Assembly (NCBI RefSeq): GCF_040760005.1
Contig: NZ_CP099760.1
Location: 3,653,501-3,717,500 of the forward strand
Reading direction: 5' to 3'
Length of the DNA stretch: 64,000 bases
From: Pseudomonas sp. stari2
GTDB lineage: Bacteria > Pseudomonadota > Gammaproteobacteria > Pseudomonadales > Pseudomonadaceae
Below the pieces are notes generated by a model that saw only the letters and a list, made by a program, of their open reading frames with translations, had not been told where the DNA came from and searched no databases. Positions 1-64,000 of this stretch are shown piece after piece (position 1 is the first letter of the stretch; the number at the start of each line of letters is the position of its first letter). The position numbers and the translations under genes were made by a program.

Positions 1-366
1 CGCTTGCGCCAGCAGTGTGCACGACATGAAGAACCTCACGCGCTGGCCAGTCTTGGCGCCGTCGACAGTGCCTTGCACGCCGCGTCTCAAGTGCTGCGTG
101 TCAGTGCTCTGGACATCGACAGCGATCCCCACGCCTGCGCAGAACTGCTGGCCCGCCGCGTTCGCGCCGTGGTCGAAGCTACCGCCGAGCAGGTCATCCG
201 CGAGACCGGACGGGCACTCGGGGCCGGGCCGTTCTGCAAGGATCCGCACTTTGCCCGCCTGGCGGCCGACCTGCCGGTTTACCTGCGCCAGAGCCACGCC
301 GAACGAGATCTGGCGGCACTTGGCCAATTGACTGCGCAACAACCACGCGGGTGCTGGGCGTTATGA
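1..366 (+). CDS. acyl-CoA dehydrogenase family protein, C-terminal fragment
   Basis: The frame is open from the first base of the window and stops at 364-366, so only the last ~121 residues are visible. The residues GRALGAGPFCKD followed by HFARLAADLPVYLRQSHAERD are the C-terminal helix bundle seen in acyl-CoA dehydrogenase-like proteins, including the helix that ends close to the FAD. The catalytic base and nucleotide-binding segments lie outside the window, so the substrate cannot be judged. The stop codon overlaps the next start (ATGA at 363-366), which makes it the upstream member of a coupled operon with a PIG-L deacetylase, a methyltransferase and a glycosyltransferase. That company suggests a flavoprotein in a biosynthetic cluster rather than ordinary beta-oxidation; this is inference. 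Confidence 0.7.
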   Translation, partial: RLRQQCARHEEPHALASLGAVDSALHAASQVLRVSALDIDSDPHACAELLARRVRAVVEATAEQVIRETGRALGAGPFCKDPHFARLAADLPVYLRQSHAERDLAALGQLTAQQPRGCWAL

Positions 367-1121
367 AACGCAACCCGATCGTCGGCGAGGGAACCTCCCT
401 GCATGAATGGCAGGGCTCACGTCATCTGGCGGCGTTGGACAGTATCGATATTCTCGACCTGGTGCCGCCGGGATCGAGGGCCGTTGTGATTGCTCCACAC
501 CCGGACGACGAGATCCTGGGATGCGGCGGACTTCTGCAGTTGCTCGCTGCGGCGGGGCGAACACTTCAACTGATTTCGGTCACGGATGGCAGCGCCAGTC
601 ATCCCGGCTCGGATCGCTGGCCGGTGGAGCGCCTGAGCGTGGTGCGCCCGCAGGAATCCGCAGAAGCCCTGCGCCGCCTCGGCCTGCCCATGCACCAGTT
701 GCAATGGTTGCGTGGTGGCTTCCCCGACACGCAAGTCGCCGCGCGCGAGTCGATGCTGTGCGAATACCTGACTCACTACCTGCAACCCGACGACGTGATC
801 TTCACCACCTGGCGCGAGGACGGCCACAGCGACCACGAAGCCGTCGGCCGCGCCAGCATCAAAGCGGCGCAACACGTGGGCGCGATTTGCCACGAGCTGC
901 CGGTCTGGACCTGGCACTGGGCAACACCGGAAGACGCCATCGTGCCGTGGGAACGGGCGCGCAAAATCCTGCTCAGTCCGGCACAGGTCGCGCGCAAGCG
1001 TCACGCGGTGCACGCGTTTGCCAGCCAGCTGGAAGGCGATCCCGAAGCCGGCCTGCCACCAGTGCTCGCGCCCTATGTCATCGATCGACTGCTGCAACCG
1101 TTCGAGGTGGTCTTCCTGTGA
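363..1121 (+). CDS. PIG-L (LmbE-like) deacetylase, active-site motif intact
   Basis: A 252-residue member of the PIG-L/LmbE zinc-dependent deacetylase family, which removes N-acetyl groups from sugar-linked GlcNAc or related substrates. Near residue 44 it has APHPDDE, the family's metal-binding and catalytic motif: His and the second Asp bind zinc, the first Asp is the general base in MshB. A second region, WREDGHSDHEAVGRA, supplies the downstream His ligand. I chose ATG 363 because it overlaps the preceding stop by 4 nt; an upstream GTG at 351 would add four residues. It ends at TGA 1119-1121, overlapping the next gene's GTG start. Cytoplasmic, no signal peptide. The substrate is unknown; a methyltransferase and a glycosyltransferase downstream point to glycoconjugate tailoring. 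Confidence 0.85.
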   Translation: MKRNPIVGEGTSLHEWQGSRHLAALDSIDILDLVPPGSRAVVIAPHPDDEILGCGGLLQLLAAAGRTLQLISVTDGSASHPGSDRWPVERLSVVRPQESAEALRRLGLPMHQLQWLRGGFPDTQVAARESMLCEYLTHYLQPDDVIFTTWREDGHSDHEAVGRASIKAAQHVGAICHELPVWTWHWATPEDAIVPWERARKILLSPAQVARKRHAVHAFASQLEGDPEAGLPPVLAPYVIDRLLQPFEVVFL

Positions 1122-1717
1122 GTGTCGAGGATCGCTACTTCGAAGGCCTGTTCGCGGGCAACAACGACCCCTGGGGATTCCGCCAGCGCTGGTACGAGCA
1201 GCGCAAACGCCTCGTGACCCTGGCGGCCCTGCCCCGCCCGCACTACCGGGCAATCTTTGAACCGGGGTGCGCCAACGGTGAACTGGGTGCGGTGCTGGCC
1301 GAACGCTGCGATCGGCTGTTGTGCTGCGACACGAGTGCTGCCGCAGTCAATCTGGCGCGTACCCGGCTGAGCTTGTTCGACCACGCCGAGGTGCGTCACG
1401 GTCGTCTGCCTGACGACTGGCCCGAGGAAAAATTTGACCTGATCGTCTTCAGCGAAATCGGCTACTACCTGGACCGGCAGGATCTGACAGAGGTCATCCG
1501 TCACATCAGCGATTCGTTGACGGCGGACGGACAATTACTGGCCTGTCACTGGCGCCCCCCCATTGAAGGATGCCCGCTCAATGCCCGACAGGTTCACGAC
1601 CTGATTCACGAACAGTTGCACCTGCCGCGACTGGTCCTGCATCAGGAAGCGGATTTCCTGATTGAAGTCTGGAGCCGAGAACCCCGTTCGGTGGCCGCGC
1701 TTGAGGGGTTGCGATGA
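1118..1717 (+). CDS. SAM-dependent methyltransferase, NodS-like
   Basis: A 199-residue class I methyltransferase. EPGCANGELGAVLAERC near residues 47-63 is the glycine-rich SAM-binding loop, CCDTS follows as the acidic strand-2 end, and FDLIVFSEIGYYL is the motif-IV region. The arrangement resembles NodS-type N-methyltransferases acting on amino sugars. The start is GTG 1118, giving a 4-nt GTGA overlap with the PIG-L stop. The frame is open for a long way upstream, but that stretch is antisense-like low-complexity sequence on top of the PIG-L gene and is not part of the protein. A deacetylase immediately before an N-methyltransferase is the order expected if a freed amine is then methylated; this is inference. 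The stop overlaps the glycosyltransferase start. Confidence 0.8.
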   Translation: MSVEDRYFEGLFAGNNDPWGFRQRWYEQRKRLVTLAALPRPHYRAIFEPGCANGELGAVLAERCDRLLCCDTSAAAVNLARTRLSLFDHAEVRHGRLPDDWPEEKFDLIVFSEIGYYLDRQDLTEVIRHISDSLTADGQLLACHWRPPIEGCPLNARQVHDLIHEQLHLPRLVLHQEADFLIEVWSREPRSVAALEGLR

Positions 1718-2373
1718 TTGGCATCCTGATTCCCGCCCACAACGAAGAAGACTGGCTCGATGACTGCCTGTGCGCCGCCCTGCGCGCGGGTGACCATCCT
1801 TTGCTGGCGGGTGAACCGGTGGAAATCCTGGTGGTGCTCGATAGTTGCACCGATCGTTCGGCGCACATCGTCAGTCAGTACCCGGTGCTAGCGCTGAGCA
1901 TCGACGCACGCAACGTCGGGCAGGCTCGCGCCATAGGCGCCCAACAACTGCTTGAACGCGGTGCGCGCTGGATTGCCTGTTCGGACGCCGACAGCCGTGT
2001 CGCCGAAGACTGGTTGGTGGCACAACTGGGGCTGGGCATGGATGCCGTGTGTGGCACGGTGACGGTCGAGCATTGGCATGAGTCGTTCGATGAAGCGGCG
2101 CAGATTCGCTATCACGGTGATTACCAGGCTTGCGAAGGTCATCGGCACATCCATGGCGCCAATCTGGGTGTCAGCGCGCAAGCCTACGTCCGCGCCGGCG
2201 GATTCGAACCGTTGCCCTGTGATGAGGATGTGCAACTGGTCCGACAACTGGAGCGTAGCGGGGCCAGCATCGCCTGGAGCCACCGCCCGCAGGTCGTTAC
2301 CAGCACCCGTCTGGACAGTCGGGCACGCGGTGGTTTTGGCGACTATCTGCGACACTTGGCACAGACTGAATAA
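1714..2373 (+). CDS. GT2-family glycosyltransferase
   Basis: A 219-residue GT-A fold transferase without membrane segments. IGILIPAHNEEDWLDDCL at the N terminus is the classical family 2 nucleotide-binding start, ILVVLDSCTDRS follows, and ACSDADSRV near residue 90 supplies the DxD-type metal/nucleotide-sugar site. HGANLGVSAQAYVRAGGF and CDEDVQL give the acceptor-side ED motif. The protein is short for GT2 and lacks the C-terminal membrane helices of polymerising members, so it probably adds one sugar to a soluble or lipid acceptor. The start ATG 1714 overlaps the methyltransferase stop (ATGA), so the acyl-CoA dehydrogenase, PIG-L, methyltransferase and glycosyltransferase genes are coupled. 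Neither donor nor acceptor can be read from the sequence. Confidence 0.82.
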   Translation: MIGILIPAHNEEDWLDDCLCAALRAGDHPLLAGEPVEILVVLDSCTDRSAHIVSQYPVLALSIDARNVGQARAIGAQQLLERGARWIACSDADSRVAEDWLVAQLGLGMDAVCGTVTVEHWHESFDEAAQIRYHGDYQACEGHRHIHGANLGVSAQAYVRAGGFEPLPCDEDVQLVRQLERSGASIAWSHRPQVVTSTRLDSRARGGFGDYLRHLAQTE

Positions 2374-2547
2374 AAAAAACCGGAGCAGATTGATCTGCGA
2401 CGCGACGAACCGTGCGTCTTGAGCAATACTCAGCATCGCGGCAATCCAGGGTTCGGAGCGCTGCAGAGTTATCAACCAGCCTTCACGGGTCAGACACGCG
2501 TTGCCGTGGGTGACTGAAGGCCAGACTCAACAAGGACGTCCTGCCCC

Positions 2548-3309
2548 ATGAAACCGTTATCTCTCAGCGACAGCGGCCTGCCGGCGCAAATCTGGAACAG
2601 CGCCGCGCAACTCGACAACATCCCTGTCATCAACACCCATAGCCTCGTACCACCCGGCGCTCGCGCGGTGGTCATTGCGCCACATCCTGGTGACGAAGTG
2701 GTGACCTGCGGCGGCCTGCTGCAACTGTTGTCCTCTCTGGGCCATCCGCTGCAATTGCTCTCGATCACTGACGGCAGCGCCAGCCATCCCGGCTCGCGCC
2801 AGTGGTCGGAAAAGCGCCTGAGCGTGTTCCGCCCCCAGGAAAGCGTCGAAGCCCTGCGTCGCCTGGGGCTGCCGATGCACAGCCTGAAATGGGTGCGCGG
2901 CGGTTTCACCGACAATGCCCTGTTTGAACAGGAAACCCAACTGACCGAATTCATCTCGCGTTACCTGCGACCCGGCGACGTGGTGTTCAGTACCTGGTGC
3001 GAGGACGGTACCGCCGATCATGAAGTGGTCGGTCGGGCCAGCGCAAAAGCCGCACGACTGGCCGGTGCCAGCTACCACGATGTGCCGGTCTGGGCCTGGC
3101 ACTGGCCAGAACGCGATCAGGCACAGATCCCCTGGCACCGCGCGCGCAAGCTGCGCCTCGATACCTGGACCGTCGCGCGCAAGAGCCACGCCACCCACGC
3201 CTATGCCAGCCAGTTGAACGGCGAACCGGCCATCGGTATTGCACCGTTGTTGCCCAAGGCTATTCTGGAGCGCATGCGCCTGCCTTATGAAATTGTCTTC
3301 GTGGATTGA
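2548..3309 (+). CDS. PIG-L family paralogue with HPGDE instead of HPDDE
   Basis: A 253-residue protein that aligns end to end with the PIG-L protein at 363-1121 and shares long identical stretches, for example DGSASHPGSRQWSEKRLSV against DGSASHPGSDRWPVERLSV. Its active-site motif reads APHPGDE (codons CCA CAT CCT GGT GAC GAA): the first Asp, the general base in characterised relatives, is Gly, while the zinc-binding His and second Asp are kept. The downstream DGTADHEVVGRA segment is also conserved. It lies 174 nt after the glycosyltransferase. The simplest readings are a metal-binding but catalytically weak or non-hydrolytic paralogue, or an enzyme using another base. A sequencing error in one codon cannot be excluded from the window alone. 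Confidence 0.82.
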   Translation: MKPLSLSDSGLPAQIWNSAAQLDNIPVINTHSLVPPGARAVVIAPHPGDEVVTCGGLLQLLSSLGHPLQLLSITDGSASHPGSRQWSEKRLSVFRPQESVEALRRLGLPMHSLKWVRGGFTDNALFEQETQLTEFISRYLRPGDVVFSTWCEDGTADHEVVGRASAKAARLAGASYHDVPVWAWHWPERDQAQIPWHRARKLRLDTWTVARKSHATHAYASQLNGEPAIGIAPLLPKAILERMRLPYEIVFVD

Positions 3310-3312
3310 AGG

Positions 3313-3355
3313 CCGGGGCGCGTGCAGTCACTCAATGTGAACTGCCCGCGCCCGG
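3313..3355. terminator. imperfect hairpin after the PIG-L paralogue
   Basis: Arms CCGGGGCGCGTGCAGTCAC (3313-3331) and GTGAACTGCCCGCGCCCGG (3337-3355) pair imperfectly around a 5-nt loop. No T-run follows, so this may be a Rho-associated or stabilising hairpin rather than a canonical intrinsic terminator. It separates the PIG-L module from the downstream gene. Confidence 0.35.
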
Positions 3356-3397
3356 ATCAGTCGCATGAAAAGACACTCATGATTCAGAGGAGCGACC

Positions 3398-4195
3398 GTG
3401 TCCAGCGACCCCAAGCGTCATGTCATCGACGCACAGCCCTCGAACCCGTCGACCATCCACCGACTGCGGGTATTGACGGTCAACACGCACAAGGGTTTTA
3501 CCGCACTCAACCGGCGTTTCATTCTTCCGGAGCTGCGTGAGGCCGTGCGCAGCACCAGCGCCGATCTGGTGTTTCTTCAGGAAGTGGTGGGCGAACACGA
3601 ACGGCATTCGAACCGCTACAACGAGTGGCCGCAAACCTCGCAATACGAATTTCTCGCCGACAGCATGTGGAGCGATTTCGCCTACGGGCGCAATGCCGTC
3701 TACCCCGACGGCCACCACGGCAACGCCCTGCTGTCCAAGTACCCGATCCGCGAATACCGCAACCTCGATGTCTCGATCACCGGACCGGAACGCCGTGGTC
3801 TGCTGCACTGCGTGCTGGATGTGCCGGGGCATGCTGAAGTTCATGCGATATGCGTGCACTTGAGCCTGCTCGAAAGCCATCGTCAATTGCAGCTGCAACT
3901 GCTCTGTCAGTTGCTCGAATCCTTGCACGAGGATGCGCCGGTGATCATCGCCGGCGACTTCAATGACTGGCAGATGCAGGGCAACCTCACCCTCTCCCGC
4001 CGCGACTACTTGCACGAAGCGTTCGAGCGTCATCACGGCCGGCCGGCCAAGACCTACCCGGCGCGCTTCCCGCTACTGCGACTGGACCGGGTCTACTTGC
4101 GCAACGCCAGCAGCCACGACCCGCAGATTCTGGGCAACAAGCCCTGGACGCATTTATCGGACCACCTGCCGCTGGCGGTCGAGGTGCATCTGTAG
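3398..4195 (+). CDS. endonuclease/exonuclease/phosphatase (EEP) family protein
   Basis: A 265-residue EEP-fold hydrolase (DNase I/APE1/sphingomyelinase superfamily). Successive family motifs are visible: LTVNTHKGF near residue 27, [10 protein letters not shown] near 57 with the metal-binding Glu, [10 protein letters not shown], an HLS region near residue 155, IIAGDFNDW near 186 (the GDFN metal/phosphate site) and [12 protein letters not shown] at the end, where SDH carries the catalytic His. There is no signal peptide, so it should act in the cytoplasm on a phosphodiester or phosphate ester. The start is GTG 3398 behind AGAGGAG; no better ATG is in frame. Proteins of this type often sit next to cardiolipin synthase-like genes in Pseudomonas, but no such neighbour is present in this window. 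Confidence 0.82.
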
Positions 4196-4626
4196 TTCGA
4201 CCGCGCCACGAGTGTCTGCGCCAACATCGACTACAGTCGCAATATTGACAGTAATGACTAGCGTGGCCCGACAGGAAATCTGGGCGTTGGCATCAGTTGG
4301 AAAGCCGATAGCAGGCTAAGCAAATGCTCTGTTTCGCGGTTCCGGGTGTGTTTTACCTTGCAAACAACAACTTAGATATGTGCAGAAAAACAAACACTTG
4401 TGACCTATGATTTAGCCATACCGCTTATCGTCCAATTTCTTGACGCAGGAACATCGGTCTTCTTAGCTCTACCTTACTACCCCCGGAAACACTACTCGGG
4501 GCGGGCCTTCGGACACTCGTTAAAACGGGTGGCTGCGGGTTCGCCTCGCTCCATTCGGTCGCCCCTCGTTCGGGGTAGGAGAGACGCCAAGGCGAGATAC
4601 CACATGCGCTAGCAAGGTAGATCTTC
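4196..4626. other. 431-nt intergenic leader, AT-richer than its surroundings
   Basis: No gene is supported here. The stretch 4310-4460 is clearly richer in A/T than the flanking genes. Between about 4480 and 4590 it contains hairpin-prone segments: CCCCGG around 4481-4486 with TCGGGG near 4497-4502, and CCCC-TCGTT-CGGGG at about 4562-4574. A 71-codon open frame at 4400-4612 has no ribosome binding site and no recognisable features. The most likely content is the promoter and a structured 5' leader for the autotransporter-type gene at 4627. Confidence 0.4.
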
Positions 4627-5697
4627 ATGAAAACCTCACTCACCCCACACGAGATCAAAATCACCTTTTGCACTGTTTCAAGCTCTATCCTGCTGTGCTC
4701 ATCCATGGAGGCGCAGGCGGGTCCTGTGGCGGATGAGACTACGCCCTGGTATCGCCAGGACGTGCCGATCCTGACCCTGCCCGCGACCGTCATCACTCCC
4801 GATCCGCAACACTTGAGCCCGCGCCCCGACCTGCGCGGCAACTACCTGATCACCGAAGACCTTGCCCCCTCGGTCTGGGATCAACTCTACGGACAGGCCT
4901 CTCGCCAGGCACAGACCGACATCCTCAACCCCGGGTCCGCGACGCCAGGTGGTGGAGAGTTCAAAGGGCCGCCGGTACTGACCCTGCAAGGCAGCAGCGG
5001 CCAGACCCAACGGATCGGCCTGATCGGCGGCCTGAATCAGATCCAGGGCAACGGCAGCCGCCTGATCGTCAACCGCGCCCTCGCCGATCCGACCACCGAC
5101 ACCCTCAACCTGCAAGGCCAGAGCCTCGGCGCCTATTACAGCCTGATCGGGTCCGAAGGCTGGCACGTCGACCTGTCGGCCAGCGGTGGCCGGGTCAGCG
5201 GCTTCAGCCGCAATGAACAGGGTGCGCGACTGGCTACTGAGGGCAGCGCGATGACGTTCTCGGTGGAGGGCGGCTTCCCGATCGGCCTGAGCGAAAACTG
5301 GGTAGTCGAGCCACAGGCGCAGTTGATCAATCAGCGAATCACCCTCGACACGCCTTACGCGGGCTCGGGCAACGCTTCATCGACTGATATTTCGTCCTGG
5401 AGCGGCCGGGTCGGCGCCCGCCTCAAAGGCAGTTACGATTTAAGCGGCCTGCCCGTGGAACCTTACGTGCGCACCAACCTCTGGCACACGGTTTACACCG
5501 GTAACGCGGTGACCCTCGATCAGGTGGACAAAATCAGCAGCAGCCGCAAGTCCTCGACGGTGGAACTCGGTCTGGGTCTGGTGGCGAAGGTCACGCCGTC
5601 AGTAAGTCTGTACGTCAGCGCCGACTACAGCAGTGATGTGGATGACAACGATCTGAACGGGTTGATCGGCAGTCTGGGGGTGCGGATGCGCTGGTAA
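4627..5697 (+). CDS. autotransporter-type outer-membrane beta-barrel protein, short
   Basis: A 356-residue protein with an N-terminal export signal ending near SSMEAQA. Most of the remainder matches an autotransporter-like barrel: alternating amphipathic strands such as GWHVDLSASGGRVSGF, WVVEPQAQLINQRITL, WSGRVGARLKGSYDL and VSLYVSADYSSDV, ending in GSLGVRMRW with a C-terminal aromatic residue as required for BAM insertion. The segment before the barrel is only about 100 residues, so there is no large passenger; this is either a barrel-only family member or a remnant of a longer autotransporter. The start is ATG 4627; the preceding GCAAGGTAGATCTTC offers a weak ribosome site. It is monocistronic and ends 14 nt before a strong palindrome. 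Confidence 0.75.
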   Translation: MKTSLTPHEIKITFCTVSSSILLCSSMEAQAGPVADETTPWYRQDVPILTLPATVITPDPQHLSPRPDLRGNYLITEDLAPSVWDQLYGQASRQAQTDILNPGSATPGGGEFKGPPVLTLQGSSGQTQRIGLIGGLNQIQGNGSRLIVNRALADPTTDTLNLQGQSLGAYYSLIGSEGWHVDLSASGGRVSGFSRNEQGARLATEGSAMTFSVEGGFPIGLSENWVVEPQAQLINQRITLDTPYAGSGNASSTDISSWSGRVGARLKGSYDLSGLPVEPYVRTNLWHTVYTGNAVTLDQVDKISSSRKSSTVELGLGLVAKVTPSVSLYVSADYSSDVDDNDLNGLIGSLGVRMRW

Positions 5698-5711
5698 GGA
5701 CGCCCCGCTTC

Positions 5712-5742
5712 CCTGCGGGAGCAAGCCATTTGCTCCCGCAGG
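5712..5742. terminator. 13-bp perfect palindrome between convergent genes
   Basis: CCTGCGGGAGCAA (5712-5724) pairs perfectly with TTGCTCCCGCAGG (5730-5742) around the loop GCCAT. It lies between the autotransporter stop (5697) and the glgB stop (5750). Because it is symmetrical it could end transcripts on both strands. The sequence is also of the Pseudomonas REP type. Confidence 0.6.
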
Positions 5743-5749
5743 TTTATCA

Positions 5750-7981
5750 TCAACCCTCGGGCTTGAGAATCAACACCGCCAGCGGCGGCAGGTTCAGCTC
5801 CAGCGACAACGCCTGACCATGGCTCGGTACATCTTCGGTGAACGCCCCACCACCGTTGCCATAGTTGGAGCCGGCATACGTATCGGCGTCACTGTTGAGC
5901 AGCTCCTTCCAGCGCCCGGCAAACGGCACGCCCACCCGGTACGACTGACGCGGCACTGGCGTGAAGTTGGCCACCACCAGCACCGGCGTCCCCTCCTTGC
6001 TCCAGCGCAGCCAGGCGTAGACACTGTTGATCGCATCGTCACCGATCAGCCACTGAAACCCTTGCGGCGCATCGTCCTGCTCGTGCAGGGCCGGCTCTTC
6101 GCGGTACAACCGGTTCAGATCGCCAACCAGTTTCTGCACGCCTTTGTGCTCGGAGTACTGGAGCAGATACCAGTCAAGTTGCTGATCGTGATTCCACTCG
6201 CGCCACTGGCCGAACTCGCAGCCCATGAACAGCAGCTTCTTGCCCGGATGGGTCCACATGAAGCTCAGATAGGCGCGCAGGTTGGCGAATTTCTGCCAGC
6301 GGTCGCCGGGCATCTTGTCGATTAGCGAGTGCTTGCCGTGCACCACTTCGTCGTGGGAAATCGGCAGGATGAAACGCTCGGACCAGGCGTACACCAGACC
6401 AAAACTCAACTCGTTGTGATGATGGGCGCGGTACACCGGGTCCTGCTGAATGTAGTGCAGCGAATCGTGCATCCAGCCCATGTTCCATTTGTAGGCGAAA
6501 CCGAGCCCGCCCTGCTGGGTGCTCTGGCTGACACCCGGCCACGCCGTGGACTCCTCGGCGATCACCAGCGCGCCCGGAGCTTCCAGCGCTACTACGTCGT
6601 TCAAGTGGCGAAGGAAATCGATGGCTTCCAGATTCTCGCGACCGCCATGCCGATTGGGCACCCACTCCCCGGCCTTGCGCGAATAGTCGCGATACAGCAT
6701 CGACGCCACCGCATCGACCCGCAGCCCGTCGACGTGGAAATGCTTCAGCCAGTGCAACGCCGACGCCAGCATGTAGCCGTGCACTTCGGTGCGGCCCAGG
6801 TTGTAGATCAGCGTGTCCCAGTCCTGATGGAAACCTTCCAGCGGATTGCCATATTCGTACAGTGCAGTGCCGTCGAATTGCGCCAGGCCATGGGTATCGG
6901 TCGGAAAATGCGCCGGCACCCAGTCGAGAATCACCCCGATACCGGCCTGATGGCAGGCGTTGACGAACGCAGCGAATTCATCCGGCGTGCCGTAACGCGC
7001 ACTCGGCGCGAATTGCGACAGCAGCTGATAACCCCAGGAACCGCCGAACGGGTGCTCCATGATCGGCATCAGTTCGATGTGGGTGAAGCCCAGCTCCTTC
7101 ACGTAGGGAATCAGCCGCGCGGCCAGCTCCGGCCAGGTGTACTGACGCGCCACTTCGCCGAGATCGTCGAGTTCACATTGCCAGGATCCGGCATGCAGTT
7201 CGTAGATCGACAGCGGCGCATTGTGTTGCTGGCGCTCGCGGCGGCCGGTCATCCAGTCCTGATCCTGCCAGTCGATCTGCAGCGGCGAGGCGACTTTCGA
7301 CGCAGTGTCCGGCGGCAGACTGGTGGCCAGCGCCATCGGGTCGGCCTTCAGCGGCAGGATGCCGTGGGACCCGAGGATTTCGTACTTGTACAGCTCCCCC
7401 GCTTGCAGGCGCGGAATGAACAACTCCCACACGCCGGACGGATGCCGCAAGCGCATCGGGTGCCGGCGTCCGTCCCAGACGTTGAAGTCGCCGACCACCG
7501 ATACCCGTCGGGCATTCGGTGCCCACACGGCAAAGCGCACACCGTCGACGCCATCGACGGTTTTCAGCTGCGCGCCGAGACAACTGCTGAGGTCGCGGTG
7601 ATTGCCTTCGGCAAAAAGGTACAGGTCCATTTCACCGAGCAACTGACCAAAGCTGTAGGGATCTTCCGCAACCTGTTCGCCACCCGCCCAACGGGTACGC
7701 AACAGGTAGGGCCGCGTGTCCTCGAAATGGCCGACGAACAGCCCCGGTGTTTCGGTAGCCTCCAGCGGACCACGCTCTTCGCCACTGTGTTTATCCAGTA
7801 CCGAAACGCTTAACGCGCCGGGCAGATACGCCCGGATGAACTGCCCGCCGGCACCATCGCCGTGGGGCCCGAGAATGGAAAACGGGTCCTGATGTTCTGC
7901 GCGCACCAGGGCATCGATGTCCCTCGCCCCGGGCAGCAAACGCTCTTTAACTTGACCCTGTTCCTTGTTCGAGAAACTCAT
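5750..7981 (-). CDS. glgB: 1,4-alpha-glucan branching enzyme GlgB
   Basis: A 743-residue GH13 branching enzyme that introduces alpha-1,6 branches into linear alpha-1,4-glucan in the cytoplasm. It has the N-terminal carbohydrate-binding modules ([21 protein letters not shown] near 147-167), then the catalytic barrel with GH13 motifs DWVPAHF (353-359), [15 protein letters not shown] with nucleophile Asp423, IAEEST with acid Glu476, and SHDEVVHGK with His543-Asp544. Length and order are normal for GlgB. The ATG at 7981 lies 2 nt after the treS stop, so it is the last gene of glgE-treS-glgB. Here GlgB would branch the linear glucan that GlgE builds from maltose 1-phosphate. Transcription should end at the palindrome at 5712-5742. 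Confidence 0.97.
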
Positions 7982-7983
7982 GA

Positions 7984-10900
7984 CTACTCTCCACCAAGAT
8001 CGGAAAAGGGTTCCAGCCCCGTCAGCAACCCATACAGACCGTGCAACGGCACGGGCAGCCAGGTGGGGCGATTTTCGGCTTCATAGGCCACTTCGTAGGC
8101 CGCTTTCTCCAGACCGAATAACGCCAGTGCGGCGTCGGCACCTTCAGGATCCTGCCAGGCATGATCAAGACTAGCTGCCGCCCGGCGATATGCCTCGACA
8201 AATGCTTCGCGGGCCTCACGCAAATAGCGTTCGGCGACCCGGCGACGCGCCGCCTCGGCCTCGGGACTGTTGTCGACGTTGTGTACGTTGATGGTCATCG
8301 CGGCGGCGTAATCGAAGGAACGCAGCACCCCGCTGACATCCTTGTACGGACTGTGCTTGCCCCGGCGCTCGGCCAGTGGCCGCGCCGGTTCGCCTTCAAA
8401 ATCGATCAGGTACGCATCGCCCTTGATCACCAGTACTTGCCCCAGATGCAGATCGCCATGAACGCGGATGCGCAAGCCGCCGGCGGATTTCTTCGCCAGC
8501 TCCTGCACATGGGCGAGGATGGTTTTCTTGTGGTCGAGCAGACGAGCGACAAGCCTCTGATCCGCTGCATCGAGTTCGCCCTGATGCTGCTTGAGCAACT
8601 TCAGCGCGTGCTCGACCTGAGCGCCGACATCCTTGCCGGTCGCCTGCGCATCCTTGGTCGAGCTGATCTGCGGTGCGAAGTCCTTGTTGTCGCTCGGCGC
8701 TGCCAGCACCTGATGCATTTCCCCCAGACGCTGCCCCAGCATACCGGCGAAATCCTTCAGCTCGCCAAGGGCGTTGTAGTGTTGCGACTGTTCGGACACG
8801 GCGTCCGCCAGCTCATCGCGCAACGCCCGTTCGAGGTTGTTCTGCGTCCATTCCCAGGCATCGCCCTGATTGCTCAGATAGCCTTGGGCGATCATCAGCA
8901 GGTTGTCTTCGCCCCTCCCGTCGCGACGAATCACCGAGCCGAGCAGTGGGGAAATATTGGCAAATCCGGCCGCTGTCAGGTAAGCGCTCATCTCCAGTTC
9001 CGGGTGTACGCCAGACGCGACTTTGCGGATCAACTTGAGCACCAGGCTGTTGCCGATCACCACCGAACTGTTGGATTGCTCGGCAGACAGATAACGCACT
9101 TCGGATTCCGCGCCGAGACCAAGTTTGTCGAGATGCGGCGTGGCTTCGAAACGGATTTCGCCATCGCTGGATTCCAGCACCGTGCCGCTCTGCATGCCTT
9201 GCAGAACAGCGCGTATAAACGCTTCAAGGCTGAAGGCGTCAGTGATCAACCCGACCTGACGCACCCGGCGCACTCGCGCCAAAGCCAGTTGCTGCGGCAA
9301 CGCCGGCCCTACCTGATCTTCCGAAATGAAACCAAAGGGCAGCTGATAACGGCTGGTCTGCCCGTCACTGTGTACTTCGATTTCGCTGAGCAACACCGGA
9401 TGCTGCGCGTCGCCGAAGCGCACGCCGTAGGCGAGTTTCACCTGGTCGATGGCGGCGTCCTTGCCGGCGAACCAGCGGCGGTTTTGCAGCCAGTTCGGCA
9501 GGATGCCCTGTTCGAGGGTGGCGCGGGACGGCGCCTCCAGCAGTTCCTCCATGCGTTTTTTCAGCACCAGCGTGGTGAAATCCGGCAGGCTCTGCGCAGG
9601 TTCAACGTGCCAGCTCGGCATCTGGTTTTCCGCCGCCAGGCCAAACCAGTAGAAGCCGTAAGGCGCCAGGGTCAGCAGAAAGTTGAGCTGGCCGATGGGC
9701 GGAAATGCGTTACCACCAAGCATTTCCACCGGCACCATGCCGACGTAGGCAGACAAGTCCAGTTCCACCGCTTGCGCGCTGCGCGACACGTTGGCCACGC
9801 ACAGGATGATTTCATGCTTGCCGTCGGGCCCGGTGTATTCGCGGGTATAGGCCAGCACGCGTCGGTTGGCCGGCGAGAGCATTTTCAAGGTGCCGCGACC
9901 GAACGCCTTGGATTGCTTGCGTACAGTCAGCAGGCGACGGGTCCAGTTCAGCAGCGAATGCGGGTCGCCGGCCTGGGTTTCGACGTTGACCGACTGAAAG
10001 CCGTACTGCGGGTCCATGATCGGCGGCAGCACCAGACTGGCCGGGTCGGCCCGGGAGAAGCCGCCGTTGCGGTCGATCGACCATTGCATCGGCGTGCGCA
10101 CACCGTCACGGTCGCCCAGATAGATGTTGTCACCCATGCCGATTTCGTCGCCGTAATACAGGGTCGGCGTGCCGGGCATCGACAGCAGCAGACTGTTGAG
10201 CAGTTCGATGCGCCGACGGTCGCGCTCCATCAGCGGCGCCAGACGCCGGCGAATGCCGAGGTTGATCCGCGCACGGCGGTCGGCGGCGTAGTAGTTCCAG
10301 AGGTAGTCGCGTTCCTTGTCGGTGACCATCTCCAGCGTCAGTTCATCGTGGTTGCGCAGGAAGATCGCCCATTGGCAGTTGGCCGGGATCTCCGGAGTCT
10401 GGCGCAGGATGTCGGTGATCGGAAAGCGATCTTCCTGGGCCAGCGCCATGTACATGCGCGGCATCAGCGGGAAGTGAAACGCCATGTGGCATTCATCGCC
10501 ATTCACGCCCTCGGCGTCGGTATCACCGAAGTACAGCTGGGTGTCTTCCGGCCATTGATTGGCCTCGGCCAGCAGCATGCGATCCGGATAATTGGCGTCG
10601 ATTTCGGCGCGGATCTGCTTGAGGACGTCGTGGGTTTCCGGGAGGTTTTCATTGTTGGTGCCGTCACGTTCGATCAGGTACGGAATCGCGTCCAGTCGCA
10701 GGCCGTCAATGCCCATGTCCAGCCAGTAACGCATCACCGACAGCACGGCTTTCATGACTTGCGGGTTGTCGAAATTGAGGTCCGGCTGGTGCGAGTAGAA
10801 ACGGTGCCAGAAGTACTGGCCGGCCACCGGGTCCCAGGTCCAGTTGGACTTTTCGGTGTCGAGAAAAATGATCCGCGTACCGTCGTATTTCTGGTCGTCA

Positions 10901-11325
10901 TCCGACCACACATAAAAGTCGCGGGCCGCTGAACCGGGTTTGGCCTTGCGCGCGCGCTGGAACCACGGGTGCTGATCCGAGGTGTGGTTGATGACCAATT
11001 CGGTGATGACCCGCAAACCACGCTTGTGCGCCTCGGCGATGAAGCGCTTGGCGTCGGCCATTGTTCCGTAATCACTGTGTACACCGCGGTATTCAGCAAT
11101 GTCGTAACCGTCATCGCGCCGTGGCGACGGGTAGAACGGCAGCAGCCAGATGGTGTTGACACCGAGTTCGGCGATGTAATCGAGTTTGGCGATCAGGCCG
11201 GGAAAATCGCCGATCCCGTCGTTGTTGGAGTCGAAAAATGATTTGACGTGAACCTGATAGATCACCGCGTCCTTGTACCAGAGCGGGTCCTTGATGAAGG
11301 TGGCTGACTTGGGTTTCTTCGCCAT
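7984..11325 (-). CDS. treS: trehalose synthase/maltokinase fusion
   Basis: A 1113-residue fusion. Residues 1 to ~550 are a GH13 trehalose synthase, which interconverts trehalose and maltose, with [10 protein letters not shown] (nucleophile Asp212), [11 protein letters not shown] (Glu254) and FLRNHDELT (His326-Asp327). After a linker, the C-terminal half is a maltokinase: [16 protein letters not shown] is its N-terminal cap signature, and HGDLHLGQ (956-963) with DFEGEP (975-980) are the kinase catalytic and metal-binding motifs. The fused protein can turn trehalose into maltose and then maltose 1-phosphate, the GlgE donor. ATG 11325 was chosen because [24 protein letters not shown] is the usual N terminus. 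It is preceded by glgE (39-nt gap) and followed by glgB (2-nt gap). Confidence 0.96.
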
Positions 11326-11364
11326 GTGAAACTCCTGTTCAATGCATGAATGCGTCGGCCCGGA

Positions 11365-13362
11365 TCAGGCTGCGGTGATCCGCCAGATCCCGAACGGCTG
11401 ATAAGCCGGGTCGATCCGCATGAACTGGTACTTGCCGTGCCAGTCCCAGCGATGGCCGTTCATCAGGTCTTCGCCGTGGGTGGTGGCATCGTCCGGCAGG
11501 CCCATTTCCCACAGTGGCAATTCGAAATTGGCCTCCTGCGGGTGATGCGGGTCGAGGCTGACGGCCACCAGAATGAAATTGCTGCCATCGGCGCTGCGCT
11601 TGCCGAAGTACAGAATGTTGTCGTTCCAGGCGTTGTAGATCTTCAGGCCCAGATGGCTGTGCAGCGCCGGGTTCTGCCGGCGGATGCGATTGAGTTGGGC
11701 GATCTCGGCAATGATATTGCCGGGCTGGTTGAAGTCGCGGACGCGGATCTCGTACTTCTCGGAGTCGAGGTATTCCTCCTTGCCCGGCACCGGCGCCGAT
11801 TCGCACAGTTCGAACCCCGAATACATGCCCCACAGGCCCGAGCCCATGGTCGCCAGCGCCGCACGGATGAGAAATCCGGGCCGCCCCGACTCATGCAGGA
11901 ACGCCGGATTGATGTCCGGGGTGTTGACGAAGAAATTCGGCCGGTAGCACTCACGCCACGGCGATTCGTTGAGTTCGCTGAAGTAACTCGCCAATTCAGC
12001 CTTGGTGTTGCGCCAGGTGAAATAGGTGTAGCTCTGGGTGTAACCGACCTTGCCCAGCCGCGCCATCATCGCCGGGGTGGTGAACGCCTCGGCGAGGAAG
12101 ATCACCTCCGGGTGCAGCGTGCGCACATCGGCAATCAACCACTGCCAGAACGGCAGCGGCTTGGTGTGCGGGTTGTCGACGCGAAAGATCTTTACGCCCT
12201 CCTCGACCCAACCGACGACGATGTCACGCAGCTCGACCCACAAGCTCGGAATCGCTTCCGGCGCGTAGAAGTCGACGTTGACGATGTCCTGGTATTTCTT
12301 CGGCGGGTTTTCCGCGTATTTGATCGTGCCGTCCGGCCGCCAGTTGAACCAGCCGGGGTGCTGCTTGAGCCAAGGGTGATCCTGGGAACACTGAATCGCA
12401 AAATCGAGGGCGATTTCCAGACCATGATCAGCGGCAGCCGCCACCAGTCGACGAAAGTCTTCACGAGTGCCGAGTTGCGGGTGAATCGCTTCGTGCCCGC
12501 CCTCTTCGCTGCCGATCGCATAGGGGCTACCCGGATCGTCCGGCCCCGCAGTCAGGGAATTGTTGCGGCCCTTGCGATGGCTGCGGCCGATCGGGTGGAT
12601 TGGCGTGAAATACAACACATCGAAACCCATGTCCTGGATCATCGGCAGGCGCGAGTGCACATCGTTGAAAGTGCCGTGACGGGCGGGATCGTCGGTGATC
12701 GAGCGGGGAAACAGCTCGTACCAACTGGCGAACTCAGCCAGTTCACGCTCGACGTCCAGCGGAAACTCGGCGCTGATGCTCAGATACGGGCGGTGATCAG
12801 CCTCGGTCATCATCTGTGCACTCTGCGGGTGCAGGAACAGCGCGACCTGCTCGGTTTCGAGCAGACCGGATAATTCGTGGTGCAACGCTGCAAGCCGCTC
12901 GCTGAGCGAGCCTTCGCTACGTTCGGCGGCCTGTTGCACCATCGTGCGGCCTTCTTGCAGTTCCAGGCTGACCGGGACGGCGGCGGTGTGTTTTTTCTCC
13001 AATTCGTACTGAAAGCTGGCGAACTGGTCGATCCAGGCTTCGATCAGGTACAGATAACGGCCCATGCGCTGGGGCCGGAACCGGCCTTCCCAGCCATTGT
13101 TGCCCTGATCGCTCATGACTTCGCTTTGCCAGATTTCCTCGCCTTCCTCGCGCCAGCGGATGCGCACCGCCAGTTTGTCGTGGCCGTCGGCGAAGATCTT
13201 GCTGGTGACCACGATTTCGCGCCCGACCACAGCCTTGACGGCAAACTGCCCGCCATCAAGCGATGGCCGGGTGTTTTCAATGACGATGCGTGGCAGCAGC
13301 AACGCCTGCGACAGCGGGATGTGCGGGTTGTAGCTCTGTTCGGAGGTTTTTTCAGCAGTCAT
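11365..13362 (-). CDS. glgE: alpha-1,4-glucan:maltose-1-phosphate maltosyltransferase GlgE
   Basis: A 665-residue GH13_3 enzyme that transfers maltosyl units from maltose 1-phosphate to alpha-1,4-glucan chains. From the chosen start, KIFRVDNPHTKPLPFW carries the nucleophile Asp396 and FLAEAFT the acid Glu425; FTPIHPIGRSHRKGRNNS near 252-269 is a GlgE hallmark. The N-terminal ~200 residues form the family's beta-sandwich and helical insert. I chose ATG 13362 because AAGGAG lies 9 nt upstream; an upstream in-frame start at 13416 would add 18 residues of untypical sequence. First gene of glgE-treS/mak-glgB. No GlgC/GlgA genes are present in the window, so this is the ADP-glucose-independent route to glucan. 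Confidence 0.96.
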   Translation of the reverse strand: MTAEKTSEQSYNPHIPLSQALLLPRIVIENTRPSLDGGQFAVKAVVGREIVVTSKIFADGHDKLAVRIRWREEGEEIWQSEVMSDQGNNGWEGRFRPQRMGRYLYLIEAWIDQFASFQYELEKKHTAAVPVSLELQEGRTMVQQAAERSEGSLSERLAALHHELSGLLETEQVALFLHPQSAQMMTEADHRPYLSISAEFPLDVERELAEFASWYELFPRSITDDPARHGTFNDVHSRLPMIQDMGFDVLYFTPIHPIGRSHRKGRNNSLTAGPDDPGSPYAIGSEEGGHEAIHPQLGTREDFRRLVAAAADHGLEIALDFAIQCSQDHPWLKQHPGWFNWRPDGTIKYAENPPKKYQDIVNVDFYAPEAIPSLWVELRDIVVGWVEEGVKIFRVDNPHTKPLPFWQWLIADVRTLHPEVIFLAEAFTTPAMMARLGKVGYTQSYTYFTWRNTKAELASYFSELNESPWRECYRPNFFVNTPDINPAFLHESGRPGFLIRAALATMGSGLWGMYSGFELCESAPVPGKEEYLDSEKYEIRVRDFNQPGNIIAEIAQLNRIRRQNPALHSHLGLKIYNAWNDNILYFGKRSADGSNFILVAVSLDPHHPQEANFELPLWEMGLPDDATTHGEDLMNGHRWDWHGKYQFMRIDPAYQPFGIWRITAA

Positions 13363-13580
13363 TGAGCATCTCTCCTTAACGCCCCAAGGACGCTCGTTTG
13401 CCTGTTTGGCGATCACGGCCGGGCCTGCGCCTGACGATGAACTCTCTCAGGCTCCGAGCGACCCTCGCCGGCAAAAGTTCACAGGGATTTGCCCCGCCAC
13501 AAAATCGGATCGATTTCGCGCAGAAGTGGTCAACCCACTTAAGCACTTCTCACGCCATGTGCCACACGGAGGTTCATCTG

Positions 13581-13739
13581 ATGACGATTCCGATCCCCGC
13601 TGAAACGCCCGATCCGAACATCGACAAACCGGTGCTGCCCGAAACCGAGCCGCAACCGATCCCGGAACAGGAGCCACCGGGCACCACGCCGCCGCCCAAG
13701 GAAGAGCCACCGTCGACCATGCCGCCGGTGATTGTCTGA
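13581..13739 (+). CDS. 52-residue proline/glutamate-rich small protein
   Basis: ATG 13581 follows CGGAGG with an 8-nt spacer, a near-ideal ribosome binding site. The product has 52 residues and is dominated by Pro, Glu and Thr in a PxxP-like pattern (for example PETEPQPIPEQEPPG and PPPKEEPPSTMPP), with no membrane segment or cysteine. It is predicted to be disordered. The start, length and composition look like a small protein I remember as widespread in fluorescent pseudomonads without assigned function. It is divergent from glgE (218 nt apart), and its stop directly abuts the stop of the convergent MgtC-like gene. The same frame is open upstream to 13398 but lacks a ribosome site there. Confidence 0.65.
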   Translation: MTIPIPAETPDPNIDKPVLPETEPQPIPEQEPPGTTPPPKEEPPSTMPPVIV

Positions 13740-14240
13740 TCAGGGCTCATGGTCTTTTTCGAAGACTTTGACGATCCGCGGCATGACATTGAAGATCCCG
13801 AGCGCCAACAACGTACTGAGCAACGCCGTCGCTTCGCGGCCCAATCCGGCCGCGACGCCGATGGCAGCGGTCATCCACAGACCGGCAGCGGTAGTCAGGC
13901 CCTTGACGTGACCTTCATCGCCTTCATGATTCTTCAGAATGGTGCCGGCCCCGAGGAAGCCGATACCGGCGATCACTCCTTGCACTACCCGGCTCATCGC
14001 GTCGGCCTGTGATCCGGACAATTGCGGCACCAGCACAAACAGCGCCGCACCGAGAGCCACCAGCATGTGCGTTCGGACCCCGGCAGCCTTACCCTTGTGC
14101 TCGCGCTCGAATCCCAGGATCCCGCCCAATACCGCCGCCATCAACAGGCGCACGGTGATCCGCGTCAGCTGCGATGCATCGCCGATGTCGGCAAATTCCG
14201 CTTGCAGGGTTTCCCACACTTCATGCCACCAGGCGTTCAT
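13740..14240 (-). CDS. MgtC/SapB family membrane protein
   Basis: A 166-residue protein of the MgtC/SapB family. The conserved core is visible: RLLMAAVLGGILGFEREHKGKAAGVRTHMLVALGAALF near residues 31-68, with the charged ERE..KGKAAGVRTH motif, then GVIAGIGFLGAGTILK near 88-103 and GLTTAAGLWMTAAIGVAAGLG, giving about four or five inner-membrane helices. Characterised MgtC proteins modulate the F1Fo ATP synthase and help survival at low Mg2+ or in host cells; whether this shorter member does so is unknown. It ends after the last helix with FEKDHEP and lacks the C-terminal ACT-like domain of Salmonella MgtC. Its stop touches the stop of the convergent proline-rich gene (TGATCA at 13737-13742). 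Confidence 0.88.
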   Translation of the reverse strand: MNAWWHEVWETLQAEFADIGDASQLTRITVRLLMAAVLGGILGFEREHKGKAAGVRTHMLVALGAALFVLVPQLSGSQADAMSRVVQGVIAGIGFLGAGTILKNHEGDEGHVKGLTTAAGLWMTAAIGVAAGLGREATALLSTLLALGIFNVMPRIVKVFEKDHEP

Positions 14241-14362
14241 CGCGCAGTCCTTGTGAAGGGATCATGGGCGGTGGACAGCGGCGACCATTAATCGGTTGCG
14301 TAGAACGATCACGCAGGTGGGCGCCCTAACCTTTCAATACCCTTGGAAAAAAGGACAGCCCC

Positions 14363-14596
14363 ATGACCGTGCGCATCGAAAACCAGACCTGTTTTTTCGC
14401 CACCGAGAACGGTGAACAGATTCGCCTGTGCGGCGACCTGACGGTCATCACCGACAGCGAAAAATCGATGTCCGCCGTGGAAATCGAAGGCCGGCGCGTT
14501 TACATCACAGAAGCCGAAGCCGATGCGCTGACCGTCGCCGGTGCCAGGGACGGACGCAAACATCTCAAGGCCACCGACAGTGATTCGGTGATTTGA
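14363..14596 (+). CDS. DUF3203 family small protein
   Basis: A 77-residue soluble protein beginning MTVRIENQTCFFATENGEQ and ending HLKATDSDSVI. The pattern (an IENQTCFF start, RLCGDLTVITDSEKSMSAVEIEGRRVYITEAEAD in the middle, a VAGARDGRKH near the end) matches the Pseudomonas-specific DUF3203 family as I remember it. The middle is predicted to be beta-rich. No function is known. The start ATG 14363 is preceded by AAGGACAGCCCC, a usable ribosome site. It stands alone, divergent from the MgtC-like gene and 195 nt before ccoG. Confidence 0.7.
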   Translation: MTVRIENQTCFFATENGEQIRLCGDLTVITDSEKSMSAVEIEGRRVYITEAEADALTVAGARDGRKHLKATDSDSVI

Positions 14597-14777
14597 ATGA
14601 CCCTGGTCAACATCCCGCGCAGCCGTCCGGGATAGGCGTCTGCGCCCCGCTCCGCCCGCTGCTTCAAGTTTTCGCAGGGCCGGGCGCAAAACCCATCTGA
14701 TACGCTTTTTATTGAAATACCTGAGTCTGTTATGCAAACAGATCGGCGCTCATAGTTCACTGGCCTGATGGAGGCTG

Positions 14778-14803
14778 ATGAGCGAACGACCATGAGCGAA
14801 CGA
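14778..14803 (+). repeat. 14-nt tandem duplication across the ccoG start codon
   Basis: ATGAGCGAACGA occurs twice, at 14778-14789 and 14792-14803, with a 14-nt period. The first copy carries its own ATG 3 nt after a GGAGG (14770-14774) and reads M-S-E-R-P-stop, its TGA overlapping the ATG of the second copy. The duplication therefore creates a five-codon upstream frame coupled to ccoG. Confidence 0.7.
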
Positions 14804-16222
14804 ATCCCCGTCCGAACCGTAGAAGCATCTCCCCAGATAAAAAAAGTACCGGCGCGCCCAATGAAGGCGAAACACGCCACCAGCGACAACCAGATCTTCA
14901 CCCGCAGCTTCACTGGCCTGTTCCGCACCTTGCGCATGAGTGGCGCGGGGTTTCTGTTCCTGCTGTTTTTCGGCACCGTGTGGCTGAACTGGGGCGGGCG
15001 TCAGGCGGTGCTTTGGGACCTTTCCGAAAGCAAATTCCACATCTTTGGCGCGACCTTCTGGCCCCAGGACTTCATTCTGCTGTCGGCGCTGCTGATCATC
15101 GCCGCGTTCGGCCTGTTCGCCATTACCGTGTTCGCTGGCCGGGTGTGGTGCGGCTACACCTGCCCGCAGAGCTCGTGGACGTGGATTTTCATGTGGTGCG
15201 AGAAGATCACCGAAGGTGAACGCAACCAGCGGATCAAACTGCAAGCGGCACCCTGGAGCCTGAACAAACTGGCACGGCGTGCGGCCAAGCACACGCTGTG
15301 GCTGGCGATCAGCGTGCTGACCGGCCTGACATTTGTCGGCTACTTCACCCCGATCCGCCCGTTGGCCGAAGAGCTGCTGACCTTGCAGATCGGCGGTGTC
15401 AGTCTGTTCTGGGTGCTGTTTTTCACCGGCGCCACCTACATCAACGCCGGCTGGTTGCGTGAAGCGGTGTGCATGCACATGTGCCCGTATGCGCGGTTCC
15501 AGAGCGTGATGTTCGACAAGGACACCCTGGCGATTTCCTACGACGCGGCCCGAGGCGAAAACCGTGGCCCGCGCAAACGCGAGGTGAAACCGGCCGAAGC
15601 CGGCCTCGGCGATTGCATCGACTGCCAGTTGTGCGTGCAGGTCTGCCCGACCGGCATCGACATCCGCGACGGCCTGCAAATGGAATGCATCGGCTGCGCG
15701 GCGTGCATCGACGCCTGCGACTCGATCATGGACAAGATGAATTACGCCCGCGGCCTGATCCGCTACACCTCCGAGCGCGAGTTGCAGGGTGGCAAGACGC
15801 ATCTGCTGCGTCCGAGGCTGATTGGTTATGTCGCGGTACTGGTGGTGATGATCGGCGCCCTCGCCCTGGCCCTGGTCGAACGGCCGATGGTGTCGCTGGA
15901 CGTGACCAAGGACCGTGGCCTGTTCCGTGAGAACGGACAGGGTCAGATCGAAAACATCTACACCCTCAAAGTCATCAACAAGACACAGCAGCGCCAGGAC
16001 TACAACTTGAGCCTGGTGGATGGCGATGGCTTCCAGCTGCAAGGCAAGACCGAGCTGAGCCTTGCTGCAGGCGAGATCATCGATGTGCCGGTGTCGGTGG
16101 CGATGACCACGGATCGCCCGGCCAGCAGCTCGCAGACCTTGAGTTTCAAGATTGCCGACAGCGATGAGCCTGAGATTTATAGCGTGGCGAAGAGCCGGTT
16201 TGTTGCGCCGATGAATCGGTGA
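14792..16222 (+). CDS. ccoG: cytochrome c oxidase accessory protein CcoG
   Basis: A 476-residue membrane ferredoxin of the CcoG/RdxA family, which reduces copper for assembly of cbb3 oxidases. Early membrane helices include FLFLLFFGTVWLN and the segment around FILLSALLIIAAFGLFAITVF, followed by VWCGYTCPQSSWTWIFMWCE with the conserved Cys. Two 4Fe-4S motifs follow: CIDCQLCVQVCPTGIDI and CIGCAACIDACDSIMDK. The last ~110 residues form the periplasmic Ig-like domain typical of the family. ATG 14792 gives the usual MSERIP N terminus; ATG 14768 in the same frame would add eight residues. Here ccoG stands beside a MocR regulator rather than ccoNOQP, as in the P. aeruginosa PA4131-PA4132 pair (from memory), which points to service for the orphan CcoN at 36234. 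Confidence 0.94.
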   Translation: MSERIPVRTVEASPQIKKVPARPMKAKHATSDNQIFTRSFTGLFRTLRMSGAGFLFLLFFGTVWLNWGGRQAVLWDLSESKFHIFGATFWPQDFILLSALLIIAAFGLFAITVFAGRVWCGYTCPQSSWTWIFMWCEKITEGERNQRIKLQAAPWSLNKLARRAAKHTLWLAISVLTGLTFVGYFTPIRPLAEELLTLQIGGVSLFWVLFFTGATYINAGWLREAVCMHMCPYARFQSVMFDKDTLAISYDAARGENRGPRKREVKPAEAGLGDCIDCQLCVQVCPTGIDIRDGLQMECIGCAACIDACDSIMDKMNYARGLIRYTSERELQGGKTHLLRPRLIGYVAVLVVMIGALALALVERPMVSLDVTKDRGLFRENGQGQIENIYTLKVINKTQQRQDYNLSLVDGDGFQLQGKTELSLAAGEIIDVPVSVAMTTDRPASSSQTLSFKIADSDEPEIYSVAKSRFVAPMNR

Positions 16223-16241
16223 GGCTTTAAGATGCAACCCT

Positions 16242-16273
16242 TTGTGCCAATGGCGCTGCGCCCATTGGCACAA
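16242..16273. promoter_or_regulatory. perfect 12-bp inverted repeat, candidate MocR operator
   Basis: TTGTGCCAATGG (16242-16253) and CCATTGGCACAA (16262-16273) are exact reverse complements with an 8-nt spacer, 34 nt before the regulator's ATG. The position fits autoregulation. The same palindrome followed by CCGTTTT could alternatively form a terminator hairpin for ccoG. Confidence 0.6.
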
Positions 16274-16307
16274 CCGTTTTCCAAATCCCATCCATTGCAG
16301 GACACCG

Positions 16308-17717
16308 ATGAAACGCTACGAAAAATTCGCCGACGACATCGCTGAACTGATCCGCTCCGGCGTCCTCGGCCCCGGCCAGCGGGTGCCGTCGGTGCGCTAC
16401 GCGAGCCAGACCTATGGCGTCAGCCCGTCCACGGTATTCCAGGCCTATTACCTGCTGGAACGTCGCGGTCTGATCCGCGCCCGGCCGCGCTCCGGTTACT
16501 TCGTCAACACCCACGCCCCGAGCCCGTTCTCGGAGCCGGTGATCAGCAGCCAGGTCAACGAATCCACCAAGGTCGACGTCAGCGAACTGGTGTTCTCGGT
16601 GCTGGAATCGATCAAGGACCCGAGTACCGTGCCGTTCGGCTCGGCATTCCCCAGCCCGGAACTGTTCCCGCTGCAACGCCTGTCACGTTCGCTGGCCAGC
16701 GCAGCCCGGGAAATGGACCCGCGCATGGTGGTCACCGACATGTCGCCCGGCAACCCGCAACTGCGCCGACAGATCGCCCTGCGTTACATGGTCGGCGGGC
16801 TGATGCTGCCGATGGAAGAACTGCTGATCACCAACGGCGCCCTCGAAGCGCTGAACCTGTGCCTGCAAGCGGTGACCGAACCCGGTGATCTGGTGGCCAT
16901 CGAGGCCCCGGCGTTCTACGCCAGCCTGCAAGTGCTGGAGCGGCTGAAGCTCAAAGCCGTGGAAATTCCCGTGCACCCGCGCGACGGCATCGACCTCGGC
17001 GTGCTCGCCCAGACCCTGGAGCGTCATCCGATCAAGGCCTGCTGGTGCATGACCAGTTTCCAGAACCCGATGGGCGCAACCATGCCCGAGGCCAAGAAAC
17101 AGGAACTGGTGGAACTGCTGAAACGGCATCAGGTGCCGCTGATCGAAGACGACGTCTACGCCGAACTCTATTACGGCCAACAGGCGCCAAAACCGGCCAA
17201 GGCGTTCGACACCGAAGGTCTGGTGATGCATTGCGGCTCGTTCGCCAAGAGCCTGGCCCCCGGCTACCGCATCGGTTGGGTTGCCGCCGGACGCTATGCG
17301 CAGAAGATCGAACGCCTGAAACTGATGACCTCGCTGTGCGCCTCGATGCCGGCCCAGGCGGCGATCGCCGACTACCTGCAACACGGCGGCTACGACCGGC
17401 ACCTGCGCAAACTGCGCTACGCCCTGGAAGAACAGCAAAGCGCGATGCTCGCGGCCATCGCCCGCTACTTCCCGGCGCAGACTCGCGTGAGCCAACCAGC
17501 GGGCGGCTACTTCCTGTGGCTGGAACTGCCACCGCAGATGGATTCGTTGAAGTTGTTTCAGATGGCGTTGGCGCAAGGCATCAGCATTGCGCCGGGGCCG
17601 ATATTCTCGCCGACTCAAAGATTCAGCAATTGCATCCGGTTGAACTACGGCAGCCCGTGGACCGAGAGTTCGGAGAAGGCGATGGAGACGTTGGGGCGGA
17701 TTGTGCGGTCGTTCTGA
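16308..17717 (+). CDS. mpaR: MocR-type GntR/aminotransferase regulator, MpaR-like
   Basis: A 469-residue chimera. Residues 1-70 are a GntR winged helix: KFADDIAELIRSGVLGPGQRVPSVRYASQTYGVSPSTVFQAYYLLERRGLIRARPRSGYFV. The rest is a fold-type I aminotransferase-like domain with NPMGATMP and GSFAKSLAPGYRIGWV, in which the Lys of SFAKS is the expected PLP Schiff-base residue. MocR proteins use PLP to sense effectors and bind paired operator half-sites; a perfect palindrome lies just upstream. ATG 16308 is supported by AGGA and by the family N terminus. Immediate linkage to ccoG matches P. aeruginosa PA4131-PA4132, where PA4132 (MpaR) is reported to control an orphan cbb3 subunit during cyanide production. 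Orthology is inferred from type and synteny only. Confidence 0.78.
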   Translation: MKRYEKFADDIAELIRSGVLGPGQRVPSVRYASQTYGVSPSTVFQAYYLLERRGLIRARPRSGYFVNTHAPSPFSEPVISSQVNESTKVDVSELVFSVLESIKDPSTVPFGSAFPSPELFPLQRLSRSLASAAREMDPRMVVTDMSPGNPQLRRQIALRYMVGGLMLPMEELLITNGALEALNLCLQAVTEPGDLVAIEAPAFYASLQVLERLKLKAVEIPVHPRDGIDLGVLAQTLERHPIKACWCMTSFQNPMGATMPEAKKQELVELLKRHQVPLIEDDVYAELYYGQQAPKPAKAFDTEGLVMHCGSFAKSLAPGYRIGWVAAGRYAQKIERLKLMTSLCASMPAQAAIADYLQHGGYDRHLRKLRYALEEQQSAMLAAIARYFPAQTRVSQPAGGYFLWLELPPQMDSLKLFQMALAQGISIAPGPIFSPTQRFSNCIRLNYGSPWTESSEKAMETLGRIVRSF

Positions 17718-17723
17718 TGTGAA

Positions 17724-17764
17724 CGTTCCCACGCAGACGCGTTCGACGCCTCGACGTGGGAACG
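17724..17764. repeat. REP-type palindrome between convergent genes
   Basis: CGTTCCCACG (17724-17733) and CGTGGGAACG (17755-17764) are inverted around a 21-nt spacer. The same GTTCCCACG/CGTGGGAAC motif recurs at 20863, 37921 and 39230, which identifies a dispersed REP family. It lies between the mpaR-like stop and the SDR stop. Confidence 0.7.
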
Positions 17765-17772
17765 ATCCTTGA

Positions 17773-18519
17773 TTAACGCCCGCCGCCGAGATCGACGAAG
17801 GTCCCGGTGGCATACGAAGCCTTGTCCGACAACAACCACACAATCGCCTCCGCCACTTCATCCGGTCGCCCGCCTCGGGCCATCGGAATCGCCGACTCCA
17901 GCTTGCTGACTCGATCCGGATCGCCGCTCAGCGCGTGGAAATCGGTGTAGATGTAGCCCGGACGCACCGCGTTGACGCGAATCCCCTCGCCCGCCACTTC
18001 CTTGGACAGACCGATGGTGAACGTGTCGAGAGCACCCTTGGACGCCGCGTAGTCGACGTACTCGTTCGGCGAGCCCAGACGCGCGGCAACCGAAGACACG
18101 TTAACGATGCTGCCGCCCTGCCCGCCGTGTTTGGGCGACATGCGCAAAATCGCGTGTTTGGCGCAGAGGATCGGCGCCAGAACGTTGGTTTTCATGATTT
18201 TGAGGATGCGGAACTCGGACATTTCGTCGACCCGCGATTTGTGCCCGACGGTGCCGGCGTTGTTCACCAGTGCGGTGACCCGGCCCAGCTCTGTGTCGAC
18301 CCGGTGAAACAGGCCGATCACTTCGTCTTCGATGCTGACGTCGGCACGTACGGCAATGGCGGTGGCGCCGCGCTCACGTACCTGGTCGAGTACGTGGTGG
18401 GCCGCCTGTTCGTCAGACTGATAATTGATGCAGATCCGATAGCCTTGCTCGGCAGCCAACAGCGCAGTGGCGGCCCCGATTCCGCGCCCGCCGCCGGTGA
18501 TCACAATGACTTTGTCCAT
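17773..18519 (-). CDS. short-chain dehydrogenase/reductase (SDR)
   Basis: A 248-residue classical SDR. VIVITGGGRGIGAATA at residues 4-19 is the TGxxxGIG nucleotide site, LVNNAGTVG is the NNAG motif, SIVNVSSVAARLGSPNEYVDYAASKGAL has the catalytic Ser and YxxxK pair, and VRPGYIYTDFHA follows. An Arg or polar residue after the Gly-rich loop and the Gln-Ser in INYQSDEQ suggest NADP(H), though weakly. The substrate is not readable. ATG 18519 was chosen (MDKVIVITGG, with GAAGG 7 nt upstream); an earlier GTG would add eight residues. It stands alone: convergent with the mpaR-like gene across a REP element, and in the same direction as the MucR-like gene ending 84 nt away. Confidence 0.9.
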   Translation of the reverse strand: MDKVIVITGGGRGIGAATALLAAEQGYRICINYQSDEQAAHHVLDQVRERGATAIAVRADVSIEDEVIGLFHRVDTELGRVTALVNNAGTVGHKSRVDEMSEFRILKIMKTNVLAPILCAKHAILRMSPKHGGQGGSIVNVSSVAARLGSPNEYVDYAASKGALDTFTIGLSKEVAGEGIRVNAVRPGYIYTDFHALSGDPDRVSKLESAIPMARGGRPDEVAEAIVWLLSDKASYATGTFVDLGGGR

Positions 18520-18603
18520 GCTGGCCTTCCCCCCAATGCACACGTAACAGTCGGGGCAAGAATAACCGTCATTGCGGGGTTTTGCATGGCCTGCGTCAGC
18601 CGT

Positions 18604-20685
18604 TCAGCTCGCCGCCAATTGTTTGCCGCGCTCGATATCCTGCAGGAAGCGATCGGCCGGCATCGGATGGCCAAGCAGATAGCCTTGCAGCGAATCACAG
18701 CCCAGTTGCGTCAGGAAGTCCTGCTGCACGCCGGTCTCCACACCTTCGGCCACGATGCGCAGGCCCAGCGCCTGACCGAGCGCGACAATCGCCGAGACGA
18801 TGGCGGCATCATCGCTGTCATGCTCCAGGTCGCGGACGAAACCGCGATCGATCTTCAACTCGTTGGCCGGCAGGCGCTTGAGATACATCAGGCTCGAATA
18901 CCCGGTGCCGAAATCATCGATAGACAGGTCGACGCCCATGTCGGACAGTTCCTGCAACACCGTCATGCTCGCGTCGGCATCGCTCATGGCGGTGGTTTCG
19001 GTGATTTCCAGGGTCAGACTGTTGGCCGGCAAGTGGTGAGTGGCCAGTGCCTTGGCGACACTTTGAACCAGCCCGATGTGGCAGAACTGCAACGCCGACA
19101 GGTTCACCGCGATCCGCCAGTCGGTGTAGCCCAGCACATACCACTCGCGCATCTGCCGGCAGGCTTCGTTCAGTACCCATTCGCCGATTGGAATGATCAG
19201 TCCAGTCTTCTCGGCCAGGTCGATGAACTTGTCCGGCATCAGCATGCCGTGAAGCGGATGCTCCCAGCGCAGCAGCGCCTCGGCACCCACCGGACGCCCG
19301 TCGGCCGCGTGGAATTTTGGTTGGTAATGCAGGCTGAGCTGGCTGTTCTCCAGCGCAGCACGCAGGTCCTGCAACAGTTGCAATTGCTTGCGGGCGTTGC
19401 TGTTCATCGAAACGTCGAAGAAGCTGTAGCCGTTCTTGCCGCCACCCTTGGCGTGGTACATCGCGGCGTCGGCGTTCATCAGCAGTTCCTGAGCGTTCTG
19501 ACCGTTACCCGGATACAGCGCAATGCCGACGCTGGCGGAAATCTGCAGTTCATGCTCGGCCACGCGGAACGACTGCGCGATCAAGCCAACCTGACGCGCC
19601 GCCAGACCCAGCGCATCGTTGGGCTCGGTCAGGCGCACCAGCAGGACAAACTCATCGCCACCGATCCGCGCCAGCGTATCGAGACTGCGCAAATCTTCGC
19701 GCAGACGCACTCCCACTTCACGCAGCAACTGGTCGCCCATGTGGTGACCGAAAGCGTCGTTGACCGGTTTGAAGCCGTCCAGATCGATGAACATCAGCGC
19801 AAAACAGCCGCCCTGCTCGTTGACCTCTTTCATCGCTTGATTGATGCGGTCATCCAGCAACATCCGGTTCGGCAGGCCGGTCAGGGTGTCATGCAGGGCC
19901 AGCTGGGTGAGTTCGCGGTTGGCCACGGTCAACGAATAGGCCAGATCGGCAGTGCGCGCTTCGAGGCGGGCATCGAGTATCGAGGTCAGCAGTGCGATGC
20001 TCAGCACCGCGAGCGTGGTGATCAGCACCAGATTATCGAGGCCATTGCCGTTCAGACCGCTGAGCGCTGCGCCGCAGAAGCTGCCTTCGGGAAACCGCGC
20101 CGCCGCCATGCCGGTGTAGTGCATGCCGACAATCGCGACCCCCATGACGATGGCAGCGCCGGCACGGAACAGGCGCACATAAGGCGATTGCTGACGCAGG
20201 CGGAAGGCAATCCACAATGCCGCCGCCGAAGCGCCGACGGCGATCAGCAACGAAGCGCCGAACAGGGTCGGGTCGTAATCGATGCCCGGCTGCATGCGCA
20301 TGGCGGCCATGCCGGTGTAGTGCATGGCACTGATGCCGGCGCCCATGATCAAGGCGCCGAAGGCCAGTTGCCAGGCCGGTAGTTTCAGCTGGCTGACCAG
20401 CCACAGCGCAAAACCACAGGACAGCACGGCGATCAGCAATGAAAGCGCCGTGATCGGAATGTCATAACCCAGGCTGATCGGCAGTTTGAAGGCCAGCATG
20501 CCAATGAAGTGCATCGACCAGACGCCGATGCCCATGGCGAACGCGCCGCCGGCCGTCCATAAATGCACGGCGCGGCCCTTGGCGGTGGCGATGCGACCCG
20601 TGAGGTCAAGCGCGGTATAGGACGCGAGGATCGCCACACACAGCGAAATGAAGACCAGCGTGAAGGAATAACTACCGATGAGCAT
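18604..20685 (-). CDS. mucR: MHYT-GGDEF-EAL bifunctional c-di-GMP enzyme, MucR type
   Basis: A 693-residue inner-membrane protein. The first ~240 residues form the seven-helix MHYT sensor, with motifs MHFIG, MHYTGMAAMR and MHYTGMAAAR proposed to bind copper or a diatomic gas. A GGDEF domain follows (DTLTGLPNR, then ARIGGDEF intact) and an EAL domain (GAEALLRWEHP, NLSALQF, LEITETT, DDFGTGYSSL, KIDRGFV, AEGVET), with metal and catalytic residues present. Both cyclase and phosphodiesterase activities look possible. In P. aeruginosa this architecture is MucR, linked to alginate control and nitrate/NO dispersal. I chose ATG 20685 (MLIGSYSFTL), the usual family start, over ATG 20703. There is no partner gene. 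Confidence 0.88.
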   Translation of the reverse strand: MLIGSYSFTLVFISLCVAILASYTALDLTGRIATAKGRAVHLWTAGGAFAMGIGVWSMHFIGMLAFKLPISLGYDIPITALSLLIAVLSCGFALWLVSQLKLPAWQLAFGALIMGAGISAMHYTGMAAMRMQPGIDYDPTLFGASLLIAVGASAAALWIAFRLRQQSPYVRLFRAGAAIVMGVAIVGMHYTGMAAARFPEGSFCGAALSGLNGNGLDNLVLITTLAVLSIALLTSILDARLEARTADLAYSLTVANRELTQLALHDTLTGLPNRMLLDDRINQAMKEVNEQGGCFALMFIDLDGFKPVNDAFGHHMGDQLLREVGVRLREDLRSLDTLARIGGDEFVLLVRLTEPNDALGLAARQVGLIAQSFRVAEHELQISASVGIALYPGNGQNAQELLMNADAAMYHAKGGGKNGYSFFDVSMNSNARKQLQLLQDLRAALENSQLSLHYQPKFHAADGRPVGAEALLRWEHPLHGMLMPDKFIDLAEKTGLIIPIGEWVLNEACRQMREWYVLGYTDWRIAVNLSALQFCHIGLVQSVAKALATHHLPANSLTLEITETTAMSDADASMTVLQELSDMGVDLSIDDFGTGYSSLMYLKRLPANELKIDRGFVRDLEHDSDDAAIVSAIVALGQALGLRIVAEGVETGVQQDFLTQLGCDSLQGYLLGHPMPADRFLQDIERGKQLAAS

Positions 20686-20862
20686 GCGAATTCTCGTGAC
20701 CATCCCACCGTACCGCTTCCGTTCTCGGCGGGGCCAAATGCGCCGATTGTACTGATTGCACAGAAGAACGCACTGACAAAGTAATCAAATGGCCATCAAG
20801 CCGATGAAACGCTTGTTTGATCGTTCGACAAGGCTCTAAACCGGAAGTCACGACACCGATCG

Positions 20863-20883
20863 TTCCCACGCTTTGCGTGGGAA
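20863..20883. repeat. REP-type palindrome downstream of opmB
   Basis: TTCCCACGC (20863-20871) and GCGTGGGAA (20875-20883) form a perfect 9-bp stem with loop TTT, immediately after the opmB stop. It probably stabilises or ends the mux-opmB transcript. Confidence 0.65.
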
Positions 20884-20890
20884 TTCAGCG

Positions 20891-22360
20891 TCAGGGATTC
20901 TGGCTGGTTTCCAGCTGCCCGTCCCAGCCACCGCCCAGCGCCGCAATCAACTGCACGCTGGCAATCAGTCGACTTTGCAGGATGTTGAGTACCGTCCGCT
21001 CGTTGCTCAACGCCGTGGCTTGCACCACAACCACGTCGATGTAGGCAATCAGCCCGGCCTTGTACTGGTTCTGGGTCAAACGCAAGGAATCGCGCGCAGC
21101 ATCAAGGGCTTCCTGGCGTACTGCCGCCTCGTCTTCGTACACCTTCAACTGCACCAGGTAGTTTTCCACTTCGCGGAAGCCATCGAGCACGGTCTGCCGG
21201 TATTTGGCCACGGTCTCGTCGTACTTCGCTTCGGTGCGGTCGACTTCCGCCGAGCGCCGGCCGCCGTCGAACAGCGGCAGGCTCATTTTCGGTCCTACCG
21301 ACCAGAATCGGTTCGGCAGACTGATCAGATCCCGCGAAGTACTGCTGCTGTAGCCGCCGCTCATGCTCAGGCTGAAGTCCGGGTAATACGCCGCTTTCGC
21401 TACTCCGATATTGGCGTTGGCAGCGATCACCGAGCGTTCTGCCGAGGCGATGTCCGGGCGACGTTCCAGCAATTGCGACGGCAGGCTCAACGGTATCTGC
21501 GGCAGCTTCGGGATGTCCTGGGTTTCAGCAATCTTGAACTGTGCCGGCGGCTGGCCGGTGAGCACCGCGATGGCGTTTTCGAACTGCGCCCGTTGCCAGA
21601 TCAGGTCCACCAGATCGCCCTGGGTGGATTTGAGCTGCGTCTGTGCCTGCGCCACGGCATCACGACCGGAAATTCCGGCGTTGTACTGGTTCTGGGTCAT
21701 TTTCAGCGAACGCTCGTAAGCCTCCACCGTCGACTCCAGCAAACGCTTCTGCTGATCGATCACCCGCAATTGCAGGTAGTTCTGGACCAGTTCCGACTGC
21801 TGGCTCAGGCGCATCGCCGCCAGATCGGCGAAGCTCGCCTGGGCGCTGGCTTCATTGGCCTCCAGGCCACGGCGCAGTTTGCCCCAGACATCGGCCTCCC
21901 AACTGACGCCCAGTTGTGCGTTGTAGGTGTCACGAATACCGCTGGACGAACTGCTCAGGCTCGAACTGCTGCTGCCGGTGCCCTGACTGGAACGAGTCTT
22001 TCCCGCGCTCAGGTCGATGCTCGGGTAAAACGCCCCGCGTGCATCACGCACCAAGGCCTGGGCTTGACGGTATTGCGCCTCGGACTGGGCGACGGTCTGG
22101 TTGGAACTGTTGAGCTTTTCGATCAACTCGTTGAGCTGACGGTCGCCGTACAGTTCCCACCAGGCGCCACGAGCCAGGGAGTCGGCAGGACTGGCCTGAC
22201 GCCAGCCTTCGGCCTCTTTGTACTGGGCAATTTCTGCGGTCTGCGGGCGCTGGTAGTCCGGGCCGACGGCGCACGCACTGAGCATCGCCACGCACAGCGA
22301 CAGGCTCAGCAAACGCGAGCCGCGGACACTGGCCAGTTGGATAAGCGAACGGTCATTCAT
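20891..22360 (-). CDS. opmB: outer-membrane efflux channel lipoprotein, OpmB-like
   Basis: A 489-residue TolC/OprM-type channel (NodT family). The N terminus has a lipoprotein signal with lipobox LSAC followed by AVGPDYQRP, the standard mature start of OprM proteins. Two repeated OEP domains follow, with hallmark stretches YNAQLGVSWEADVWGKLRRG, LLERRPDIASAE, ANIGVAKAAYYPDFSLS and LTQNQYKAGLIAYIDVV. A Ser-rich run (SSSSSLSSSSSG) lies near residues 140-150, in the part that should form the first extracellular strand or loop. ATG 22360 overlaps the muxC stop (ATGA), so it is the last gene of muxA-muxB-muxC-opmB. An earlier GTG in frame lies inside muxC and is not needed. Confidence 0.92.
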   Translation of the reverse strand: MNDRSLIQLASVRGSRLLSLSLCVAMLSACAVGPDYQRPQTAEIAQYKEAEGWRQASPADSLARGAWWELYGDRQLNELIEKLNSSNQTVAQSEAQYRQAQALVRDARGAFYPSIDLSAGKTRSSQGTGSSSSSLSSSSSGIRDTYNAQLGVSWEADVWGKLRRGLEANEASAQASFADLAAMRLSQQSELVQNYLQLRVIDQQKRLLESTVEAYERSLKMTQNQYNAGISGRDAVAQAQTQLKSTQGDLVDLIWQRAQFENAIAVLTGQPPAQFKIAETQDIPKLPQIPLSLPSQLLERRPDIASAERSVIAANANIGVAKAAYYPDFSLSMSGGYSSSTSRDLISLPNRFWSVGPKMSLPLFDGGRRSAEVDRTEAKYDETVAKYRQTVLDGFREVENYLVQLKVYEDEAAVRQEALDAARDSLRLTQNQYKAGLIAYIDVVVVQATALSNERTVLNILQSRLIASVQLIAALGGGWDGQLETSQNP

Positions 22361-25300
22361 AGCGGAGTTTCCAGAGCGGCATCGGTACGTACGCCACGCC
22401 ACTTGTTGAAGCGGTGGCGGGCCTTGTCGAGATAGAGGTAAACCACAGGCGTGGTGTAAAGGGTCAGCACCTGGCTGAAAATCAGCCCGCCGATGATCGT
22501 CAGGCCCAGTGGCTGGCGCATTTCCGCGCCTTCGGCCCGGCTGAGCAGCAACGGCAAGGCGCCGAGAATCGCCGCCAACGTGGTCATCAGGATCGGCCGC
22601 AACCGCTGCAGACAGGCGCTGCGGATCGACTCCAACGGCGCCATGCCCTGATGACGTTCCAGTTGCAGCGCCAGATCGATCATCAGAATCGCGTTCTTCT
22701 TCACGACACCGATCAACAGGAACAGTCCGAGCAACGAAATCAGGCTGAATTCGCCGCCCAGCGCATAGATCGACAGCAACGCACCAACCCCGGCCGACGG
22801 CAGTGTCGACAGAATCGTCAGCGGATGAATGTAGCTTTCATACAGCACGCCCAGCACCAGATACACCGCCAGCAACGCACCGAGGATCATGAACGGCTGG
22901 CTCTTCTGAGTGGCCGCGAAGGCGTCGGCGGTGCCGGCCATTTTCGCGATCACGTCTTCCGGCAGGCCGACCTTGGCGATCGCTCGCTCGATGGCCGCGC
23001 TGCCCTTCTCCACCGTCACGCCTTCGGCCATGTCGAACGCGATGCTTTCGGAGGCGAACTGACCTTCGTGGCTGACCCGGTCGTCTTCCAGGCTGCTTTC
23101 GTAGTGGGCGATGGTCGACAGCGGAATCCGTGCGCCATCAGCGGTGATGACCTGCACCTGATTGAGGGTGACCGGATCCTGGGCATACTTCGGATTGACC
23201 TCCATCACCACCTGATACTGGTTGAGGCTGTCGTAAATCGTAGAAATCTGCCGCTGGCTGTAGGCGTTGTTGAGCACGGCGGTGACCATGTTCATGTCCA
23301 CGCCCAGGCGCTTGGCCTGATCGCGGTCGACGATCAGCGTCACCTGCTGCGCACCGCGCCCTTCACGGGCATCGATGGCGGTCAGTTCCGGCAAGGCCCG
23401 TAACGCGGTGACCACTTTCGGGTACCACTCGCGCAAGGCACCCAGATCACCGCTTTGCAGGATGTAGCTGTATTGCGAGGTGGTCTGCTCGCGTCCGCCG
23501 CCGAATTGCAGGTCCTGGTCAGCCATCAGCATCAATTGCGCGCCAGGCACCTTGGGCATTTCCTTGCGCAGGCGCTCGATGACTTTCTGCGCCGAGATAT
23601 TGCGGTCCTTGATCGGCTTCAGGCGCACCAGCATGAAAGCGTTGTTGGTGCCGTTGTTGCCGCCGATGAACCCGGCGACACTCTCGACCGCTTCGTCCTT
23701 GAGCACCGCGCGGCGGAAGGTCTCCATTTTCGGCTGCATCACGCTGAACGACAGACCGTCGTCACCACGCACGAAACCGATCAACTGGCCGGTGTCCTGT
23801 TGCGGCAGGAACGTTTTCGGCACCACCACATACAGCGCGACGTTCACACCGACCGTGATGATCAGGCTCAACAGTGTCAGGCGCCGGTGACGCAACACCC
23901 AGTCGAGGCTGGTGGCGTATTTGCCGACCATCCAGTCGTTGGTACGGCGGCTCCAGCGTTGCAGACGATTTTCCTGGCCCGGCGTATGCGGTTTGAGCCA
24001 ACGGGCGCAGAGCATCGGCGTCAGGGTCAGGGAAACCACCAGCGACACCACGATGGCCGCGGCCAGCGTGATGGAAAATTCGCGGAACAGGCTCTCGATG
24101 ATCCCGCCCATGAACAGGATCGACAGGAACACCGCCACCAGCGACACGTTCATCGACAACAGGGTGAATCCGACTTCCTTGGCCCCGAGGTACGCAGCCT
24201 TCATCGGTTTGACGCCTTCGTCGATGTGCCGGGAAATGTTCTCCAGCACCACGATGGCGTCATCCACCACCAGCCCGGTGGCGAGAATCAGCGCCATCAG
24301 CGACAGGTTGTTCAGCGAAAAACCGTAGAGGTACATCACCGCAAAAGTGCCGACCAGCGACACCGGCACAGCCAGGGTCGGAATCAGGGATGCACGGAAG
24401 TTGCCGAGGAACAGGAACACCACCAGGATCACCAGCGCCACGGCGATCAGCAGGGTCATCTCCGCTTCGTGCAGGGTAGCCTTGATCACCGGTGAACGGT
24501 CCATCGCCAGGTTCAGCTTCACGCTGGCCGGCAACACGGCCTGCAACGCCGGCAACTGCGCCTTGATCTCGTTGACCGTTTCGATGATGTTGGCGCCGGC
24601 CTGCCGGTTGATCACCAGCAACACCGCCGCATCGTCATTGAAGAAACCGCTGTTGTAACGGTCTTCCACGCCATCGGTGACCTTGGCCACGTCCTTCAAA
24701 CGCAACGCGGCACCGCCGTTGTAGTGGATGATCAGCGATTCGTAGTCCTTGGCTTTCTCCAACTGGTCGTTAGCCTGGATCTGCCACAGACGCTGGTCGT
24801 CCTCGACCGAACCCTTCGGTCGACGCACGTTGGCGCCAGCGATAGTCTTGCGCACGTCGTCCAGCGCCACACCGTACTGGTTCAGCGCCTGAGGTTCGAG
24901 TTCGATGCGCACCGCCGGCAGGGAGCTGCCGCCGATCTGCACTTCACCGACGCCCTGCACCTGGGACAGACTCTGGGACAGGATGGTCGAGGCCAAATCG
25001 TAGAGCTGACCTTTTTCCAGCACATCCGACGTCAGCGACAGCACCATGATCGGCGCCTGTGACGGGTTGACCTTCTTGTAGGTCGGCATGCTGCGCATCC
25101 CGCTCGGCAGCAGGTTGCGCGATGCGTTGATCGCCGCCTGCACCTCCCGCGCCGCGCCGTTGATGTCGCGGTCGAGGTCGAATTGCAGAATGACTCGGGT
25201 CGAGCCCTGACTGGAGCGGCTGCTCATGGTGTTGACGCCGGCGATGGCGCCGAACGAGCGCTCCAGCGGCGTGGCCACAGTCGAGGCCATGACCTCCGGG

Positions 25301-25464
25301 CTCGCACCGGGCAGGCTCGCCTGCACCACGATCACCGGGAAGTCCATTTGCGGCAGCGGCGACACCGGCAGCAGGCCGAAGCTCACGCCGCCCAGCAGCA
25401 TGATCGCCAGGCTCAGGAGCATGGTCGCCACTGGGCGCTTGATGAAAGGACCGGACAGGTTCAT
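22357..25464 (-). CDS. muxC: RND multidrug efflux permease, MuxC/MdtC-like
   Basis: A 1035-residue RND inner-membrane transporter with twelve helices and two large periplasmic loops. The N terminus ([25 protein letters not shown]), [19 protein letters not shown] around residue 400 (with the paired Asp of the proton relay) and [21 protein letters not shown] near the end are diagnostic. Two RND permeases in tandem, as here, form the heteromeric MdtBC/MuxBC pump, in which one subunit mainly carries protons and the other substrate. Reported substrates in P. aeruginosa include aztreonam, macrolides, novobiocin and tetracycline. Both ends overlap neighbours by 4 nt (muxB upstream, opmB downstream), indicating coupled translation. 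Confidence 0.93.
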
Positions 25465-28400
25465 GGCTGTTCTACCGGCTCCACGGCCGAAGGCGCACGG
25501 CCCCAGCGCCGACCGAGGCGGTCGAAGTACAGGTAGATCACCGGGGTGGTGAACAGCGTCAGCACCTGACTTACCAGCAAGCCGCCGACCATCACCAGAC
25601 CCAACGGCTGGCGCAATTCAGCGCCGGAACCAGTGGCCAGCATCAGCGGCACCGCACCGAACAGTGCTGCCAGCGTGGTCATCAGAATCGGCCGGAACCG
25701 CAACAGCGCCGCCTGATAGATCGCCTGCTCCGGCGCCATGCCCTGGGTGCGTTCAGCGTCGAGAGCGAAGTCGATCATCATGATCGCGTTCTTCTTCACG
25801 ATACCGATCAGCAGGATGATGCCGATGATCGCGATCATGCCCAGGTCATTGCCGCTGAGCAGCAACGCCAGCAAGGCGCCAACCGCCGCCGACGGCAAGG
25901 TCGACAGAATCGTGATTGGGTGGATGTAGCTCTCGTATAGCACGCCCAGCACGATGTACATGGTCACCACCGCCGCCAGGATCAGCAGCAAGGTGCTCGA
26001 CAGAGAAGCCTGGAACGCTTCGGCCGCGCCCTGGAACTGAGTCTGCACGCCAATCGGCATGCCAATGTCTTTCTGCACCTGCTCGATGATGTCCACCGCA
26101 TGACCCAGCGCCACGCCGTGGGCAAGGTTGAAGGACATCATCACCGCCGGGAACTGGCCGATGTGAGTGATCGCCAGTTGTGCCTGACGCTCCTCGACAT
26201 GGGCCAGGCTCGACAACCGCACCTGACCGCCATCGGTGGTCTTGACGTGAATCTGGTCCAGCGCCTGCGGGCCGATCTTCTCTCCTGCCTGAGCCTGCAA
26301 CACCACGCGATACTGGCTGGCCTGGGTGTAAATGGTCGAGATCTGCCGCTGGCCAAAGGCGTCATACAGCGCATCGGTGATATTTGCCACTGACACGCCA
26401 AGGCGCGAGGCCGCGTCACGGTCGATCACCAGGAACACCTGCAAACCCTTGTCCTGCAAATCGCTGGCGACGTCGGTCAGCTCCGGCCGCTGTGCCAGTG
26501 CTTCCACCAGACGCCCGCTCCACAGGGTGAGCAATTCGGAGTCCGGCGACGACATGCTGAACTGATACTGGGTGCGGCTGACGCGATCTTCGATGGTCAG
26601 GTCCTGCACCGGCTGCATGAACAGACGGATGCCTACCAGTTTGTCCAGTTGCGGTTGCAGGCGAGCAATCACTTCTGAGGCCGTCAGGTCGCGCTGACCG
26701 TGGGGTTTGAGGTTGATCAACAGCCGACCGCTGTTGAGCGTGGCGTTATCACCGTCAACGCCGATGTAGGACGACAGGCTCTCCACGGCCGGATCTTCCA
26801 GAATCACCTTGGCCAGCGCTTGCTGACGTTCACCCATTGCAGCAAAGGAAATTGACTGCGGCGCTTCGGAAATACCCTGGATCACCCCGGTGTCCTGCAC
26901 CGGGAAGAAACCCTTGGGCACCACCATATAAAGGAACACGGTCAGCGCCAGCGTACCGATGGCCACCAGCAGGGTCAGCGGCTGGTGCTTGAGCACCCAC
27001 TGCAACTTGCGCCCGTAGGCGGCGATCATCCAGTCGATAAACGCGCCGCTGGCGCGGTAGAAACGGCCCTGCTCATATTCCTCAGGCTCACGTTTGAGCA
27101 GACGCGCGCACATCATCGGTGTCAGGGTCAGCGAGACCACGAGAGAAATCAGGATCGCCACCGCCAGGGTAATGGCAAACTCGCGGAACAACCGCCCCAC
27201 TACGTCGGCCATGAACAGCAGCGGAATCAGTACCGCAATCAGCGACAGGGTCAGGGAAATCAGGGTGAAGCCGATCTGTTTCGCGCCCTTGAGCGCAGCC
27301 TGCATCGGGCTGTCGCCTTCCTCGATGAAGCGGGCGATGTTCTCCAGCATCACGATCGCATCGTCGACCACGAAACCGGTGGCGATGGTCAGCGCCATCA
27401 GCGTCAGGTTGTTGACCGAGAAGCCGGCCAGGTACATCACGCCAAACGTACCGATCAGCGACAGCGGCACCGCGACAGACGGAATGATGGTGGCACTGGC
27501 ACGACGCAGGAACAGGAACGTCACCATCACCACCAGCGCGATGGCGATCAGCAGCTCGTGCTGCACGTCGGTGACCGAGGCGCGGATGGTCTGGGTGCGG
27601 TCGGTCAGCACAGTGACTTCAAGGCCGGCCGGCAGGTTGTCGGTGATGCTCGGCAGCAGCGCCTTGATCCGGTCGACCACCTCGATCACGTTGGCGCCCG
27701 GTTGACGCTGAATATTCAGCAACACCGCCTGATTCTGGTTGGCCCACGCCGCCAGACGCTCGTTCTCGGCACCGTCGACGATCTGCGCGACATCCTTGAG
27801 CCGCAGCGGCGCGCCGTTCTTGTAGGCCAGGATCAGGTTCGCGTAGTCCTTGGGCGAGGTCAGCTGGTCGTTTGCATCGAGCATCGACACCCGAGTCGGC
27901 CCGTCGAAGTTGCCTTTGGGCTGGTTGACGTTGGACGCGCTGATCAGCGTGCGCACGTCCGACAGGTTCAGACCGTTGGCGGCGAGCGCCTCAGGGTTGA
28001 CCTTGATCCGCACCGCCTGACGCTGGCCGCCGGCGATGCTGACCATACCGACGCCGCTGATCTGGGCGATCTTCTGCGCCATGCGCGTGTCGACCAGATC
28101 GTTGAGTTTGGGCAGCAACATGGTTTTCGAAGTGATGGCCAGGGTCAGCACCGGGGTGTCCGCCGGGTTGACCTTGTTGTACACCGGCGGCGCCGGCAAG
28201 TCGGTCGGCAGCAGATTGGTCGCGGCGTTGATCGCGGCCTGCACCTGCTGTTCGGCGACGTCCATGTTGATGTCGAGGCTGAAACGCAGGGTCAGCACCG
28301 ACGCGCCGCCGGAACTGGTCGAAGCCATTTGCGTCAGGCCCGGCATCTGCCCGAACTGACGCTCAAGCGGTGCGGTGACGGCGCTGGTCATCACGTCCGG

Positions 28401-28565
28401 ACTCGCGCCCGGGTACAACGTCATGACCCGAATGGTCGGGTAATCGACCTGCGGCAAGGCCGAGACCGGCAACAGGCGATAGGCAATCAGGCCGGCCAGC
28501 ACGATGGCCAGCATGCTCAGCGTGGTGGCGACCGGACGGAGGATGAACAGACGCGAAATGTTCAT
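25461..28565 (-). CDS. muxB: RND multidrug efflux permease, MuxB/MdtB-like
   Basis: A 1034-residue RND permease, paralogous to the downstream muxC product. It begins [25 protein letters not shown], has [21 protein letters not shown] in helix 4 with the conserved Asp pair, and [21 protein letters not shown] in the second half. Length, helices and two periplasmic porter domains are complete. MdtB-type first permeases are thought to perform most proton translocation in the heterotrimer. ATG 28565 overlaps the muxA stop and its TGA overlaps the muxC start, each by 4 nt. It cannot be an AcrB homologue because AcrB-type operons carry only one permease. Confidence 0.93.
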
Positions 28566-29869
28566 GCGCCCTTCTTGGCCTTGTCGGTGACAGCGGCGTC
28601 AGGCGCGGTGGCAGCCGACTTGCCTTGCAGGTGTTCGGTCGGGGTCGTCGGCACGTCCTGGCTGTCATTGACCACTTCCACTTCGCTGCCTTCCTTCAGA
28701 CGGTCGGTGCCTTCCAGTACTACGCGGTCGCCGGCGGCCAGGCCTTCGGTGATCACAGTGTTGTTGCCGTCGCTGGCGCCGATTTTCAATTGGCGGATGG
28801 TAACTTTCTTGTCGCCGTCCAGCGCATAGACGAAGGTGCCGTTGGTGCCGAACTGGATCGCAGCCGACGGAGCGAGCACGACGCCCTTGAGAGTGTCGGC
28901 CAACAGGTGGACGTTGACGAACTGATTGGGGAACAGCGACTGATCGCGGTTTTCGTAGCGTGCCTTGAATTTCAGGGTCCCGGTGGTCACGTCGATCTGG
29001 TTGTCGAGGCTCTGCAGCACGCCGCTGGCCTGCAGTTTGGTGTCGCCACGGTCCCAGGCTTCGGCCGGCAGCTTGGCGCCGCTGTGGTAGCGGGCCAGTA
29101 CGGTTTCAAGGGTGTTTTCCGGCAGCGTGAAGACCACGCTGATCGGCTGGGTCTGGGTGATGACGGCGAGGAACGTGGTGTCGTTCGCGGTTACAAGGTT
29201 GCCGACGTCGAGCTGACGCAGACCGACGCGACCGGCAATCGGTGCGCGGATCTTGGTGAATTCGAGATTGAGCTTGGCGTCGTTGACCGCCGCCTGGTTG
29301 GTCTTCACGGTGCCGAGGAACTGGCCGACCTGTGCTTCGGCGGTGTCCAGGGTCTGCTTGGCGATGCTGTCCTCTTTATACAGACCGCGATAGCGCTCGA
29401 CATCGACCTGGGCGTTTTTCAGCTGTGCCTGGTTCTGCAGCAAGGTGCCTTCAGCCTGAAGCAAGGCGTTCTGGTACGGGCGCGGGTCGATCTCCGCCAG
29501 CAGGTCGCCGGCCTTGACCATCTGCCCTTCTTCGAAATAGATCTTCACCAGCTCGCCACTGACCCGGCTGCGCACGTTGATGGTGTTGAGCGCGGTCACG
29601 GTGCCCAGGGCCTTGTAGTACAGCGGGAAGTCACCGGTCACTGCCGGTGCCACGCGCACCGGGATCGGACCTGCCGCCCCGCCGAAGCCCGGACGCATCA
29701 TCCCCGAACGACCGGTATGACCGGCCGCGGCTTTCTCGCCGCCCTCCTTGTGGGTCGATCCGGCGGGCCAGAATTTCCAGCACAAGCCAGCGATGACCAG
29801 CAGGACAAGCAGGCTCAGCAGCCAGCGACGGGAGTTTCGGGAGGACGATTGCATGGAGTGATTAACCAT
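28562..29869 (-). CDS. muxA: RND efflux periplasmic adaptor, MuxA/MdtA-like
   Basis: A 435-residue membrane-fusion protein. An N-terminal anchor ([21 protein letters not shown]) is followed by a Gly-rich linker, the first half of the lipoyl domain ([36 protein letters not shown]), an alpha-hairpin ([31 protein letters not shown]), the second lipoyl half ([23 protein letters not shown]), beta-barrel and membrane-proximal domains. It bridges MuxBC to OpmB. First gene of the operon. ATG 29869 is used; ATG 29854 would give a protein five residues shorter, and neither has a strong Shine-Dalgarno. The ~200-nt region upstream, before tpx, should hold the operon promoter, but no clear sigma-70 boxes or operator were recognised. 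Confidence 0.93.
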
Positions 29870-30002
29870 TGGGCGCGTGGGCTTCTTTTACGGGAGGCTG
29901 AACGATAAGCACTGGTGGGGGTAAAGCAAAGCAGCTTTACCGGCAATTTACCTTCAACTTACGTTTCAAGGTGTGAGCCAAAACACTGATACACAAATGA
30001 AA

Positions 30003-30061
30003 ACGGCCTGGACAGGGCCAGGCCGTTAACAATTGTAAATGCGCTGATTTCAGCGCATTTA
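30003..30061 (-). terminator. tandem hairpins downstream of tpx
   Basis: Two perfect stems: AAATGCGCTGA/TCAGCGCATTT (30038-30048, 30051-30061) and AACGGCCTGG/CCAGGCCGTT (30003-30012, 30019-30028). On the minus strand the second is followed by TTCATTTG. They lie directly after the tpx stop and should terminate it. Confidence 0.65.
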
Positions 30062-30072
30062 CTTGAGACCGC

Positions 30073-30573
30073 TTACTTCAATACAGCGAGGGCCGCATCG
30101 TAGTTCGGTTCTTCAGCGATTTCCTTGACCAGTTCGCTGTGCAGCACGTTGTCGTTTTCGTCCAGCACGACTACCGCACGGGCGGTCAGGCCTTTCAGCG
30201 GGCCGTCAGCGATGGCCACGCCGTAGTTCTGAATGAATTCGGCGCCACGCAAGGTCGACAGGTTCTGTACGTTTTCCAGGCCTTCGGCGCCGCAGAAACG
30301 AGCTTGGGCGAATGGCAGGTCAGCCGAGATGCACAGCACCACGGTGTTGGCCAGTTCGTTGGCCTGAGCGTTGAACTTGCGCACGGACGTGGCGCAGGTC
30401 GGGGTGTCGACGCTTGGGAAGATGTTCAGCACTTTGCGCTTGCCGGCGAAGTCTTTCAGGGTGACGTCGGACAGATTGCCGGCTACCAGGGAAAAGGCTG
30501 GCGCCTTGGAACCGGCTTGTGGCAGTTGGCCGTTGACTTGAACCGGGTTGCCTTTGAGCGTGACTTGAGCCAT
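30073..30573 (-). CDS. tpx: thiol peroxidase Tpx
   Basis: A 166-residue atypical 2-Cys peroxiredoxin that reduces hydrogen peroxide and organic, especially fatty-acid, hydroperoxides, using thioredoxin. [21 protein letters not shown] near residues 50-70 has the TxxC peroxidatic Cys and its Arg environment, and [15 protein letters not shown] near 90 has the resolving Cys. Both are intact. The chosen start ATG 30573 ([11 protein letters not shown], the standard N terminus) has AAGGA 10 nt upstream; the frame is open for 19 more codons without support. Cytoplasmic, monocistronic, followed by two hairpins. No OxyR-type site was recognised. Confidence 0.96.
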
Positions 30574-30705
30574 GAACGGAGTCCTTCTTAACGTTGTTGG
30601 GAAAGCATGCAAGAGGCGGAAGTTAACCACGAAATTGTCCGACGACCTATGCCTGAACTGAAATTGTCATGTGCCACCTCGCAGGATTGGATACAACCTT
30701 GAACA

Positions 30706-31149
30706 TTACCCAAGCAATTGCAGCATGTTGCGATGGCGGGCCTCGAATATTCGCCGCATGTAACCGTTCACCAGCAATCGCTCGCTGAACGCCCCGCCAA
30801 TCGCCGAATACGTCACGCGGTCGGTGTACAGCGTACCGCCTTCACCCGCGCCCACCCGATGTTCATGACGAAAGGCACGCAGCGGCCCCTTGAGCATTTC
30901 GTCAACAAAATGGGTGTCGCTGACTTCGCGGATCGTCACCGTCCAGTTCGACGGGATCAGATTGAACATCCAGTGCCGGAAACGAAATTGCCGCCCAGCT
31001 TCGATACGCAGATTGTCCAGGTCGATATCCCCCAGCGGCGTGACGTGTTCGGGAAAGATCTTCGGGAAATTGACGCCTTCCAGGCAGAAGTCGAGTACCT
31101 CGCTCGGAGTGCGGTCGGGGATCAGGGTCGTGAGTTCCAGTGTGGGCAT
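30706..31149 (-). CDS. SRPBCC/START-like domain protein
   Basis: A 147-residue protein of the START/Bet v 1-like superfamily. It begins MPTLELTTLIPDRTPSEVLDFCL, a typical first strand and helix for coenzyme Q-binding or polyketide cyclase-like SRPBCC proteins, contains FRHWMFNLIPSNWTVTIREV and FVDEMLKGPLRAFRHEHRV as central strands of the open barrel, and ends with the long C-terminal helix LLVNGYMRRIFEARHRNMLQLLG. The ligand is unknown. The frame stays open far upstream over the divergent YciI-family gene, but that extension is antisense sequence; ATG 31149 is the first codon compatible with the family. It is divergent from the YciI gene, 132 nt apart. Confidence 0.7.
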   Translation of the reverse strand: MPTLELTTLIPDRTPSEVLDFCLEGVNFPKIFPEHVTPLGDIDLDNLRIEAGRQFRFRHWMFNLIPSNWTVTIREVSDTHFVDEMLKGPLRAFRHEHRVGAGEGGTLYTDRVTYSAIGGAFSERLLVNGYMRRIFEARHRNMLQLLG

Positions 31150-31281
31150 GGCGGACACATTCCGTATGAAGGCGATGCTTGTTAAAACGCGAGTCTGCAT
31201 CTTTTCTTTAACAACCTGTCGATTCCAGCCCCCGCCATTCGACAAAGCATTGAATCCCTCACTTTCCAGCGGAGAAACACC

Positions 31282-31707
31282 ATGCGCTTCATGATCATTG
31301 TCAAAGCCAGCCAGGATTCCGAAGCCGGCGTGATGCCCAGCGAACAGTTGCTGACCGATATGGGCAACTACAACGAAGAACTGTCCAAGGCCGGCATCCT
31401 GGTGTCCGCCGATGGCCTGCACCCGAGCAGCAAAGGCGCCCGGGTACGCTTCAGCGGCGAAAAACGCAGCGTGATCGACGGCCCGTTCGCCGAAACCAAG
31501 GAGCTGATCGCCGGTTACTGGATCTGGGATGTGAAATCGAAGGAGGAAGCCATCGAGTGGGTCAAGCGCTGCCCCAATCCAATGCCGGGCACCGAGGCCG
31601 AAATCGAGATTCGCCAGATATTCTGCCCGGAAGACTTTGGTGCCGAGTTCACCCCGGAGCTGCGCGAACAGGAAGAACGGATTCGCGAACAGGCCAAAAA
31701 GCACTGA
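31282..31707 (+). CDS. YciI/DGPF-domain family protein
   Basis: A 141-residue protein of the YCII-related family (COG3795). MRFMIIVKASQDSEAG, GLHPSSKGARVRF and VIDGPFAETKELIAGYWIWDVKSKEEAIEWVKRCP show the family pattern, including the DGPF motif and its conserved His/Asp region. Relatives are small dimeric ferredoxin-like proteins, often encoded beside ECF sigma factors; no sigma factor is next to this copy. The biochemical role is unresolved and should not be taken as a proven dehydrogenase. The start ATG 31282 follows CGGAGAAACACC. It ends before a hairpin at 31722. Confidence 0.85.
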   Translation: MRFMIIVKASQDSEAGVMPSEQLLTDMGNYNEELSKAGILVSADGLHPSSKGARVRFSGEKRSVIDGPFAETKELIAGYWIWDVKSKEEAIEWVKRCPNPMPGTEAEIEIRQIFCPEDFGAEFTPELREQEERIREQAKKH

Positions 31708-31721
31708 CTCCCGCGTAGACA

Positions 31722-31757
31722 CTCCAGTCCCCACGGTTCATACCGTTGGGACTGGAG
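31722..31757. terminator. long hairpin between convergent genes
   Basis: CTCCAGTCCC-C-ACGG (31722-31736) pairs with CCGT-T-GGGACTGGAG (31743-31757): 14 pairs with one internal mismatch and a 6-nt loop. It separates the YciI-family gene from the convergent DUF3313 lipoprotein gene and can act in either direction. Confidence 0.6.
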
Positions 31758-31774
31758 CGTTGCTCAGCCTCGCG

Positions 31775-32446
31775 TCACTTGGCCTTCATCTTTAGATACG
31801 ACTGGTGCATGTCCGACGCCCAGCCATCAATTACGGCTTTCACGTCATCGGCCTTCATTACCTGAGAATCGTTTTCCAGAGGTTTCCCAGTACCCTTGCG
31901 CACGACCTGCGCCACCACCTTATTGTTGCCGCCATCGATGAACACCGCTTCGGTGGCCAGGGTGGTTTCCTGATCGCGGCTGCCGCTGGCGGTCGTGACC
32001 GCTGCCGCCACCAAGGCGATCGGGATCACTTCATAGGCATGCAGGCCCTCGGTCTTGCTGCTGACGGCGGTGATGGCCGCGCGCACAACGATCACGCCCG
32101 GGCCGGGCCCGGTGGCCAACGGCAGAGACTTGCCCACTTCACGCTTGAGCGCCTGGTCATAGTAAGCCGTGATGCCGTTGAGGGTCTGCTGCGGAATTTT
32201 CATGGTTGGCTGAGGCTTGGGATAGAGCTGGGTCGGTTCGATATACACGCTGGTGAACTTGTTGATATCGAGCTTGGGATCGACCCAGCGCATCACCACG
32301 GCACCGGAGGGTGATTTAGCCTCCTTGAGTTGGCTGTAATCCTTGAGGAAGCCCGAATACTCATCCGGAGCGACGGTGTTGCTGGAGCAACCCACCACGC
32401 CAAGCGTGGCAATGCACAGGGTGCTCATCATTAGGGCTAGCTTCAT
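31775..32446 (-). CDS. DUF3313 family lipoprotein
   Basis: A 223-residue lipoprotein. The signal MKLALMMSTLCIATLGVVGC ends in a lipobox with the acylated Cys at 20, followed by SSN, compatible with outer-membrane sorting. The body (DEYSGFLKDYSQLKE, VMRWVDPKLDINKFTSVYIEPTQLYP, IPQQTLNGITAYYDQALKREV) resembles the DUF3313 family, whose members are periplasm-facing and of unknown function. The start ATG 32446 has CAGGAG upstream in TGACAGGAGTTACAGC. It stands alone, with about 210 nt of apparently empty sequence to the next gene. Confidence 0.75.
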   Translation of the reverse strand: MKLALMMSTLCIATLGVVGCSSNTVAPDEYSGFLKDYSQLKEAKSPSGAVVMRWVDPKLDINKFTSVYIEPTQLYPKPQPTMKIPQQTLNGITAYYDQALKREVGKSLPLATGPGPGVIVVRAAITAVSSKTEGLHAYEVIPIALVAAAVTTASGSRDQETTLATEAVFIDGGNNKVVAQVVRKGTGKPLENDSQVMKADDVKAVIDGWASDMHQSYLKMKAK

Positions 32447-32656
32447 GCTGTAACTCCTGTCAGAAGACCTGATTTATTGCATCGGGGGAGTTACAGGTAT
32501 AGCTAAAACCATAGGCTTTGCGCTTGCCGGACAAGATATTCATGCCATCACGCAGAGTAACCCCGTGGAGGTCGGTACAGGGTTTGTGGCAGGGGTGACG
32601 GGAAATGCATCCCGCCGCCCTGCCGGAGATGCGGCAGAACCCGATTCAGATCAGAT

Positions 32657-33631
32657 TCACCAAGTCGACGTCTCCCCGCTCCGCAACGCCATCTCCCGCC
32701 GACTGTGAAGCCGCATCGCCTTGATCAGCGACACCGTGCCCACCAGCAACAACGCCGCGCCAAACAGGAAGTCGATGTTGTACAGCTGGAAATCCTGCAC
32801 CGGCCCCACCAGCACCGTGCGCACCACGCCGATCCCCACCAGCGTGGCGAGGAAGTCGATCCCCGGCTCATCACGGTAGAACACCAACAGCAAAGGCAGG
32901 CACAGCACCAGCAGCATCAACAACACCACAACCTTGAACGCGCCTTTGCGCTCGACACTGAAGGCGCATTCGTGGTGGCCGTAGGCTTTGTAGTCCTCGT
33001 CGCGAGCCATCACGTTTTTCTCGTTGATGTAGTCGGCGCGGTTGTACTTCTGGATGGGCGTGAAGGTGTTGGACATCTCCATCAGTGTGGTGATGTTCTT
33101 GAAGCGCAGGTCAACGCGTTCGTTGCCCTTGAGGTAGTACAGGACTGGCTTGTAGCCGTAGCGATAAGTATCGAAAGGAAACTCGGTGACCCGCCCCTGA
33201 ACGCCGATCGGGCGCGATTCGAGTTGGGCGAACGCACTCTTGTCGGTCGAGGCTAGGTTGCGACTCAGCGGCAGGACTTTCACTTGCTCAAGGAAGATCG
33301 GCGTGGCGCCGTAAGTCCACTGCAACGGTTCCAGGCGCAGACGCAGTTCGTTGCGGCCCAGGTCATAGCGGTTGAAGGTGCGTTCGGACACCACCACCGC
33401 ACCGCTGAGCATGAACTCACCGCGCAGGTTGTTGGTGATGCGCAAGGTCAACTGATCCTTGCCCAGCAGCGCCGCATCCGAGGATGGCGGCGTACCGCAC
33501 CACGCGGTGCTTTCGCCGACACCGCCGAGCTGACCGCCGCGGCTTTCGTTGAATACGTAGATGTAACCGGCCCACAGCGTCAGCATCAAAAGCAACGCGG
33601 TGAGGCCCAGAATCTTTTTGCCCGGACCCAC
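32657..33631 (-). CDS. uncharacterised inner-membrane protein, possibly DUF4436-like
   Basis: A 324-residue protein I do not recognise with certainty. It has one N-terminal helix (ILGLTALLLMLTLWAGYIYVF), a periplasmic region of about 200 residues with two predicted Cys and the motif TEFPFDTYRYGYKPVLYYLKG, then three or four closely spaced C-terminal helices (VVVLLMLLVLCLPLLLVF, FLATLVGIGVVRTVLVG, IDFLFGAALLLVGTVSLIKAM). The topology and the FPFDxY motif recall DUF4436 proteins, but this is a weak memory match. The start is ATG 33631. It is the only gene between the DUF3313 lipoprotein and the DUF934 gene and has its own ~130-nt upstream gap, so it is probably monocistronic. Confidence 0.6.
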   Translation of the reverse strand: MGPGKKILGLTALLLMLTLWAGYIYVFNESRGGQLGGVGESTAWCGTPPSSDAALLGKDQLTLRITNNLRGEFMLSGAVVVSERTFNRYDLGRNELRLRLEPLQWTYGATPIFLEQVKVLPLSRNLASTDKSAFAQLESRPIGVQGRVTEFPFDTYRYGYKPVLYYLKGNERVDLRFKNITTLMEMSNTFTPIQKYNRADYINEKNVMARDEDYKAYGHHECAFSVERKGAFKVVVLLMLLVLCLPLLLVFYRDEPGIDFLATLVGIGVVRTVLVGPVQDFQLYNIDFLFGAALLLVGTVSLIKAMRLHSRREMALRSGETSTW

Positions 33632-33716
33632 TGATCAGACTCCCTTCTTCGTTCCGTCGTCCAGCCGAAAACCCGCTGGCGACGGGGACTCTACCAAAAG
33701 GCCAGCATCGACCCAA

Positions 33717-33740
33717 GGAAAAATCCCCGATTCATCAGGG
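33717..33740 (-). terminator. intrinsic terminator after the DUF934 gene
   Basis: Read on the minus strand, CCCTGATGAATCGGGG forms a short G/C stem (33725-33740 on plus) followed by ATTTTTCC. It lies about 20 nt past the DUF934 stop and fits an intrinsic terminator for the reductase operon. Confidence 0.55.
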
Positions 33741-33760
33741 TTCTAGGGGTTTCCCCTGCA

Positions 33761-34240
33761 TCACCTGCGCCGAAACAACGGCCGCGGCTCGATCACCGAG
33801 CGCCCGTACAACACGCTCATCCCCGCCAGCCCCTTGAGCGCATCCTCGACGGATTTGTCCTCGCGCACGGCAAAGCTGTCGAAACCGCACTGGCGCATGT
33901 GGCTGAGTTGGTCGCGCAGCACATCGCCAATCGCCCGCAACTCGCCTTTCCAACCAAAACGGCTGCGCAACAGATAGGCCTGGCTGTAGGCGCGACCGTC
34001 GCGAAAGCTCGGGAAGTCGAGGGCGATCAATGGCAGCGAAGTCAGCCATGGCAGCAGGCTTTCGACGCCGTCGTCCGGGCCCAGCCAGACGGCATGGGTC
34101 GAGGGCGATTCGAGCCAGTGAGCCAGCGGCAGAATCAACATCCCGGCGCCGGGCTCTGTTTCAGGGGAGCGAATCAGCGTCCACGGATCATCGAGCACGA
34201 TTCGCGCCCCGCTCTCCTCCATCCGCAGCAGATTGTTCAT
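33761..34240 (-). CDS. DUF934 protein, sulfite/nitrite reductase partner
   Basis: A 159-residue soluble protein. LLPWLTSLPLIALDFPSFRDGRAYSQAYLLRSRFGWKGELRAIGDVLRDQLSHMRQCGFDSFAV is the DUF934 core, which in proteobacteria is almost always encoded directly after a siroheme-dependent sulfite reductase. Its role is unknown; a reductase-associated or electron-supply role is inferred only from linkage. ATG 34240 overlaps the reductase stop by 4 nt (34237-34240), so the two are translationally coupled. In P. aeruginosa such a pair is found both at cysI and in the PA4129-PA4130 module beside an orphan ccoN, as here. Confidence 0.88.
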   Translation of the reverse strand: MNNLLRMEESGARIVLDDPWTLIRSPETEPGAGMLILPLAHWLESPSTHAVWLGPDDGVESLLPWLTSLPLIALDFPSFRDGRAYSQAYLLRSRFGWKGELRAIGDVLRDQLSHMRQCGFDSFAVREDKSVEDALKGLAGMSVLYGRSVIEPRPLFRRR

Positions 34241-35910
34241 GCCGGCAGCTCCAGCGCTTTCGGGTAGACCCGTTCCTTGAACGGCTCCAGTCCGATGCGC
34301 GCCACGGTATCGACGAACAACTCTTCGGCCTCGCGATAACGCACGAAGGTGCCGATGATCCGCTCGATCACCTGCGGCACTTCGGCGGCGCTGAACGACG
34401 GGCCGATGACTTTGCCCAGCGCGCTGATCTTGCCCTGTGCCCCGCCGAGGGTGATCTGGTACCACTCGCTGCCGTTTTTATCGACACCGAGAATCCCGAT
34501 GTTGCCGATGTGGTGGTGGCCGCAGGCATTCATGCAGCCAGAGATATTCAGGCTGATGTCGCCGAGGTCGTGCAGGTAATCGAGGTTGTCGAAACGCGCC
34601 TGAATCGCCTGGGCAATCGGGATCGATTTGGCGTTGGCCAGCGCACAGAAATCACCGCCGGGGCAGGCAATGATGTCGGTCAGCAGGCCGACGTTGGCAG
34701 CGCCCAGCCCCTGCTCTTTCGCCAATTGCCATAGCGTATACAGCTCGGATTTGGGCACATCCGGCAGGACGATGTTCTGCTCGTGGGCGATGCGTATTTC
34801 GCCAAAACCGAAGCGCTCGGACCAGTCGGCCACGGCCAGCATCTGCAAACCGGTCACATCCCCCGGTGGCGAAGCCAGGCCCGGTTTGGTCGACAGCACC
34901 ACGCTGGTGTAGCCCGGCACCTTGTGCGGCTGCACGTTGCGCGCGACCCAGCGCGCGAACGCCGCGTTCTCCGCCAGGTGCGTGCCGAAATCCAGATCCG
35001 TATCCGCCAGCGTGCGATAGCTCGGCGGCACAAAAGCACTGGCGACTCGCTGGTATTCATCCTCGGTCAACTGCGCCGGGCCGTCCTTGAGGTGTTGCCA
35101 TTCCTCCTCGACTTCCTTGGCGAACGCCTCGATGCCCAGCGCCTTGACCAGAATCTTGATCCGCGCCTTGTACTTGTTGTCGCGCCGGCCGTGGCGGTTG
35201 TAGACCCGCAACACCGCCTCGACATAGGACAGCAAATGCTGCCACGGCAGACCGTCGCGGATCTGCAGACCAAGGATCGGCGTGCGCCCCAGACCTCCGC
35301 CGACGATCACCCGCAGCAGCATCTGGCCGTCACGGCCGGGGTAAAGGTAGAGGCCGATGTCGTGCATCATGATCGCCGCGCGATCCTGCTTCGCCGAGCA
35401 GATGGCGATCTTGAACTTGCGCGGCAGGAACAGGAATTCCGGGTTGATCGTCGACCATTGCCGCAGGATCTCAGCCAGCGGACGCGGGTCAATCAACTCG
35501 TCCGCCGCCACCCCGGCGAAGGCTTCGGTGGTGATGTTGCGCACGCAGTTGCCCGAGGTCTGGATCGCATGCATGTTGACCTGCGCCAGGCGTTCGAGGA
35601 TGTCCGGCACCTCGTGCAGCTCGATCCAGTTGAACTGCATGTTCTGGCGGGTGGTGAAGTGGCCGTAGCCACGGTCGTAATCACTGGCAATGCTCGCCAA
35701 TGTGCGCATCTGTTCGGCGCTCAGCGTGCCGTAGGGAATCGCCACCCGCAGCATGTAGGCGTGCTTTTGCATGTACAGGCCGTTCTGCAGGCGCAGCGGC
35801 AGGAATTCTTCTTCGCTCAACTCCCCGGCCATGAAGCGCTCGACCTGATCGCGAAACTGCGCAACGCGCTCGAACACCAGCGCCCGGTCGTAATCGTCGT
35901 ATTGATACAT
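34237..35910 (-). CDS. siroheme nitrite/sulfite reductase
   Basis: A 557-residue hemoprotein with two ferredoxin-like reductase half-repeats and siroheme/4Fe-4S domains. HFTTRQNMQFNWIELHEVPDILERLAQVNMHAIQTSGNCVRNI near 84-126 is the substrate/siroheme region with conserved Arg, and Cys416, Cys422, Cys459 and Cys463 in CPGGDFC and ISGCMNACGHHH form the cluster site. It catalyses a six-electron reduction, of sulfite in CysI proteins or of nitrite in some relatives. Its position, divergent from an orphan ccoN and followed by a DUF934 gene, matches the P. aeruginosa gene PA4130 rather than the housekeeping cysI. The start is ATG 35910. The shared 323-nt divergent region carries a 30-bp perfect palindrome. 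Confidence 0.9.
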   Translation of the reverse strand: MYQYDDYDRALVFERVAQFRDQVERFMAGELSEEEFLPLRLQNGLYMQKHAYMLRVAIPYGTLSAEQMRTLASIASDYDRGYGHFTTRQNMQFNWIELHEVPDILERLAQVNMHAIQTSGNCVRNITTEAFAGVAADELIDPRPLAEILRQWSTINPEFLFLPRKFKIAICSAKQDRAAIMMHDIGLYLYPGRDGQMLLRVIVGGGLGRTPILGLQIRDGLPWQHLLSYVEAVLRVYNRHGRRDNKYKARIKILVKALGIEAFAKEVEEEWQHLKDGPAQLTEDEYQRVASAFVPPSYRTLADTDLDFGTHLAENAAFARWVARNVQPHKVPGYTSVVLSTKPGLASPPGDVTGLQMLAVADWSERFGFGEIRIAHEQNIVLPDVPKSELYTLWQLAKEQGLGAANVGLLTDIIACPGGDFCALANAKSIPIAQAIQARFDNLDYLHDLGDISLNISGCMNACGHHHIGNIGILGVDKNGSEWYQITLGGAQGKISALGKVIGPSFSAAEVPQVIERIIGTFVRYREAEELFVDTVARIGLEPFKERVYPKALELPA

Positions 35911-35944
35911 GCAGCGGCTACCTCATCAGAACTTCAGCACACTC

Positions 35945-36010
35945 CTGTGGGAACGAGGCTTCTAGAGATTGCGCGATCTGGCGCAATCTCTAGAAGCCTC
36001 GTTCCCACAG
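35945..36010. repeat. 30-bp perfect inverted repeat with 6-nt loop
   Basis: The arms 35945-35974 and 35981-36010 are exact reverse complements, separated by GATCTG. The outer ends read CTGTGGGAACGAGG and CCTCGTTCCCACAG, which is REP-like. It starts 35 nt upstream of the reductase ATG and so probably lies in that gene's 5' leader or promoter. Confidence 0.85.
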
Positions 36011-36183
36011 ATTCCTGAAAGCACTATGACGTTGCAGCGCAGCCCGTTACAGATTCACCTGAACGCATAAAAACCGTATCAGGGCGCGGCAGATGGCCGC
36101 AGGCAGCGCCTGGATCTGATCCGCATAAATGAACAATTCCTGAGCCTGTTTTGTTTCTGGCGGGGTTTCTACAGTGCAGCTCG

Positions 36184-36205
36184 TGCCAGACCGGGTGGCC
36201 TGGCA
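36184..36205. promoter_or_regulatory. imperfect palindrome with TGCCA/TGGCA half-sites
   Basis: TGCCAGACC-GGGT-GGCCTGGCA has 8 of 9 pairs matching and lies 28 nt before the ccoN ATG. It shares the TGCCA and TGGCA half-sites of the perfect palindrome upstream of the MocR gene, but with a shorter span (22 against 26 nt). It is a candidate second site for that regulator; speculative. Confidence 0.35.
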
Positions 36206-36233
36206 AGACTTTGCAACCGTGGAAGAATTGACC

Positions 36234-37661
36234 ATGAGCACAGCAACAATCGGACAGGCTTATAACTACAAGGTCGTCCGCCAATTCGTCATCGCGACTG
36301 TTTTCTGGGGTGTCGTGGGCATGGCGATGGGGGTATGGATCGCCTCGCAACTAGTATGGCCGGACATGAATCTGGACTTGCCGTGGACGACCTTCGGCCG
36401 CTTGCGACCGTTGCACACCAGCCTGGTGATTTTCGGTTTCGCCGGTAGCGCGCAATTCGCCGCCAGCTACTACGCGGTGCAGCGTACCTGCCAGGTGCGG
36501 CTGTATTCGGACAAACTCGCCGCCTTCACCTTCTGGGGCTGGCAATCGGTGATCGTGATCATGCTGGTCACCCTGCCGATGGGCTTCACCACCACCAAGG
36601 AATACGCCGAGATCGAATTCTCCGGCGCGGTGTGGATGGCGGTGGTCTGGGTCGCGTACGCCATCGTGTTCTTCACCACGGTGGTGCAACGCAAGACCAA
36701 ACATATCTACGTCGGCAACTGGTTCTTCGGCGCGTTCATCCTGGTGATCGCCATGCTGCACGTGGTCAATCACCTGTCGATTCCAGTGGACTGGTTCAAA
36801 TCCTACCCGGTGTATTCCGGCGCCACCGACGCCATGGTGCAGTGGTGGTACGGGCATAACGCAGTGGGGTTCTTCCTGACTACTGGCTTCCTCGGGATGA
36901 TGTATTACTTCGTGCCCAAGCAGGTCAATCGGCCGGTCTATTCGTACCGGTTGTCGATCGTGCACTTCTGGGCCCTGATCACCCTGTACATCTGGGCCGG
37001 CCCTCACCATTTGCACTACACCGCGCTGCCGGACTGGGCGCAGTCGCTGGGTATGGCGATGTCGCTGATCCTGCTGGCGCCGAGCTGGGGCGGGATGATC
37101 AACGGGATGATGACGCTGTCCGGCGCCTGGCATCAGCTGCGCACCGACCCGATCCTGCGCTTCCTCGTCCTGTCGCTGGCGTTCTACGGCATGTCGACGT
37201 TCGAAGGCCCGATGATGGCGATCAAGACCGTCAACGCCCTCTCCCACTACACCGACTGGACCATCGGCCACGTACACGCCGGCGCCCTCGGCTGGGTGGC
37301 GATGATCACCTTCGGTGCGACTTACCACATGGTGCCCAAGGTCTTCGGCCGCGAACGGATGCACAGCACGCCGCTGATCAATCTGCACTTCTGGCTGGCG
37401 ACCATCGGCACTGTGTTGTACATCGCTTCGATGTGGGTCAACGGCATCACTCAGGGCCTGATGTGGCGGGCGATCAACGAAGACGGCACGCTGACCTACT
37501 CGTTTGTCGAAGCGCTGCAGGCCAGTCATCCGGGGTTTGTCGTGCGCTTTGCCGGCGGGGTGTTCTTCCTGACGGGCATGTTGCTGATGGCCTACAACGT
37601 ATGGCGCACGGTGCGGGTGGCGGACGTTGCGATTGCCCACCGTGAAGCGCAGATCGCCTGA
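36234..37661 (+). CDS. ccoN: orphan cbb3-type cytochrome c oxidase subunit CcoN
   Basis: A 475-residue twelve-helix catalytic subunit of the cbb3 heme-copper oxidase. Heme and CuB ligands are visible: [16 protein letters not shown] (low-spin heme His), [18 protein letters not shown] and GPHHLHYT (CuB His), and [17 protein letters not shown] (high-spin and low-spin heme His). ATG 36234 gives [23 protein letters not shown], a normal start; the frame is open 20 codons further upstream without a ribosome site. No ccoO or ccoP follows, so this isoform must assemble with CcoO/CcoP encoded elsewhere. In P. aeruginosa the comparable orphan CcoN4 supports respiration when cyanide is made. Only a 73-residue protein is co-transcribed. 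Confidence 0.95.
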
Positions 37662-37676
37662 TCAAGGGAGCCGGTC

Positions 37677-37898
37677 ATGTTCGATGTTTTCTTGAATGTG
37701 TTGGGTGTGGTGTTCTTGTGGCTGGCGGTGGAGTACTGCTTGCGCCATGAGACGACCGAGAGCCTGGATGACGCAAGTCTGACGCCGTTTGCCGATGATC
37801 CGGAGGTGGCGCGGCGGGTTGAGCTGGCCACTGGCAAGACCGTGAAAGCGGTGGCGCCGGAAACGGCGAAGCCGGGCTGGATCAATCTCGACATGTAG
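37677..37898 (+). CDS. small single-helix partner of orphan CcoN
   Basis: A 73-residue protein encoded 15 nt after ccoN, preceded by AAGGGAGCCGGTC. Residues 2-20 (FDVFLNVLGVVFLWLAVEY) form one transmembrane helix; the remainder is soluble and acidic, ending GWINLDM. The size and one-helix layout recall CcoQ or CcoM-type oxidase accessory peptides, though no clear CcoQ signature is present. In P. aeruginosa PA4134 occupies the same position after ccoN4. The function is unknown; stabilisation of the alternative oxidase is a reasonable guess. Confidence 0.75.
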   Translation: MFDVFLNVLGVVFLWLAVEYCLRHETTESLDDASLTPFADDPEVARRVELATGKTVKAVAPETAKPGWINLDM

Positions 37899-37920
37899 CC
37901 GCAAATGGCTGTCCACTGTT

Positions 37921-37949
37921 GATCGTTCCCACTCCGCGTGGGAACGATC
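37921..37949. repeat. REP-type palindrome between convergent genes
   Basis: GATCGTTCCCA (37921-37931) and TGGGAACGATC (37939-37949) are perfectly inverted around CTCCGCG. It is located between the stop of the CcoN partner gene and the stop of the convergent acetyltransferase. Confidence 0.75.
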
Positions 37950-37961
37950 TTTCACAGCAAT

Positions 37962-38471
37962 TCAGACCCTGCGCAGACGCGCCATGCTCAGGGTGTCGAC
38001 CCACTGCCCGTCGCGCACGGCGTAATCGCGGAACAGGCCTTCGGTCTCGAAGCCGAACTTGCGATAGAGCCCGATGGCCGCTTCGTTGTCGGCGTACACC
38101 GAAAGCTCGACCCGGTGCAGGTTCATCCAGTTGTCGGCGACGTCCAGCGCCGCTGCCAACAACTTCGAACCGACACCCTTGCCCTGCCACGCCACCGCAA
38201 CGGCCATGCCGACACTGCCGGCGTGGCTGCGGCGCACACGGGAAAAAGCCTCCAACCCCAGATGACCGATCACCGCACCTTGATGCAACGCCACCAGTTT
38301 CACCATCCGCTCGTTTTCCGGCATCAGTCGTTGACGCCAGATCTCGGCAGACTGAAACGGCATCTGCAACACCTGCCGGGTCACGGCCGGGTCGTTGTAC
38401 AGCGCGGTGACGCCTTCGACGTGGGATTCGCTGAAGCGTTCGAGGTGAATGGCGGGGTTGTGCTCAGGCAT
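37962..38471 (-). CDS. GNAT family N-acetyltransferase
   Basis: A 169-residue GNAT protein. VKLVALHQGAVIGHLGLEAF is strand 3/4, VGMAVAVAWQGKGVGSKLLAAALDVADNW near residues 88-116 includes the acetyl-CoA pyrophosphate loop (QGKGVGS, matching Q/RxxGxG/A), and VELSVYADNEAAIGLYRKFGFETEGLFRDYAVRDGQWVD is the C-terminal half with the Tyr general-acid candidate. The pattern resembles YhhY or RimJ/L-like acetyltransferases acting on amino acids or small amines, but the acceptor is unknown. ATG 38471 has an excellent AGGAGG 8 nt upstream; the frame extends 40 codons further without support. It is convergent with the oxidase pair across a REP element. Confidence 0.88.
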   Translation of the reverse strand: MPEHNPAIHLERFSESHVEGVTALYNDPAVTRQVLQMPFQSAEIWRQRLMPENERMVKLVALHQGAVIGHLGLEAFSRVRRSHAGSVGMAVAVAWQGKGVGSKLLAAALDVADNWMNLHRVELSVYADNEAAIGLYRKFGFETEGLFRDYAVRDGQWVDTLSMARLRRV

Positions 38472-38851
38472 GAAAGATCCCTCCTGGATCAGTGCATGGC
38501 CGGTCACTGTAAACCGCTTTTTCACGGATTCGCCATGCCTGTTTAAAGCCGTTGACCGAAACTTCCGGCAAGCCACAACGCCTTGCGCCATTGCCTACGC
38601 ATCCGCCAGAATCCGCCGGCTTGTGTGCCTTGAGGGCGGGCTCTATCGTTTCCGGGTCGTTGACGAATCAGCGATCGGGTCTCGCAGCCCGCGATCTCTA
38701 GACGCACAACACCCTCCAGTTTTATGGCGGCTGTACGTGGGAGACCTTCGGGTCTGCCGGTTCTAGAGTCCCGGTCTGCGACCCGCGTATAGCTGCCACC
38801 TCTTCGTATCGCAGCGAATCGTGGCGGCTCCATGACTCTGGGGATTCAATC
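38472..38851. other. 380-nt intergenic region carrying a structured leader
   Basis: There is no protein gene. The left ~160 nt should contain the acetyltransferase promoter on the minus strand and the promoter of the plus-strand leader; no convincing -35/-10 pair stands out. The right part is the structured RNA described at 38724-38834, running into the DUF6124 gene. Confidence 0.6.
38724..38834 (+). ncRNA. three-way-junction RNA leader, C4-antisense-like
   Basis: A 16-bp closing stem pairs 38726-38741 with 38782-38797 (three G-U pairs). Inside it are a hairpin AGACC-TTCG-GGTCT (38742-38755) with a UUCG tetraloop and a second with CCGG arms (38757-38760, 38771-38774). Downstream, GTGGCGGCT (38821-38829) can pair with AGCTGCCAC (38791-38799), which is mutually exclusive with the base of the closing stem. 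The target lies about 10 nt before the ribosome site of the DUF6124 gene. The layout recalls the C4 antisense RNA of phages P1/P7 (Rfam C4 family) from memory. Confidence 0.55.
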
Positions 38852-39223
38852 ATGATCAAACCAACGCCAAACCCACCCGAAACCGACACGACCTCGCCCT
38901 ACGAAACCCTCGACTCAAAGAAATTCCACGAAGCCGCCGACCGCGCCCTCGATCACTACCTCAATCCGTTCCACCCCAGAAAACCGCTGCTCAAACCCAA
39001 CACCCGCTACCTCATCGCCCCCGGTACCCCAAACGAAGAACTGCTGGCCGACGCCTGCGAAACCCTGACCTCGGCCAAAACCATGGCCAGCGACTTCGCC
39101 GGGATGATCGATGCGCCGCAGCGGCATGTGCTGTTGGGGATTGCGCAACTGATCATGCTGGGGGAGCTGGCGGTGAATCGGGTGCTGGATAACCTGGACA
39201 CGGCGGCTGAAGCCCGGCCCTGA
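38852..39223 (+). CDS. DUF6124 family protein (formerly DUF3077)
   Basis: A 123-residue soluble protein starting MIKPTPNPPETDTTSPYETLDSKKFHEAADRALDHYL, followed by a short variable Pro/Lys stretch and a helical second half: ELLADACETLTSAKTMASDFAGMIDAPQRHVLLGIAQLIMLGELAVNRVLDNLD. This is the layout of the DUF6124/DUF3077 family found in many copies in pseudomonads. The function is unknown; no catalytic motif or membrane segment is visible. The start ATG 38852 follows GGGGATTCAATC. The gene is preceded by a complex RNA structure that can pair just upstream of its ribosome site, suggesting post-transcriptional control. Confidence 0.8.
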   Translation: MIKPTPNPPETDTTSPYETLDSKKFHEAADRALDHYLNPFHPRKPLLKPNTRYLIAPGTPNEELLADACETLTSAKTMASDFAGMIDAPQRHVLLGIAQLIMLGELAVNRVLDNLDTAAEARP

Positions 39224-39229
39224 TCGACC

Positions 39230-39277
39230 AGATCGTTCCCACGCTCCGCGTTCCTACGCAGAGCGTGGGAACGATCT
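39230..39277. repeat. REP-type palindrome, 17-bp arms
   Basis: AGATCGTTCCCACGCTC (39230-39246) is the exact reverse complement of GAGCGTGGGAACGATCT (39261-39277), with a 14-nt loop. It sits between the convergent DUF6124 and LysR genes and is the longest perfect member of this REP family in the window. Confidence 0.8.
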
Positions 39278-39291
39278 GAAAACCTACGTGG

Positions 39292-40269
39292 TTATTCAAA
39301 CCACTCCTGCCGCTCATTGAACGTGCGTTGAATCAACTCAACCAAGGTCTGCACCTCCCCAACCGCCTGCGATTCACTGTTCACCGCCAGCCACACCTGC
39401 AACCGCATCGCCTCCTCAAACAACCCCGGCAACGCCACCAACCCGCGATCAAACCGGCTCATGTACATCGGCAACAACCCGATGCACGCACTGCAACGAA
39501 TCATCTCCAGCATCAGTTCATAAGACTGCATCTGCACCACGCCAGCCAAGCGCTGTTCGACCAGTTCATTCCACGGCCGGAAGCTGTCGATCTGCCGGTC
39601 ATGCTGCCATTGCACCAGCATGAAATCGGCAAGGTCGTCCGGGCTTTCGGGGCGTGCAGTTACGCGGGAGTAGCGTTTGGCAATGTGCGGCTGGTATTCC
39701 AGTTGCGCGAGGCGTTGCGGTTCGCTGGTGGCGAAGGTCGGGCCCGGATGCGGGGTTTCGCCGTGGGCGAGCCACAGCACGATGTCGGCACTGACCGCGC
39801 GCAGGGCCAGTTCGCTGTCGAGGGCGATGATTTCCAGGCGCACGCTGGCGTTGCGGCGCAGCAGTGCGATGAGGTCGCGGCCGAGGATGTCGTGCAGGAT
39901 CGATTCGGCGACGGCCAGCCTGATCAGGGGTTGCTCGATCACCGGCAGTTTGCGTTCGTGAGCCAGGGCCACCAGTTGCGCCTGCAATTGCTGACCTTCG
40001 CGGGTCAGCGTCAAGGCACTGCCCTGAAAGCTGAACAGCGCGCATTGCAGTTGCTGTTCGAGTTGCGCCAGTTGCTTGCGCAGCAGGGTCGAACGCACGT
40101 TGAGGCTGCGGGCGGCCTGCATGAAGCAGCCGCAGCGGGCGCTGACCAGAAAGTATTGCGCGATTTCGCCCTCGATCTTCGCAACCTGCGCCAGCCAGGG
40201 TTCGGCCTTTTCCTGCGGCCAGCGAAAATCGGGGCTGCCCTGTCGTCCTGCGGGTTCGGTGAATGACAT
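39292..40269 (-). CDS. LysR-type transcriptional regulator with N-terminal extension
   Basis: A 325-residue LysR protein. Its helix-turn-helix, IAQYFLVSARCGCFMQAARSLNVRSTLLRKQLAQLEQQLQCALFSF, begins only at about residue 36, after a charged 35-residue extension (MSFTEPAGRQGSPDFRWPQEK...). GSALTLTREGQQLQAQ is the linker entry and the remainder is the periplasmic-binding-protein-like effector domain, with LPVIEQPLIRLAVAESILHDIL and CIGLLPMYMSRFDRGLVALPGL. ATG 40269 was chosen because GGGAG lies 7 nt upstream. It is transcribed in the same direction as, and just downstream of, the TonB/TpsB cluster; in P. aeruginosa a LysR gene (PA0701) also borders the corresponding locus. The target genes are not known. 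Confidence 0.85.
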   Translation of the reverse strand: MSFTEPAGRQGSPDFRWPQEKAEPWLAQVAKIEGEIAQYFLVSARCGCFMQAARSLNVRSTLLRKQLAQLEQQLQCALFSFQGSALTLTREGQQLQAQLVALAHERKLPVIEQPLIRLAVAESILHDILGRDLIALLRRNASVRLEIIALDSELALRAVSADIVLWLAHGETPHPGPTFATSEPQRLAQLEYQPHIAKRYSRVTARPESPDDLADFMLVQWQHDRQIDSFRPWNELVEQRLAGVVQMQSYELMLEMIRCSACIGLLPMYMSRFDRGLVALPGLFEEAMRLQVWLAVNSESQAVGEVQTLVELIQRTFNERQEWFE

Positions 40270-40360
40270 CGATGACTCCCTGTCGATCTTTGTTTTGGTG
40301 TGCCGCAAGCCAATTTTCTGAATCCAGTGATTTCCCTGTGGGACTTCGGTGATGCTGAAA

Positions 40361-41308
40361 TCAGCGTTTTTCCTCCAGCACCTTGTTGAGTTCCGCCCCG
40401 TCGATGCTCAGGGTCGCGGTATTGAGCATGCCGTCCAGGTACGCCTGGGCGATCTGTTCCTGACGCTGGGCACGCAAGGCCTGAGTCAGTTGGTCGCGCA
40501 GCTCGTCGAGGGTCGCGGTGCGGGCCGGTTGTTGCTCGGTGAGTTTGATCACGTGAAAACCGGCGCTGCTTTGAACAGGATCGGAAACCGCGCCAACTTT
40601 CAGTCGCGCCACCGCGCCACGCACTTCCGGTACCAGTTGCTGCAATGGTTGCAGGCCGGTATCGCCGCCGCGCTCGGCCGTGAGGCGATCCTGGGAAAAC
40701 TCTTTGGCCAACGCCGCGAATTCCGCCGGAGTTGCCTGGGCTTTCTTGCTCAGATCCGCAGCCTGCTTACGCACCGCATCAAGGTTCTGCGGCTCATTCA
40801 CGCCGAGGAAAATCTGGCTGACCCGATACAGCGCTGGCGTCTGCCAATTGGCCTTGCCCGCGTCATAGGCCTGCTGCAACTCGGCGGCGCTCGGATAGTC
40901 CGCCGGCACTTTGCTGACCGACTGCAAATAGTCGCGAAACACGATCTGCTCGGTGGCCGCACGAGTCTGCCGCACCACGTCCGGACGCTGCGCCCAGCCC
41001 TGGGCGTCGGCCTGTTCCAGCACGGCCTTTTCGGCCAGGCGTGAACGTATCCAGCGCTCCAGTGCCTCACGATTGCCGCGCAATTGTTCGCGGGTCTGCG
41101 GCGGTACGGCGGCCAGCAACGCCTGCAATTCCTCCGGCGTGACCTGCTGATTGCCCAGTCGAGCCACCGCCGGCCCGGCATTCGTCGCGATCACCGGCGC
41201 CGGTTGCTGGGCGGCGACCGGGTCATTGCCCGGCCGCACCACCAGCGCCACGGCCACCACCAACAGCGCCACCGCAGCGGCGCTGATCACCATGGCTGGT
41301 TTCGTCAC
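40361..41308 (-). CDS. periplasmic parvulin-type peptidyl-prolyl isomerase
   Basis: A 315-residue PpiC/SurA-like protein. The N terminus MVISAAAVALLVVAVALVV is a membrane anchor or uncleaved signal. Residues ~50-140 form a SurA_N-like chaperone helix set (RLGNQQVTPEELQALLAAVPPQTREQLRGNREALERWIRSRLAEKAVLE), followed by a parvulin domain: YRVSQIFLGVN, FAALAKEFSQDRLTAERGGDTGLQPLQQLVPEVRGAV and PVQSSAGFHVIKLTEQQPAR. It likely helps fold the outer-membrane or secreted proteins of the neighbouring cluster. The start ATG 41308 overlaps the YbjN-family stop. Last gene of the 49423-40361 operon; the P. aeruginosa PA0699 gene is the analogue from memory. Confidence 0.88.
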   Translation of the reverse strand: MTKPAMVISAAAVALLVVAVALVVRPGNDPVAAQQPAPVIATNAGPAVARLGNQQVTPEELQALLAAVPPQTREQLRGNREALERWIRSRLAEKAVLEQADAQGWAQRPDVVRQTRAATEQIVFRDYLQSVSKVPADYPSAAELQQAYDAGKANWQTPALYRVSQIFLGVNEPQNLDAVRKQAADLSKKAQATPAEFAALAKEFSQDRLTAERGGDTGLQPLQQLVPEVRGAVARLKVGAVSDPVQSSAGFHVIKLTEQQPARTATLDELRDQLTQALRAQRQEQIAQAYLDGMLNTATLSIDGAELNKVLEEKR

Positions 41309-41772
41309 AGCGCGACTTCCTCTTGCTCAACCTTTGGAGCCTGGGCGGCAGCGGTGTTCTGGGTGAAGTCACGCAGGTAAACGATGAATTCCTGCAACAG
41401 GCGATCCCAGAGTTCCAGATTGCCGCGCAGGTAATCGCCGCTGACGCCAGCGGCCACCACCACATCCATTTCCATCACCAGAAACTCGCCCTGCAATGAC
41501 AAACGGGCAAAGCGGCGGGTCGCGTTCCACTGCTCGGCCACACCCGCCGGCAGCTCACCCTGCACGCGCAGTGCACAGCTGAAGGTGAAGTCGAGGTAGC
41601 TGCCCTGCTCCGCCACCGCCGGGTTGCCGAAACGCACCGCGTAACCGATGCCCTGACTGGCGCTGAGCAACTGGACGATGCCGTTCTGTTCGGTCTGGTT
41701 GACGCGATAACCGGCGGCTTGCAGGACTTCGGTCAGAGATTGCGGGGATACGTGGGAGATCAATTGAGTCAT
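41305..41772 (-). CDS. YbjN domain-containing protein
   Basis: A 155-residue cytoplasmic protein with the fold pattern of YbjN and type III secretion chaperone-like proteins: HVSPQSLTEVLQAAGYRVNQTEQNGIVQLLSASQGIGYAVRFGNPA, then YLDFTFSCALRVQG, WNATRRFARLSLQGEFLVMEMDVVVAAGVSGDYLRGNLELWDRLLQEFIVYL. YbjN proteins are associated with stress and surface traits; the molecular role is unknown. ATG 41772 was chosen over 41790 because GGAAG lies 7 nt upstream of it. It is coupled to the parvulin gene by a 4-nt overlap and is 29 nt downstream of the coiled-coil protein gene. Confidence 0.75.
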   Translation of the reverse strand: MTQLISHVSPQSLTEVLQAAGYRVNQTEQNGIVQLLSASQGIGYAVRFGNPAVAEQGSYLDFTFSCALRVQGELPAGVAEQWNATRRFARLSLQGEFLVMEMDVVVAAGVSGDYLRGNLELWDRLLQEFIVYLRDFTQNTAAAQAPKVEQEEVAL

Positions 41773-41801
41773 TACTTCTTCCTTGTCCATGAGTCTTTTA
41801 A

Positions 41802-42431
41802 TCAGTGCGCGATCGCGGCTTGCGGCGCATCGAATTGAGTCTTGTACAGGTCATCGCCGAAGCCCTGAGCCAGTTCATCGAACTTGACCCGGGCGCTGCC
41901 GGCGAAGGGCTGGCGGATCTTCATCACCTCGGCCACATCTATGTTTTCGTAGGCAGTTAGGATCTGCTTGGCCACGCCGTACATTTGCTGATTCTTGACC
42001 GAACATTGCTGCACTTGTGTGTCACGTTCGGCCAATTGCGCTTGAAGCTTAGACCGTTCTGCCTCTTTGGCACGGGCCAGGACCAATAGCTCTTCGTAGG
42101 CCTTCTTGAACTTGCCGGTCTGTTCGTTACTGGCCGCGACTTGCGCCTGGGCCTGGCTGTGCAGGCTTTGCTGCTGCCCGGCCAGTTGCTCGGCGAGGCC
42201 TTTGGCCTTGGCCAGTTCGGCGGTCAATTGCTTGATTTGCGCCTGGGCACCCTTGGCCTCATTCTGCGCCGCCAGTTGCGCGGCGCTGGCCTGAGCCTGC
42301 TGGCTTTGCAGGGTTTGCAGTTGCTGGGTGGTGCTGCGCAATTGCGTGCGCAGGCGTTCTTCCATGCCTTCGGCGCTCGCCCCGGTGGCGATCAACATCC
42401 CGAGTCCAAGCCATAAAAAGCGGATTTTCAT
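41802..42431 (-). CDS. exported coiled-coil protein
   Basis: A 209-residue protein with a clean signal peptide (MKIRFLWLGLGMLIATGASAEG, cleavage after ASA). Residues ~24-140 are an almost uninterrupted Gln/Ala-rich coiled coil (RTQLRSTTQQLQTLQSQQAQ, then QIKQLTAELAKAKGLAEQLA), followed by a short globular tail (MYGVAKQILTAYENIDVAEVMKIRQPFAGSARVKFDELAQGF). Conserved Cys occurs once (QQCSVKNQ). It is predicted to be periplasmic and oligomeric. I do not recognise a named family; it occupies the position of PA0697-like genes in the pdt locus. A spacer or scaffold role between ExbBD-TonB and the outer membrane is speculation from shape and neighbours. It starts 17 nt after the porin stop. Confidence 0.78.
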   Translation of the reverse strand: MKIRFLWLGLGMLIATGASAEGMEERLRTQLRSTTQQLQTLQSQQAQASAAQLAAQNEAKGAQAQIKQLTAELAKAKGLAEQLAGQQQSLHSQAQAQVAASNEQTGKFKKAYEELLVLARAKEAERSKLQAQLAERDTQVQQCSVKNQQMYGVAKQILTAYENIDVAEVMKIRQPFAGSARVKFDELAQGFGDDLYKTQFDAPQAAIAH

Positions 42432-42448
42432 AACCCTCTCCCGGCGCC

Positions 42449-44146
42449 TTAGAAGCGCGTGTTGATCTCGAGCTGCAAGACGTCGATGTCGAACGGCGCG
42501 CCATACACCGCCTCGGTGCTCATCCAGCGACCGGTGGCGTAGACGTTCTTAGCCAGACCGTAGTTGCCCCCGAGGACGTAACCCTTGGCGTTGGTGCCGC
42601 CGAGGTGGAACGACGAGTCGTTGAAGCCGTCCGGCAAGGCGTCAGGCTGGATGTACTTGTAGCCGGCGAAAAGATTCCAGTCGCCCTGCTTCTTCAGGTC
42701 CAGAGCGTTGCCCAGGGTGAACTGCACCATCCACGCATTGGCACCGCTTTCGATGTTGCCGCTGCTGTCGAGGTTGTTGACCAGTTGCCCGGCCGCACGC
42801 TTGCGCATGTCGCCTTCGTCGTAGCCGAGGTTGTGAATGTAGTTGCCCTGGCTGCGCAGTTTGAAGTCGGCAGGCAGGTCGGCGTCCCAGACCAGATTCA
42901 GGTCCAGCAGGTTGAACTCCGACGCCAGGCCAACGAATTGCGGCTGCGGCGTGGTGCTCGGGTTGAGCGGGTTCGGCGTGATGTCGCGCAGCAGGAACAC
43001 GCTGTTGCCCTTCTGCATGAACGCTGCGCGGGTGCCGTCACTGTCGCAGCCCGGCGCGCCGGCCCACGGCTCGCAGGGGCTGGAGCGCTGGCCCTGAATG
43101 TCTTCAAAGCGGTAGTAGGCCAACGCGCCTTTCAGGCGGTTGTTGCTGTTGATCGCCCACTTGGCGCCGACCTGTGCGCCGTACAGCCACTTGTTGTCGC
43201 TTTCTTCCTTGTCGAAGCCGTTGCTGGTGGTGGTGTCGCTGGTGTAATCCACCGGGAACGCACCGACGGTGCCGAACATGCCCCAATCGCGGCTGAGCTT
43301 GTGGTCGAAGATTGCCGCCACACCATCGAAGTTCAGGTCGTTGGAATACAGCATGTCGGTAGACATGAACGGGTTGGCGAAACGACCACCGGTCAGGGTC
43401 AGCTCATCCGACGGCTTCCACGTCAGGTAACCCTGATCGAGCCAGATGTCTTTCTTGGCAAAGCCGCCCCCAAGGTTCTGGGTGGTCGACACCGGGTTGT
43501 TGTCCGAGCCGGTGCCGATGCGGATGCCAGCAGTCCATTCCGGCGAAATCACCGCTTTCATGCCCAGCCGGGCGCGCAGGCGGAACAGGTTGGTACGGTC
43601 TTCGCGGGTGTTGAGCAACGGCGGCAACGCGGTGCTGCTGTTGGGGTTCACGTCGTACGGACCGTTGTTGTTGAGCTTGGCGAAGTCGACGATTTCGTTG
43701 CTGTTGCTGCCGGAGTAATAGCGCGATTCGTCACGCAGACGGATGTCGCCGTCGAAGCTGATGCGCGACGCCCAGTCCGGGAAGGTGTTGGGCGCGGCCC
43801 AGTTTTCCTGCCTGGCGGTGGCCATGACTTCAGCCTTGACCTGATCGCGGATCTGGTCGCGCACCGCGGCAGGCACGTATTGCACTCGCACATCGCCCGG
43901 CGCTGCGACCGGCCCGGCTGCCACAGCGGTAGACGCCGCAGCCTGCCTGGCCTGGGCCGCCTCATTCTGGGCCTGGGCGATCAGTGCGTCGGCCTTGTCC
44001 TGTTTCAGAATGCCCTGCTCGACCAGCAAGCGGATCAGATTGATCGTGGCGTTTTCCGAGGGCGCAGGCGCTGCCACGGCCTGACCGACCAGGGTCGCGA
44101 TGACCATGCCGACCGCCAGGGACAATCGATTCACATTGGAAATCAT
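42449..44146 (-). CDS. putative outer-membrane porin (Porin_5-like)
   Basis: A 565-residue protein with a signal peptide (MISNVNRLSLAVGMVIATLVGQAVAAP). Residues ~30-130 include a helical, Ala/Gln-rich segment (LIRLLVEQGILKQDKADALIAQAQNEAAQARQAA) and then a large barrel: SFDGDIRLRDESRYY, RLRARLGMKAVISPEWTAGIRIGTG, QGYLTWKPSDELTLTGGRFANPF, ending LQLEINTRF with a C-terminal Phe for BAM recognition. This is the layout of the putative porin family PF16930. ATG 44146 has AAGGAG 10 nt upstream; an ATG at 44167 lacks one. The two-part structure could let the helical part reach peptidoglycan. Gene 6 of the TonB/TpsB operon. Confidence 0.85.
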   Translation of the reverse strand: MISNVNRLSLAVGMVIATLVGQAVAAPAPSENATINLIRLLVEQGILKQDKADALIAQAQNEAAQARQAAASTAVAAGPVAAPGDVRVQYVPAAVRDQIRDQVKAEVMATARQENWAAPNTFPDWASRISFDGDIRLRDESRYYSGSNSNEIVDFAKLNNNGPYDVNPNSSTALPPLLNTREDRTNLFRLRARLGMKAVISPEWTAGIRIGTGSDNNPVSTTQNLGGGFAKKDIWLDQGYLTWKPSDELTLTGGRFANPFMSTDMLYSNDLNFDGVAAIFDHKLSRDWGMFGTVGAFPVDYTSDTTTSNGFDKEESDNKWLYGAQVGAKWAINSNNRLKGALAYYRFEDIQGQRSSPCEPWAGAPGCDSDGTRAAFMQKGNSVFLLRDITPNPLNPSTTPQPQFVGLASEFNLLDLNLVWDADLPADFKLRSQGNYIHNLGYDEGDMRKRAAGQLVNNLDSSGNIESGANAWMVQFTLGNALDLKKQGDWNLFAGYKYIQPDALPDGFNDSSFHLGGTNAKGYVLGGNYGLAKNVYATGRWMSTEAVYGAPFDIDVLQLEINTRF

Positions 44147-44185
44147 CTGCACACAACTCCTTTTCATACAGCTTTATGAGTTCGG

Positions 44186-44890
44186 TTAACCCGGGCGCCG
44201 CCCTTGCAGGGACATGCGCACAGGCAAGGTGATGGAGGCCGGTGGCCGTTCGCTCAGATGGGGCGCGTTACGCAACGCGGCCAGCACCTGACTGTCGATC
44301 TCTGGGTTGCCGCTGGACTTGATCAGCTCGACCCGGGTGATCTCGCCGACGCTGCTCAGCCACACATCGGCCTGCAGCGAAAACGCGAGATTGCGCAAGT
44401 CCGGGTTCTCCCGAAGCAGCTTCTGGAACGTGAACGCGAGGAACTGGCTGTACGTACCGTTGCCCACACGTCCACCACCGGCGCCCGCCATGCCGCCGCC
44501 CTTACCCGCGCCGATGTTGAAGGCGTCGTTGCCGCTCTGGGCGTCGCCGTCCATTTGCATCGGGTTGGCCAGGTCGTCCGCCGGCGATGGCGGTGCTTCT
44601 TCCTCGGGTTTCACTTCCTGTGGCTCGGGCGTCGGCTCCGGCTCGACGACTTTTTCTTCCGCCGGGGTTTCCGGCTCCGGCGGCTTTTCCGGCGGCGGAG
44701 GTGGCGGTGGCGGCAACGGAATGATCGTCGGCACCTTCGGCGCTTCACGCCGGATGCCGCTCATGTCGTTGGCCCACTGCCACAACAGGAACGCCGCAAC
44801 GGCTCCCAGCAGCAGCCCGGCGCCCCACTTCACGTAACGCAGTGGCGACTTTTTCACCGGCAAAGGCTCTATTGGCATCTGTGCAGTCAT
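44186..44890 (-). CDS. TonB-family energy transducer
   Basis: A 234-residue TonB-like protein: cytoplasmic start, one membrane helix (YVKWGAGLLLGAVAAFLLWQW), a Pro/Glu/Lys-rich periplasmic spacer (residues ~50-105, with an eight-proline run), a Gly-rich hinge (GAGKGGGMAGAGGGRVGNG), and a C-terminal TonB domain with SLQADVWLSSVGEITRVELIKSSGNPEIDSQVLAALRNAPHL. It couples ExbBD proton flow to an outer-membrane partner. The start ATG 44890 is preceded by an in-frame GTG at 44893, both immediately after the exbD stop. It is encoded with a TpsB-type transporter and a porin, and no TonB-dependent receptor gene is present in the window. Confidence 0.85.
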   Translation of the reverse strand: MTAQMPIEPLPVKKSPLRYVKWGAGLLLGAVAAFLLWQWANDMSGIRREAPKVPTIIPLPPPPPPPPEKPPEPETPAEEKVVEPEPTPEPQEVKPEEEAPPSPADDLANPMQMDGDAQSGNDAFNIGAGKGGGMAGAGGGRVGNGTYSQFLAFTFQKLLRENPDLRNLAFSLQADVWLSSVGEITRVELIKSSGNPEIDSQVLAALRNAPHLSERPPASITLPVRMSLQGRRPG

Positions 44891-44893
44891 CAC

Positions 44894-45319
44894 TCAGCCC
44901 TGCGTCGGTTTGCCGGTGACGAGACCGACTTGGGACAGTTCGAGCCGGCGCAACAGATCCAGCACTTCGATGACCTTCTGGTATTGCACCGTGGCGTCAC
45001 CGCGCACGATCACCGGGAAGTCCGGGTTCTGCGCTTTCTCGATGCGCAGGCGCTCTTCCAGCTCCGGCAGGGTCACCGGGTAGGCATCGAGGAACACCTG
45101 CCCGCCGTCGTTGACCGAAATCGCCTTGGTCTTGGCCTCGGACAGCGACACGGCAGCGCTGGCCTTGGGCAGATTGATCTGGATCCCGGAGACCTGCGCA
45201 GTGGCGGTGAGGATGAACATCACCAACACCACCATCAGCACGTCCACCAGCGGGGTGATGTTGATGCTGTCCACCGCTGCATCTTCATCATCGTCGTGGG
45301 AGGCATTTACGGACGCCAT
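44894..45319 (-). CDS. exbD: biopolymer transport protein ExbD
   Basis: A 141-residue ExbD/TolR protein. INITPLVDVLMVVLVMFILTATA near residues 20-42 is the single helix with the essential Asp (PLVD) that carries protons against ExbB. The periplasmic part (INLPKASAAVSLSEAKTKAISVNDGGQVFLD, FPVIVRGDATVQYQKVIEVLDLLRRLELSQVGLVTGK) is of normal length. The start ATG 45319 lies 11 nt after the exbB stop, and the TonB start follows the exbD stop directly. Together they form a dedicated ExbB-ExbD-TonB motor. Confidence 0.93.
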   Translation of the reverse strand: MASVNASHDDDEDAAVDSINITPLVDVLMVVLVMFILTATAQVSGIQINLPKASAAVSLSEAKTKAISVNDGGQVFLDAYPVTLPELEERLRIEKAQNPDFPVIVRGDATVQYQKVIEVLDLLRRLELSQVGLVTGKPTQG

Positions 45320-45330
45320 GTCAGTGCTCC

Positions 45331-47130
45331 TCAGGCTGGTACGGAATGGTTGACGTGATGACCGCGCTGATGCGCCGCTTCACTGGACTGGCCTTCGCCG
45401 TGCATCTCCGCCAGACGGGTGATGAACTCGTCGACGAACACACGCATGTCGGCGCTGACTTCCTTGTTACGGGTGATCAGGCGGTTGTAGCCAAACAGCG
45501 CGGGGATCGCGACGAACAGGCCCATGGCGGTGGCGAGCAAGGCAGCAGCCATACCCGGCGCAATGGCGTTGATGTTGACGTCACCGGCCATGGCCGTGCC
45601 GAGGAACACCACCATGATCCCCAGCACGGTGCCGAGCAGACCGATGTACGGGCCGCCGGCGATGGCGTTGGACAGGGTCGAGAGTTTCGAGCTCAGTTGC
45701 TGGTTTTCCCGGGTGCGCACGCCGTCCATGGAGCAGCGGATGGCTTCGATGGTCGCCGCCGAAACCGATGAGGTATCGGCGCCCTGCTCGCGGCGGGTGC
45801 GGATCTCTTTCACCGCTACCTGGTACAGGCGCCACAACGGTGAGTGCTGAAGACGCTGGGCGAGTTGCGTGTCGTCGGCGAACATTTCCAGGCGGGTACC
45901 GACCTTGGCGAACTGCACGCGGAAGTCTTCGTTGGCAGCGGTGACGCGGCTCAGGGTGCGGTTCTTGCGCAGCATGATGATCCACGACTGGAACATCATC
46001 AGCACCAGCACCGCGATAATCACCCAGGCGTCCACCGGCACCGCGTTGAGCAGGAAGCCGAGGCTGCCGAAACCGAAGCCGGACTGTTCTTCATCGACGC
46101 CATAGGCCACCAGTTTCGACTCGGCGCCCTGGGAAGTGGCGTCGGCCAGCAGCAGCGGCGCCGGACGGGCGACTTTCGACAGGCGCAGTTCGTCGATGGA
46201 GCCCACGAACGGCTGGAAAGGACCTTCGTGCAGGTCGGCGCCGATGGCCATGACCGAGTTGAACGCCGGCATCGCCTGAGCCAACGCTGCGCTTTCGCGA
46301 CCGTTGATGTACAGCGTTACTTTCGCGCCTTCGGCAGTCATTGCGACGTGCTGCCATTGGCCCGGATTCAGCGGTTGCGTGGCCACGGCGCGCTGCCCGT
46401 CGATTTCCACGAACGGCACGCCTTGATTCACACCGACCAGCAGGCTGTTGGCGCCTTCGCGGCGGGCCAGGATCAGTTGCTCGCCGTTGGCCTGATCCAG
46501 TCGCAACCAGGCACTGAAGGTGAACGCGCTGCCAGCGTTGTGCTGCAGCGACGGACTGGCCGGCAGCAGCAGCGGCTGGCCGCTGAACTGCAAGGCCCGC
46601 CCTACTACGCCGTCGATCGCGGCGCCGGTGGCGCTCTGCGCGGTGTTGCCGTAGGCGGTGGTGTCTTTCGCCGGGGTGCCGGTGACGCCATCGAAGTGAT
46701 AGAGCGCGGTGTAATTCGGATCGAATGTGAGTTGGCCGTTGCCGGTCGCCGGAGCTTTCTGGTTGCCGTAGTACATCCAGATGTCCTGACGCTGACCGCC
46801 CTCGACATTCGGCACATCGACCCAGATCAGCGCCATGCCCATCAGCGCATCGAAGCTTTCGATCTGGTGGTTGAGCACGGTCTTGTCGTCGGCGGCGACA
46901 AAGCGCAGGTCAGAGCCGTCCTCTTTGACGCCGTCAAAGGTGAAGTTGCCGGTGTGCAGGCGCACCAGCAGCGCGGTGCGGCCAAGGGCCTGATTGATCC
47001 CGGCTCCTTGTGGCGTGGTGTCGACGGCGATCTGTTTGCGGTAGTGCCAGTCGTCCTGCCACCAGGCCTGAGCCGTGGCCGGGAGCACGAAGCCCAGGCA
47101 GATCAACAACGAAAGGAATAGGCGCTGCAT
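45331..47130 (-). CDS. exbB: ExbB/MotA-type proton channel with DUF2341 and LamG domains
   Basis: A 599-residue fusion. A signal peptide (MQRLFLSLLICLGFVLPATAQA) precedes a DUF2341-like domain (~54-125, LLVRLHTGNFTFDGVKEDGSDLRF, IWMYYGN) and a concanavalin/LamG-like fold (~140-320, ALYHFDG, GSAFTFSAWLRLD, WQHVAMTAEGAKVTLYINGRE, FVGSIDELRLSK). The ExbB channel follows (~365-599) with the first helix AWVIIAVLVLMMFQSWIIML and GGPYIGLLGTVLGIMVVFLGTA plus AIAPGMAAALLATAMGLFVAIPALFGYN. Ordinary ExbB is about 240 residues, so ~350 periplasmic residues are added. The start ATG 47130 has AAGGAG 9 nt upstream; the frame is open further but overlaps the TpsB gene. The lectin-like part may bind cell-wall glycan or secreted substrate. 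Confidence 0.9.
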   Translation of the reverse strand: MQRLFLSLLICLGFVLPATAQAWWQDDWHYRKQIAVDTTPQGAGINQALGRTALLVRLHTGNFTFDGVKEDGSDLRFVAADDKTVLNHQIESFDALMGMALIWVDVPNVEGGQRQDIWMYYGNQKAPATGNGQLTFDPNYTALYHFDGVTGTPAKDTTAYGNTAQSATGAAIDGVVGRALQFSGQPLLLPASPSLQHNAGSAFTFSAWLRLDQANGEQLILARREGANSLLVGVNQGVPFVEIDGQRAVATQPLNPGQWQHVAMTAEGAKVTLYINGRESAALAQAMPAFNSVMAIGADLHEGPFQPFVGSIDELRLSKVARPAPLLLADATSQGAESKLVAYGVDEEQSGFGFGSLGFLLNAVPVDAWVIIAVLVLMMFQSWIIMLRKNRTLSRVTAANEDFRVQFAKVGTRLEMFADDTQLAQRLQHSPLWRLYQVAVKEIRTRREQGADTSSVSAATIEAIRCSMDGVRTRENQQLSSKLSTLSNAIAGGPYIGLLGTVLGIMVVFLGTAMAGDVNINAIAPGMAAALLATAMGLFVAIPALFGYNRLITRNKEVSADMRVFVDEFITRLAEMHGEGQSSEAAHQRGHHVNHSVPA

Positions 47131-47144
47131 GGAAGTGCTCCTTG

Positions 47145-48740
47145 TTAGAAAGTGGCCTGTAGGTTGAAGTGCAGGCGCGATTCCTGTTTCGAGGTGTTCG
47201 GCCCTTCGAGTAGCGGGTAGCCCCAGTCGACGCTGCCGGACAGCCATTTGCTCAGGCTGGCGCGGGTGCCGAGACCGACACTGGCCAGGGCGTAACTGGC
47301 GTCCTGGTCCGGCAGTTCGTCGCGCAGATAGAGTTGCGCGCCTTCGGCGAAGGCGTAGAAGCGCCAGTCCTGCATCCACGTGCCGGCGTACTTGGCCAGC
47401 GACGGTGTGCGGACTTCCTGGCTGAACAACACACCGTCATCGCCGGTGCGTTCGGCGGCCAGATAACCGCGTACCGAAGTCGCGCCGCCGGCAGAGAATT
47501 GTTCGTTGGAAACCAGTGGCCCCGACGCCAGCTGGAACGCGGTTTTGCTCGCGCTCTGCCAGTCGTTGTCGAAGGTCCAGGTGAAACTGGTGTCGCCCTT
47601 TAGCACGGCAAAACTCGGTTTGGCACGGTAGCGCTTGTAGTCGAATTCCTCGTCGGAGCTGCCGTAGCCGAAGATGCTGCGAGTGGCCGCAACCAGGCTC
47701 AGACCAAGGCCGAGCTGGCTCTTTTCCGTGTAGCGGTAGCCGTTGTAGGCGAAGGTGAACGGCGCATATTTCAGCGGCACCTTGTCGCTCTCGCCGGACA
47801 GGGTCAGGCGTTCGTCGAAGTCCTTGAAGTCGATGCCGGCCGACAGCGAGTTCGACCAGTTGCCGCTGGACGGGATCGTGTAGATCGCCGCTACGCCGTA
47901 GGAATGGCCCTTGCCGAGCACGTTGCTGCCGCCGATGGTGGCAACGTTACTGTCGGACTGGTAACCGGAGAACTGCACGCTCCAGCGGTCGGTCAGCGGC
48001 GCGGTGTAGGAGCCCGACCAGACCTTGGCGTTGTCGGTGTCCTGCGGCGCGGTGAAGTAGGTCAGGTTGATGCTGTGGCCGAGTTGCCAGAGGTTGTTGT
48101 AACCGAGGCTGGTGACGGCGCGCAGTTTTTCGGTGTCGGCGCTGTAGTCGTTGTTCAGACCGACGCTGGCGGTCCACGGGTTCTGGTCTTCGACCTGCAG
48201 ATCCACGTCCATGGTGCCGGGGCGCTGACCTTCGCGCACCAGCGGCATCACCTGCCGGCCCGGGGTCTTGTTCAGTTGCGCCAGTTCGCCCTGGACCTTG
48301 GCGAAGTCCGGCACTTGGCCTTCCTTCAGCGCCGGGACGTTGTCGCGGATGTCCAGCGGCGAATAGTGTTTGGCGCCAACCACCCGGACCCGGCCGACCT
48401 TGGTTTCGCTGACTTGCAGGTAGACGATGCCGTCGGCTACGGCCTGCTCCGGCAGTTCGACGAACACCGATTGGTAGCCGCGTTCCTGATAGACCTTCTG
48501 CAAGGCGTCCCGCGCACCTTCGATGTCGCTCAGGGCTTTTTGCGGGCCGAGGAACGGGTACACCGCTTCTTCGATCGCCCGGGCATCGAGCACGGTGTTG
48601 CCGCGCACGAAGTATTCGTTGACGTCCACCAGACGCTGCGCACCTGCGTTTGCGGCCTCCTCGGCGAACGCCGGCTGCACGCCGGCCGTCACCAGCAGCC
48701 AGCCCCACAGCGCCAGCCGTGACGTGAAAATCTGCTCCAC
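47145..48740 (-). CDS. pdtB: TpsB/ShlB-type outer-membrane transporter, PdtB-like
   Basis: A 531-residue Omp85-superfamily two-partner secretion transporter. The signal peptide (EQIFTSRLALWGWLLVTAGVQPAFAEE) is followed by two POTRA domains (VNEYFVRGNTVLDARAIEEAVYPFLGPQKALSDIEGARDALQKVYQERGYQSVFVELPEQ; GRVRVVGAKHYSPLDIRDNVPALKEGQVPDFAKVQGELAQLNKTPGRQVMPL) and a 16-strand barrel with the VRGY motif (GGATSVRGYLAAERTGDDG) and terminal Phe (LHFNLQATF). GTG 48740 is preferred because AGGGGG precedes it closely and the signal peptide starts there; ATG 48779 would add 13 residues. It should export a TpsA exoprotein, yet none is encoded nearby. It resembles PdtB (PA0692) by neighbourhood. Confidence 0.88.
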   Translation of the reverse strand: MEQIFTSRLALWGWLLVTAGVQPAFAEEAANAGAQRLVDVNEYFVRGNTVLDARAIEEAVYPFLGPQKALSDIEGARDALQKVYQERGYQSVFVELPEQAVADGIVYLQVSETKVGRVRVVGAKHYSPLDIRDNVPALKEGQVPDFAKVQGELAQLNKTPGRQVMPLVREGQRPGTMDVDLQVEDQNPWTASVGLNNDYSADTEKLRAVTSLGYNNLWQLGHSINLTYFTAPQDTDNAKVWSGSYTAPLTDRWSVQFSGYQSDSNVATIGGSNVLGKGHSYGVAAIYTIPSSGNWSNSLSAGIDFKDFDERLTLSGESDKVPLKYAPFTFAYNGYRYTEKSQLGLGLSLVAATRSIFGYGSSDEEFDYKRYRAKPSFAVLKGDTSFTWTFDNDWQSASKTAFQLASGPLVSNEQFSAGGATSVRGYLAAERTGDDGVLFSQEVRTPSLAKYAGTWMQDWRFYAFAEGAQLYLRDELPDQDASYALASVGLGTRASLSKWLSGSVDWGYPLLEGPNTSKQESRLHFNLQATF

Positions 48741-48811
48741 ACTACCCCCTGAAATTCGCGATGACCTGTTGGCGCTCATGCGCCTTGCGTGTGCATCAAT
48801 GACTGGCGTTG

Positions 48812-49423
48812 TTAATTGCTGACGTGCGTGGCCCCGGTGTGCTTGCTCAGCCAGGTGTGCAACAGCGCGAAGTTCAACGAGAACTCGGGCATTTGCAGCA
48901 GCGCGCCGCAGAACACTTCACCGATGATTTTCTGGATGAGCTGCACCGCACGCGGCTCGTTGAGCAGCGTGGCGATGTCGCGACTGAGGACGTTGAAGCT
49001 CCAGACTTTCTGGTTCAGGCCCAGGCCGACGAACCAGCGGAACAGCAGGTTGTAATTGAGCTGTTCGTAGAGCTGCTGCTCGCTGGGCACCGAATACAGC
49101 AGTTGCAGGAGCAGGATGTGCATGACCGTTTGCGCCGGGATCAGCATGCCGGGCTGGGCGTTGAGCTCGTGCAGGAGATCGGCGTGGGCGTCGAACAGGT
49201 CGTCGATCTGCGGGCGCAGCAGCACCAGCGAATGTCCCGGCGGAATGTAGCTGGAGACCTCTTTCAAGGCGCCCTGCCAGTCATCCTGCGACACGATCCA
49301 GACCCACGGCGCGCCGTAGCGATACACCGAAACCGGCTTCTTGCGCGCGGCTTCGACGATCTTCGACAGGCGTTGATCGAGTTCCTGCATGCCCACTTTC
49401 GAGTAGCGTTCCATAGTCCCCAT
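48812..49423 (-). CDS. Phd-like/InsH N-terminal-domain fusion protein
   Basis: A 203-residue protein. Residues 5-55 (ERYSKVGMQELDQRLSKIVEAARKKPVSVYRYGAPWVWIVSQDDW) follow the Phd/YefM antitoxin fold pattern. Residues ~95-175 (PAQTVMHILLLQLLYSVPSEQQLYEQLNYNLLFRWFVGLGLN, then FNVLSRDIATLL) match the N-terminal DNA-binding domain of IS5-type InsH transposases (DUF772). No DDE catalytic domain follows and the protein ends at 203, so it cannot transpose by itself. ATG 49423 has GGGAG 7 nt upstream. It is the first gene of the TpsB/ExbB/TonB operon, as PA0691 is in P. aeruginosa from memory. A domesticated DNA-binding regulator of the cluster is the likeliest reading; inference. Confidence 0.72.
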   Translation of the reverse strand: MGTMERYSKVGMQELDQRLSKIVEAARKKPVSVYRYGAPWVWIVSQDDWQGALKEVSSYIPPGHSLVLLRPQIDDLFDAHADLLHELNAQPGMLIPAQTVMHILLLQLLYSVPSEQQLYEQLNYNLLFRWFVGLGLNQKVWSFNVLSRDIATLLNEPRAVQLIQKIIGEVFCGALLQMPEFSLNFALLHTWLSKHTGATHVSN

Positions 49424-49527
49424 TGCCTCACTCCCGGCGTCCCGCCTCGGCTTGTGAAAAGCGCCCTGTTGGGCCCCTCAAGCGCGTTACATAGGCATGA
49501 CCGGACTGGCGATGTGCTACCGAACTT

Positions 49528-49550
49528 TTGTCATAAAAGCTTCATTACAG
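49528..49550 (-). promoter_or_regulatory. Pho-box-like direct repeat upstream of the TpsB/TonB operon
   Basis: On the minus strand, 49550-49533 reads CTGTAAT-GAAG-CTTTTAT, matching 13 of 18 positions of the PhoB consensus (CTGTCAT-4 nt-CTGTCAT). The overlapping plus-strand reading TTGTCAT-AAAA-GCTTCAT (49528-49545) matches 14 of 18 but points away from any gene. The site lies 110 nt before ATG 49423. A clear -10 box at PhoB spacing was not found. Confidence 0.45.
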
Positions 49551-49628
49551 AATTTGATCGGGAAACGGCGGGCATAAAAAACCTTTGGAAACTGGCTGGT
49601 TCCCACAGGTTTTCGTCGTGATTTAACG

Positions 49629-50912
49629 TCAGGAATAAACCGGCCAGGTATCGACGATCTTGCCGCCGCGCACCGCCAGCAGATCACCGAATTGCAGGAG
49701 AACGGCTTCAGTCTGGGTCGGCCGCAGGAACACTTGATCCTCCACCGTCAGCCCCACGGCATTCGAACCGTTGACCATCTCCTGATTCGAACTGCGCCCG
49801 TAGACGCCATTGCTCTGCAGCCCCGGCGGCGATTCGAATTCGGCCATCCAGTTGCCGCCGTAGATGAAAAAGGTCTGGCGCTGGTTGGCGTCCCACCAAG
49901 AGAACAATTTCGATTTGTCGTCCAGCGCCGGGATGTTAACGGCGCCAGTGCTTTTCAACACCGGCGTGGCGATGTACGTGGCAGGCACATGCTCCACCAG
50001 TGACGGCAGATCGTAGTGCGTCGGCTTGAGCATCGCCGTGCCCACCGAGACTTCGCTGCTCAGGGTTTCGTTTTCATGCATGCGATAACTCGGGCTGCCG
50101 GCGGTGTTCAGGCACAAGCCGTCATGCCACAGCGCCGGATATCGCTGCCGGGTGAAGTCGACGCAGCGCTGATAAATCACCATCACCTTGGCAAACAGTT
50201 CCTCGGGCGAGCCGAGAATTCCCGGCACGCCCATGCCCACGAACGGGTCATAGCCCATGAACCCGGCGAATTCCAGGTGCTGAGGATTGGCGGCGATCAG
50301 CGCGAGCATCTGCCCGAGCACGTTCAGATCACTGACCCCGCCCCGGTGCAGGCCGACGTCCAGTTCGATGTTGATCCGCATTCGGGTGCCCAGTCCCTGG
50401 GCCAGCGCGAGGTATTGCTGCAGGCGTTCGGGGTTGTCGATCAGCCATTGCAGTTGTTTCGCCGGGTCGAACGGGCCTTTGTGGGTCTGGTAGAACAGCT
50501 CGGCAGAACGGACCGGCAACGGCTTGCCGAGCAGGATGTCGGACTGCGGGTAAACCTGTGCATCGTGATTGAGAAACGGCTGATGAAACGACATCAGTCG
50601 CTGCGTCCCCGCCCTTTGAGCGATGTAGCTGAGCAGCCCCGGCGACGGCAGCGATTTCTCCACCAGTCGCAGGTGCTTGCCGCTGCGCTTCACCGAACCC
50701 ATCACCACGTCGATGTTGTGGTCGAGGCGTTCCAGATCGATCAACAACACCGGGCGCATCGGGCCTTTGGTCTTGAGCTCGTTGTTCAGCGCCCGGAAAT
50801 ATTCACTGTAAGGCCCGCCGCGATCCCCCGGCCGCAGCCATGCGCCAACGCCCACCAGCAAGGCGCCGACACCCAAGGTGCCAAGCACAAAATTGCGTCG
50901 ATTGACCGCCAT
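49629..50912 (-). CDS. Tat-type PLP enzyme, DSD1/alanine racemase N-terminal family
   Basis: A 427-residue fold-type III PLP enzyme. It starts MAVNRRNFVLGTLGVGALLVGVGAWL, a twin-arginine signal, so the folded holoenzyme should be exported or membrane-anchored. MRPVLLIDLERLDHNIDVVMGSV is the first barrel strand/helix, HLRLVEKSLPSPGLL near residue 86 holds the probable PLP Lys, INIELDVGLHRGGV and FAGFMGYDPFVGMG follow, and the C-terminal beta domain ends with VEDQVFLRPTQTEAVLLQFGDLLAVRGGKIVDTWPVYS, including the metal-binding-like end of D-threonine aldolases and D-serine dehydratases. The substrate is unknown, possibly a D-amino or beta-hydroxy-amino acid. The start overlaps the FAD oxidase stop (TGATG), so it is coupled to it. 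Confidence 0.82.
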   Translation of the reverse strand: MAVNRRNFVLGTLGVGALLVGVGAWLRPGDRGGPYSEYFRALNNELKTKGPMRPVLLIDLERLDHNIDVVMGSVKRSGKHLRLVEKSLPSPGLLSYIAQRAGTQRLMSFHQPFLNHDAQVYPQSDILLGKPLPVRSAELFYQTHKGPFDPAKQLQWLIDNPERLQQYLALAQGLGTRMRINIELDVGLHRGGVSDLNVLGQMLALIAANPQHLEFAGFMGYDPFVGMGVPGILGSPEELFAKVMVIYQRCVDFTRQRYPALWHDGLCLNTAGSPSYRMHENETLSSEVSVGTAMLKPTHYDLPSLVEHVPATYIATPVLKSTGAVNIPALDDKSKLFSWWDANQRQTFFIYGGNWMAEFESPPGLQSNGVYGRSSNQEMVNGSNAVGLTVEDQVFLRPTQTEAVLLQFGDLLAVRGGKIVDTWPVYS

Positions 50913-52306
50913 CAGCTCACCCCCAGAATCGATGCCAGATGCCCGTTAAGAAACTTGCCGCTCGGGTCCAGCGCCTGGCGTACCTGAATGAATTCCTGCC
51001 AGCGCGGGTACAACGTCTGCAACGTGCGCGCGTTGAGCGTGTGCAACTTGCCCCAGTGCGGGCGGCCGTTGTACTTCCAGAAGATCGGCTCGACGGCGGC
51101 GAAGAAGTTGTGATGGTCCATCTGGTAATGCTGGTGGACCGAGATCGAACAACTATCGCGCCCCTCGAACATGCTCAGCGGAATGTCGTCAGCCTTGACG
51201 TAGCGATACTCGATGGGAAACCAGGTGCGCAGGTCCTTGTCGCGGATCAGCTTGAGAATCTCGCGCAGGCACGCCGGGCCGTGTTCGGCGGGCACCGAAT
51301 ATTCCATTTCGTTGAAACGCACGGTGCGCACGTTGGCGTAGATGTCGAACGAGTCGCCCACCCGATCCTCGAAACTCGCCAGATGCCGCAGGCTGTTGAG
51401 CAGCGAACTGCGCAGGCCCGGGAAATCGCTGCCGTACTTGTCGATCTTCTCGATCAGGGTCACGAACTCGTTGCCGCCCTCCTCTTCGGGCGGGATCGGT
51501 GGCGTGGCCGGGTCGGTGGTTTCGTTGAGAGCGATGGACAAGGCGTAGTCGGAATGGGTGACGACGAGCATTTCCCAGTGCTGGTTTTCGCTCGTGTTCT
51601 TGTCGATGTCTTCCAGCAGCTCTTCGGTCTTGGCGATCCACTGGCGTTCGCGCAGGCGGTAGGCCGGGCGGTTCTGCAGGCGGATTTTGGTTGCCACGCC
51701 CAGCGCGCCGAGGGACACGCGAGCCGCGTTGAATACGTCGGGATGACGCTGACTGTCACAATCCAGCACCTCGCCGCTGGCGGTCACCAGTTGCATGCCG
51801 CAGACGTGGGCGGAATAGGACTGGAAGGTTTTGCCGGTGCCGTGAGTCGAGGTGGAAATCGCTCCGGCGAGGGTCTGGTAGTCGATGTCGGCCATGTTCT
51901 GCAGGGCCTGGCCGACGTCCTTGAGCGGCGTTCCCATGCGCGACATCGGCGTGCCGGCGGCGAATTCGGCTTGCAGGGTTTTAGGGTCATGGTCGAGCAG
52001 ACCATTGAAGTAGCTCAGGGACAGCAACGTGCCGTCGGTGGGCACCAGTGCGCTGAAGGAATGCGCCGAGCCGACCGGACGAATCTTGCCCGGTGCCTGT
52101 TGAATCACCGCCGTCAGTTCATCCAGATTCTTCGGCGCCACCCGCGCCGCCGGCAGGCAGCTCTGCCCGCCCGACCAGTTGCGCCAGGGAATCAGCCGTG
52201 GCGCGCGCATCAACTGGCCCAGCGCCGGATTGGAAGCCAGCGCGCTGAACGCCCCGACGATACTTGCCCGTTGCAACAACTGCCGGCGTGTCAGATCTAT
52301 CGGCAT
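50912..52306 (-). CDS. Tat-exported FAD oxidase, D-arabinono-1,4-lactone oxidase family
   Basis: A 464-residue VAO-type flavoprotein. MPIDLTRRQLLQRASIVGAFSALASNPALG is a twin-arginine signal. The FAD domain has RVAPKNLDELTAVIQQAPGKIRPVGSAHSFSALVPTDG and GAISTSTHGTG, and the ALO-type C-terminal domain has WFPIEYRYVKADDIPLS, SISVHQHYQMDH and YNGRPHWGKLHTL, ending FLNGHLASIL. Relatives oxidise aldonolactones or sugar alcohols at C1/C2 and pass electrons to oxygen or a cytochrome. It lies 10 nt after a lipoprotein cytochrome c gene, which suggests the cytochrome is the acceptor. The stop overlaps the PLP enzyme start by one base. Location: periplasmic face; substrate unknown. Confidence 0.88.
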   Translation of the reverse strand: MPIDLTRRQLLQRASIVGAFSALASNPALGQLMRAPRLIPWRNWSGGQSCLPAARVAPKNLDELTAVIQQAPGKIRPVGSAHSFSALVPTDGTLLSLSYFNGLLDHDPKTLQAEFAAGTPMSRMGTPLKDVGQALQNMADIDYQTLAGAISTSTHGTGKTFQSYSAHVCGMQLVTASGEVLDCDSQRHPDVFNAARVSLGALGVATKIRLQNRPAYRLRERQWIAKTEELLEDIDKNTSENQHWEMLVVTHSDYALSIALNETTDPATPPIPPEEEGGNEFVTLIEKIDKYGSDFPGLRSSLLNSLRHLASFEDRVGDSFDIYANVRTVRFNEMEYSVPAEHGPACLREILKLIRDKDLRTWFPIEYRYVKADDIPLSMFEGRDSCSISVHQHYQMDHHNFFAAVEPIFWKYNGRPHWGKLHTLNARTLQTLYPRWQEFIQVRQALDPSGKFLNGHLASILGVS

Positions 52307-52316
52307 GCCAGGATCC

Positions 52317-52670
52317 TTATTGTGGGAGCGGCTGGTCGGCCATGAAGCCGATCAACTGAAGGAATTGTTCTTCCGAGCATTCGACGCACTGGCCCATCGG
52401 CGGCATACCGTTGTAGCCGTTGATGGCGTGGTCGAGCAGCGTGTCGGCGCCCTGCTGGATGCGCGGCTCCCAGGCCTTGCGGTCGCCGGTCAGCGGCGCA
52501 TTCGCGGCGGGGTTGGCGTGACAGAGCTGGCAGCTGTTGGCGTAGATCTGCGCCAGCGCCGGGTCTTTGGGAATGGCGTTGTTGGTGCTGGCCGGGGGTT
52601 TGGCGTCTTCGCCGCAGCCTGACAGCGTCAGGAACAATGGCAGCAGTAAAGTGAATCGGCTTGCCCGCAT
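52317..52670 (-). CDS. lipoprotein cytochrome c, C5 type
   Basis: A 117-residue lipoprotein. The signal MRASRFTLLLPLFLTLSGC ends with the acylated Cys. YANSCQLCHANPAANAPLTGD carries the single CxxCH heme site, and GYNGMPPMGQCVECSEEQFLQLIGFM near the C terminus has the Met ligand region (GMPPMG) and a CVEC pair as in cytochrome c5-like proteins. ATG 52670 has GAGG 6 nt upstream; an earlier ATG would add eight residues before the signal. First gene of a three-gene operon with the Tat-exported FAD oxidase and PLP enzyme; it can carry electrons from the flavoprotein to the respiratory chain. Inference rests on co-transcription. Confidence 0.88.
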   Translation of the reverse strand: MRASRFTLLLPLFLTLSGCGEDAKPPASTNNAIPKDPALAQIYANSCQLCHANPAANAPLTGDRKAWEPRIQQGADTLLDHAINGYNGMPPMGQCVECSEEQFLQLIGFMADQPLPQ

Positions 52671-52954
52671 AACAATCCTCGCGTGTGGCATCACTTATTG
52701 TTGTGATCACACCTTAAGGCAGCGATGCCAGGACGTTGAGGGCATTGCGGGCCAGCGAAGGGGGCATCCGGGGCCAGTCGGGTTCCCTCAGGAGTCGGGC
52801 ACTCCTGTAGCGTTCGCGGTGTCGCTACCCCTCTGCCCTGCCCCTCTGCCATGCGCCTTTGCGTGACATTCGCGTGACATTTGCGGGTTTAAATTTCGGC
52901 GCATTCAGGCGTATAACCGTTACAGACTTTTTCAATGACACGCGGGGTAGCGAC

Positions 52955-54580
52955 ATGACCACAGCAAACATCCTTGGCAACCTGTTCCCTTCTGTCAGCG
53001 ACATCCCGGAAAAATACCGCCTCGACAGTCAGGTCGAGCAACGCGAATACCTGGTCGATGGCGAGTTGCGCCGCTGGGACGGCCCGCTCGCTACCGTGCG
53101 CAGCCCGGTCTATCTGCACGGCGAAAACGGCGACGAACAAGTGATCCTCGGCAGCACGCCGCTGCTGGACGCCGACACCGCCCTCACCGCCCTCGACGCC
53201 GCCGTCCGCGCCTACGACCGGGGCCAGGGCCTGTGGCCGACCATGCGAGTGGCCGAACGTATCCAGCACGTCGAAGCCTTCCTCGGGCGCATGCGCCAAC
53301 AGCGAGACGCCGTGGTGAAACTGCTGATGTGGGAAATCGGCAAGAACCTCAAGGACTCGGAAAAAGAGTTCGACCGCACCTGCGACTACATCGTCGACAC
53401 CATCAATGCGCTGAAAGAACTCGACCGCCGCTCCAGCCGTTTTGAGCTGGAACAGGACACGCTGGGCCAGATCCGCCGCGTACCGCTTGGCGTCGCGCTG
53501 TGCATGGGGCCTTACAACTATCCGCTGAACGAAACGTTCACCACGCTGATTCCGGCGCTGATCATGGGCAACACCGTGGTGTTTAAACCGGCCAAGCTCG
53601 GCGTCCTGCTGATCCGTCCGCTGCTCGAAGCCTTCCGCGACAGTTTCCCGACCGGCGTGATCAACGTGATCTACGGCAGCGGCCGCGAGACCGTCAGTGC
53701 GCTGATGGCCAGCGGCAAGATCGACATCTTCGCCTTCATTGGCACCAACAAGGCCGCCAGCGACCTGAAGAAGCTGCACCCGAAACCGCACCGTTTGCGC
53801 GCCGCGCTGGGGCTGGATGCGAAGAACCCCGGCATCGTCCTGCCGGAAGTCGATCTGGATAACGCGGTGAGTGAAGCGGTTACCGGCTCACTGTCGTTCA
53901 ACGGGCAGCGCTGCACCGCGCTGAAAATCCTGTTTGTGCATGAGGATGTGGTCGAGAGTTTTATCGAGAAAATCAACACCAAACTGGCCAGCCTCAAACC
54001 GGGCATGCCGTGGGACAACGGCGTATCGCTGACACCGCTGCCGGAGTCGGGCAAGGTCGATTATCTGCATGGGCTAGTGGCCGACGCGCAAAACCATGGC
54101 GCCCAAGTGGTCAACCCGAATGGCGGCGAGTCGCGGGAATCGTTCTTCTATCCGGCGGTGCTGTACCCGGTGACGCCGCAGATGCGCGTGTATCAGGAAG
54201 AACAGTTCGGTCCGGTGGTGCCGATCGTGCCGTACCGTCACCTCGACACCGTCATCGACTACGTGCTGGAATCGGACTTCGGCCAGCAACTGAGCATCTT
54301 CGGCACCAACCCGGTAGCGGTCGGTCGTTTGGTCGACACTTTCGCCAACCAGGTCGGGCGGATCAACCTCAACGCCCAGTGCCAGCGCGGCCCGGACACC
54401 TACCCGTTCAACGGCCGCAAGAACTCCGCCGAAGGCACGCTATCGGTACACGATGCGTTGCGGGTGTTTTCGATCCGGACGCTGGTGGCGACCAAGTTCC
54501 AGGAGCCCAACAAGGACCTGATCAGCGAAATCATTCGCGGGCGGGATTCGAATTTCATCGCCACCGATTACATCTTCTGA
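52955..54580 (+). CDS. gapN: NADP-dependent glyceraldehyde-3-phosphate dehydrogenase
   Basis: A 541-residue aldehyde dehydrogenase-superfamily enzyme. PLGVALCMGPYNYPLNETFTTLIPALIMGNTVVFKPAKLG includes the catalytic Asn (YNYPLN) and the Rossmann entry, FIGTNKAASDLKK follows, FNGQRCTALK contains the catalytic Cys, and EEQFGPVVPIVPY is the usual C-terminal motif. The protein is somewhat longer than the ~500-residue average, with an N-terminal extension (TTANILGNLFPSVSDIPEKYRLDSQVEQREYLVDGEL) typical of the proteobacterial GapN-like clade. It irreversibly oxidises glyceraldehyde 3-phosphate to 3-phosphoglycerate with NADPH formation. ATG 52955 was chosen (GGGGTAGCGAC upstream); the frame is open 32 codons further. 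The FUSC gene follows 13 nt after the stop. Confidence 0.88.
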   Translation: MTTANILGNLFPSVSDIPEKYRLDSQVEQREYLVDGELRRWDGPLATVRSPVYLHGENGDEQVILGSTPLLDADTALTALDAAVRAYDRGQGLWPTMRVAERIQHVEAFLGRMRQQRDAVVKLLMWEIGKNLKDSEKEFDRTCDYIVDTINALKELDRRSSRFELEQDTLGQIRRVPLGVALCMGPYNYPLNETFTTLIPALIMGNTVVFKPAKLGVLLIRPLLEAFRDSFPTGVINVIYGSGRETVSALMASGKIDIFAFIGTNKAASDLKKLHPKPHRLRAALGLDAKNPGIVLPEVDLDNAVSEAVTGSLSFNGQRCTALKILFVHEDVVESFIEKINTKLASLKPGMPWDNGVSLTPLPESGKVDYLHGLVADAQNHGAQVVNPNGGESRESFFYPAVLYPVTPQMRVYQEEQFGPVVPIVPYRHLDTVIDYVLESDFGQQLSIFGTNPVAVGRLVDTFANQVGRINLNAQCQRGPDTYPFNGRKNSAEGTLSVHDALRVFSIRTLVATKFQEPNKDLISEIIRGRDSNFIATDYIF

Positions 54581-54593
54581 GGAGGGATCACCG

Positions 54594-55667
54594 CTGAGCA
54601 CTTTCAGCCCCCACCGCTGGCCGCCGCTGTTGCGGCGGATTCTGCGGCCGCTGCTGGATCCGTACCGTCGCTACCGGCATGCACGGTTGATTCATGCGGT
54701 GCGGGTAGCACTGGGACTGCTCGCGACAATCCTGCTGACCACCGGCATCAACCTGCCCCACGGCGAGTGGGCGTCGGTGACCATGCTGGTGGTGATCGGA
54801 GGTTTGCAGCACCACGGCAACATCGGCAAGAAAGCCGCCGAACGCGCCACCGGCACCTTGATCGGTGCCGGCGTCGGTCTGTTATTAGTGGCTCAACAGG
54901 CCTGGCTGGGGATGCCGTGGCTGACTTATTTTGCGATGGCGGTGGTGTGCGGATTCTTCTCGTATCACGCTATCGGCAAGGGCGGCTACACCGCCCTGCT
55001 CTCGGCCATCACCGTCTTCATTGTCGCCGGGCATGGCGACAACCCGATCACCGACGGGCTGTGGCGCGGGGTCGATATCCTGATCGGTATCGCCCTGGCC
55101 CTGGCCTTTTCCTTCGCCCTGCCGCTGTACGCGGTGTATTCGTGGCGCTACAACCTGGCCGACGCGTTGCGCGATTGCGCCACCGTGTACGGGCGAATCA
55201 TCAGCGGTGAACCGGTTTCGGCCGATGAACACTTGAAACTGATGGGCCGGTTGAACACGGTGATGGTGCAATTGCGCTCGCTGATGCCGTCGGTGTCCAA
55301 GGAGGTGAAGGTCTCGATGACCGAACTGGACGCGATCCAGCGCAACCTGCGCATGTGCATCAGCACCCTGGAAATCCTCGGCAATACCCGTCCGGACACC
55401 AACGACCCTGAAGCCATGGCACACCTGCAATCGGCGTTGAAGGCCGAGCACCGGCAGATCCGTGTGCAACTGATCGGTATGGCACGGGCCTTGAAAACCG
55501 GTGCGACCCAGCGTCTTGGGCGCCCGCTGGAATTGCCGGACGCCAGCCTCGACGCCCCGGTCTACAGCCCGTTGGACGGTTACCGTCTGCTGACCCGGCA
55601 ACTGGCGTCCAACATCGGCGAAATGCGCCAGCGTCTGGCGAAAACCGCACCGCGCTGGAACATTTGA
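54594..55667 (+). CDS. FUSC family inner-membrane protein, apparent CTG start
   Basis: A ~357-residue protein of the FUSC/aromatic acid exporter type. The first ~180 residues hold five or six helices (AVRVALGLLATILLTTGINL, ASVTMLVVIGGLQHH, GTLIGAGVGLLLVA, LTYFAMAVVCGFFSYH, ALLSAITVFIVAGHGDN, ILIGIALALAFSFALPLYAVY); the rest is a cytoplasmic helical domain. NIGKKAAERATGTLIGAGVG is the family signature. A strong GGAGGG at 54581-54586 sits 7 nt before CTG 54594, giving (M)STFSPHRWPPLLRRILRPLL. The nearest conventional start is TTG 54630, which lacks a ribosome site. I therefore prefer CTG. It is co-transcribed with gapN; transported compounds are unknown. Confidence 0.8.
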   Translation: MSTFSPHRWPPLLRRILRPLLDPYRRYRHARLIHAVRVALGLLATILLTTGINLPHGEWASVTMLVVIGGLQHHGNIGKKAAERATGTLIGAGVGLLLVAQQAWLGMPWLTYFAMAVVCGFFSYHAIGKGGYTALLSAITVFIVAGHGDNPITDGLWRGVDILIGIALALAFSFALPLYAVYSWRYNLADALRDCATVYGRIISGEPVSADEHLKLMGRLNTVMVQLRSLMPSVSKEVKVSMTELDAIQRNLRMCISTLEILGNTRPDTNDPEAMAHLQSALKAEHRQIRVQLIGMARALKTGATQRLGRPLELPDASLDAPVYSPLDGYRLLTRQLASNIGEMRQRLAKTAPRWNI

Positions 55668-55669
55668 GG

Positions 55670-56563
55670 TTACTGCGCCGCCAGACGCCGCGACTTGAAG
55701 CCCCAGCCCTGTTGCATGCCGGCGGCGGCCAGCAGGATCGCCGCCACCCCGATCCATTGCAGGGTTTGCAGTTGATGGCCGAAGGCGAACCAGTCAACGA
55801 AAATCGCCGCAATCGGATAGATGAACGACAGTGCGCCGGTCAGTGCGGTCGGCAGTTTCTGGATCGCCCCGTAGAGCAAAACATACATCAGACCAGTGTG
55901 GACGATGCCAAGCGTCACAAGGCTGGCCCAGGCACTCGGTGCCTGCGGTAGCGCTGAAAAATGCGCGAACGGCGCGAGCAGCAGCACGCCGGTGCAGACC
56001 TGGATCAAGGCAATCAGGTGTGGCGGCGTGCCGGTCAGGCGCTTGATGATCAGCGCAGCGATCGCGTACAGAAACGCCGCCCCCAGTGCCAGTGCGATCC
56101 CCATCAGGTAATCATTGCCGCCCTCGCCCTGCCCGCCGTGGGCACTGACAATGGCCAACATTCCCATAAACGAAATCGCCAGCCAGAACAGTTTTTGCAG
56201 AGTGATCTTCTCGCCAAGAAACAGGGCAGCCAGTCCCACCAGCATGAACGGCTGCACGTTGTATACCGCCGTACCGATGGCAATCGAGGCCCGTGAATAG
56301 GAGGCGAACAGCAGCACCCAGTTGCCAACAATCGCCACGCCGCTGAGCACGGCCAGCAGGAACGTGGTACGGGTCAGGATGTCCGGGCGCAAGAAACCGA
56401 AAGCGGCGCAGATCAGCAACAAGGTGCCGGCGCCGAATACGCAGCGCCAGAACACCACGTCCAGCACCGGTTGCCCGGACACCAGCACAAACCAGCCGAT
56501 CGTCCCGGATATCAGCATGGCAGCGGTCATTTCGAATGAGCCGCGACGGATTGTTTTGTCCAT
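55670..56563 (-). CDS. EamA/DMT family transporter
   Basis: A 297-residue ten-helix drug/metabolite transporter with two EamA repeats: AMLISGTIGWFVLVSGQPVLDVVFWRCVFGA and GAAFLYAIAALIIKRLTGTPPHLIALIQVCTGVLLLAP, with the repeat-end signature GALSFIYPIAAIFVDWFAFGHQLQTLQWIGVAAILLAAAGM. Such proteins export amino acids or related metabolites. ATG 56563 is preferred (AAGGAG 7 nt upstream); a tandem ATG at 56566 and a longer frame also exist. It is divergent from an Lrp/AsnC-type regulator (139 nt between starts), a classic regulator-exporter pair. It ends 2 nt after the convergent FUSC stop with no terminator between. Confidence 0.9.
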   Translation of the reverse strand: MDKTIRRGSFEMTAAMLISGTIGWFVLVSGQPVLDVVFWRCVFGAGTLLLICAAFGFLRPDILTRTTFLLAVLSGVAIVGNWVLLFASYSRASIAIGTAVYNVQPFMLVGLAALFLGEKITLQKLFWLAISFMGMLAIVSAHGGQGEGGNDYLMGIALALGAAFLYAIAALIIKRLTGTPPHLIALIQVCTGVLLLAPFAHFSALPQAPSAWASLVTLGIVHTGLMYVLLYGAIQKLPTALTGALSFIYPIAAIFVDWFAFGHQLQTLQWIGVAAILLAAAGMQQGWGFKSRRLAAQ

Positions 56564-56702
56564 CATCAATCTCCTTAATGTGTGGCAAAAGTATGCCAAG
56601 CGAGACCGGAGCTTCTCCAGCGCAAAAAGCAGGCTAAACTCGATTTCTGCCTTTTTTATCAAGGGTGATTTGCGTCATTCGCCTAATGCGGGAGTTATTT
56701 GT

Positions 56703-57140
56703 ATGACCGACGATATCGACCAGATCTTGATCGGGGCCTTGATGGAAGACTCCCGGCGTTCGCTCAAGGCCCTGGCGCAGATCAGCGGATTGTCTTCACC
56801 AAGCGTGGCCGAGCGCTTGCGCCGATTGGAAGAGCGCGGCGTGCTCAAGGGCTACACCGTGGAGATCGATCCGAAGTGCTTCGGTTACCAGTTGCAGGCG
56901 ATTGTCCGCGTGCGGCCATTGCCGGGGCAGTTGCAGGAAGTGGAACGGCAGATCCTGTCGATTCCCGAGTTCACCGAGTGTGACAAGGTTACCGGCGAGG
57001 ATTGTTTCATCGCCCGTCTGCATGTGCGTTCGATGGAGCAGCTGGACACCTTGCTCGATCGACTCAATACACTGGCCGAAACCAACACCGCGATCGTCAA
57101 GAAGACCCCTGTCAAACGACGATTGCCGCCGATGGCGTGA
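56703..57140 (+). CDS. Lrp/AsnC family transcriptional regulator
   Basis: A 145-residue protein. Residues 3-60 are the AsnC winged helix (DDIDQILIGALMEDSRRSLKALAQISGLSSPSVAERLRRLEERGVLKGYTVEIDPKCFGY); residues ~65-140 are the RAM effector domain (IVRVRPLPGQLQEVERQILSIPEFTECDKVTGEDCFIARLHVRSMEQLDTLLDRLNTL). It probably controls the divergent EamA exporter in response to an amino acid. ATG 56703 has GGGAG upstream; the reading frame is open to about 56322 across the EamA 5' end, but that part is antisense sequence. The YceK-like lipoprotein gene begins 39 nt downstream and may be co-transcribed. Confidence 0.92.
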   Translation: MTDDIDQILIGALMEDSRRSLKALAQISGLSSPSVAERLRRLEERGVLKGYTVEIDPKCFGYQLQAIVRVRPLPGQLQEVERQILSIPEFTECDKVTGEDCFIARLHVRSMEQLDTLLDRLNTLAETNTAIVKKTPVKRRLPPMA

Positions 57141-57179
57141 GCGGCGTAGATTGCTTTTTTTCAGCGAAGGATTCGCGGC

Positions 57180-57506
57180 ATGAAAATTCAGGCAGTGATA
57201 CTGGCGGCATTGATGCTGACAGGTTGCGGAACCATACAGACCGTGGCGCTCAGCGATAAAACGAACGTCGATCAGTTGAAGGCGAAAAAAACCTACTGCG
57301 GCGCCGTACCGCGCATCTACAGCGGCGTGACGTACGACTTCTGCATGCTGCACGCCGAAAAACCGGATGACGTCGATGCGTTCAACTACAAGAACGCGTC
57401 CCTGGGGCTGGTGGTTGATGGTGCCGTTTCCGGGGTGCTGGATACATTTCTGTTGCCCTACACTATTTACAAGCAGCACGCCGATGGCAGCATGATCATC
57501 AACTGA
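57180..57506 (+). CDS. YceK/YidQ family lipoprotein
   Basis: A 108-residue lipoprotein with signal MKIQAVILAALMLTGCGTIQTV; the lipobox is LTGC with Cys16. The body has KKTYCGAVPRIYSGVTYDFCMLHAEKP with two Cys that could form a disulfide, and VVDGAVSGVLDTFLLPYTIYKQ, the conserved ending of the YceK/DUF1375 family (a D...LDTxxLPYT motif). The role is unknown. The start ATG 57180 follows GCGAAGGATTCGCGGC. It ends before a bidirectional terminator. Confidence 0.85.
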   Translation: MKIQAVILAALMLTGCGTIQTVALSDKTNVDQLKAKKTYCGAVPRIYSGVTYDFCMLHAEKPDDVDAFNYKNASLGLVVDGAVSGVLDTFLLPYTIYKQHADGSMIIN

Positions 57507-57528
57507 TCACGTTTTTGCAGACAACAAA

Positions 57529-57548
57529 AAACCCGCTTTCGCGGGTTT
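57529..57548. terminator. bidirectional intrinsic terminator
   Basis: AAACCCGC (57529-57536) and GCGGGTTT (57541-57548) form a stem with loop TTTC, preceded by AAAAA and followed by CTTGTTT, so U-runs occur on both strands. It lies between the lipoprotein stop and the convergent Bax-inhibitor-like gene. Confidence 0.85.
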
Positions 57549-57570
57549 CTTGTTTATAGCGGTGTAGCGA

Positions 57571-58242
57571 TCAGTCGTCGCGGCTCATGATGCCGAAGAT
57601 CTGCAACAGGCTGATGAACAGGTTGTAGATCGATACATACAGGCTAATGGTCGCCATGATGTAGTTGCGCTCGCCGCCGTGGATGATGGCGCTGGTCTGG
57701 AACAGAATGCAGACCGACGAGAACAGCACGAAACCTGCGCTGATCGCCAGTTGCAGGCCGCTGATCTGGAAGAACATGCTCGCCAGCGTCGCACCCAGCA
57801 ACACGAAGAAACCGGCGGTGATGAAGCCACCGAGGAAGCTCATGTCCTTGCGGGTGATCAGCACATAGGCCGACAGGCCACCGAATACCAGTGCAGTCAT
57901 CGCGAACGCGGAGCTGACCACTTCAGCGCCGCCCTGCATGCCCAGGTAACGGTTGAGGATCGGGCCGAGCAGGAAACCCATGAAACCGGTCAGGGCAAAC
58001 GCCGACACCAGGCCCCAGGCCGAATCACGGAGTTTGTTGGTGAGGAAGAACAAGCCGTAGAAACCGATCAGCACCACGAAAATATTCGGGTAGCCGACGC
58101 GCATCTGCTGGGCCACGAAAGCCATCACACCGCTGAAAGCGAGGGTGAGCGCCAGCAAGCCGTATGTGTTGCGCAGGACGCGGCTAACCTCTAGCTGCTC
58201 AGCCTGCACGCTGTTATGAACTGCGTAATCCTGTTCGCGCAT
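57571..58242 (-). CDS. Bax inhibitor-1/YccA family membrane protein
   Basis: A 223-residue protein with seven helices after a short hydrophilic N terminus (MREQDYAVHNSVQAEQLEVSRVLRNTYGLLALTLAFSGVMAF). The BI-1 pattern is visible: LRDSAWGLVSAFALTGFMGFLLGPILNRYLG, SSAFAMTALVFGGLSAYVLITRKDMSFLGGFITAGFFVLLG and a terminal region, IIHGGERNYIMATISLYVSIYNLFISLLQIFGIMSRDD, with the conserved Asp pair at the end. YccA of E. coli interacts with and modulates FtsH proteolysis; the same is likely here. The start ATG 58242 has CAGGAGTGTCGCC upstream. Monocistronic, ending at a bidirectional terminator. Confidence 0.93.
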   Translation of the reverse strand: MREQDYAVHNSVQAEQLEVSRVLRNTYGLLALTLAFSGVMAFVAQQMRVGYPNIFVVLIGFYGLFFLTNKLRDSAWGLVSAFALTGFMGFLLGPILNRYLGMQGGAEVVSSAFAMTALVFGGLSAYVLITRKDMSFLGGFITAGFFVLLGATLASMFFQISGLQLAISAGFVLFSSVCILFQTSAIIHGGERNYIMATISLYVSIYNLFISLLQIFGIMSRDD

Positions 58243-58319
58243 GGCGACACTCCTGTTGGTTTGAAACGTTCAGTCGCAAAGATCATAACAGACGCTCTGT
58301 AACAAGCCATGCACAGAGT

Positions 58320-58347
58320 TTGACAGTGTGTTTCATTCAGGTATTAT
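58320..58347 (+). promoter_or_regulatory. sigma-70 promoter of tRNA-Ser
   Basis: TTGACA (58320-58325) and TATTAT (58342-58347) are separated by 16 nt and lie 18 nt before the tRNA 5' end. The -35 matches consensus exactly and the -10 in five of six positions. Confidence 0.8.
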
Positions 58348-58364
58348 GGCGCCCGCAACGCAAC

Positions 58365-58452
58365 GGAGGTGTGGCCGAGTGGTTTAAGGCAACGGTCTTG
58401 AAAACCGTCGACTGTAACAGGTCCATGAGTTCGAATCCCATCGCCTCCGCCA
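58365..58452 (+). tRNA. tRNA-Ser (anticodon UGA)
   Basis: An 88-nt tRNA with the CCA end encoded (58450-58452). The acceptor arms GGAGGTG and CGCCTCC pair. The anticodon stem ACGGT/ACCGT encloses the 7-nt loop CTTGAAA with anticodon TGA at 58399-58401. A long variable arm (CGACTGTAACAGGTC region) marks it as class II serine tRNA, and TTCGAAT is the T loop. A strong promoter lies upstream and a perfect hairpin downstream. Confidence 0.97.
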
Positions 58453-58462
58453 TCTTATGTAT

Positions 58463-58497
58463 GACAAAGCCCTGATTATTCAGGGCTTTGTCGTTTC
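58463..58497. terminator. terminator hairpin, copy 1 of a 35-nt inverted pair
   Basis: GACAAAGCCCTGA and TCAGGGCTTTGTC form a perfect 13-bp stem with loop TTAT, beginning 11 nt after the tRNA. The 35 nt from 58463 to 58497 are the exact reverse complement of 61531-61565. Confidence 0.75.
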
Positions 58498-58860
58498 TGG
58501 CGTTCTGAAAATATTTCGTTCTGGAACCTGCAGGATGACGCGGGCCTCACCCGAGCAGATGCTATTCAAGATTCTGATCCGCTGCCTGAAGTAATCCAAG
58601 AGCCGCCAGGCTCTATCCGAGCCTTTTCTCGCCTTTACAAATTCCGGAAATGAAACAGCCCGGCGCAAGGCCAGGCTTATGCAGCGGCAGCAGTACTACC
58701 TCCGATAGATGCGCCGAAACACCGTTTTTCCGTCACACAGTCGCTTGCAAATTTTTCGAGACGCAAGCCCGCACAACAGGAAAACGGCTCCAAAGATCAC
58801 CCAGAGTACTGCGGGTTAGTCGTGCACCGCGACCGGCGCACAGAACTGAAACCGGAAAAC
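58498..58860. other. 363-nt region without a recognised gene
   Basis: Only short open frames without ribosome sites or family features are found. Composition is slightly more A/T-rich than neighbouring genes, with CCGGCGCAAGGCCAGGC-type short repeats near 58660. I see no RNA gene or palindrome of note. Confidence 0.5.
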
Positions 58861-59301
58861 TTACGCGGCCGCCCTCTCATGCTCGCTTTCATGGACGTAA
58901 ATCCACGAAATACCCGAAGGGGATTTCTCATCAAGACGCATGAGCGCCGAATCGACTTTTTTCTTGGTAATCCCGTCCTTGACCAAGTCGAACACCGTCA
59001 GGAAAAAGCCACCGGGTAGCGGCGTGATCGAGAGATTGGTGATATGCGATTCGGGGCTTCCGGCACGCTTGCCATGCAGGCCCCAGAGTCGCTCCCAGTA
59101 GTCCGCCCGTTCCATGATCTGGCCATCCGTGAGCACCACACGAAAATCGTCCGCCAGCGCATCGTACAAAGGCTTAATGGCGCCTTCCGATTGCGAAGAC
59201 ATGCCGCGTGACCACGGGAAAAACAGGTTGTACCAGCGATACACCTCGGCTTCGACGAGCGCCGTTTTGTCTGAGGTTTCGAGTACTCGATTGCTTGCCA
59301 T
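58861..59301 (-). CDS. NTF2-like (SnoaL/DUF4440-type) protein
   Basis: A 146-residue protein with the cone-like alpha+beta pattern of the NTF2 superfamily: an N-terminal helix (TALVEAEVYRWYNLFFPWSRGM), a helix-strand section (EGAIKPLYDALADDFRVVLTDGQIMERADYWERLWGLHGKRAGSPESHITNLSITPLPGGFFLTVFDLVKDG), and last strands SALMRLDEKSPSGISWIYVHES. There is no signal peptide and no catalytic motif that I recognise. It may be a small-molecule binding or polyketide-cyclase-like protein. ATG 59301 has AAGGAG 8 nt upstream. It is divergent from the ABC exporter gene (298 nt apart) with a TGACC-AAT-GGTCA palindrome between them. Confidence 0.65.
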   Translation of the reverse strand: MASNRVLETSDKTALVEAEVYRWYNLFFPWSRGMSSQSEGAIKPLYDALADDFRVVLTDGQIMERADYWERLWGLHGKRAGSPESHITNLSITPLPGGFFLTVFDLVKDGITKKKVDSALMRLDEKSPSGISWIYVHESEHERAAA

Positions 59302-59498
59302 CTGCGTTCTCCTTAACAAGTAAAAAGGCACGGGGGGGCTCCGTTACGCATCGGATGAACGATGCCCCGCGCCTTTCAAGATCCATCCTGAAAGCTGCGT
59401 CACCGGCCTCAGCTAAAGTGACCGTTTCCCAAGGGCTGCTGTCACTTCGCTGACCCGGATAAAAAATAGTCTTTACCCTGCTGGATAGTATTGAGAAC

Positions 59499-59511
59499 TG
59501 ACCAATGGTCA
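59499..59511. promoter_or_regulatory. TGACC-AAT-GGTCA palindrome in divergent region
   Basis: A perfect 5-bp inverted repeat with a 3-nt centre, 89 nt before the ABC exporter ATG. The form resembles TetR-type operators. No TetR gene is adjacent, so the regulator is unknown. Confidence 0.35.
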
Positions 59512-59599
59512 AAGATGGCCGAGCGATCGCTGTCCTCCTATCCGGGGCCAGCGACGAAGATGGCATACTCCCCTGAACCTGATCATTTCGGAGACCCTT

Positions 59600-61459
59600 A
59601 TGCTTCGCGTGTTTGAACGCAGGCTCGATCCTTTCCCGCCCGACGAGGCGCCGCCACCGCCCGTTGGCCTGATGCGTTTTCTGTGGGCCTGCACCCGGGG
59701 TGCCCGTGGCTACGTGCTTGCGCTGGCGCTGCTCAGTGCCAGTGTGTCGATCTACGAAGCCTGGCTGTTTTCGTTTCTCGGGCAAGTGGTGGACTTGCTC
59801 TCGACCTGGCAGGCCGGCGGCGCCGCGAGCGGTCAGGAAAGCCGCGTGCTGTGGGGCATCGCCATCGTCCTGCTCACCAGCATCGGCCTTGTGGCGTTGC
59901 GCACGATGGTCCAGCACCAGATTCTGGCGATCAACCTGCCGCTGCGCCTGCGCTGGGACTTCCATCGCTTGATGCTGCGGCAAAGCCTTTCGTTCTTTTC
60001 CGACGAGTTCTCCGGTCGCGTCACGACCAAAGTGATGCAGACCGCGCTGGCCGTACGCGAAGTCCTGTTCACGATCATCGAAATCGCTCCCGGTATCGGC
60101 GTTTACTTCATTGCGATCATCGCTTTGGCCGGTGGATTTGCCCTGAAACTGATGCTGCCATTCATTGCCTGGGTCGCCCTCTTCGGGCTGGCGATGCTGT
60201 ATTTCGTGCCACGCCTTGGACAGGTCGGGCAGGAACAGGCCCATGCGCGCTCGTCGATGACGGGGCGTATTTCCGACGCTTACACCAACATCACCACCGT
60301 CAAACTGTTCTCGCATTCCAACCGTGAAGCGCACTTCGCCCGTGCGGCGATGGAGGACTTCAAGCTCACCGGTTTTCGCCAGATGCGTCTGGTCAGCCAG
60401 TTCGAAATCGTCAATCAGGCCCTGGTCGTCGGGCTGATCCTGGGTGCCGGCGGCTATGCCTTGTGGCTCTGGCATCATGGTCAGGTCGGTGCGGGCGCGG
60501 TGGCCGCGATCACCGCCATGGCATTGCGGATCAACGGCATGTCCCACTGGATCATGTGGCAGATGACCTCGCTGTTCGAAAACATCGGCACCGTGCAGGA
60601 CGGCATGGCCACCCTCACCCGCGGCCCCAAGGTGCAAGACGCGCCCGACGCCGGCGTGCTGGTGCCTTCCGGCGGCGCCGTGACCTTCGACAACGTGCAC
60701 TTTAACTACAACGGTGAACGTCAGGTGCTCGACGGCTTGAGCCTGCACATCCGCGCCGGGGAAAAAATCGGCCTGGTGGGCCGCTCCGGCGCCGGCAAAT
60801 CCACGCTGATCAACCTGCTGCTGCGCTTCTACGATGTCGACAGCGGTACGATTCGCATCGATGGCCAGAACATCGCGCAGGTGACACAGGACAGTCTGCG
60901 CAGCGCGATCGGCATGGTCACTCAGGATACGTCGCTGCTGCACCGCTCGATCCGCGACAACATTGCCTACGGACGCCCGGACGCCACCGATGCGCAGGTT
61001 CACCGCGCCGCGATCAACGCCCAGGCCGACGGCTTCATCAGCCAACTGAGCGACCGTCAGGGTCACACCGGTTACGACACCCTGGTCGGCGAACGCGGCA
61101 TCAAGCTGTCCGGCGGTCAGCGCCAACGTATCGCCATCGCCCGGGTGATGCTCAAGAACGCGCCGATCCTGCTGCTCGACGAGGCCACCAGTGCACTGGA
61201 TTCCGAAGTCGAAGTCGCTATCCAGGAAAGCCTGGATGAAATGATGCAAGGCAAGACCGTCATCGCCATCGCCCATCGGCTGTCGACGATTGCCGCCATG
61301 GACCGACTGATTGTCATGGACGAGGGCCGTATCATCGAACAAGGCACCCACGCCGAGCTGCTGGAACGAAACGGCACCTACGCGCGGCTCTGGCAGCATC
61401 AGAGCGGCGGTTTTCTCGGTGAAGATCAAGGGCTGGATGAGGCGATGGACCGGGCATGA
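59600..61459 (+). CDS. ABC exporter half-transporter (permease-ATPase)
   Basis: A 619-residue type IV ABC exporter. The membrane domain (residues ~30-330, six helices, e.g. VLALALLSASVSIYEAWLFSFLG, FIAIIALAGGFALKLMLPFIAWVALFGLAML) has the coupling region SYTNITTVKLFSHS-like (SDAYTNITTVKLFSHS). The ATPase has Walker A GRSGAGKST (394-402), Q-loop region MVTQDTSLLHRSIRDNI, signature LSGGQ (503-507), Walker B ILLLDEAT (523-530) and H-loop AHRLST, all intact. It presumably works as a homodimer exporting a lipid, peptide or drug, resembling MsbA/MdlB-type proteins. The start ATG 59600 follows TCGGAGACCCTT. Monocistronic, ended by the hairpin at 61531. Confidence 0.92.
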   Translation: MLRVFERRLDPFPPDEAPPPPVGLMRFLWACTRGARGYVLALALLSASVSIYEAWLFSFLGQVVDLLSTWQAGGAASGQESRVLWGIAIVLLTSIGLVALRTMVQHQILAINLPLRLRWDFHRLMLRQSLSFFSDEFSGRVTTKVMQTALAVREVLFTIIEIAPGIGVYFIAIIALAGGFALKLMLPFIAWVALFGLAMLYFVPRLGQVGQEQAHARSSMTGRISDAYTNITTVKLFSHSNREAHFARAAMEDFKLTGFRQMRLVSQFEIVNQALVVGLILGAGGYALWLWHHGQVGAGAVAAITAMALRINGMSHWIMWQMTSLFENIGTVQDGMATLTRGPKVQDAPDAGVLVPSGGAVTFDNVHFNYNGERQVLDGLSLHIRAGEKIGLVGRSGAGKSTLINLLLRFYDVDSGTIRIDGQNIAQVTQDSLRSAIGMVTQDTSLLHRSIRDNIAYGRPDATDAQVHRAAINAQADGFISQLSDRQGHTGYDTLVGERGIKLSGGQRQRIAIARVMLKNAPILLLDEATSALDSEVEVAIQESLDEMMQGKTVIAIAHRLSTIAAMDRLIVMDEGRIIEQGTHAELLERNGTYARLWQHQSGGFLGEDQGLDEAMDRA

Positions 61460-61530
61460 ACCGTACCGGGCCCCTTTCCCTGCCGAGCGCTGAAATTTTG
61501 TGAAATAGGGACAGATTTTTTGCCCCCATC

Positions 61531-61565
61531 GAAACGACAAAGCCCTGAATAATCAGGGCTTTGTC
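61531..61565. terminator. terminator hairpin, copy 2 of the 35-nt inverted pair
   Basis: GACAAAGCCCTGA and TCAGGGCTTTGTC with loop ATAA (stem 61536-61565). It lies between the ABC exporter stop and the convergent lipoprotein hydrolase, and is an inverted exact copy of 58463-58497. Confidence 0.75.
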
Positions 61566-61596
61566 GTATCCGGGCTTTCTGGATATTACAACCAGG

Positions 61597-62994
61597 TCAA
61601 CGCCCCGGGCACTTCAGGACTTCGCCATTGGCAGCGCCGCAACGGATGAGATCCCTGACGTCCGGGTTTTTAAAGTAGTCAACGTGCGCGTTCAGGGGGC
61701 TCTCCATTATCAGGAGCTTGGGTGCATTCCGCACAAATACGTCTGTCACATCGATCCGCGGCCGCCCTCCCGGCGTAGCCTCAGCGTTAGCGTACCAACT
61801 CGGGATATGCCAGGTGAGCAGGTCATTTGTGTCATTGAAAGAGACTATCTGAAGGCCATCGGTTTGTTTTCCGGTCTTCGTTTCTACGGTTGATTTTAAA
61901 TCTGCGAGTTCCGAAAGAACATTTCCGTACGCAACCGGTCCTGCGTTTTCTTGCGACTGAAACGAGAGAGCATCAAAGTCACTTACAGGAAATAACTGCC
62001 GAAAAAAAGGATGTGCAACGCTATCACTGGAGCGGGCTAGTGGCGGAACTTTGGCCAAACCCAGCAACGAAAGCTGATTCGCCATCATGTAGAAGGCAGG
62101 CGTATTCGTGATCATGTTTTCGATGAATCCCTGAGCGCTGCTGCGTTCGCTGTAGCGAAAAGGGTTGGTCTCACTGTCTTTTGTCCGGTCCATTAGGTCG
62201 AGGAACATGTCGTAAGTCATGCGACTGCCCAGACTGTGGGTCACGAATAAATTCTTGTGCGGTGTTTTTTCACTTTCCTGCGCAGAGGGCCATACACATT
62301 TTTTATCCTTGTCCGTAGGCGTGATGGCATGGCAAATCCCCTCTGCAAGCCCCCGCACCATGGTCTGCCCATAGGTTCCGGTATAGAGAATGGCATCGGA
62401 CAAGTTCCGGTCAAAAACCTGCTCCTTGATTGTTTTATCGAGCAAAAGCCTTGGTGGCGCCTGTACCGTTGCAGGAATTTTCGGGTCGGGGAACTCAATG
62501 CATGGCTCGCGTTTTTTATTTGCGAAAACAGACGGCGAGTCATATCCAAGCTGATTGCTTTTCAGCCATCGGGTCAGGGGTGACCAGGTAATTTCAATCG
62601 CCTCTACGCTCACTGCGCGGTCCCTGTCAGGCAGAGTCAGAGAGTAATTTCTTTTGAGGACGTTCACCCCTGAGTGTGGGTCTTCTTCTCCCCCCATAAA
62701 GACGTTCACATTGATGAATTCATCAGATTTGATTCCGCCGGGTACGGGTTTCAATCCCATCGCAGCAGCGTTTTTTTCATTCAACCAGCCGTCAGGACCC
62801 AGGGCGTAACCCGGACAGTGATCTCCTACACCATGAACAAAAAACAGCCTCACAGGGGTGTTGTCAGGGAGCAGTTTCTGTAACGGTTTTATAGTGCCTG
62901 GAGAGTTATCGCTGGCATTGTAGATAAGAGGGGTGGACGAACAAGCGGTCAAACTCAAAACGATAGTTGCGCAGAGCGCGCGAGGGATGTTCAT
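61597..62994 (-). CDS. lipoprotein of alpha/beta-hydrolase type, unknown function
   Basis: A 465-residue protein with signal MNIPRALCATIVLSLTAC; the lipobox is SLTAC with Cys18. VRLFFVHGVGDHCPGY near residue 48 resembles the HG oxyanion region of alpha/beta hydrolases, NLFVTHSLGSRMTYDMFLDL near 252 is a nucleophile elbow of the form THSLG rather than GHSLG, and late FNDTNDLLTW and MESPLNAHVDYF could supply the Asp and His. A serine esterase or lipase anchored in the envelope is therefore possible. I do not recognise a named family. The gene is visibly less GC-rich than most of the window, suggesting acquisition. The start ATG 62994 follows AAGGAGTCTGAAA. Confidence 0.7.
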   Translation of the reverse strand: MNIPRALCATIVLSLTACSSTPLIYNASDNSPGTIKPLQKLLPDNTPVRLFFVHGVGDHCPGYALGPDGWLNEKNAAAMGLKPVPGGIKSDEFINVNVFMGGEEDPHSGVNVLKRNYSLTLPDRDRAVSVEAIEITWSPLTRWLKSNQLGYDSPSVFANKKREPCIEFPDPKIPATVQAPPRLLLDKTIKEQVFDRNLSDAILYTGTYGQTMVRGLAEGICHAITPTDKDKKCVWPSAQESEKTPHKNLFVTHSLGSRMTYDMFLDLMDRTKDSETNPFRYSERSSAQGFIENMITNTPAFYMMANQLSLLGLAKVPPLARSSDSVAHPFFRQLFPVSDFDALSFQSQENAGPVAYGNVLSELADLKSTVETKTGKQTDGLQIVSFNDTNDLLTWHIPSWYANAEATPGGRPRIDVTDVFVRNAPKLLIMESPLNAHVDYFKNPDVRDLIRCGAANGEVLKCPGR

Positions 62995-63274
62995 TTTCAG
63001 ACTCCTTGCCTATGGATGCAGCTATCCACTCATGGGCATTGAAGTCATGCAGATTTGAAACTGGCGGAGTACACACAGATGCCCATGTTCAGGTTAGGTG
63101 TAAAAACCATGGCTGCAACCTGCGTTTTGACAATCGTATTAAAGCTCGCACAAGCGTCTTGATGAGTCCGCGTGCTGATGGGCAACCCTTGCCTCAAAGA
63201 CCGATTGACCGGCCTCTGAAGCAAAGCAGATACGCTGAATGACTCAGACCATTCAGACAGCGCATCACTGCAAA

Positions 63275-64000
63275 TCACAAGCGAAAGTACGATACGTAAG
63301 GCAGGAACGGCGAACGCAGGACCTGAATAGTGTTCATGTCAAACACTTCAAGCAGCGCTTGTGTTTCGCCCGGGAAGTGAGGGCAGTTCAGCTCGTCAAA
63401 TACCAGAATCGAACCTTTTGACAGTCGTGGCTTGATCGCTTCCAGCACATCCTTCGTCGGCTTATAGACGTCCATATCGAAAATGGCCATCGAGATGAGC
63501 GAGTGAGGATTGTCTTCAAGCCATCGTTTCGAAGTCTCTGAAGCATCGCCCTTGATCAGAGTGAACTTCTTCAGGTGATTATTCGGGCTTAACGACTCTT
63601 GAGCCTGGAGAAGCCGCTCCAGCAAATTCTCATAGCCATCGTCTACATGAAAATCGCCCGCTTTTACTTGCGCACCATCTTTCTCGTCAACTTCGGCAAA
63701 ACCACTGAAGGTGTCGAAGCCAAAGATATGCCGCGAGTAATTGTAGGGTTCCTTGATAGCCCGAAGATTCAGCAACGTTGCCAGACTGCTGCCGTAATGA
63801 ACGCCAAACTCGCAGATAGATCCCGCGACAGGGAGCATCTCGTCGTACAGGAAGTTAAGGTTCAAGATTCGCGCCAGGGAAGGCCTAGACAGAGTAGCAA
63901 CCGAAGGCCAGTTCCAGTATTCCCCTGCGATTGTATGAATCTCGCCATGAATATCCCGCAGCTCCTTGTAGGCATCCGCTTGGCTGGGAGGGGTGAAAAA
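63275..64000 (-). CDS. TylF-like class I methyltransferase, 5' end outside window
   Basis: The frame is open without interruption from the last base of the window to the stop at 63275, 241 residues visible, so the N terminus lies beyond 64000. An internal TTG at 63865 is not the start, because upstream residues (e.g. GEYWNWPSVATLSRPSLARIL) continue coherently. VAGSICEFGVHYGSSLATLLNLR is the SAM-binding motif (EFGVxxGSS), HIFGFDTFSGFAEVDEKDG and FTLIKGDASETSKRWL follow, and MAIFDMDVYKPTKDVLEAIKPRLSKGSILVFDEL has the DxD metal site and acidic end typical of macrocin O-methyltransferase/TylF relatives, which methylate sugars. The composition is AT-richer than the core genome. A surface-glycan locus may begin here. 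Confidence 0.78.
   Translation of the reverse strand, partial: FFTPPSQADAYKELRDIHGEIHTIAGEYWNWPSVATLSRPSLARILNLNFLYDEMLPVAGSICEFGVHYGSSLATLLNLRAIKEPYNYSRHIFGFDTFSGFAEVDEKDGAQVKAGDFHVDDGYENLLERLLQAQESLSPNNHLKKFTLIKGDASETSKRWLEDNPHSLISMAIFDMDVYKPTKDVLEAIKPRLSKGSILVFDELNCPHFPGETQALLEVFDMNTIQVLRSPFLPYVSYFRL

Follow-up and report, generated by a model that had tools for sequence, protein, structure and literature searches.

The nine genes at 40361-49423 of the window (the whole 64 kb stretch of DNA that was analysed, positions 3653501-3717500 of the 6.31 Mb genome, one contig, G000:C1) almost certainly constitute one half, transporter and motor, of a two-partner secretion system of the PdtAB type, the other half of which lies elsewhere on the chromosome. 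The gene set of the operon is far beyond chance. The best explanation overall, in which this split system is combined with a motor belonging to the TpsA export pathway, is considered likely, and a role of the motor in the TpsA pathway, taken by itself, is considered reasonably probable on the gene associations described below.

Two-partner secretion is the textbook case of outer-membrane transport without an energy source. The classical form is described, in the accessible part of PMC5422565, as needing no hydrolysable energy source or gradient. Already known are the P. aeruginosa system with its promoters and linked TonB genes and, in a few genomes, a position of tpsA apart from tpsB-exbBD. 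No paper linking DUF3739, lectin-ExbB and TpsB, or testing the motor, was found among the matches listed, and the word DUF3739 was not found in the literature searched, most subscription papers lying outside the scope of both searches.

Gene content of the operon

Reading of the open reading frames in the window gave nine minus-strand genes with a LysR gene beyond them, and domains were assigned with Pfam. The features are as follows.

49519-49545, minus strand: promoter motif, putative pho box and VreI-type element, 5' of phd (G000:C1:3703019-3703045(-)); the remote pdtA has the same 27-base pattern upstream
48812-49423, minus strand: phdA-like gene, PA0691 by position (DUF772; Phd-like N terminus below the cut-off)
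47145-48779, minus strand: pdtB, TpsB outer-membrane transporter (POTRA_2 and ShlB; start at 48779 or 48746)
45331-47130, minus strand: lectin-ExbB, 599 aa from start 47130 (DUF2341, LamG, then MotA_ExbB)
44894-45319, minus strand: ExbD, exbD2-like (ExbD)
44186-44893, minus strand: TonB, tonB4-like (TonB_2 C-terminal domain; N-terminal hydrophobic stretch and polyproline by eye)
42449-44167, minus strand: Porin_5 outer-membrane porin, PA0696-like (Porin_5, E 2.8e-208)
41802-42431, minus strand: coiled-coil protein, PA0697-like (no Pfam family matched)
41305-41790, minus strand: YbjN-family protein, PA0698-like (YbjN)
40361-41308, minus strand: PpiC-type prolyl isomerase (parvulin), PA0699-like (by Pfam)
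39292-40308, minus strand: LysR-type gene, downstream of the operon

The Ton-system families MotA_ExbB, ExbD and TonB_2 were all above the Pfam cut-off in the operon, and so were POTRA_2 and ShlB in PdtB, the second POTRA being marginal. The signal peptide of lectin-ExbB was judged by eye. The closest named TpsB among the matches listed was 98% identical (P. bananamidigenes), which makes a host from the P. fluorescens/koreensis group of Pseudomonas probable. All nine genes were found in identical order in 58 of 61 Pseudomonas loci (one locus per genome); the remaining three were one locus cut by a contig end (L129) and two without phd (L090 and L094), in which the promoter motif lay about 100-130 bp 5' of tpsB. 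The LysR gene stood behind the operon in 60 of the 61, L129 being again the contig end. Together with the open reading frames and Pfam, this conservation confirmed the operon structure proposed by the first-pass annotation, which had also rightly described a non-coding gap of 205 nt (49424-49628) followed by an unrelated operon, with no adjoining TpsA gene.

The operon resembles P. aeruginosa PA0690-PA0701 (phdA, pdtB, exbB2, exbD2, tonB4, porin, PA0697, PA0698, PpiC, LysR) as given in the accessible parts of PMC2729926, PMC4971064 and PMC7035377; the match to PA0691-PA0701 had been proposed in the earlier annotation, and gene functions and order agree with what is accessible of PMC7035377, where exbB2-exbD2-tonB4 is presented as a still uncharacterised putative TonB system. 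Since the operon in the window corresponds to PA0691 onward, the point of separation falls between PA0690 and PA0691; there, unlike the P. aeruginosa PdtAB locus described in the same sources, the present locus is cut into halves 672 kb apart.

The remote TpsA gene

Two TPS-domain genes were found by searching the whole genome. The first, at G000:C1:3028522-3041025 on the opposite strand, is one open frame of 4167 codons, and its product, PdtA, carries a TPS domain at residues 152-381 and a C-terminal DUF3739 at residues 3956-4066 (Pfam). The cargo is thus not missing from an operon that had been called TpsA-less, and the earlier suggestion that it may serve a remote TpsA was borne out by this gene and by its matched presence across genomes. 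The same search had been proposed with such a matched TpsA as the outcome speaking against repurposing, so that export of another substrate is left unsupported. The second gene (4418332-4422801) is adjoined by its own TpsB, and this second system was set aside as an unlikely source of the operon's cargo.

On the upstream side of pdtA and on the same strand are the T2SS genes for GspG, GspD, GspE and GspF and a PstS/DING-like gene (identified by eye), and about 21 kb before pdtA are a VreA-like gene (STN; TonB_2 below the cut-off) and a sigma-factor gene. These surroundings fit the P. aeruginosa series vreA, vreI, hxc, lapA, pdtA (PMC2729926 and PMC7035377, accessible parts), where T2SS, VreA-like and VreI-like genes likewise stand on the pdtA side and a common promoter type is found at pdtA and phdA.

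The common promoter motif

The promoters of P. aeruginosa pdtA and phdA have been mapped and include a pho box with common -35/-10 elements, and expression depends on PhoB and VreI, according to the accessible part of PMC4971064. In the genome of the window the sequences 5' of phd and of the remote pdtA both fit ATGAAGYTTNNNTGACANNNGTTCGGT; the pattern was made from these two sites, so that the fit there is no test. A third site was not found in the 6.3 Mb of this genome with up to 3 mismatches allowed. With at most 1 mismatch, the motif was found in 60 of the 62 system-bearing Pseudomonas genomes (it was missed in G102 and G174) and in 0 of 137 others, the sets being compared by eye, and the reversed control pattern was found in 0 of 199 Pseudomonas genomes. 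The best 80 of 162 relatives give 80 named loci, in 79 of which the motif lay at most 1.2 kb before tpsB; in one of the 80, L273 (P. fluorescens PfAR1), a further motif site lay at about 1.7 kb.

Co-occurrence and separation in Pseudomonas

Of 199 Pseudomonas genomes, 62 have a PdtB orthologue at 70% identity or more, the next match falling to 32%; some PdtB match was obtained in 158 of the 199, mostly weak and to other TpsBs. The N terminus of PdtA and lectin-ExbB were each found in 62 genomes as well, and the three sets were identical, those of PdtA and PdtB being compared computationally and the lectin-ExbB list by eye. Two genomes with the PdtA frame interrupted near its start (G034, G108) and two with one stop in the PdtB match (G134, G170) were counted as present, and the related genomes are not independent observations.

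The position of PdtA relative to PdtB was read in 61 loci (of 62). The two were adjacent in 20, not adjacent in 34 and undecidable in 7, where the contig ended. The 34 comprised 6 on the same strand within 70 kb, 18 far apart and 10 on another contig, the last class being assigned where 4.5 kb of other DNA was read upstream of tpsB. For the named loci (best 80 of 162), an upstream flank of 4-10 kb was read: it holds an adjacent PdtA in 23, has none in 48 and leaves 9 undecided. A quick tree of PdtB requires 7 changes of adjacency if the undecidable rows are omitted and 8 if every row is counted; well-supported branches force 5 of the 8. These changes do not separate gain from loss of adjacency. 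The window falls in a supported clade of 19 in which no PdtA is adjacent. Read from these sequences, splitting is recurrent across Pseudomonas loci, and the P. aeruginosa order, together with the spread of adjacent cases over the tree, suggests that adjacency is old.

Motor genes and DUF3739 TpsAs in Pseudomonadota

Profile searches were extended to 398 Pseudomonadota genomes. PdtB (E 1e-30) was found in 17 of them, 13 at 337 bits or above and 4 at 108-255 bits, and lectin-ExbB (E 1e-50) in 14. DUF3739 was found in the same 14 genomes as lectin-ExbB and in 0 of 14 control genomes. All 13 strong PdtB genomes lie inside these 14; in the fourteenth (G477), exbB is cut by the contig start and is followed by tonB and porin. 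The four weak PdtB genomes appear in neither the DUF3739 nor the lectin-ExbB list. Two of the 14 are Pseudomonas and the others come from 10 further genera. The lectin-ExbB matches of G217 and G551 and one of those of G351 were read across one stop in the search, and the open frames at these places are of 698, 578 and 563 codons, respectively.

Genes for tpsB, exbB, exbD, tonB and porin stood together in 9 of the 16 non-Pseudomonas loci read. One extra ORF lies between exbD and tonB in the G395 cassette; a TpsA gene lies between tpsB and exbB in G217 and G551; no tonB gene was called by the script in G217; and in G461 the motor genes and tpsB are on different contigs, with the porin next to tpsB. 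The 14 genomes hold 20 DUF3739 TpsAs (from 21 rows, two being pieces of one frame): three each in G570 and G395, two each in G477 and G351, and one in each of the rest. A TPS domain was above the cut-off in all 19 tested of these 20. G351 has two cassettes; in G570 and G395, with three TpsAs, there is a single match to TpsB and a single match to lectin-ExbB per genome, so that one TpsB with its motor may serve several TpsAs.

The first-pass annotation had considered a dedicated TonB motor beside a TpsB to be unusual. In the sample examined the pairing is a systematic one, DUF3739 TpsA and lectin-ExbB being shared by one and the same set of 14 genomes out of 398. These associations suggest a motor-linked subtype of two-partner secretion, for which the present system is, on genomic grounds, an uncommonly clean case. 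A comparable separation has been noted in Burkholderia, Rhodopseudomonas and Janthinobacterium (PMC2729926, accessible part), where tpsAs lie with PUMA3 clusters at a distance from tpsB-exbBD and several tpsAs go with one tpsB. That source, as far as it is accessible, covers few genomes; here the arrangement was counted in sets of 199 and 398 genomes and linked to DUF3739 and lectin-ExbB.

As in FhaB/FhaC and CdiA/CdiB, the TPS domain is on the cargo, and POTRA and the ShlB-type barrel are on the transporter; as a difference, those systems are described as independent of an energy source (PMC5422565), and PdtB has about 12 residues before POTRA1 versus 54 in the CdiB chain. An ExbB/ExbD/TonB-dependent export of a protein through the outer membrane is described for Oar/PopC of Myxococcus xanthus in the accessible part of PMC6434023, and here it is proposed from genes; Oar itself belongs to the TonB-dependent receptors and has a TonB box, unlike PdtB, a TpsB in which none was found.

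The N terminus of PdtB

With signal cleavage placed by eye, about 12 residues precede POTRA1 in PdtB, and the CdiB chain aligns at residue 55. This would leave no room for the N-terminal plug helix H1 of TpsBs, a feature that some definitions of two-partner secretion omit, and the helix seems to be absent from PdtB, the AlphaFold model of which reaches a pLDDT of only 62. The segment before POTRA1 was also too short in the weak PdtB relatives without lectin-ExbB (G486, G402, G234 and G555), and absence of the plug helix was rejected as a mark of motor-driven TpsBs.

Candidate partners of TonB

Possible contacts of TonB were sought with a rough TonB-box profile, made from 40-residue pieces of 24 receptors of the same genome with sites at varying distances from the plug. 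With this profile, no window beating shuffled sequences was found in PdtB or the porin; for PdtB, the porin, the coiled-coil protein and the parvulin, 65-98% of shuffles reached the score of the best window. The best PdtA window, at residue 853, scored 11.9 bits, like weak receptor sites.

The tails of the TpsAs consist of DUF3739, then an Ala/Ser-rich linker and then a strand-like motif, e.g. FTVQVLSFG or IIVEVLGFG. The motif was found in 38 of 40 TpsAs, both misses being TpsAs of G351, by a regular expression that was fitted by eye to the same sequences and that matched 18 of 8000 shuffled tails. By eye the motif resembles a TonB box. As a canonical TonB box, the PdtA motif was not upheld by the rough profile, in which it ranked 743rd to 1096th of 4159 windows. 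A model of the C-terminal 330 residues of PdtA (pLDDT 73) is strand-rich to about residue 220 and then continues as a low-confidence helix and tail, the motif lying where pLDDT falls below 50. Foldseek returned no hit for this model at E 0.001 or better, and the reading of DUF3739 as a globular plug was likewise left unsupported.

The alternative that survives best is that ExbB-ExbD-TonB energises the operon's Porin_5 for uptake of a phosphorus-containing nutrient, PdtB being co-operonic only as a phosphate-starvation gene; we regard it as possible and somewhat doubtful. The porin follows tonB in those cassettes read that have tonB, and by this co-conservation it may be the motor's client; where the motor is on another contig (G461), it is the porin that adjoins tpsB; and phosphate scavenging would agree with the T2SS genes and the PstS/DING-like protein (by eye) near pdtA. 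However, no plug domain was matched in the porin by Pfam and, as given above, no TonB-box window in it scores above shuffles; lectin-ExbB accompanies DUF3739 TpsAs in 14 of 14 genomes, and it is a TpsA gene that sits between tpsB and exbB in two of them. Weaker Porin_5 relatives in 3 of 5 system-free Pseudomonas genomes also argue against it, the porin family as such not needing this motor, and Porin_5 was for the same reason discarded as a strict marker of the system.

Motor TonB and the TonB-like C-terminal domain of VreA might instead read the export state of TpsA, in signalling and not in transport, which is quite unlikely. Of 16 stretches read around DUF3739 TpsA genes in other genera, 9 hold a VreA-like gene, as does the genome of the window; nine VreA-like proteins tested gave STN in 9 and TonB_2 in 8, some below the cut-off, and six matched the motor-TonB profile at E 3e-3 to 3e-13. 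The VreA C-terminal domain has also been suggested as a possible binder of outer-membrane partners (PMC2729926, accessible part). On the other side, VreA has no polyproline linker by eye, which makes drive by ExbBD unlikely, and no VreA-like gene was found with the motor-TonB profile in 7 of the 16 stretches.

That the operon is a relic, or was repurposed for other export after loss of the TpsA, would fit the clade of 19 without adjacent TpsA and is most improbable, as is the degenerate operon considered earlier, in view of the open TpsA frame elsewhere with matched presence, the common promoter motif and the conserved operon.

Proposed mechanism and implications

In the split PdtAB-type system preferred here, phosphate starvation would switch on both halves through PhoB and a VreI-type sigma factor, and PdtA would cross the inner membrane by Sec. 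The prolyl isomerase of the operon may help to keep PdtA export-competent until it is threaded, as we propose, through PdtB. The dedicated ExbB-ExbD-TonB would then provide proton-driven force at the outer membrane for the export, retention or release of DUF3739-type TpsAs.

A broader proposal, advanced speculatively and judged unlikely, is a proton-driven class of two-partner secretion in Pseudomonadota, in which giant DUF3739 TpsAs would pass a plugless TpsB only with the force of a dedicated lectin-ExbB/ExbD/TonB, one motor would serve several unlinked TpsAs, and the TpsA tail motif would be the handle for motor TonB and for the TonB-like domain of VreA, coupling export to expression. The TpsA tail as common ligand of the motor-TonB and VreA TonB-like domains is a guess.

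DUF2341-type ExbBs have an extra domain of unknown function according to the accessible part of PMC12505986, and the association described here offers a partner for them and for DUF3739. With a Ton-type motor matched to one class of cargo in the same 14 of 398 Pseudomonadota genomes, it becomes directly testable whether proton force is required for some TpsAs. An operon with a TpsB gene and no TpsA gene beside it is not necessarily an orphan, and the parts of a large secretion system can come apart on the chromosome more than once and still keep one promoter type.

Gene neighbourhood of the pdtB operon and other two-partner genes

The DNA beyond the 205-nt gap upstream of the operon is occupied by three genes, the last two being assigned by eye:
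window 49629-52694, operon encoding an alanine-racemase/D-threonine-aldolase-type enzyme, an FAD-linked protein resembling lactone oxidases, and a small protein resembling cytochrome c

The gene for the alanine-racemase/D-threonine-aldolase-type enzyme precedes the pdtB operon in 30 of the 80 named loci (the best 80 of 162 relatives); PdtA is absent from that position in these 30.

A second, compact two-partner system was found in the genome that contains the window (G000:C1:4418332-4424623; locus L003), with a TpsA of 1489 aa and a TpsB of its own; no motor genes were seen around it within the stretch read. A further, weaker Porin_5 relative, in a 504-codon frame, lies outside the operon at G000:C1:1823788-1824762.

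VreA-like proteins and the tail motif of DUF3739 TpsAs

Near a number of DUF3739 TpsA genes lie genes for VreA-like proteins, which have an STN domain and a TonB-like C-terminal domain:
L006:12471-13217, VreA-like protein
loci L206, L207, L208, L210, L211, L212, L214, L215, L216 and L159, VreA-like proteins

In genomes G570, G395 and G477, a VreA-like gene was called close to every TpsA gene. Kinship with the motor TonB was detectable for some of the VreA-like proteins.

A strand-like motif (for example FTVQVLSFG or IIVEVLGFG) is present C-terminal to DUF3739, within the tail, in 38 of 40 TpsAs, and many of these carry a second, VQVLGAG-like motif closer to the C-terminal end:
L007:12844-12870, PdtA tail motif (residues 4108-4116)

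The 2.9-Mb genome G351 (loci L160 and L162) holds two distinct tpsB-exbB-exbD-tonB-porin cassettes and two DUF3739 TpsAs, neither tail of which matched the motif in the pattern form used.

Variation in pdtA, pdtB and phdA

The pdtA frame is interrupted in G034, G108 and, close to the C terminus, G139, and the PdtB match holds an internal stop in G134 and G170; these lesions may represent sequencing error or decay. The phdA-like gene is absent from L090 (G172) and L094 (G107), yet the promoter motif and pdtB are present in both, and phdA therefore seems to be dispensable for the remaining system.
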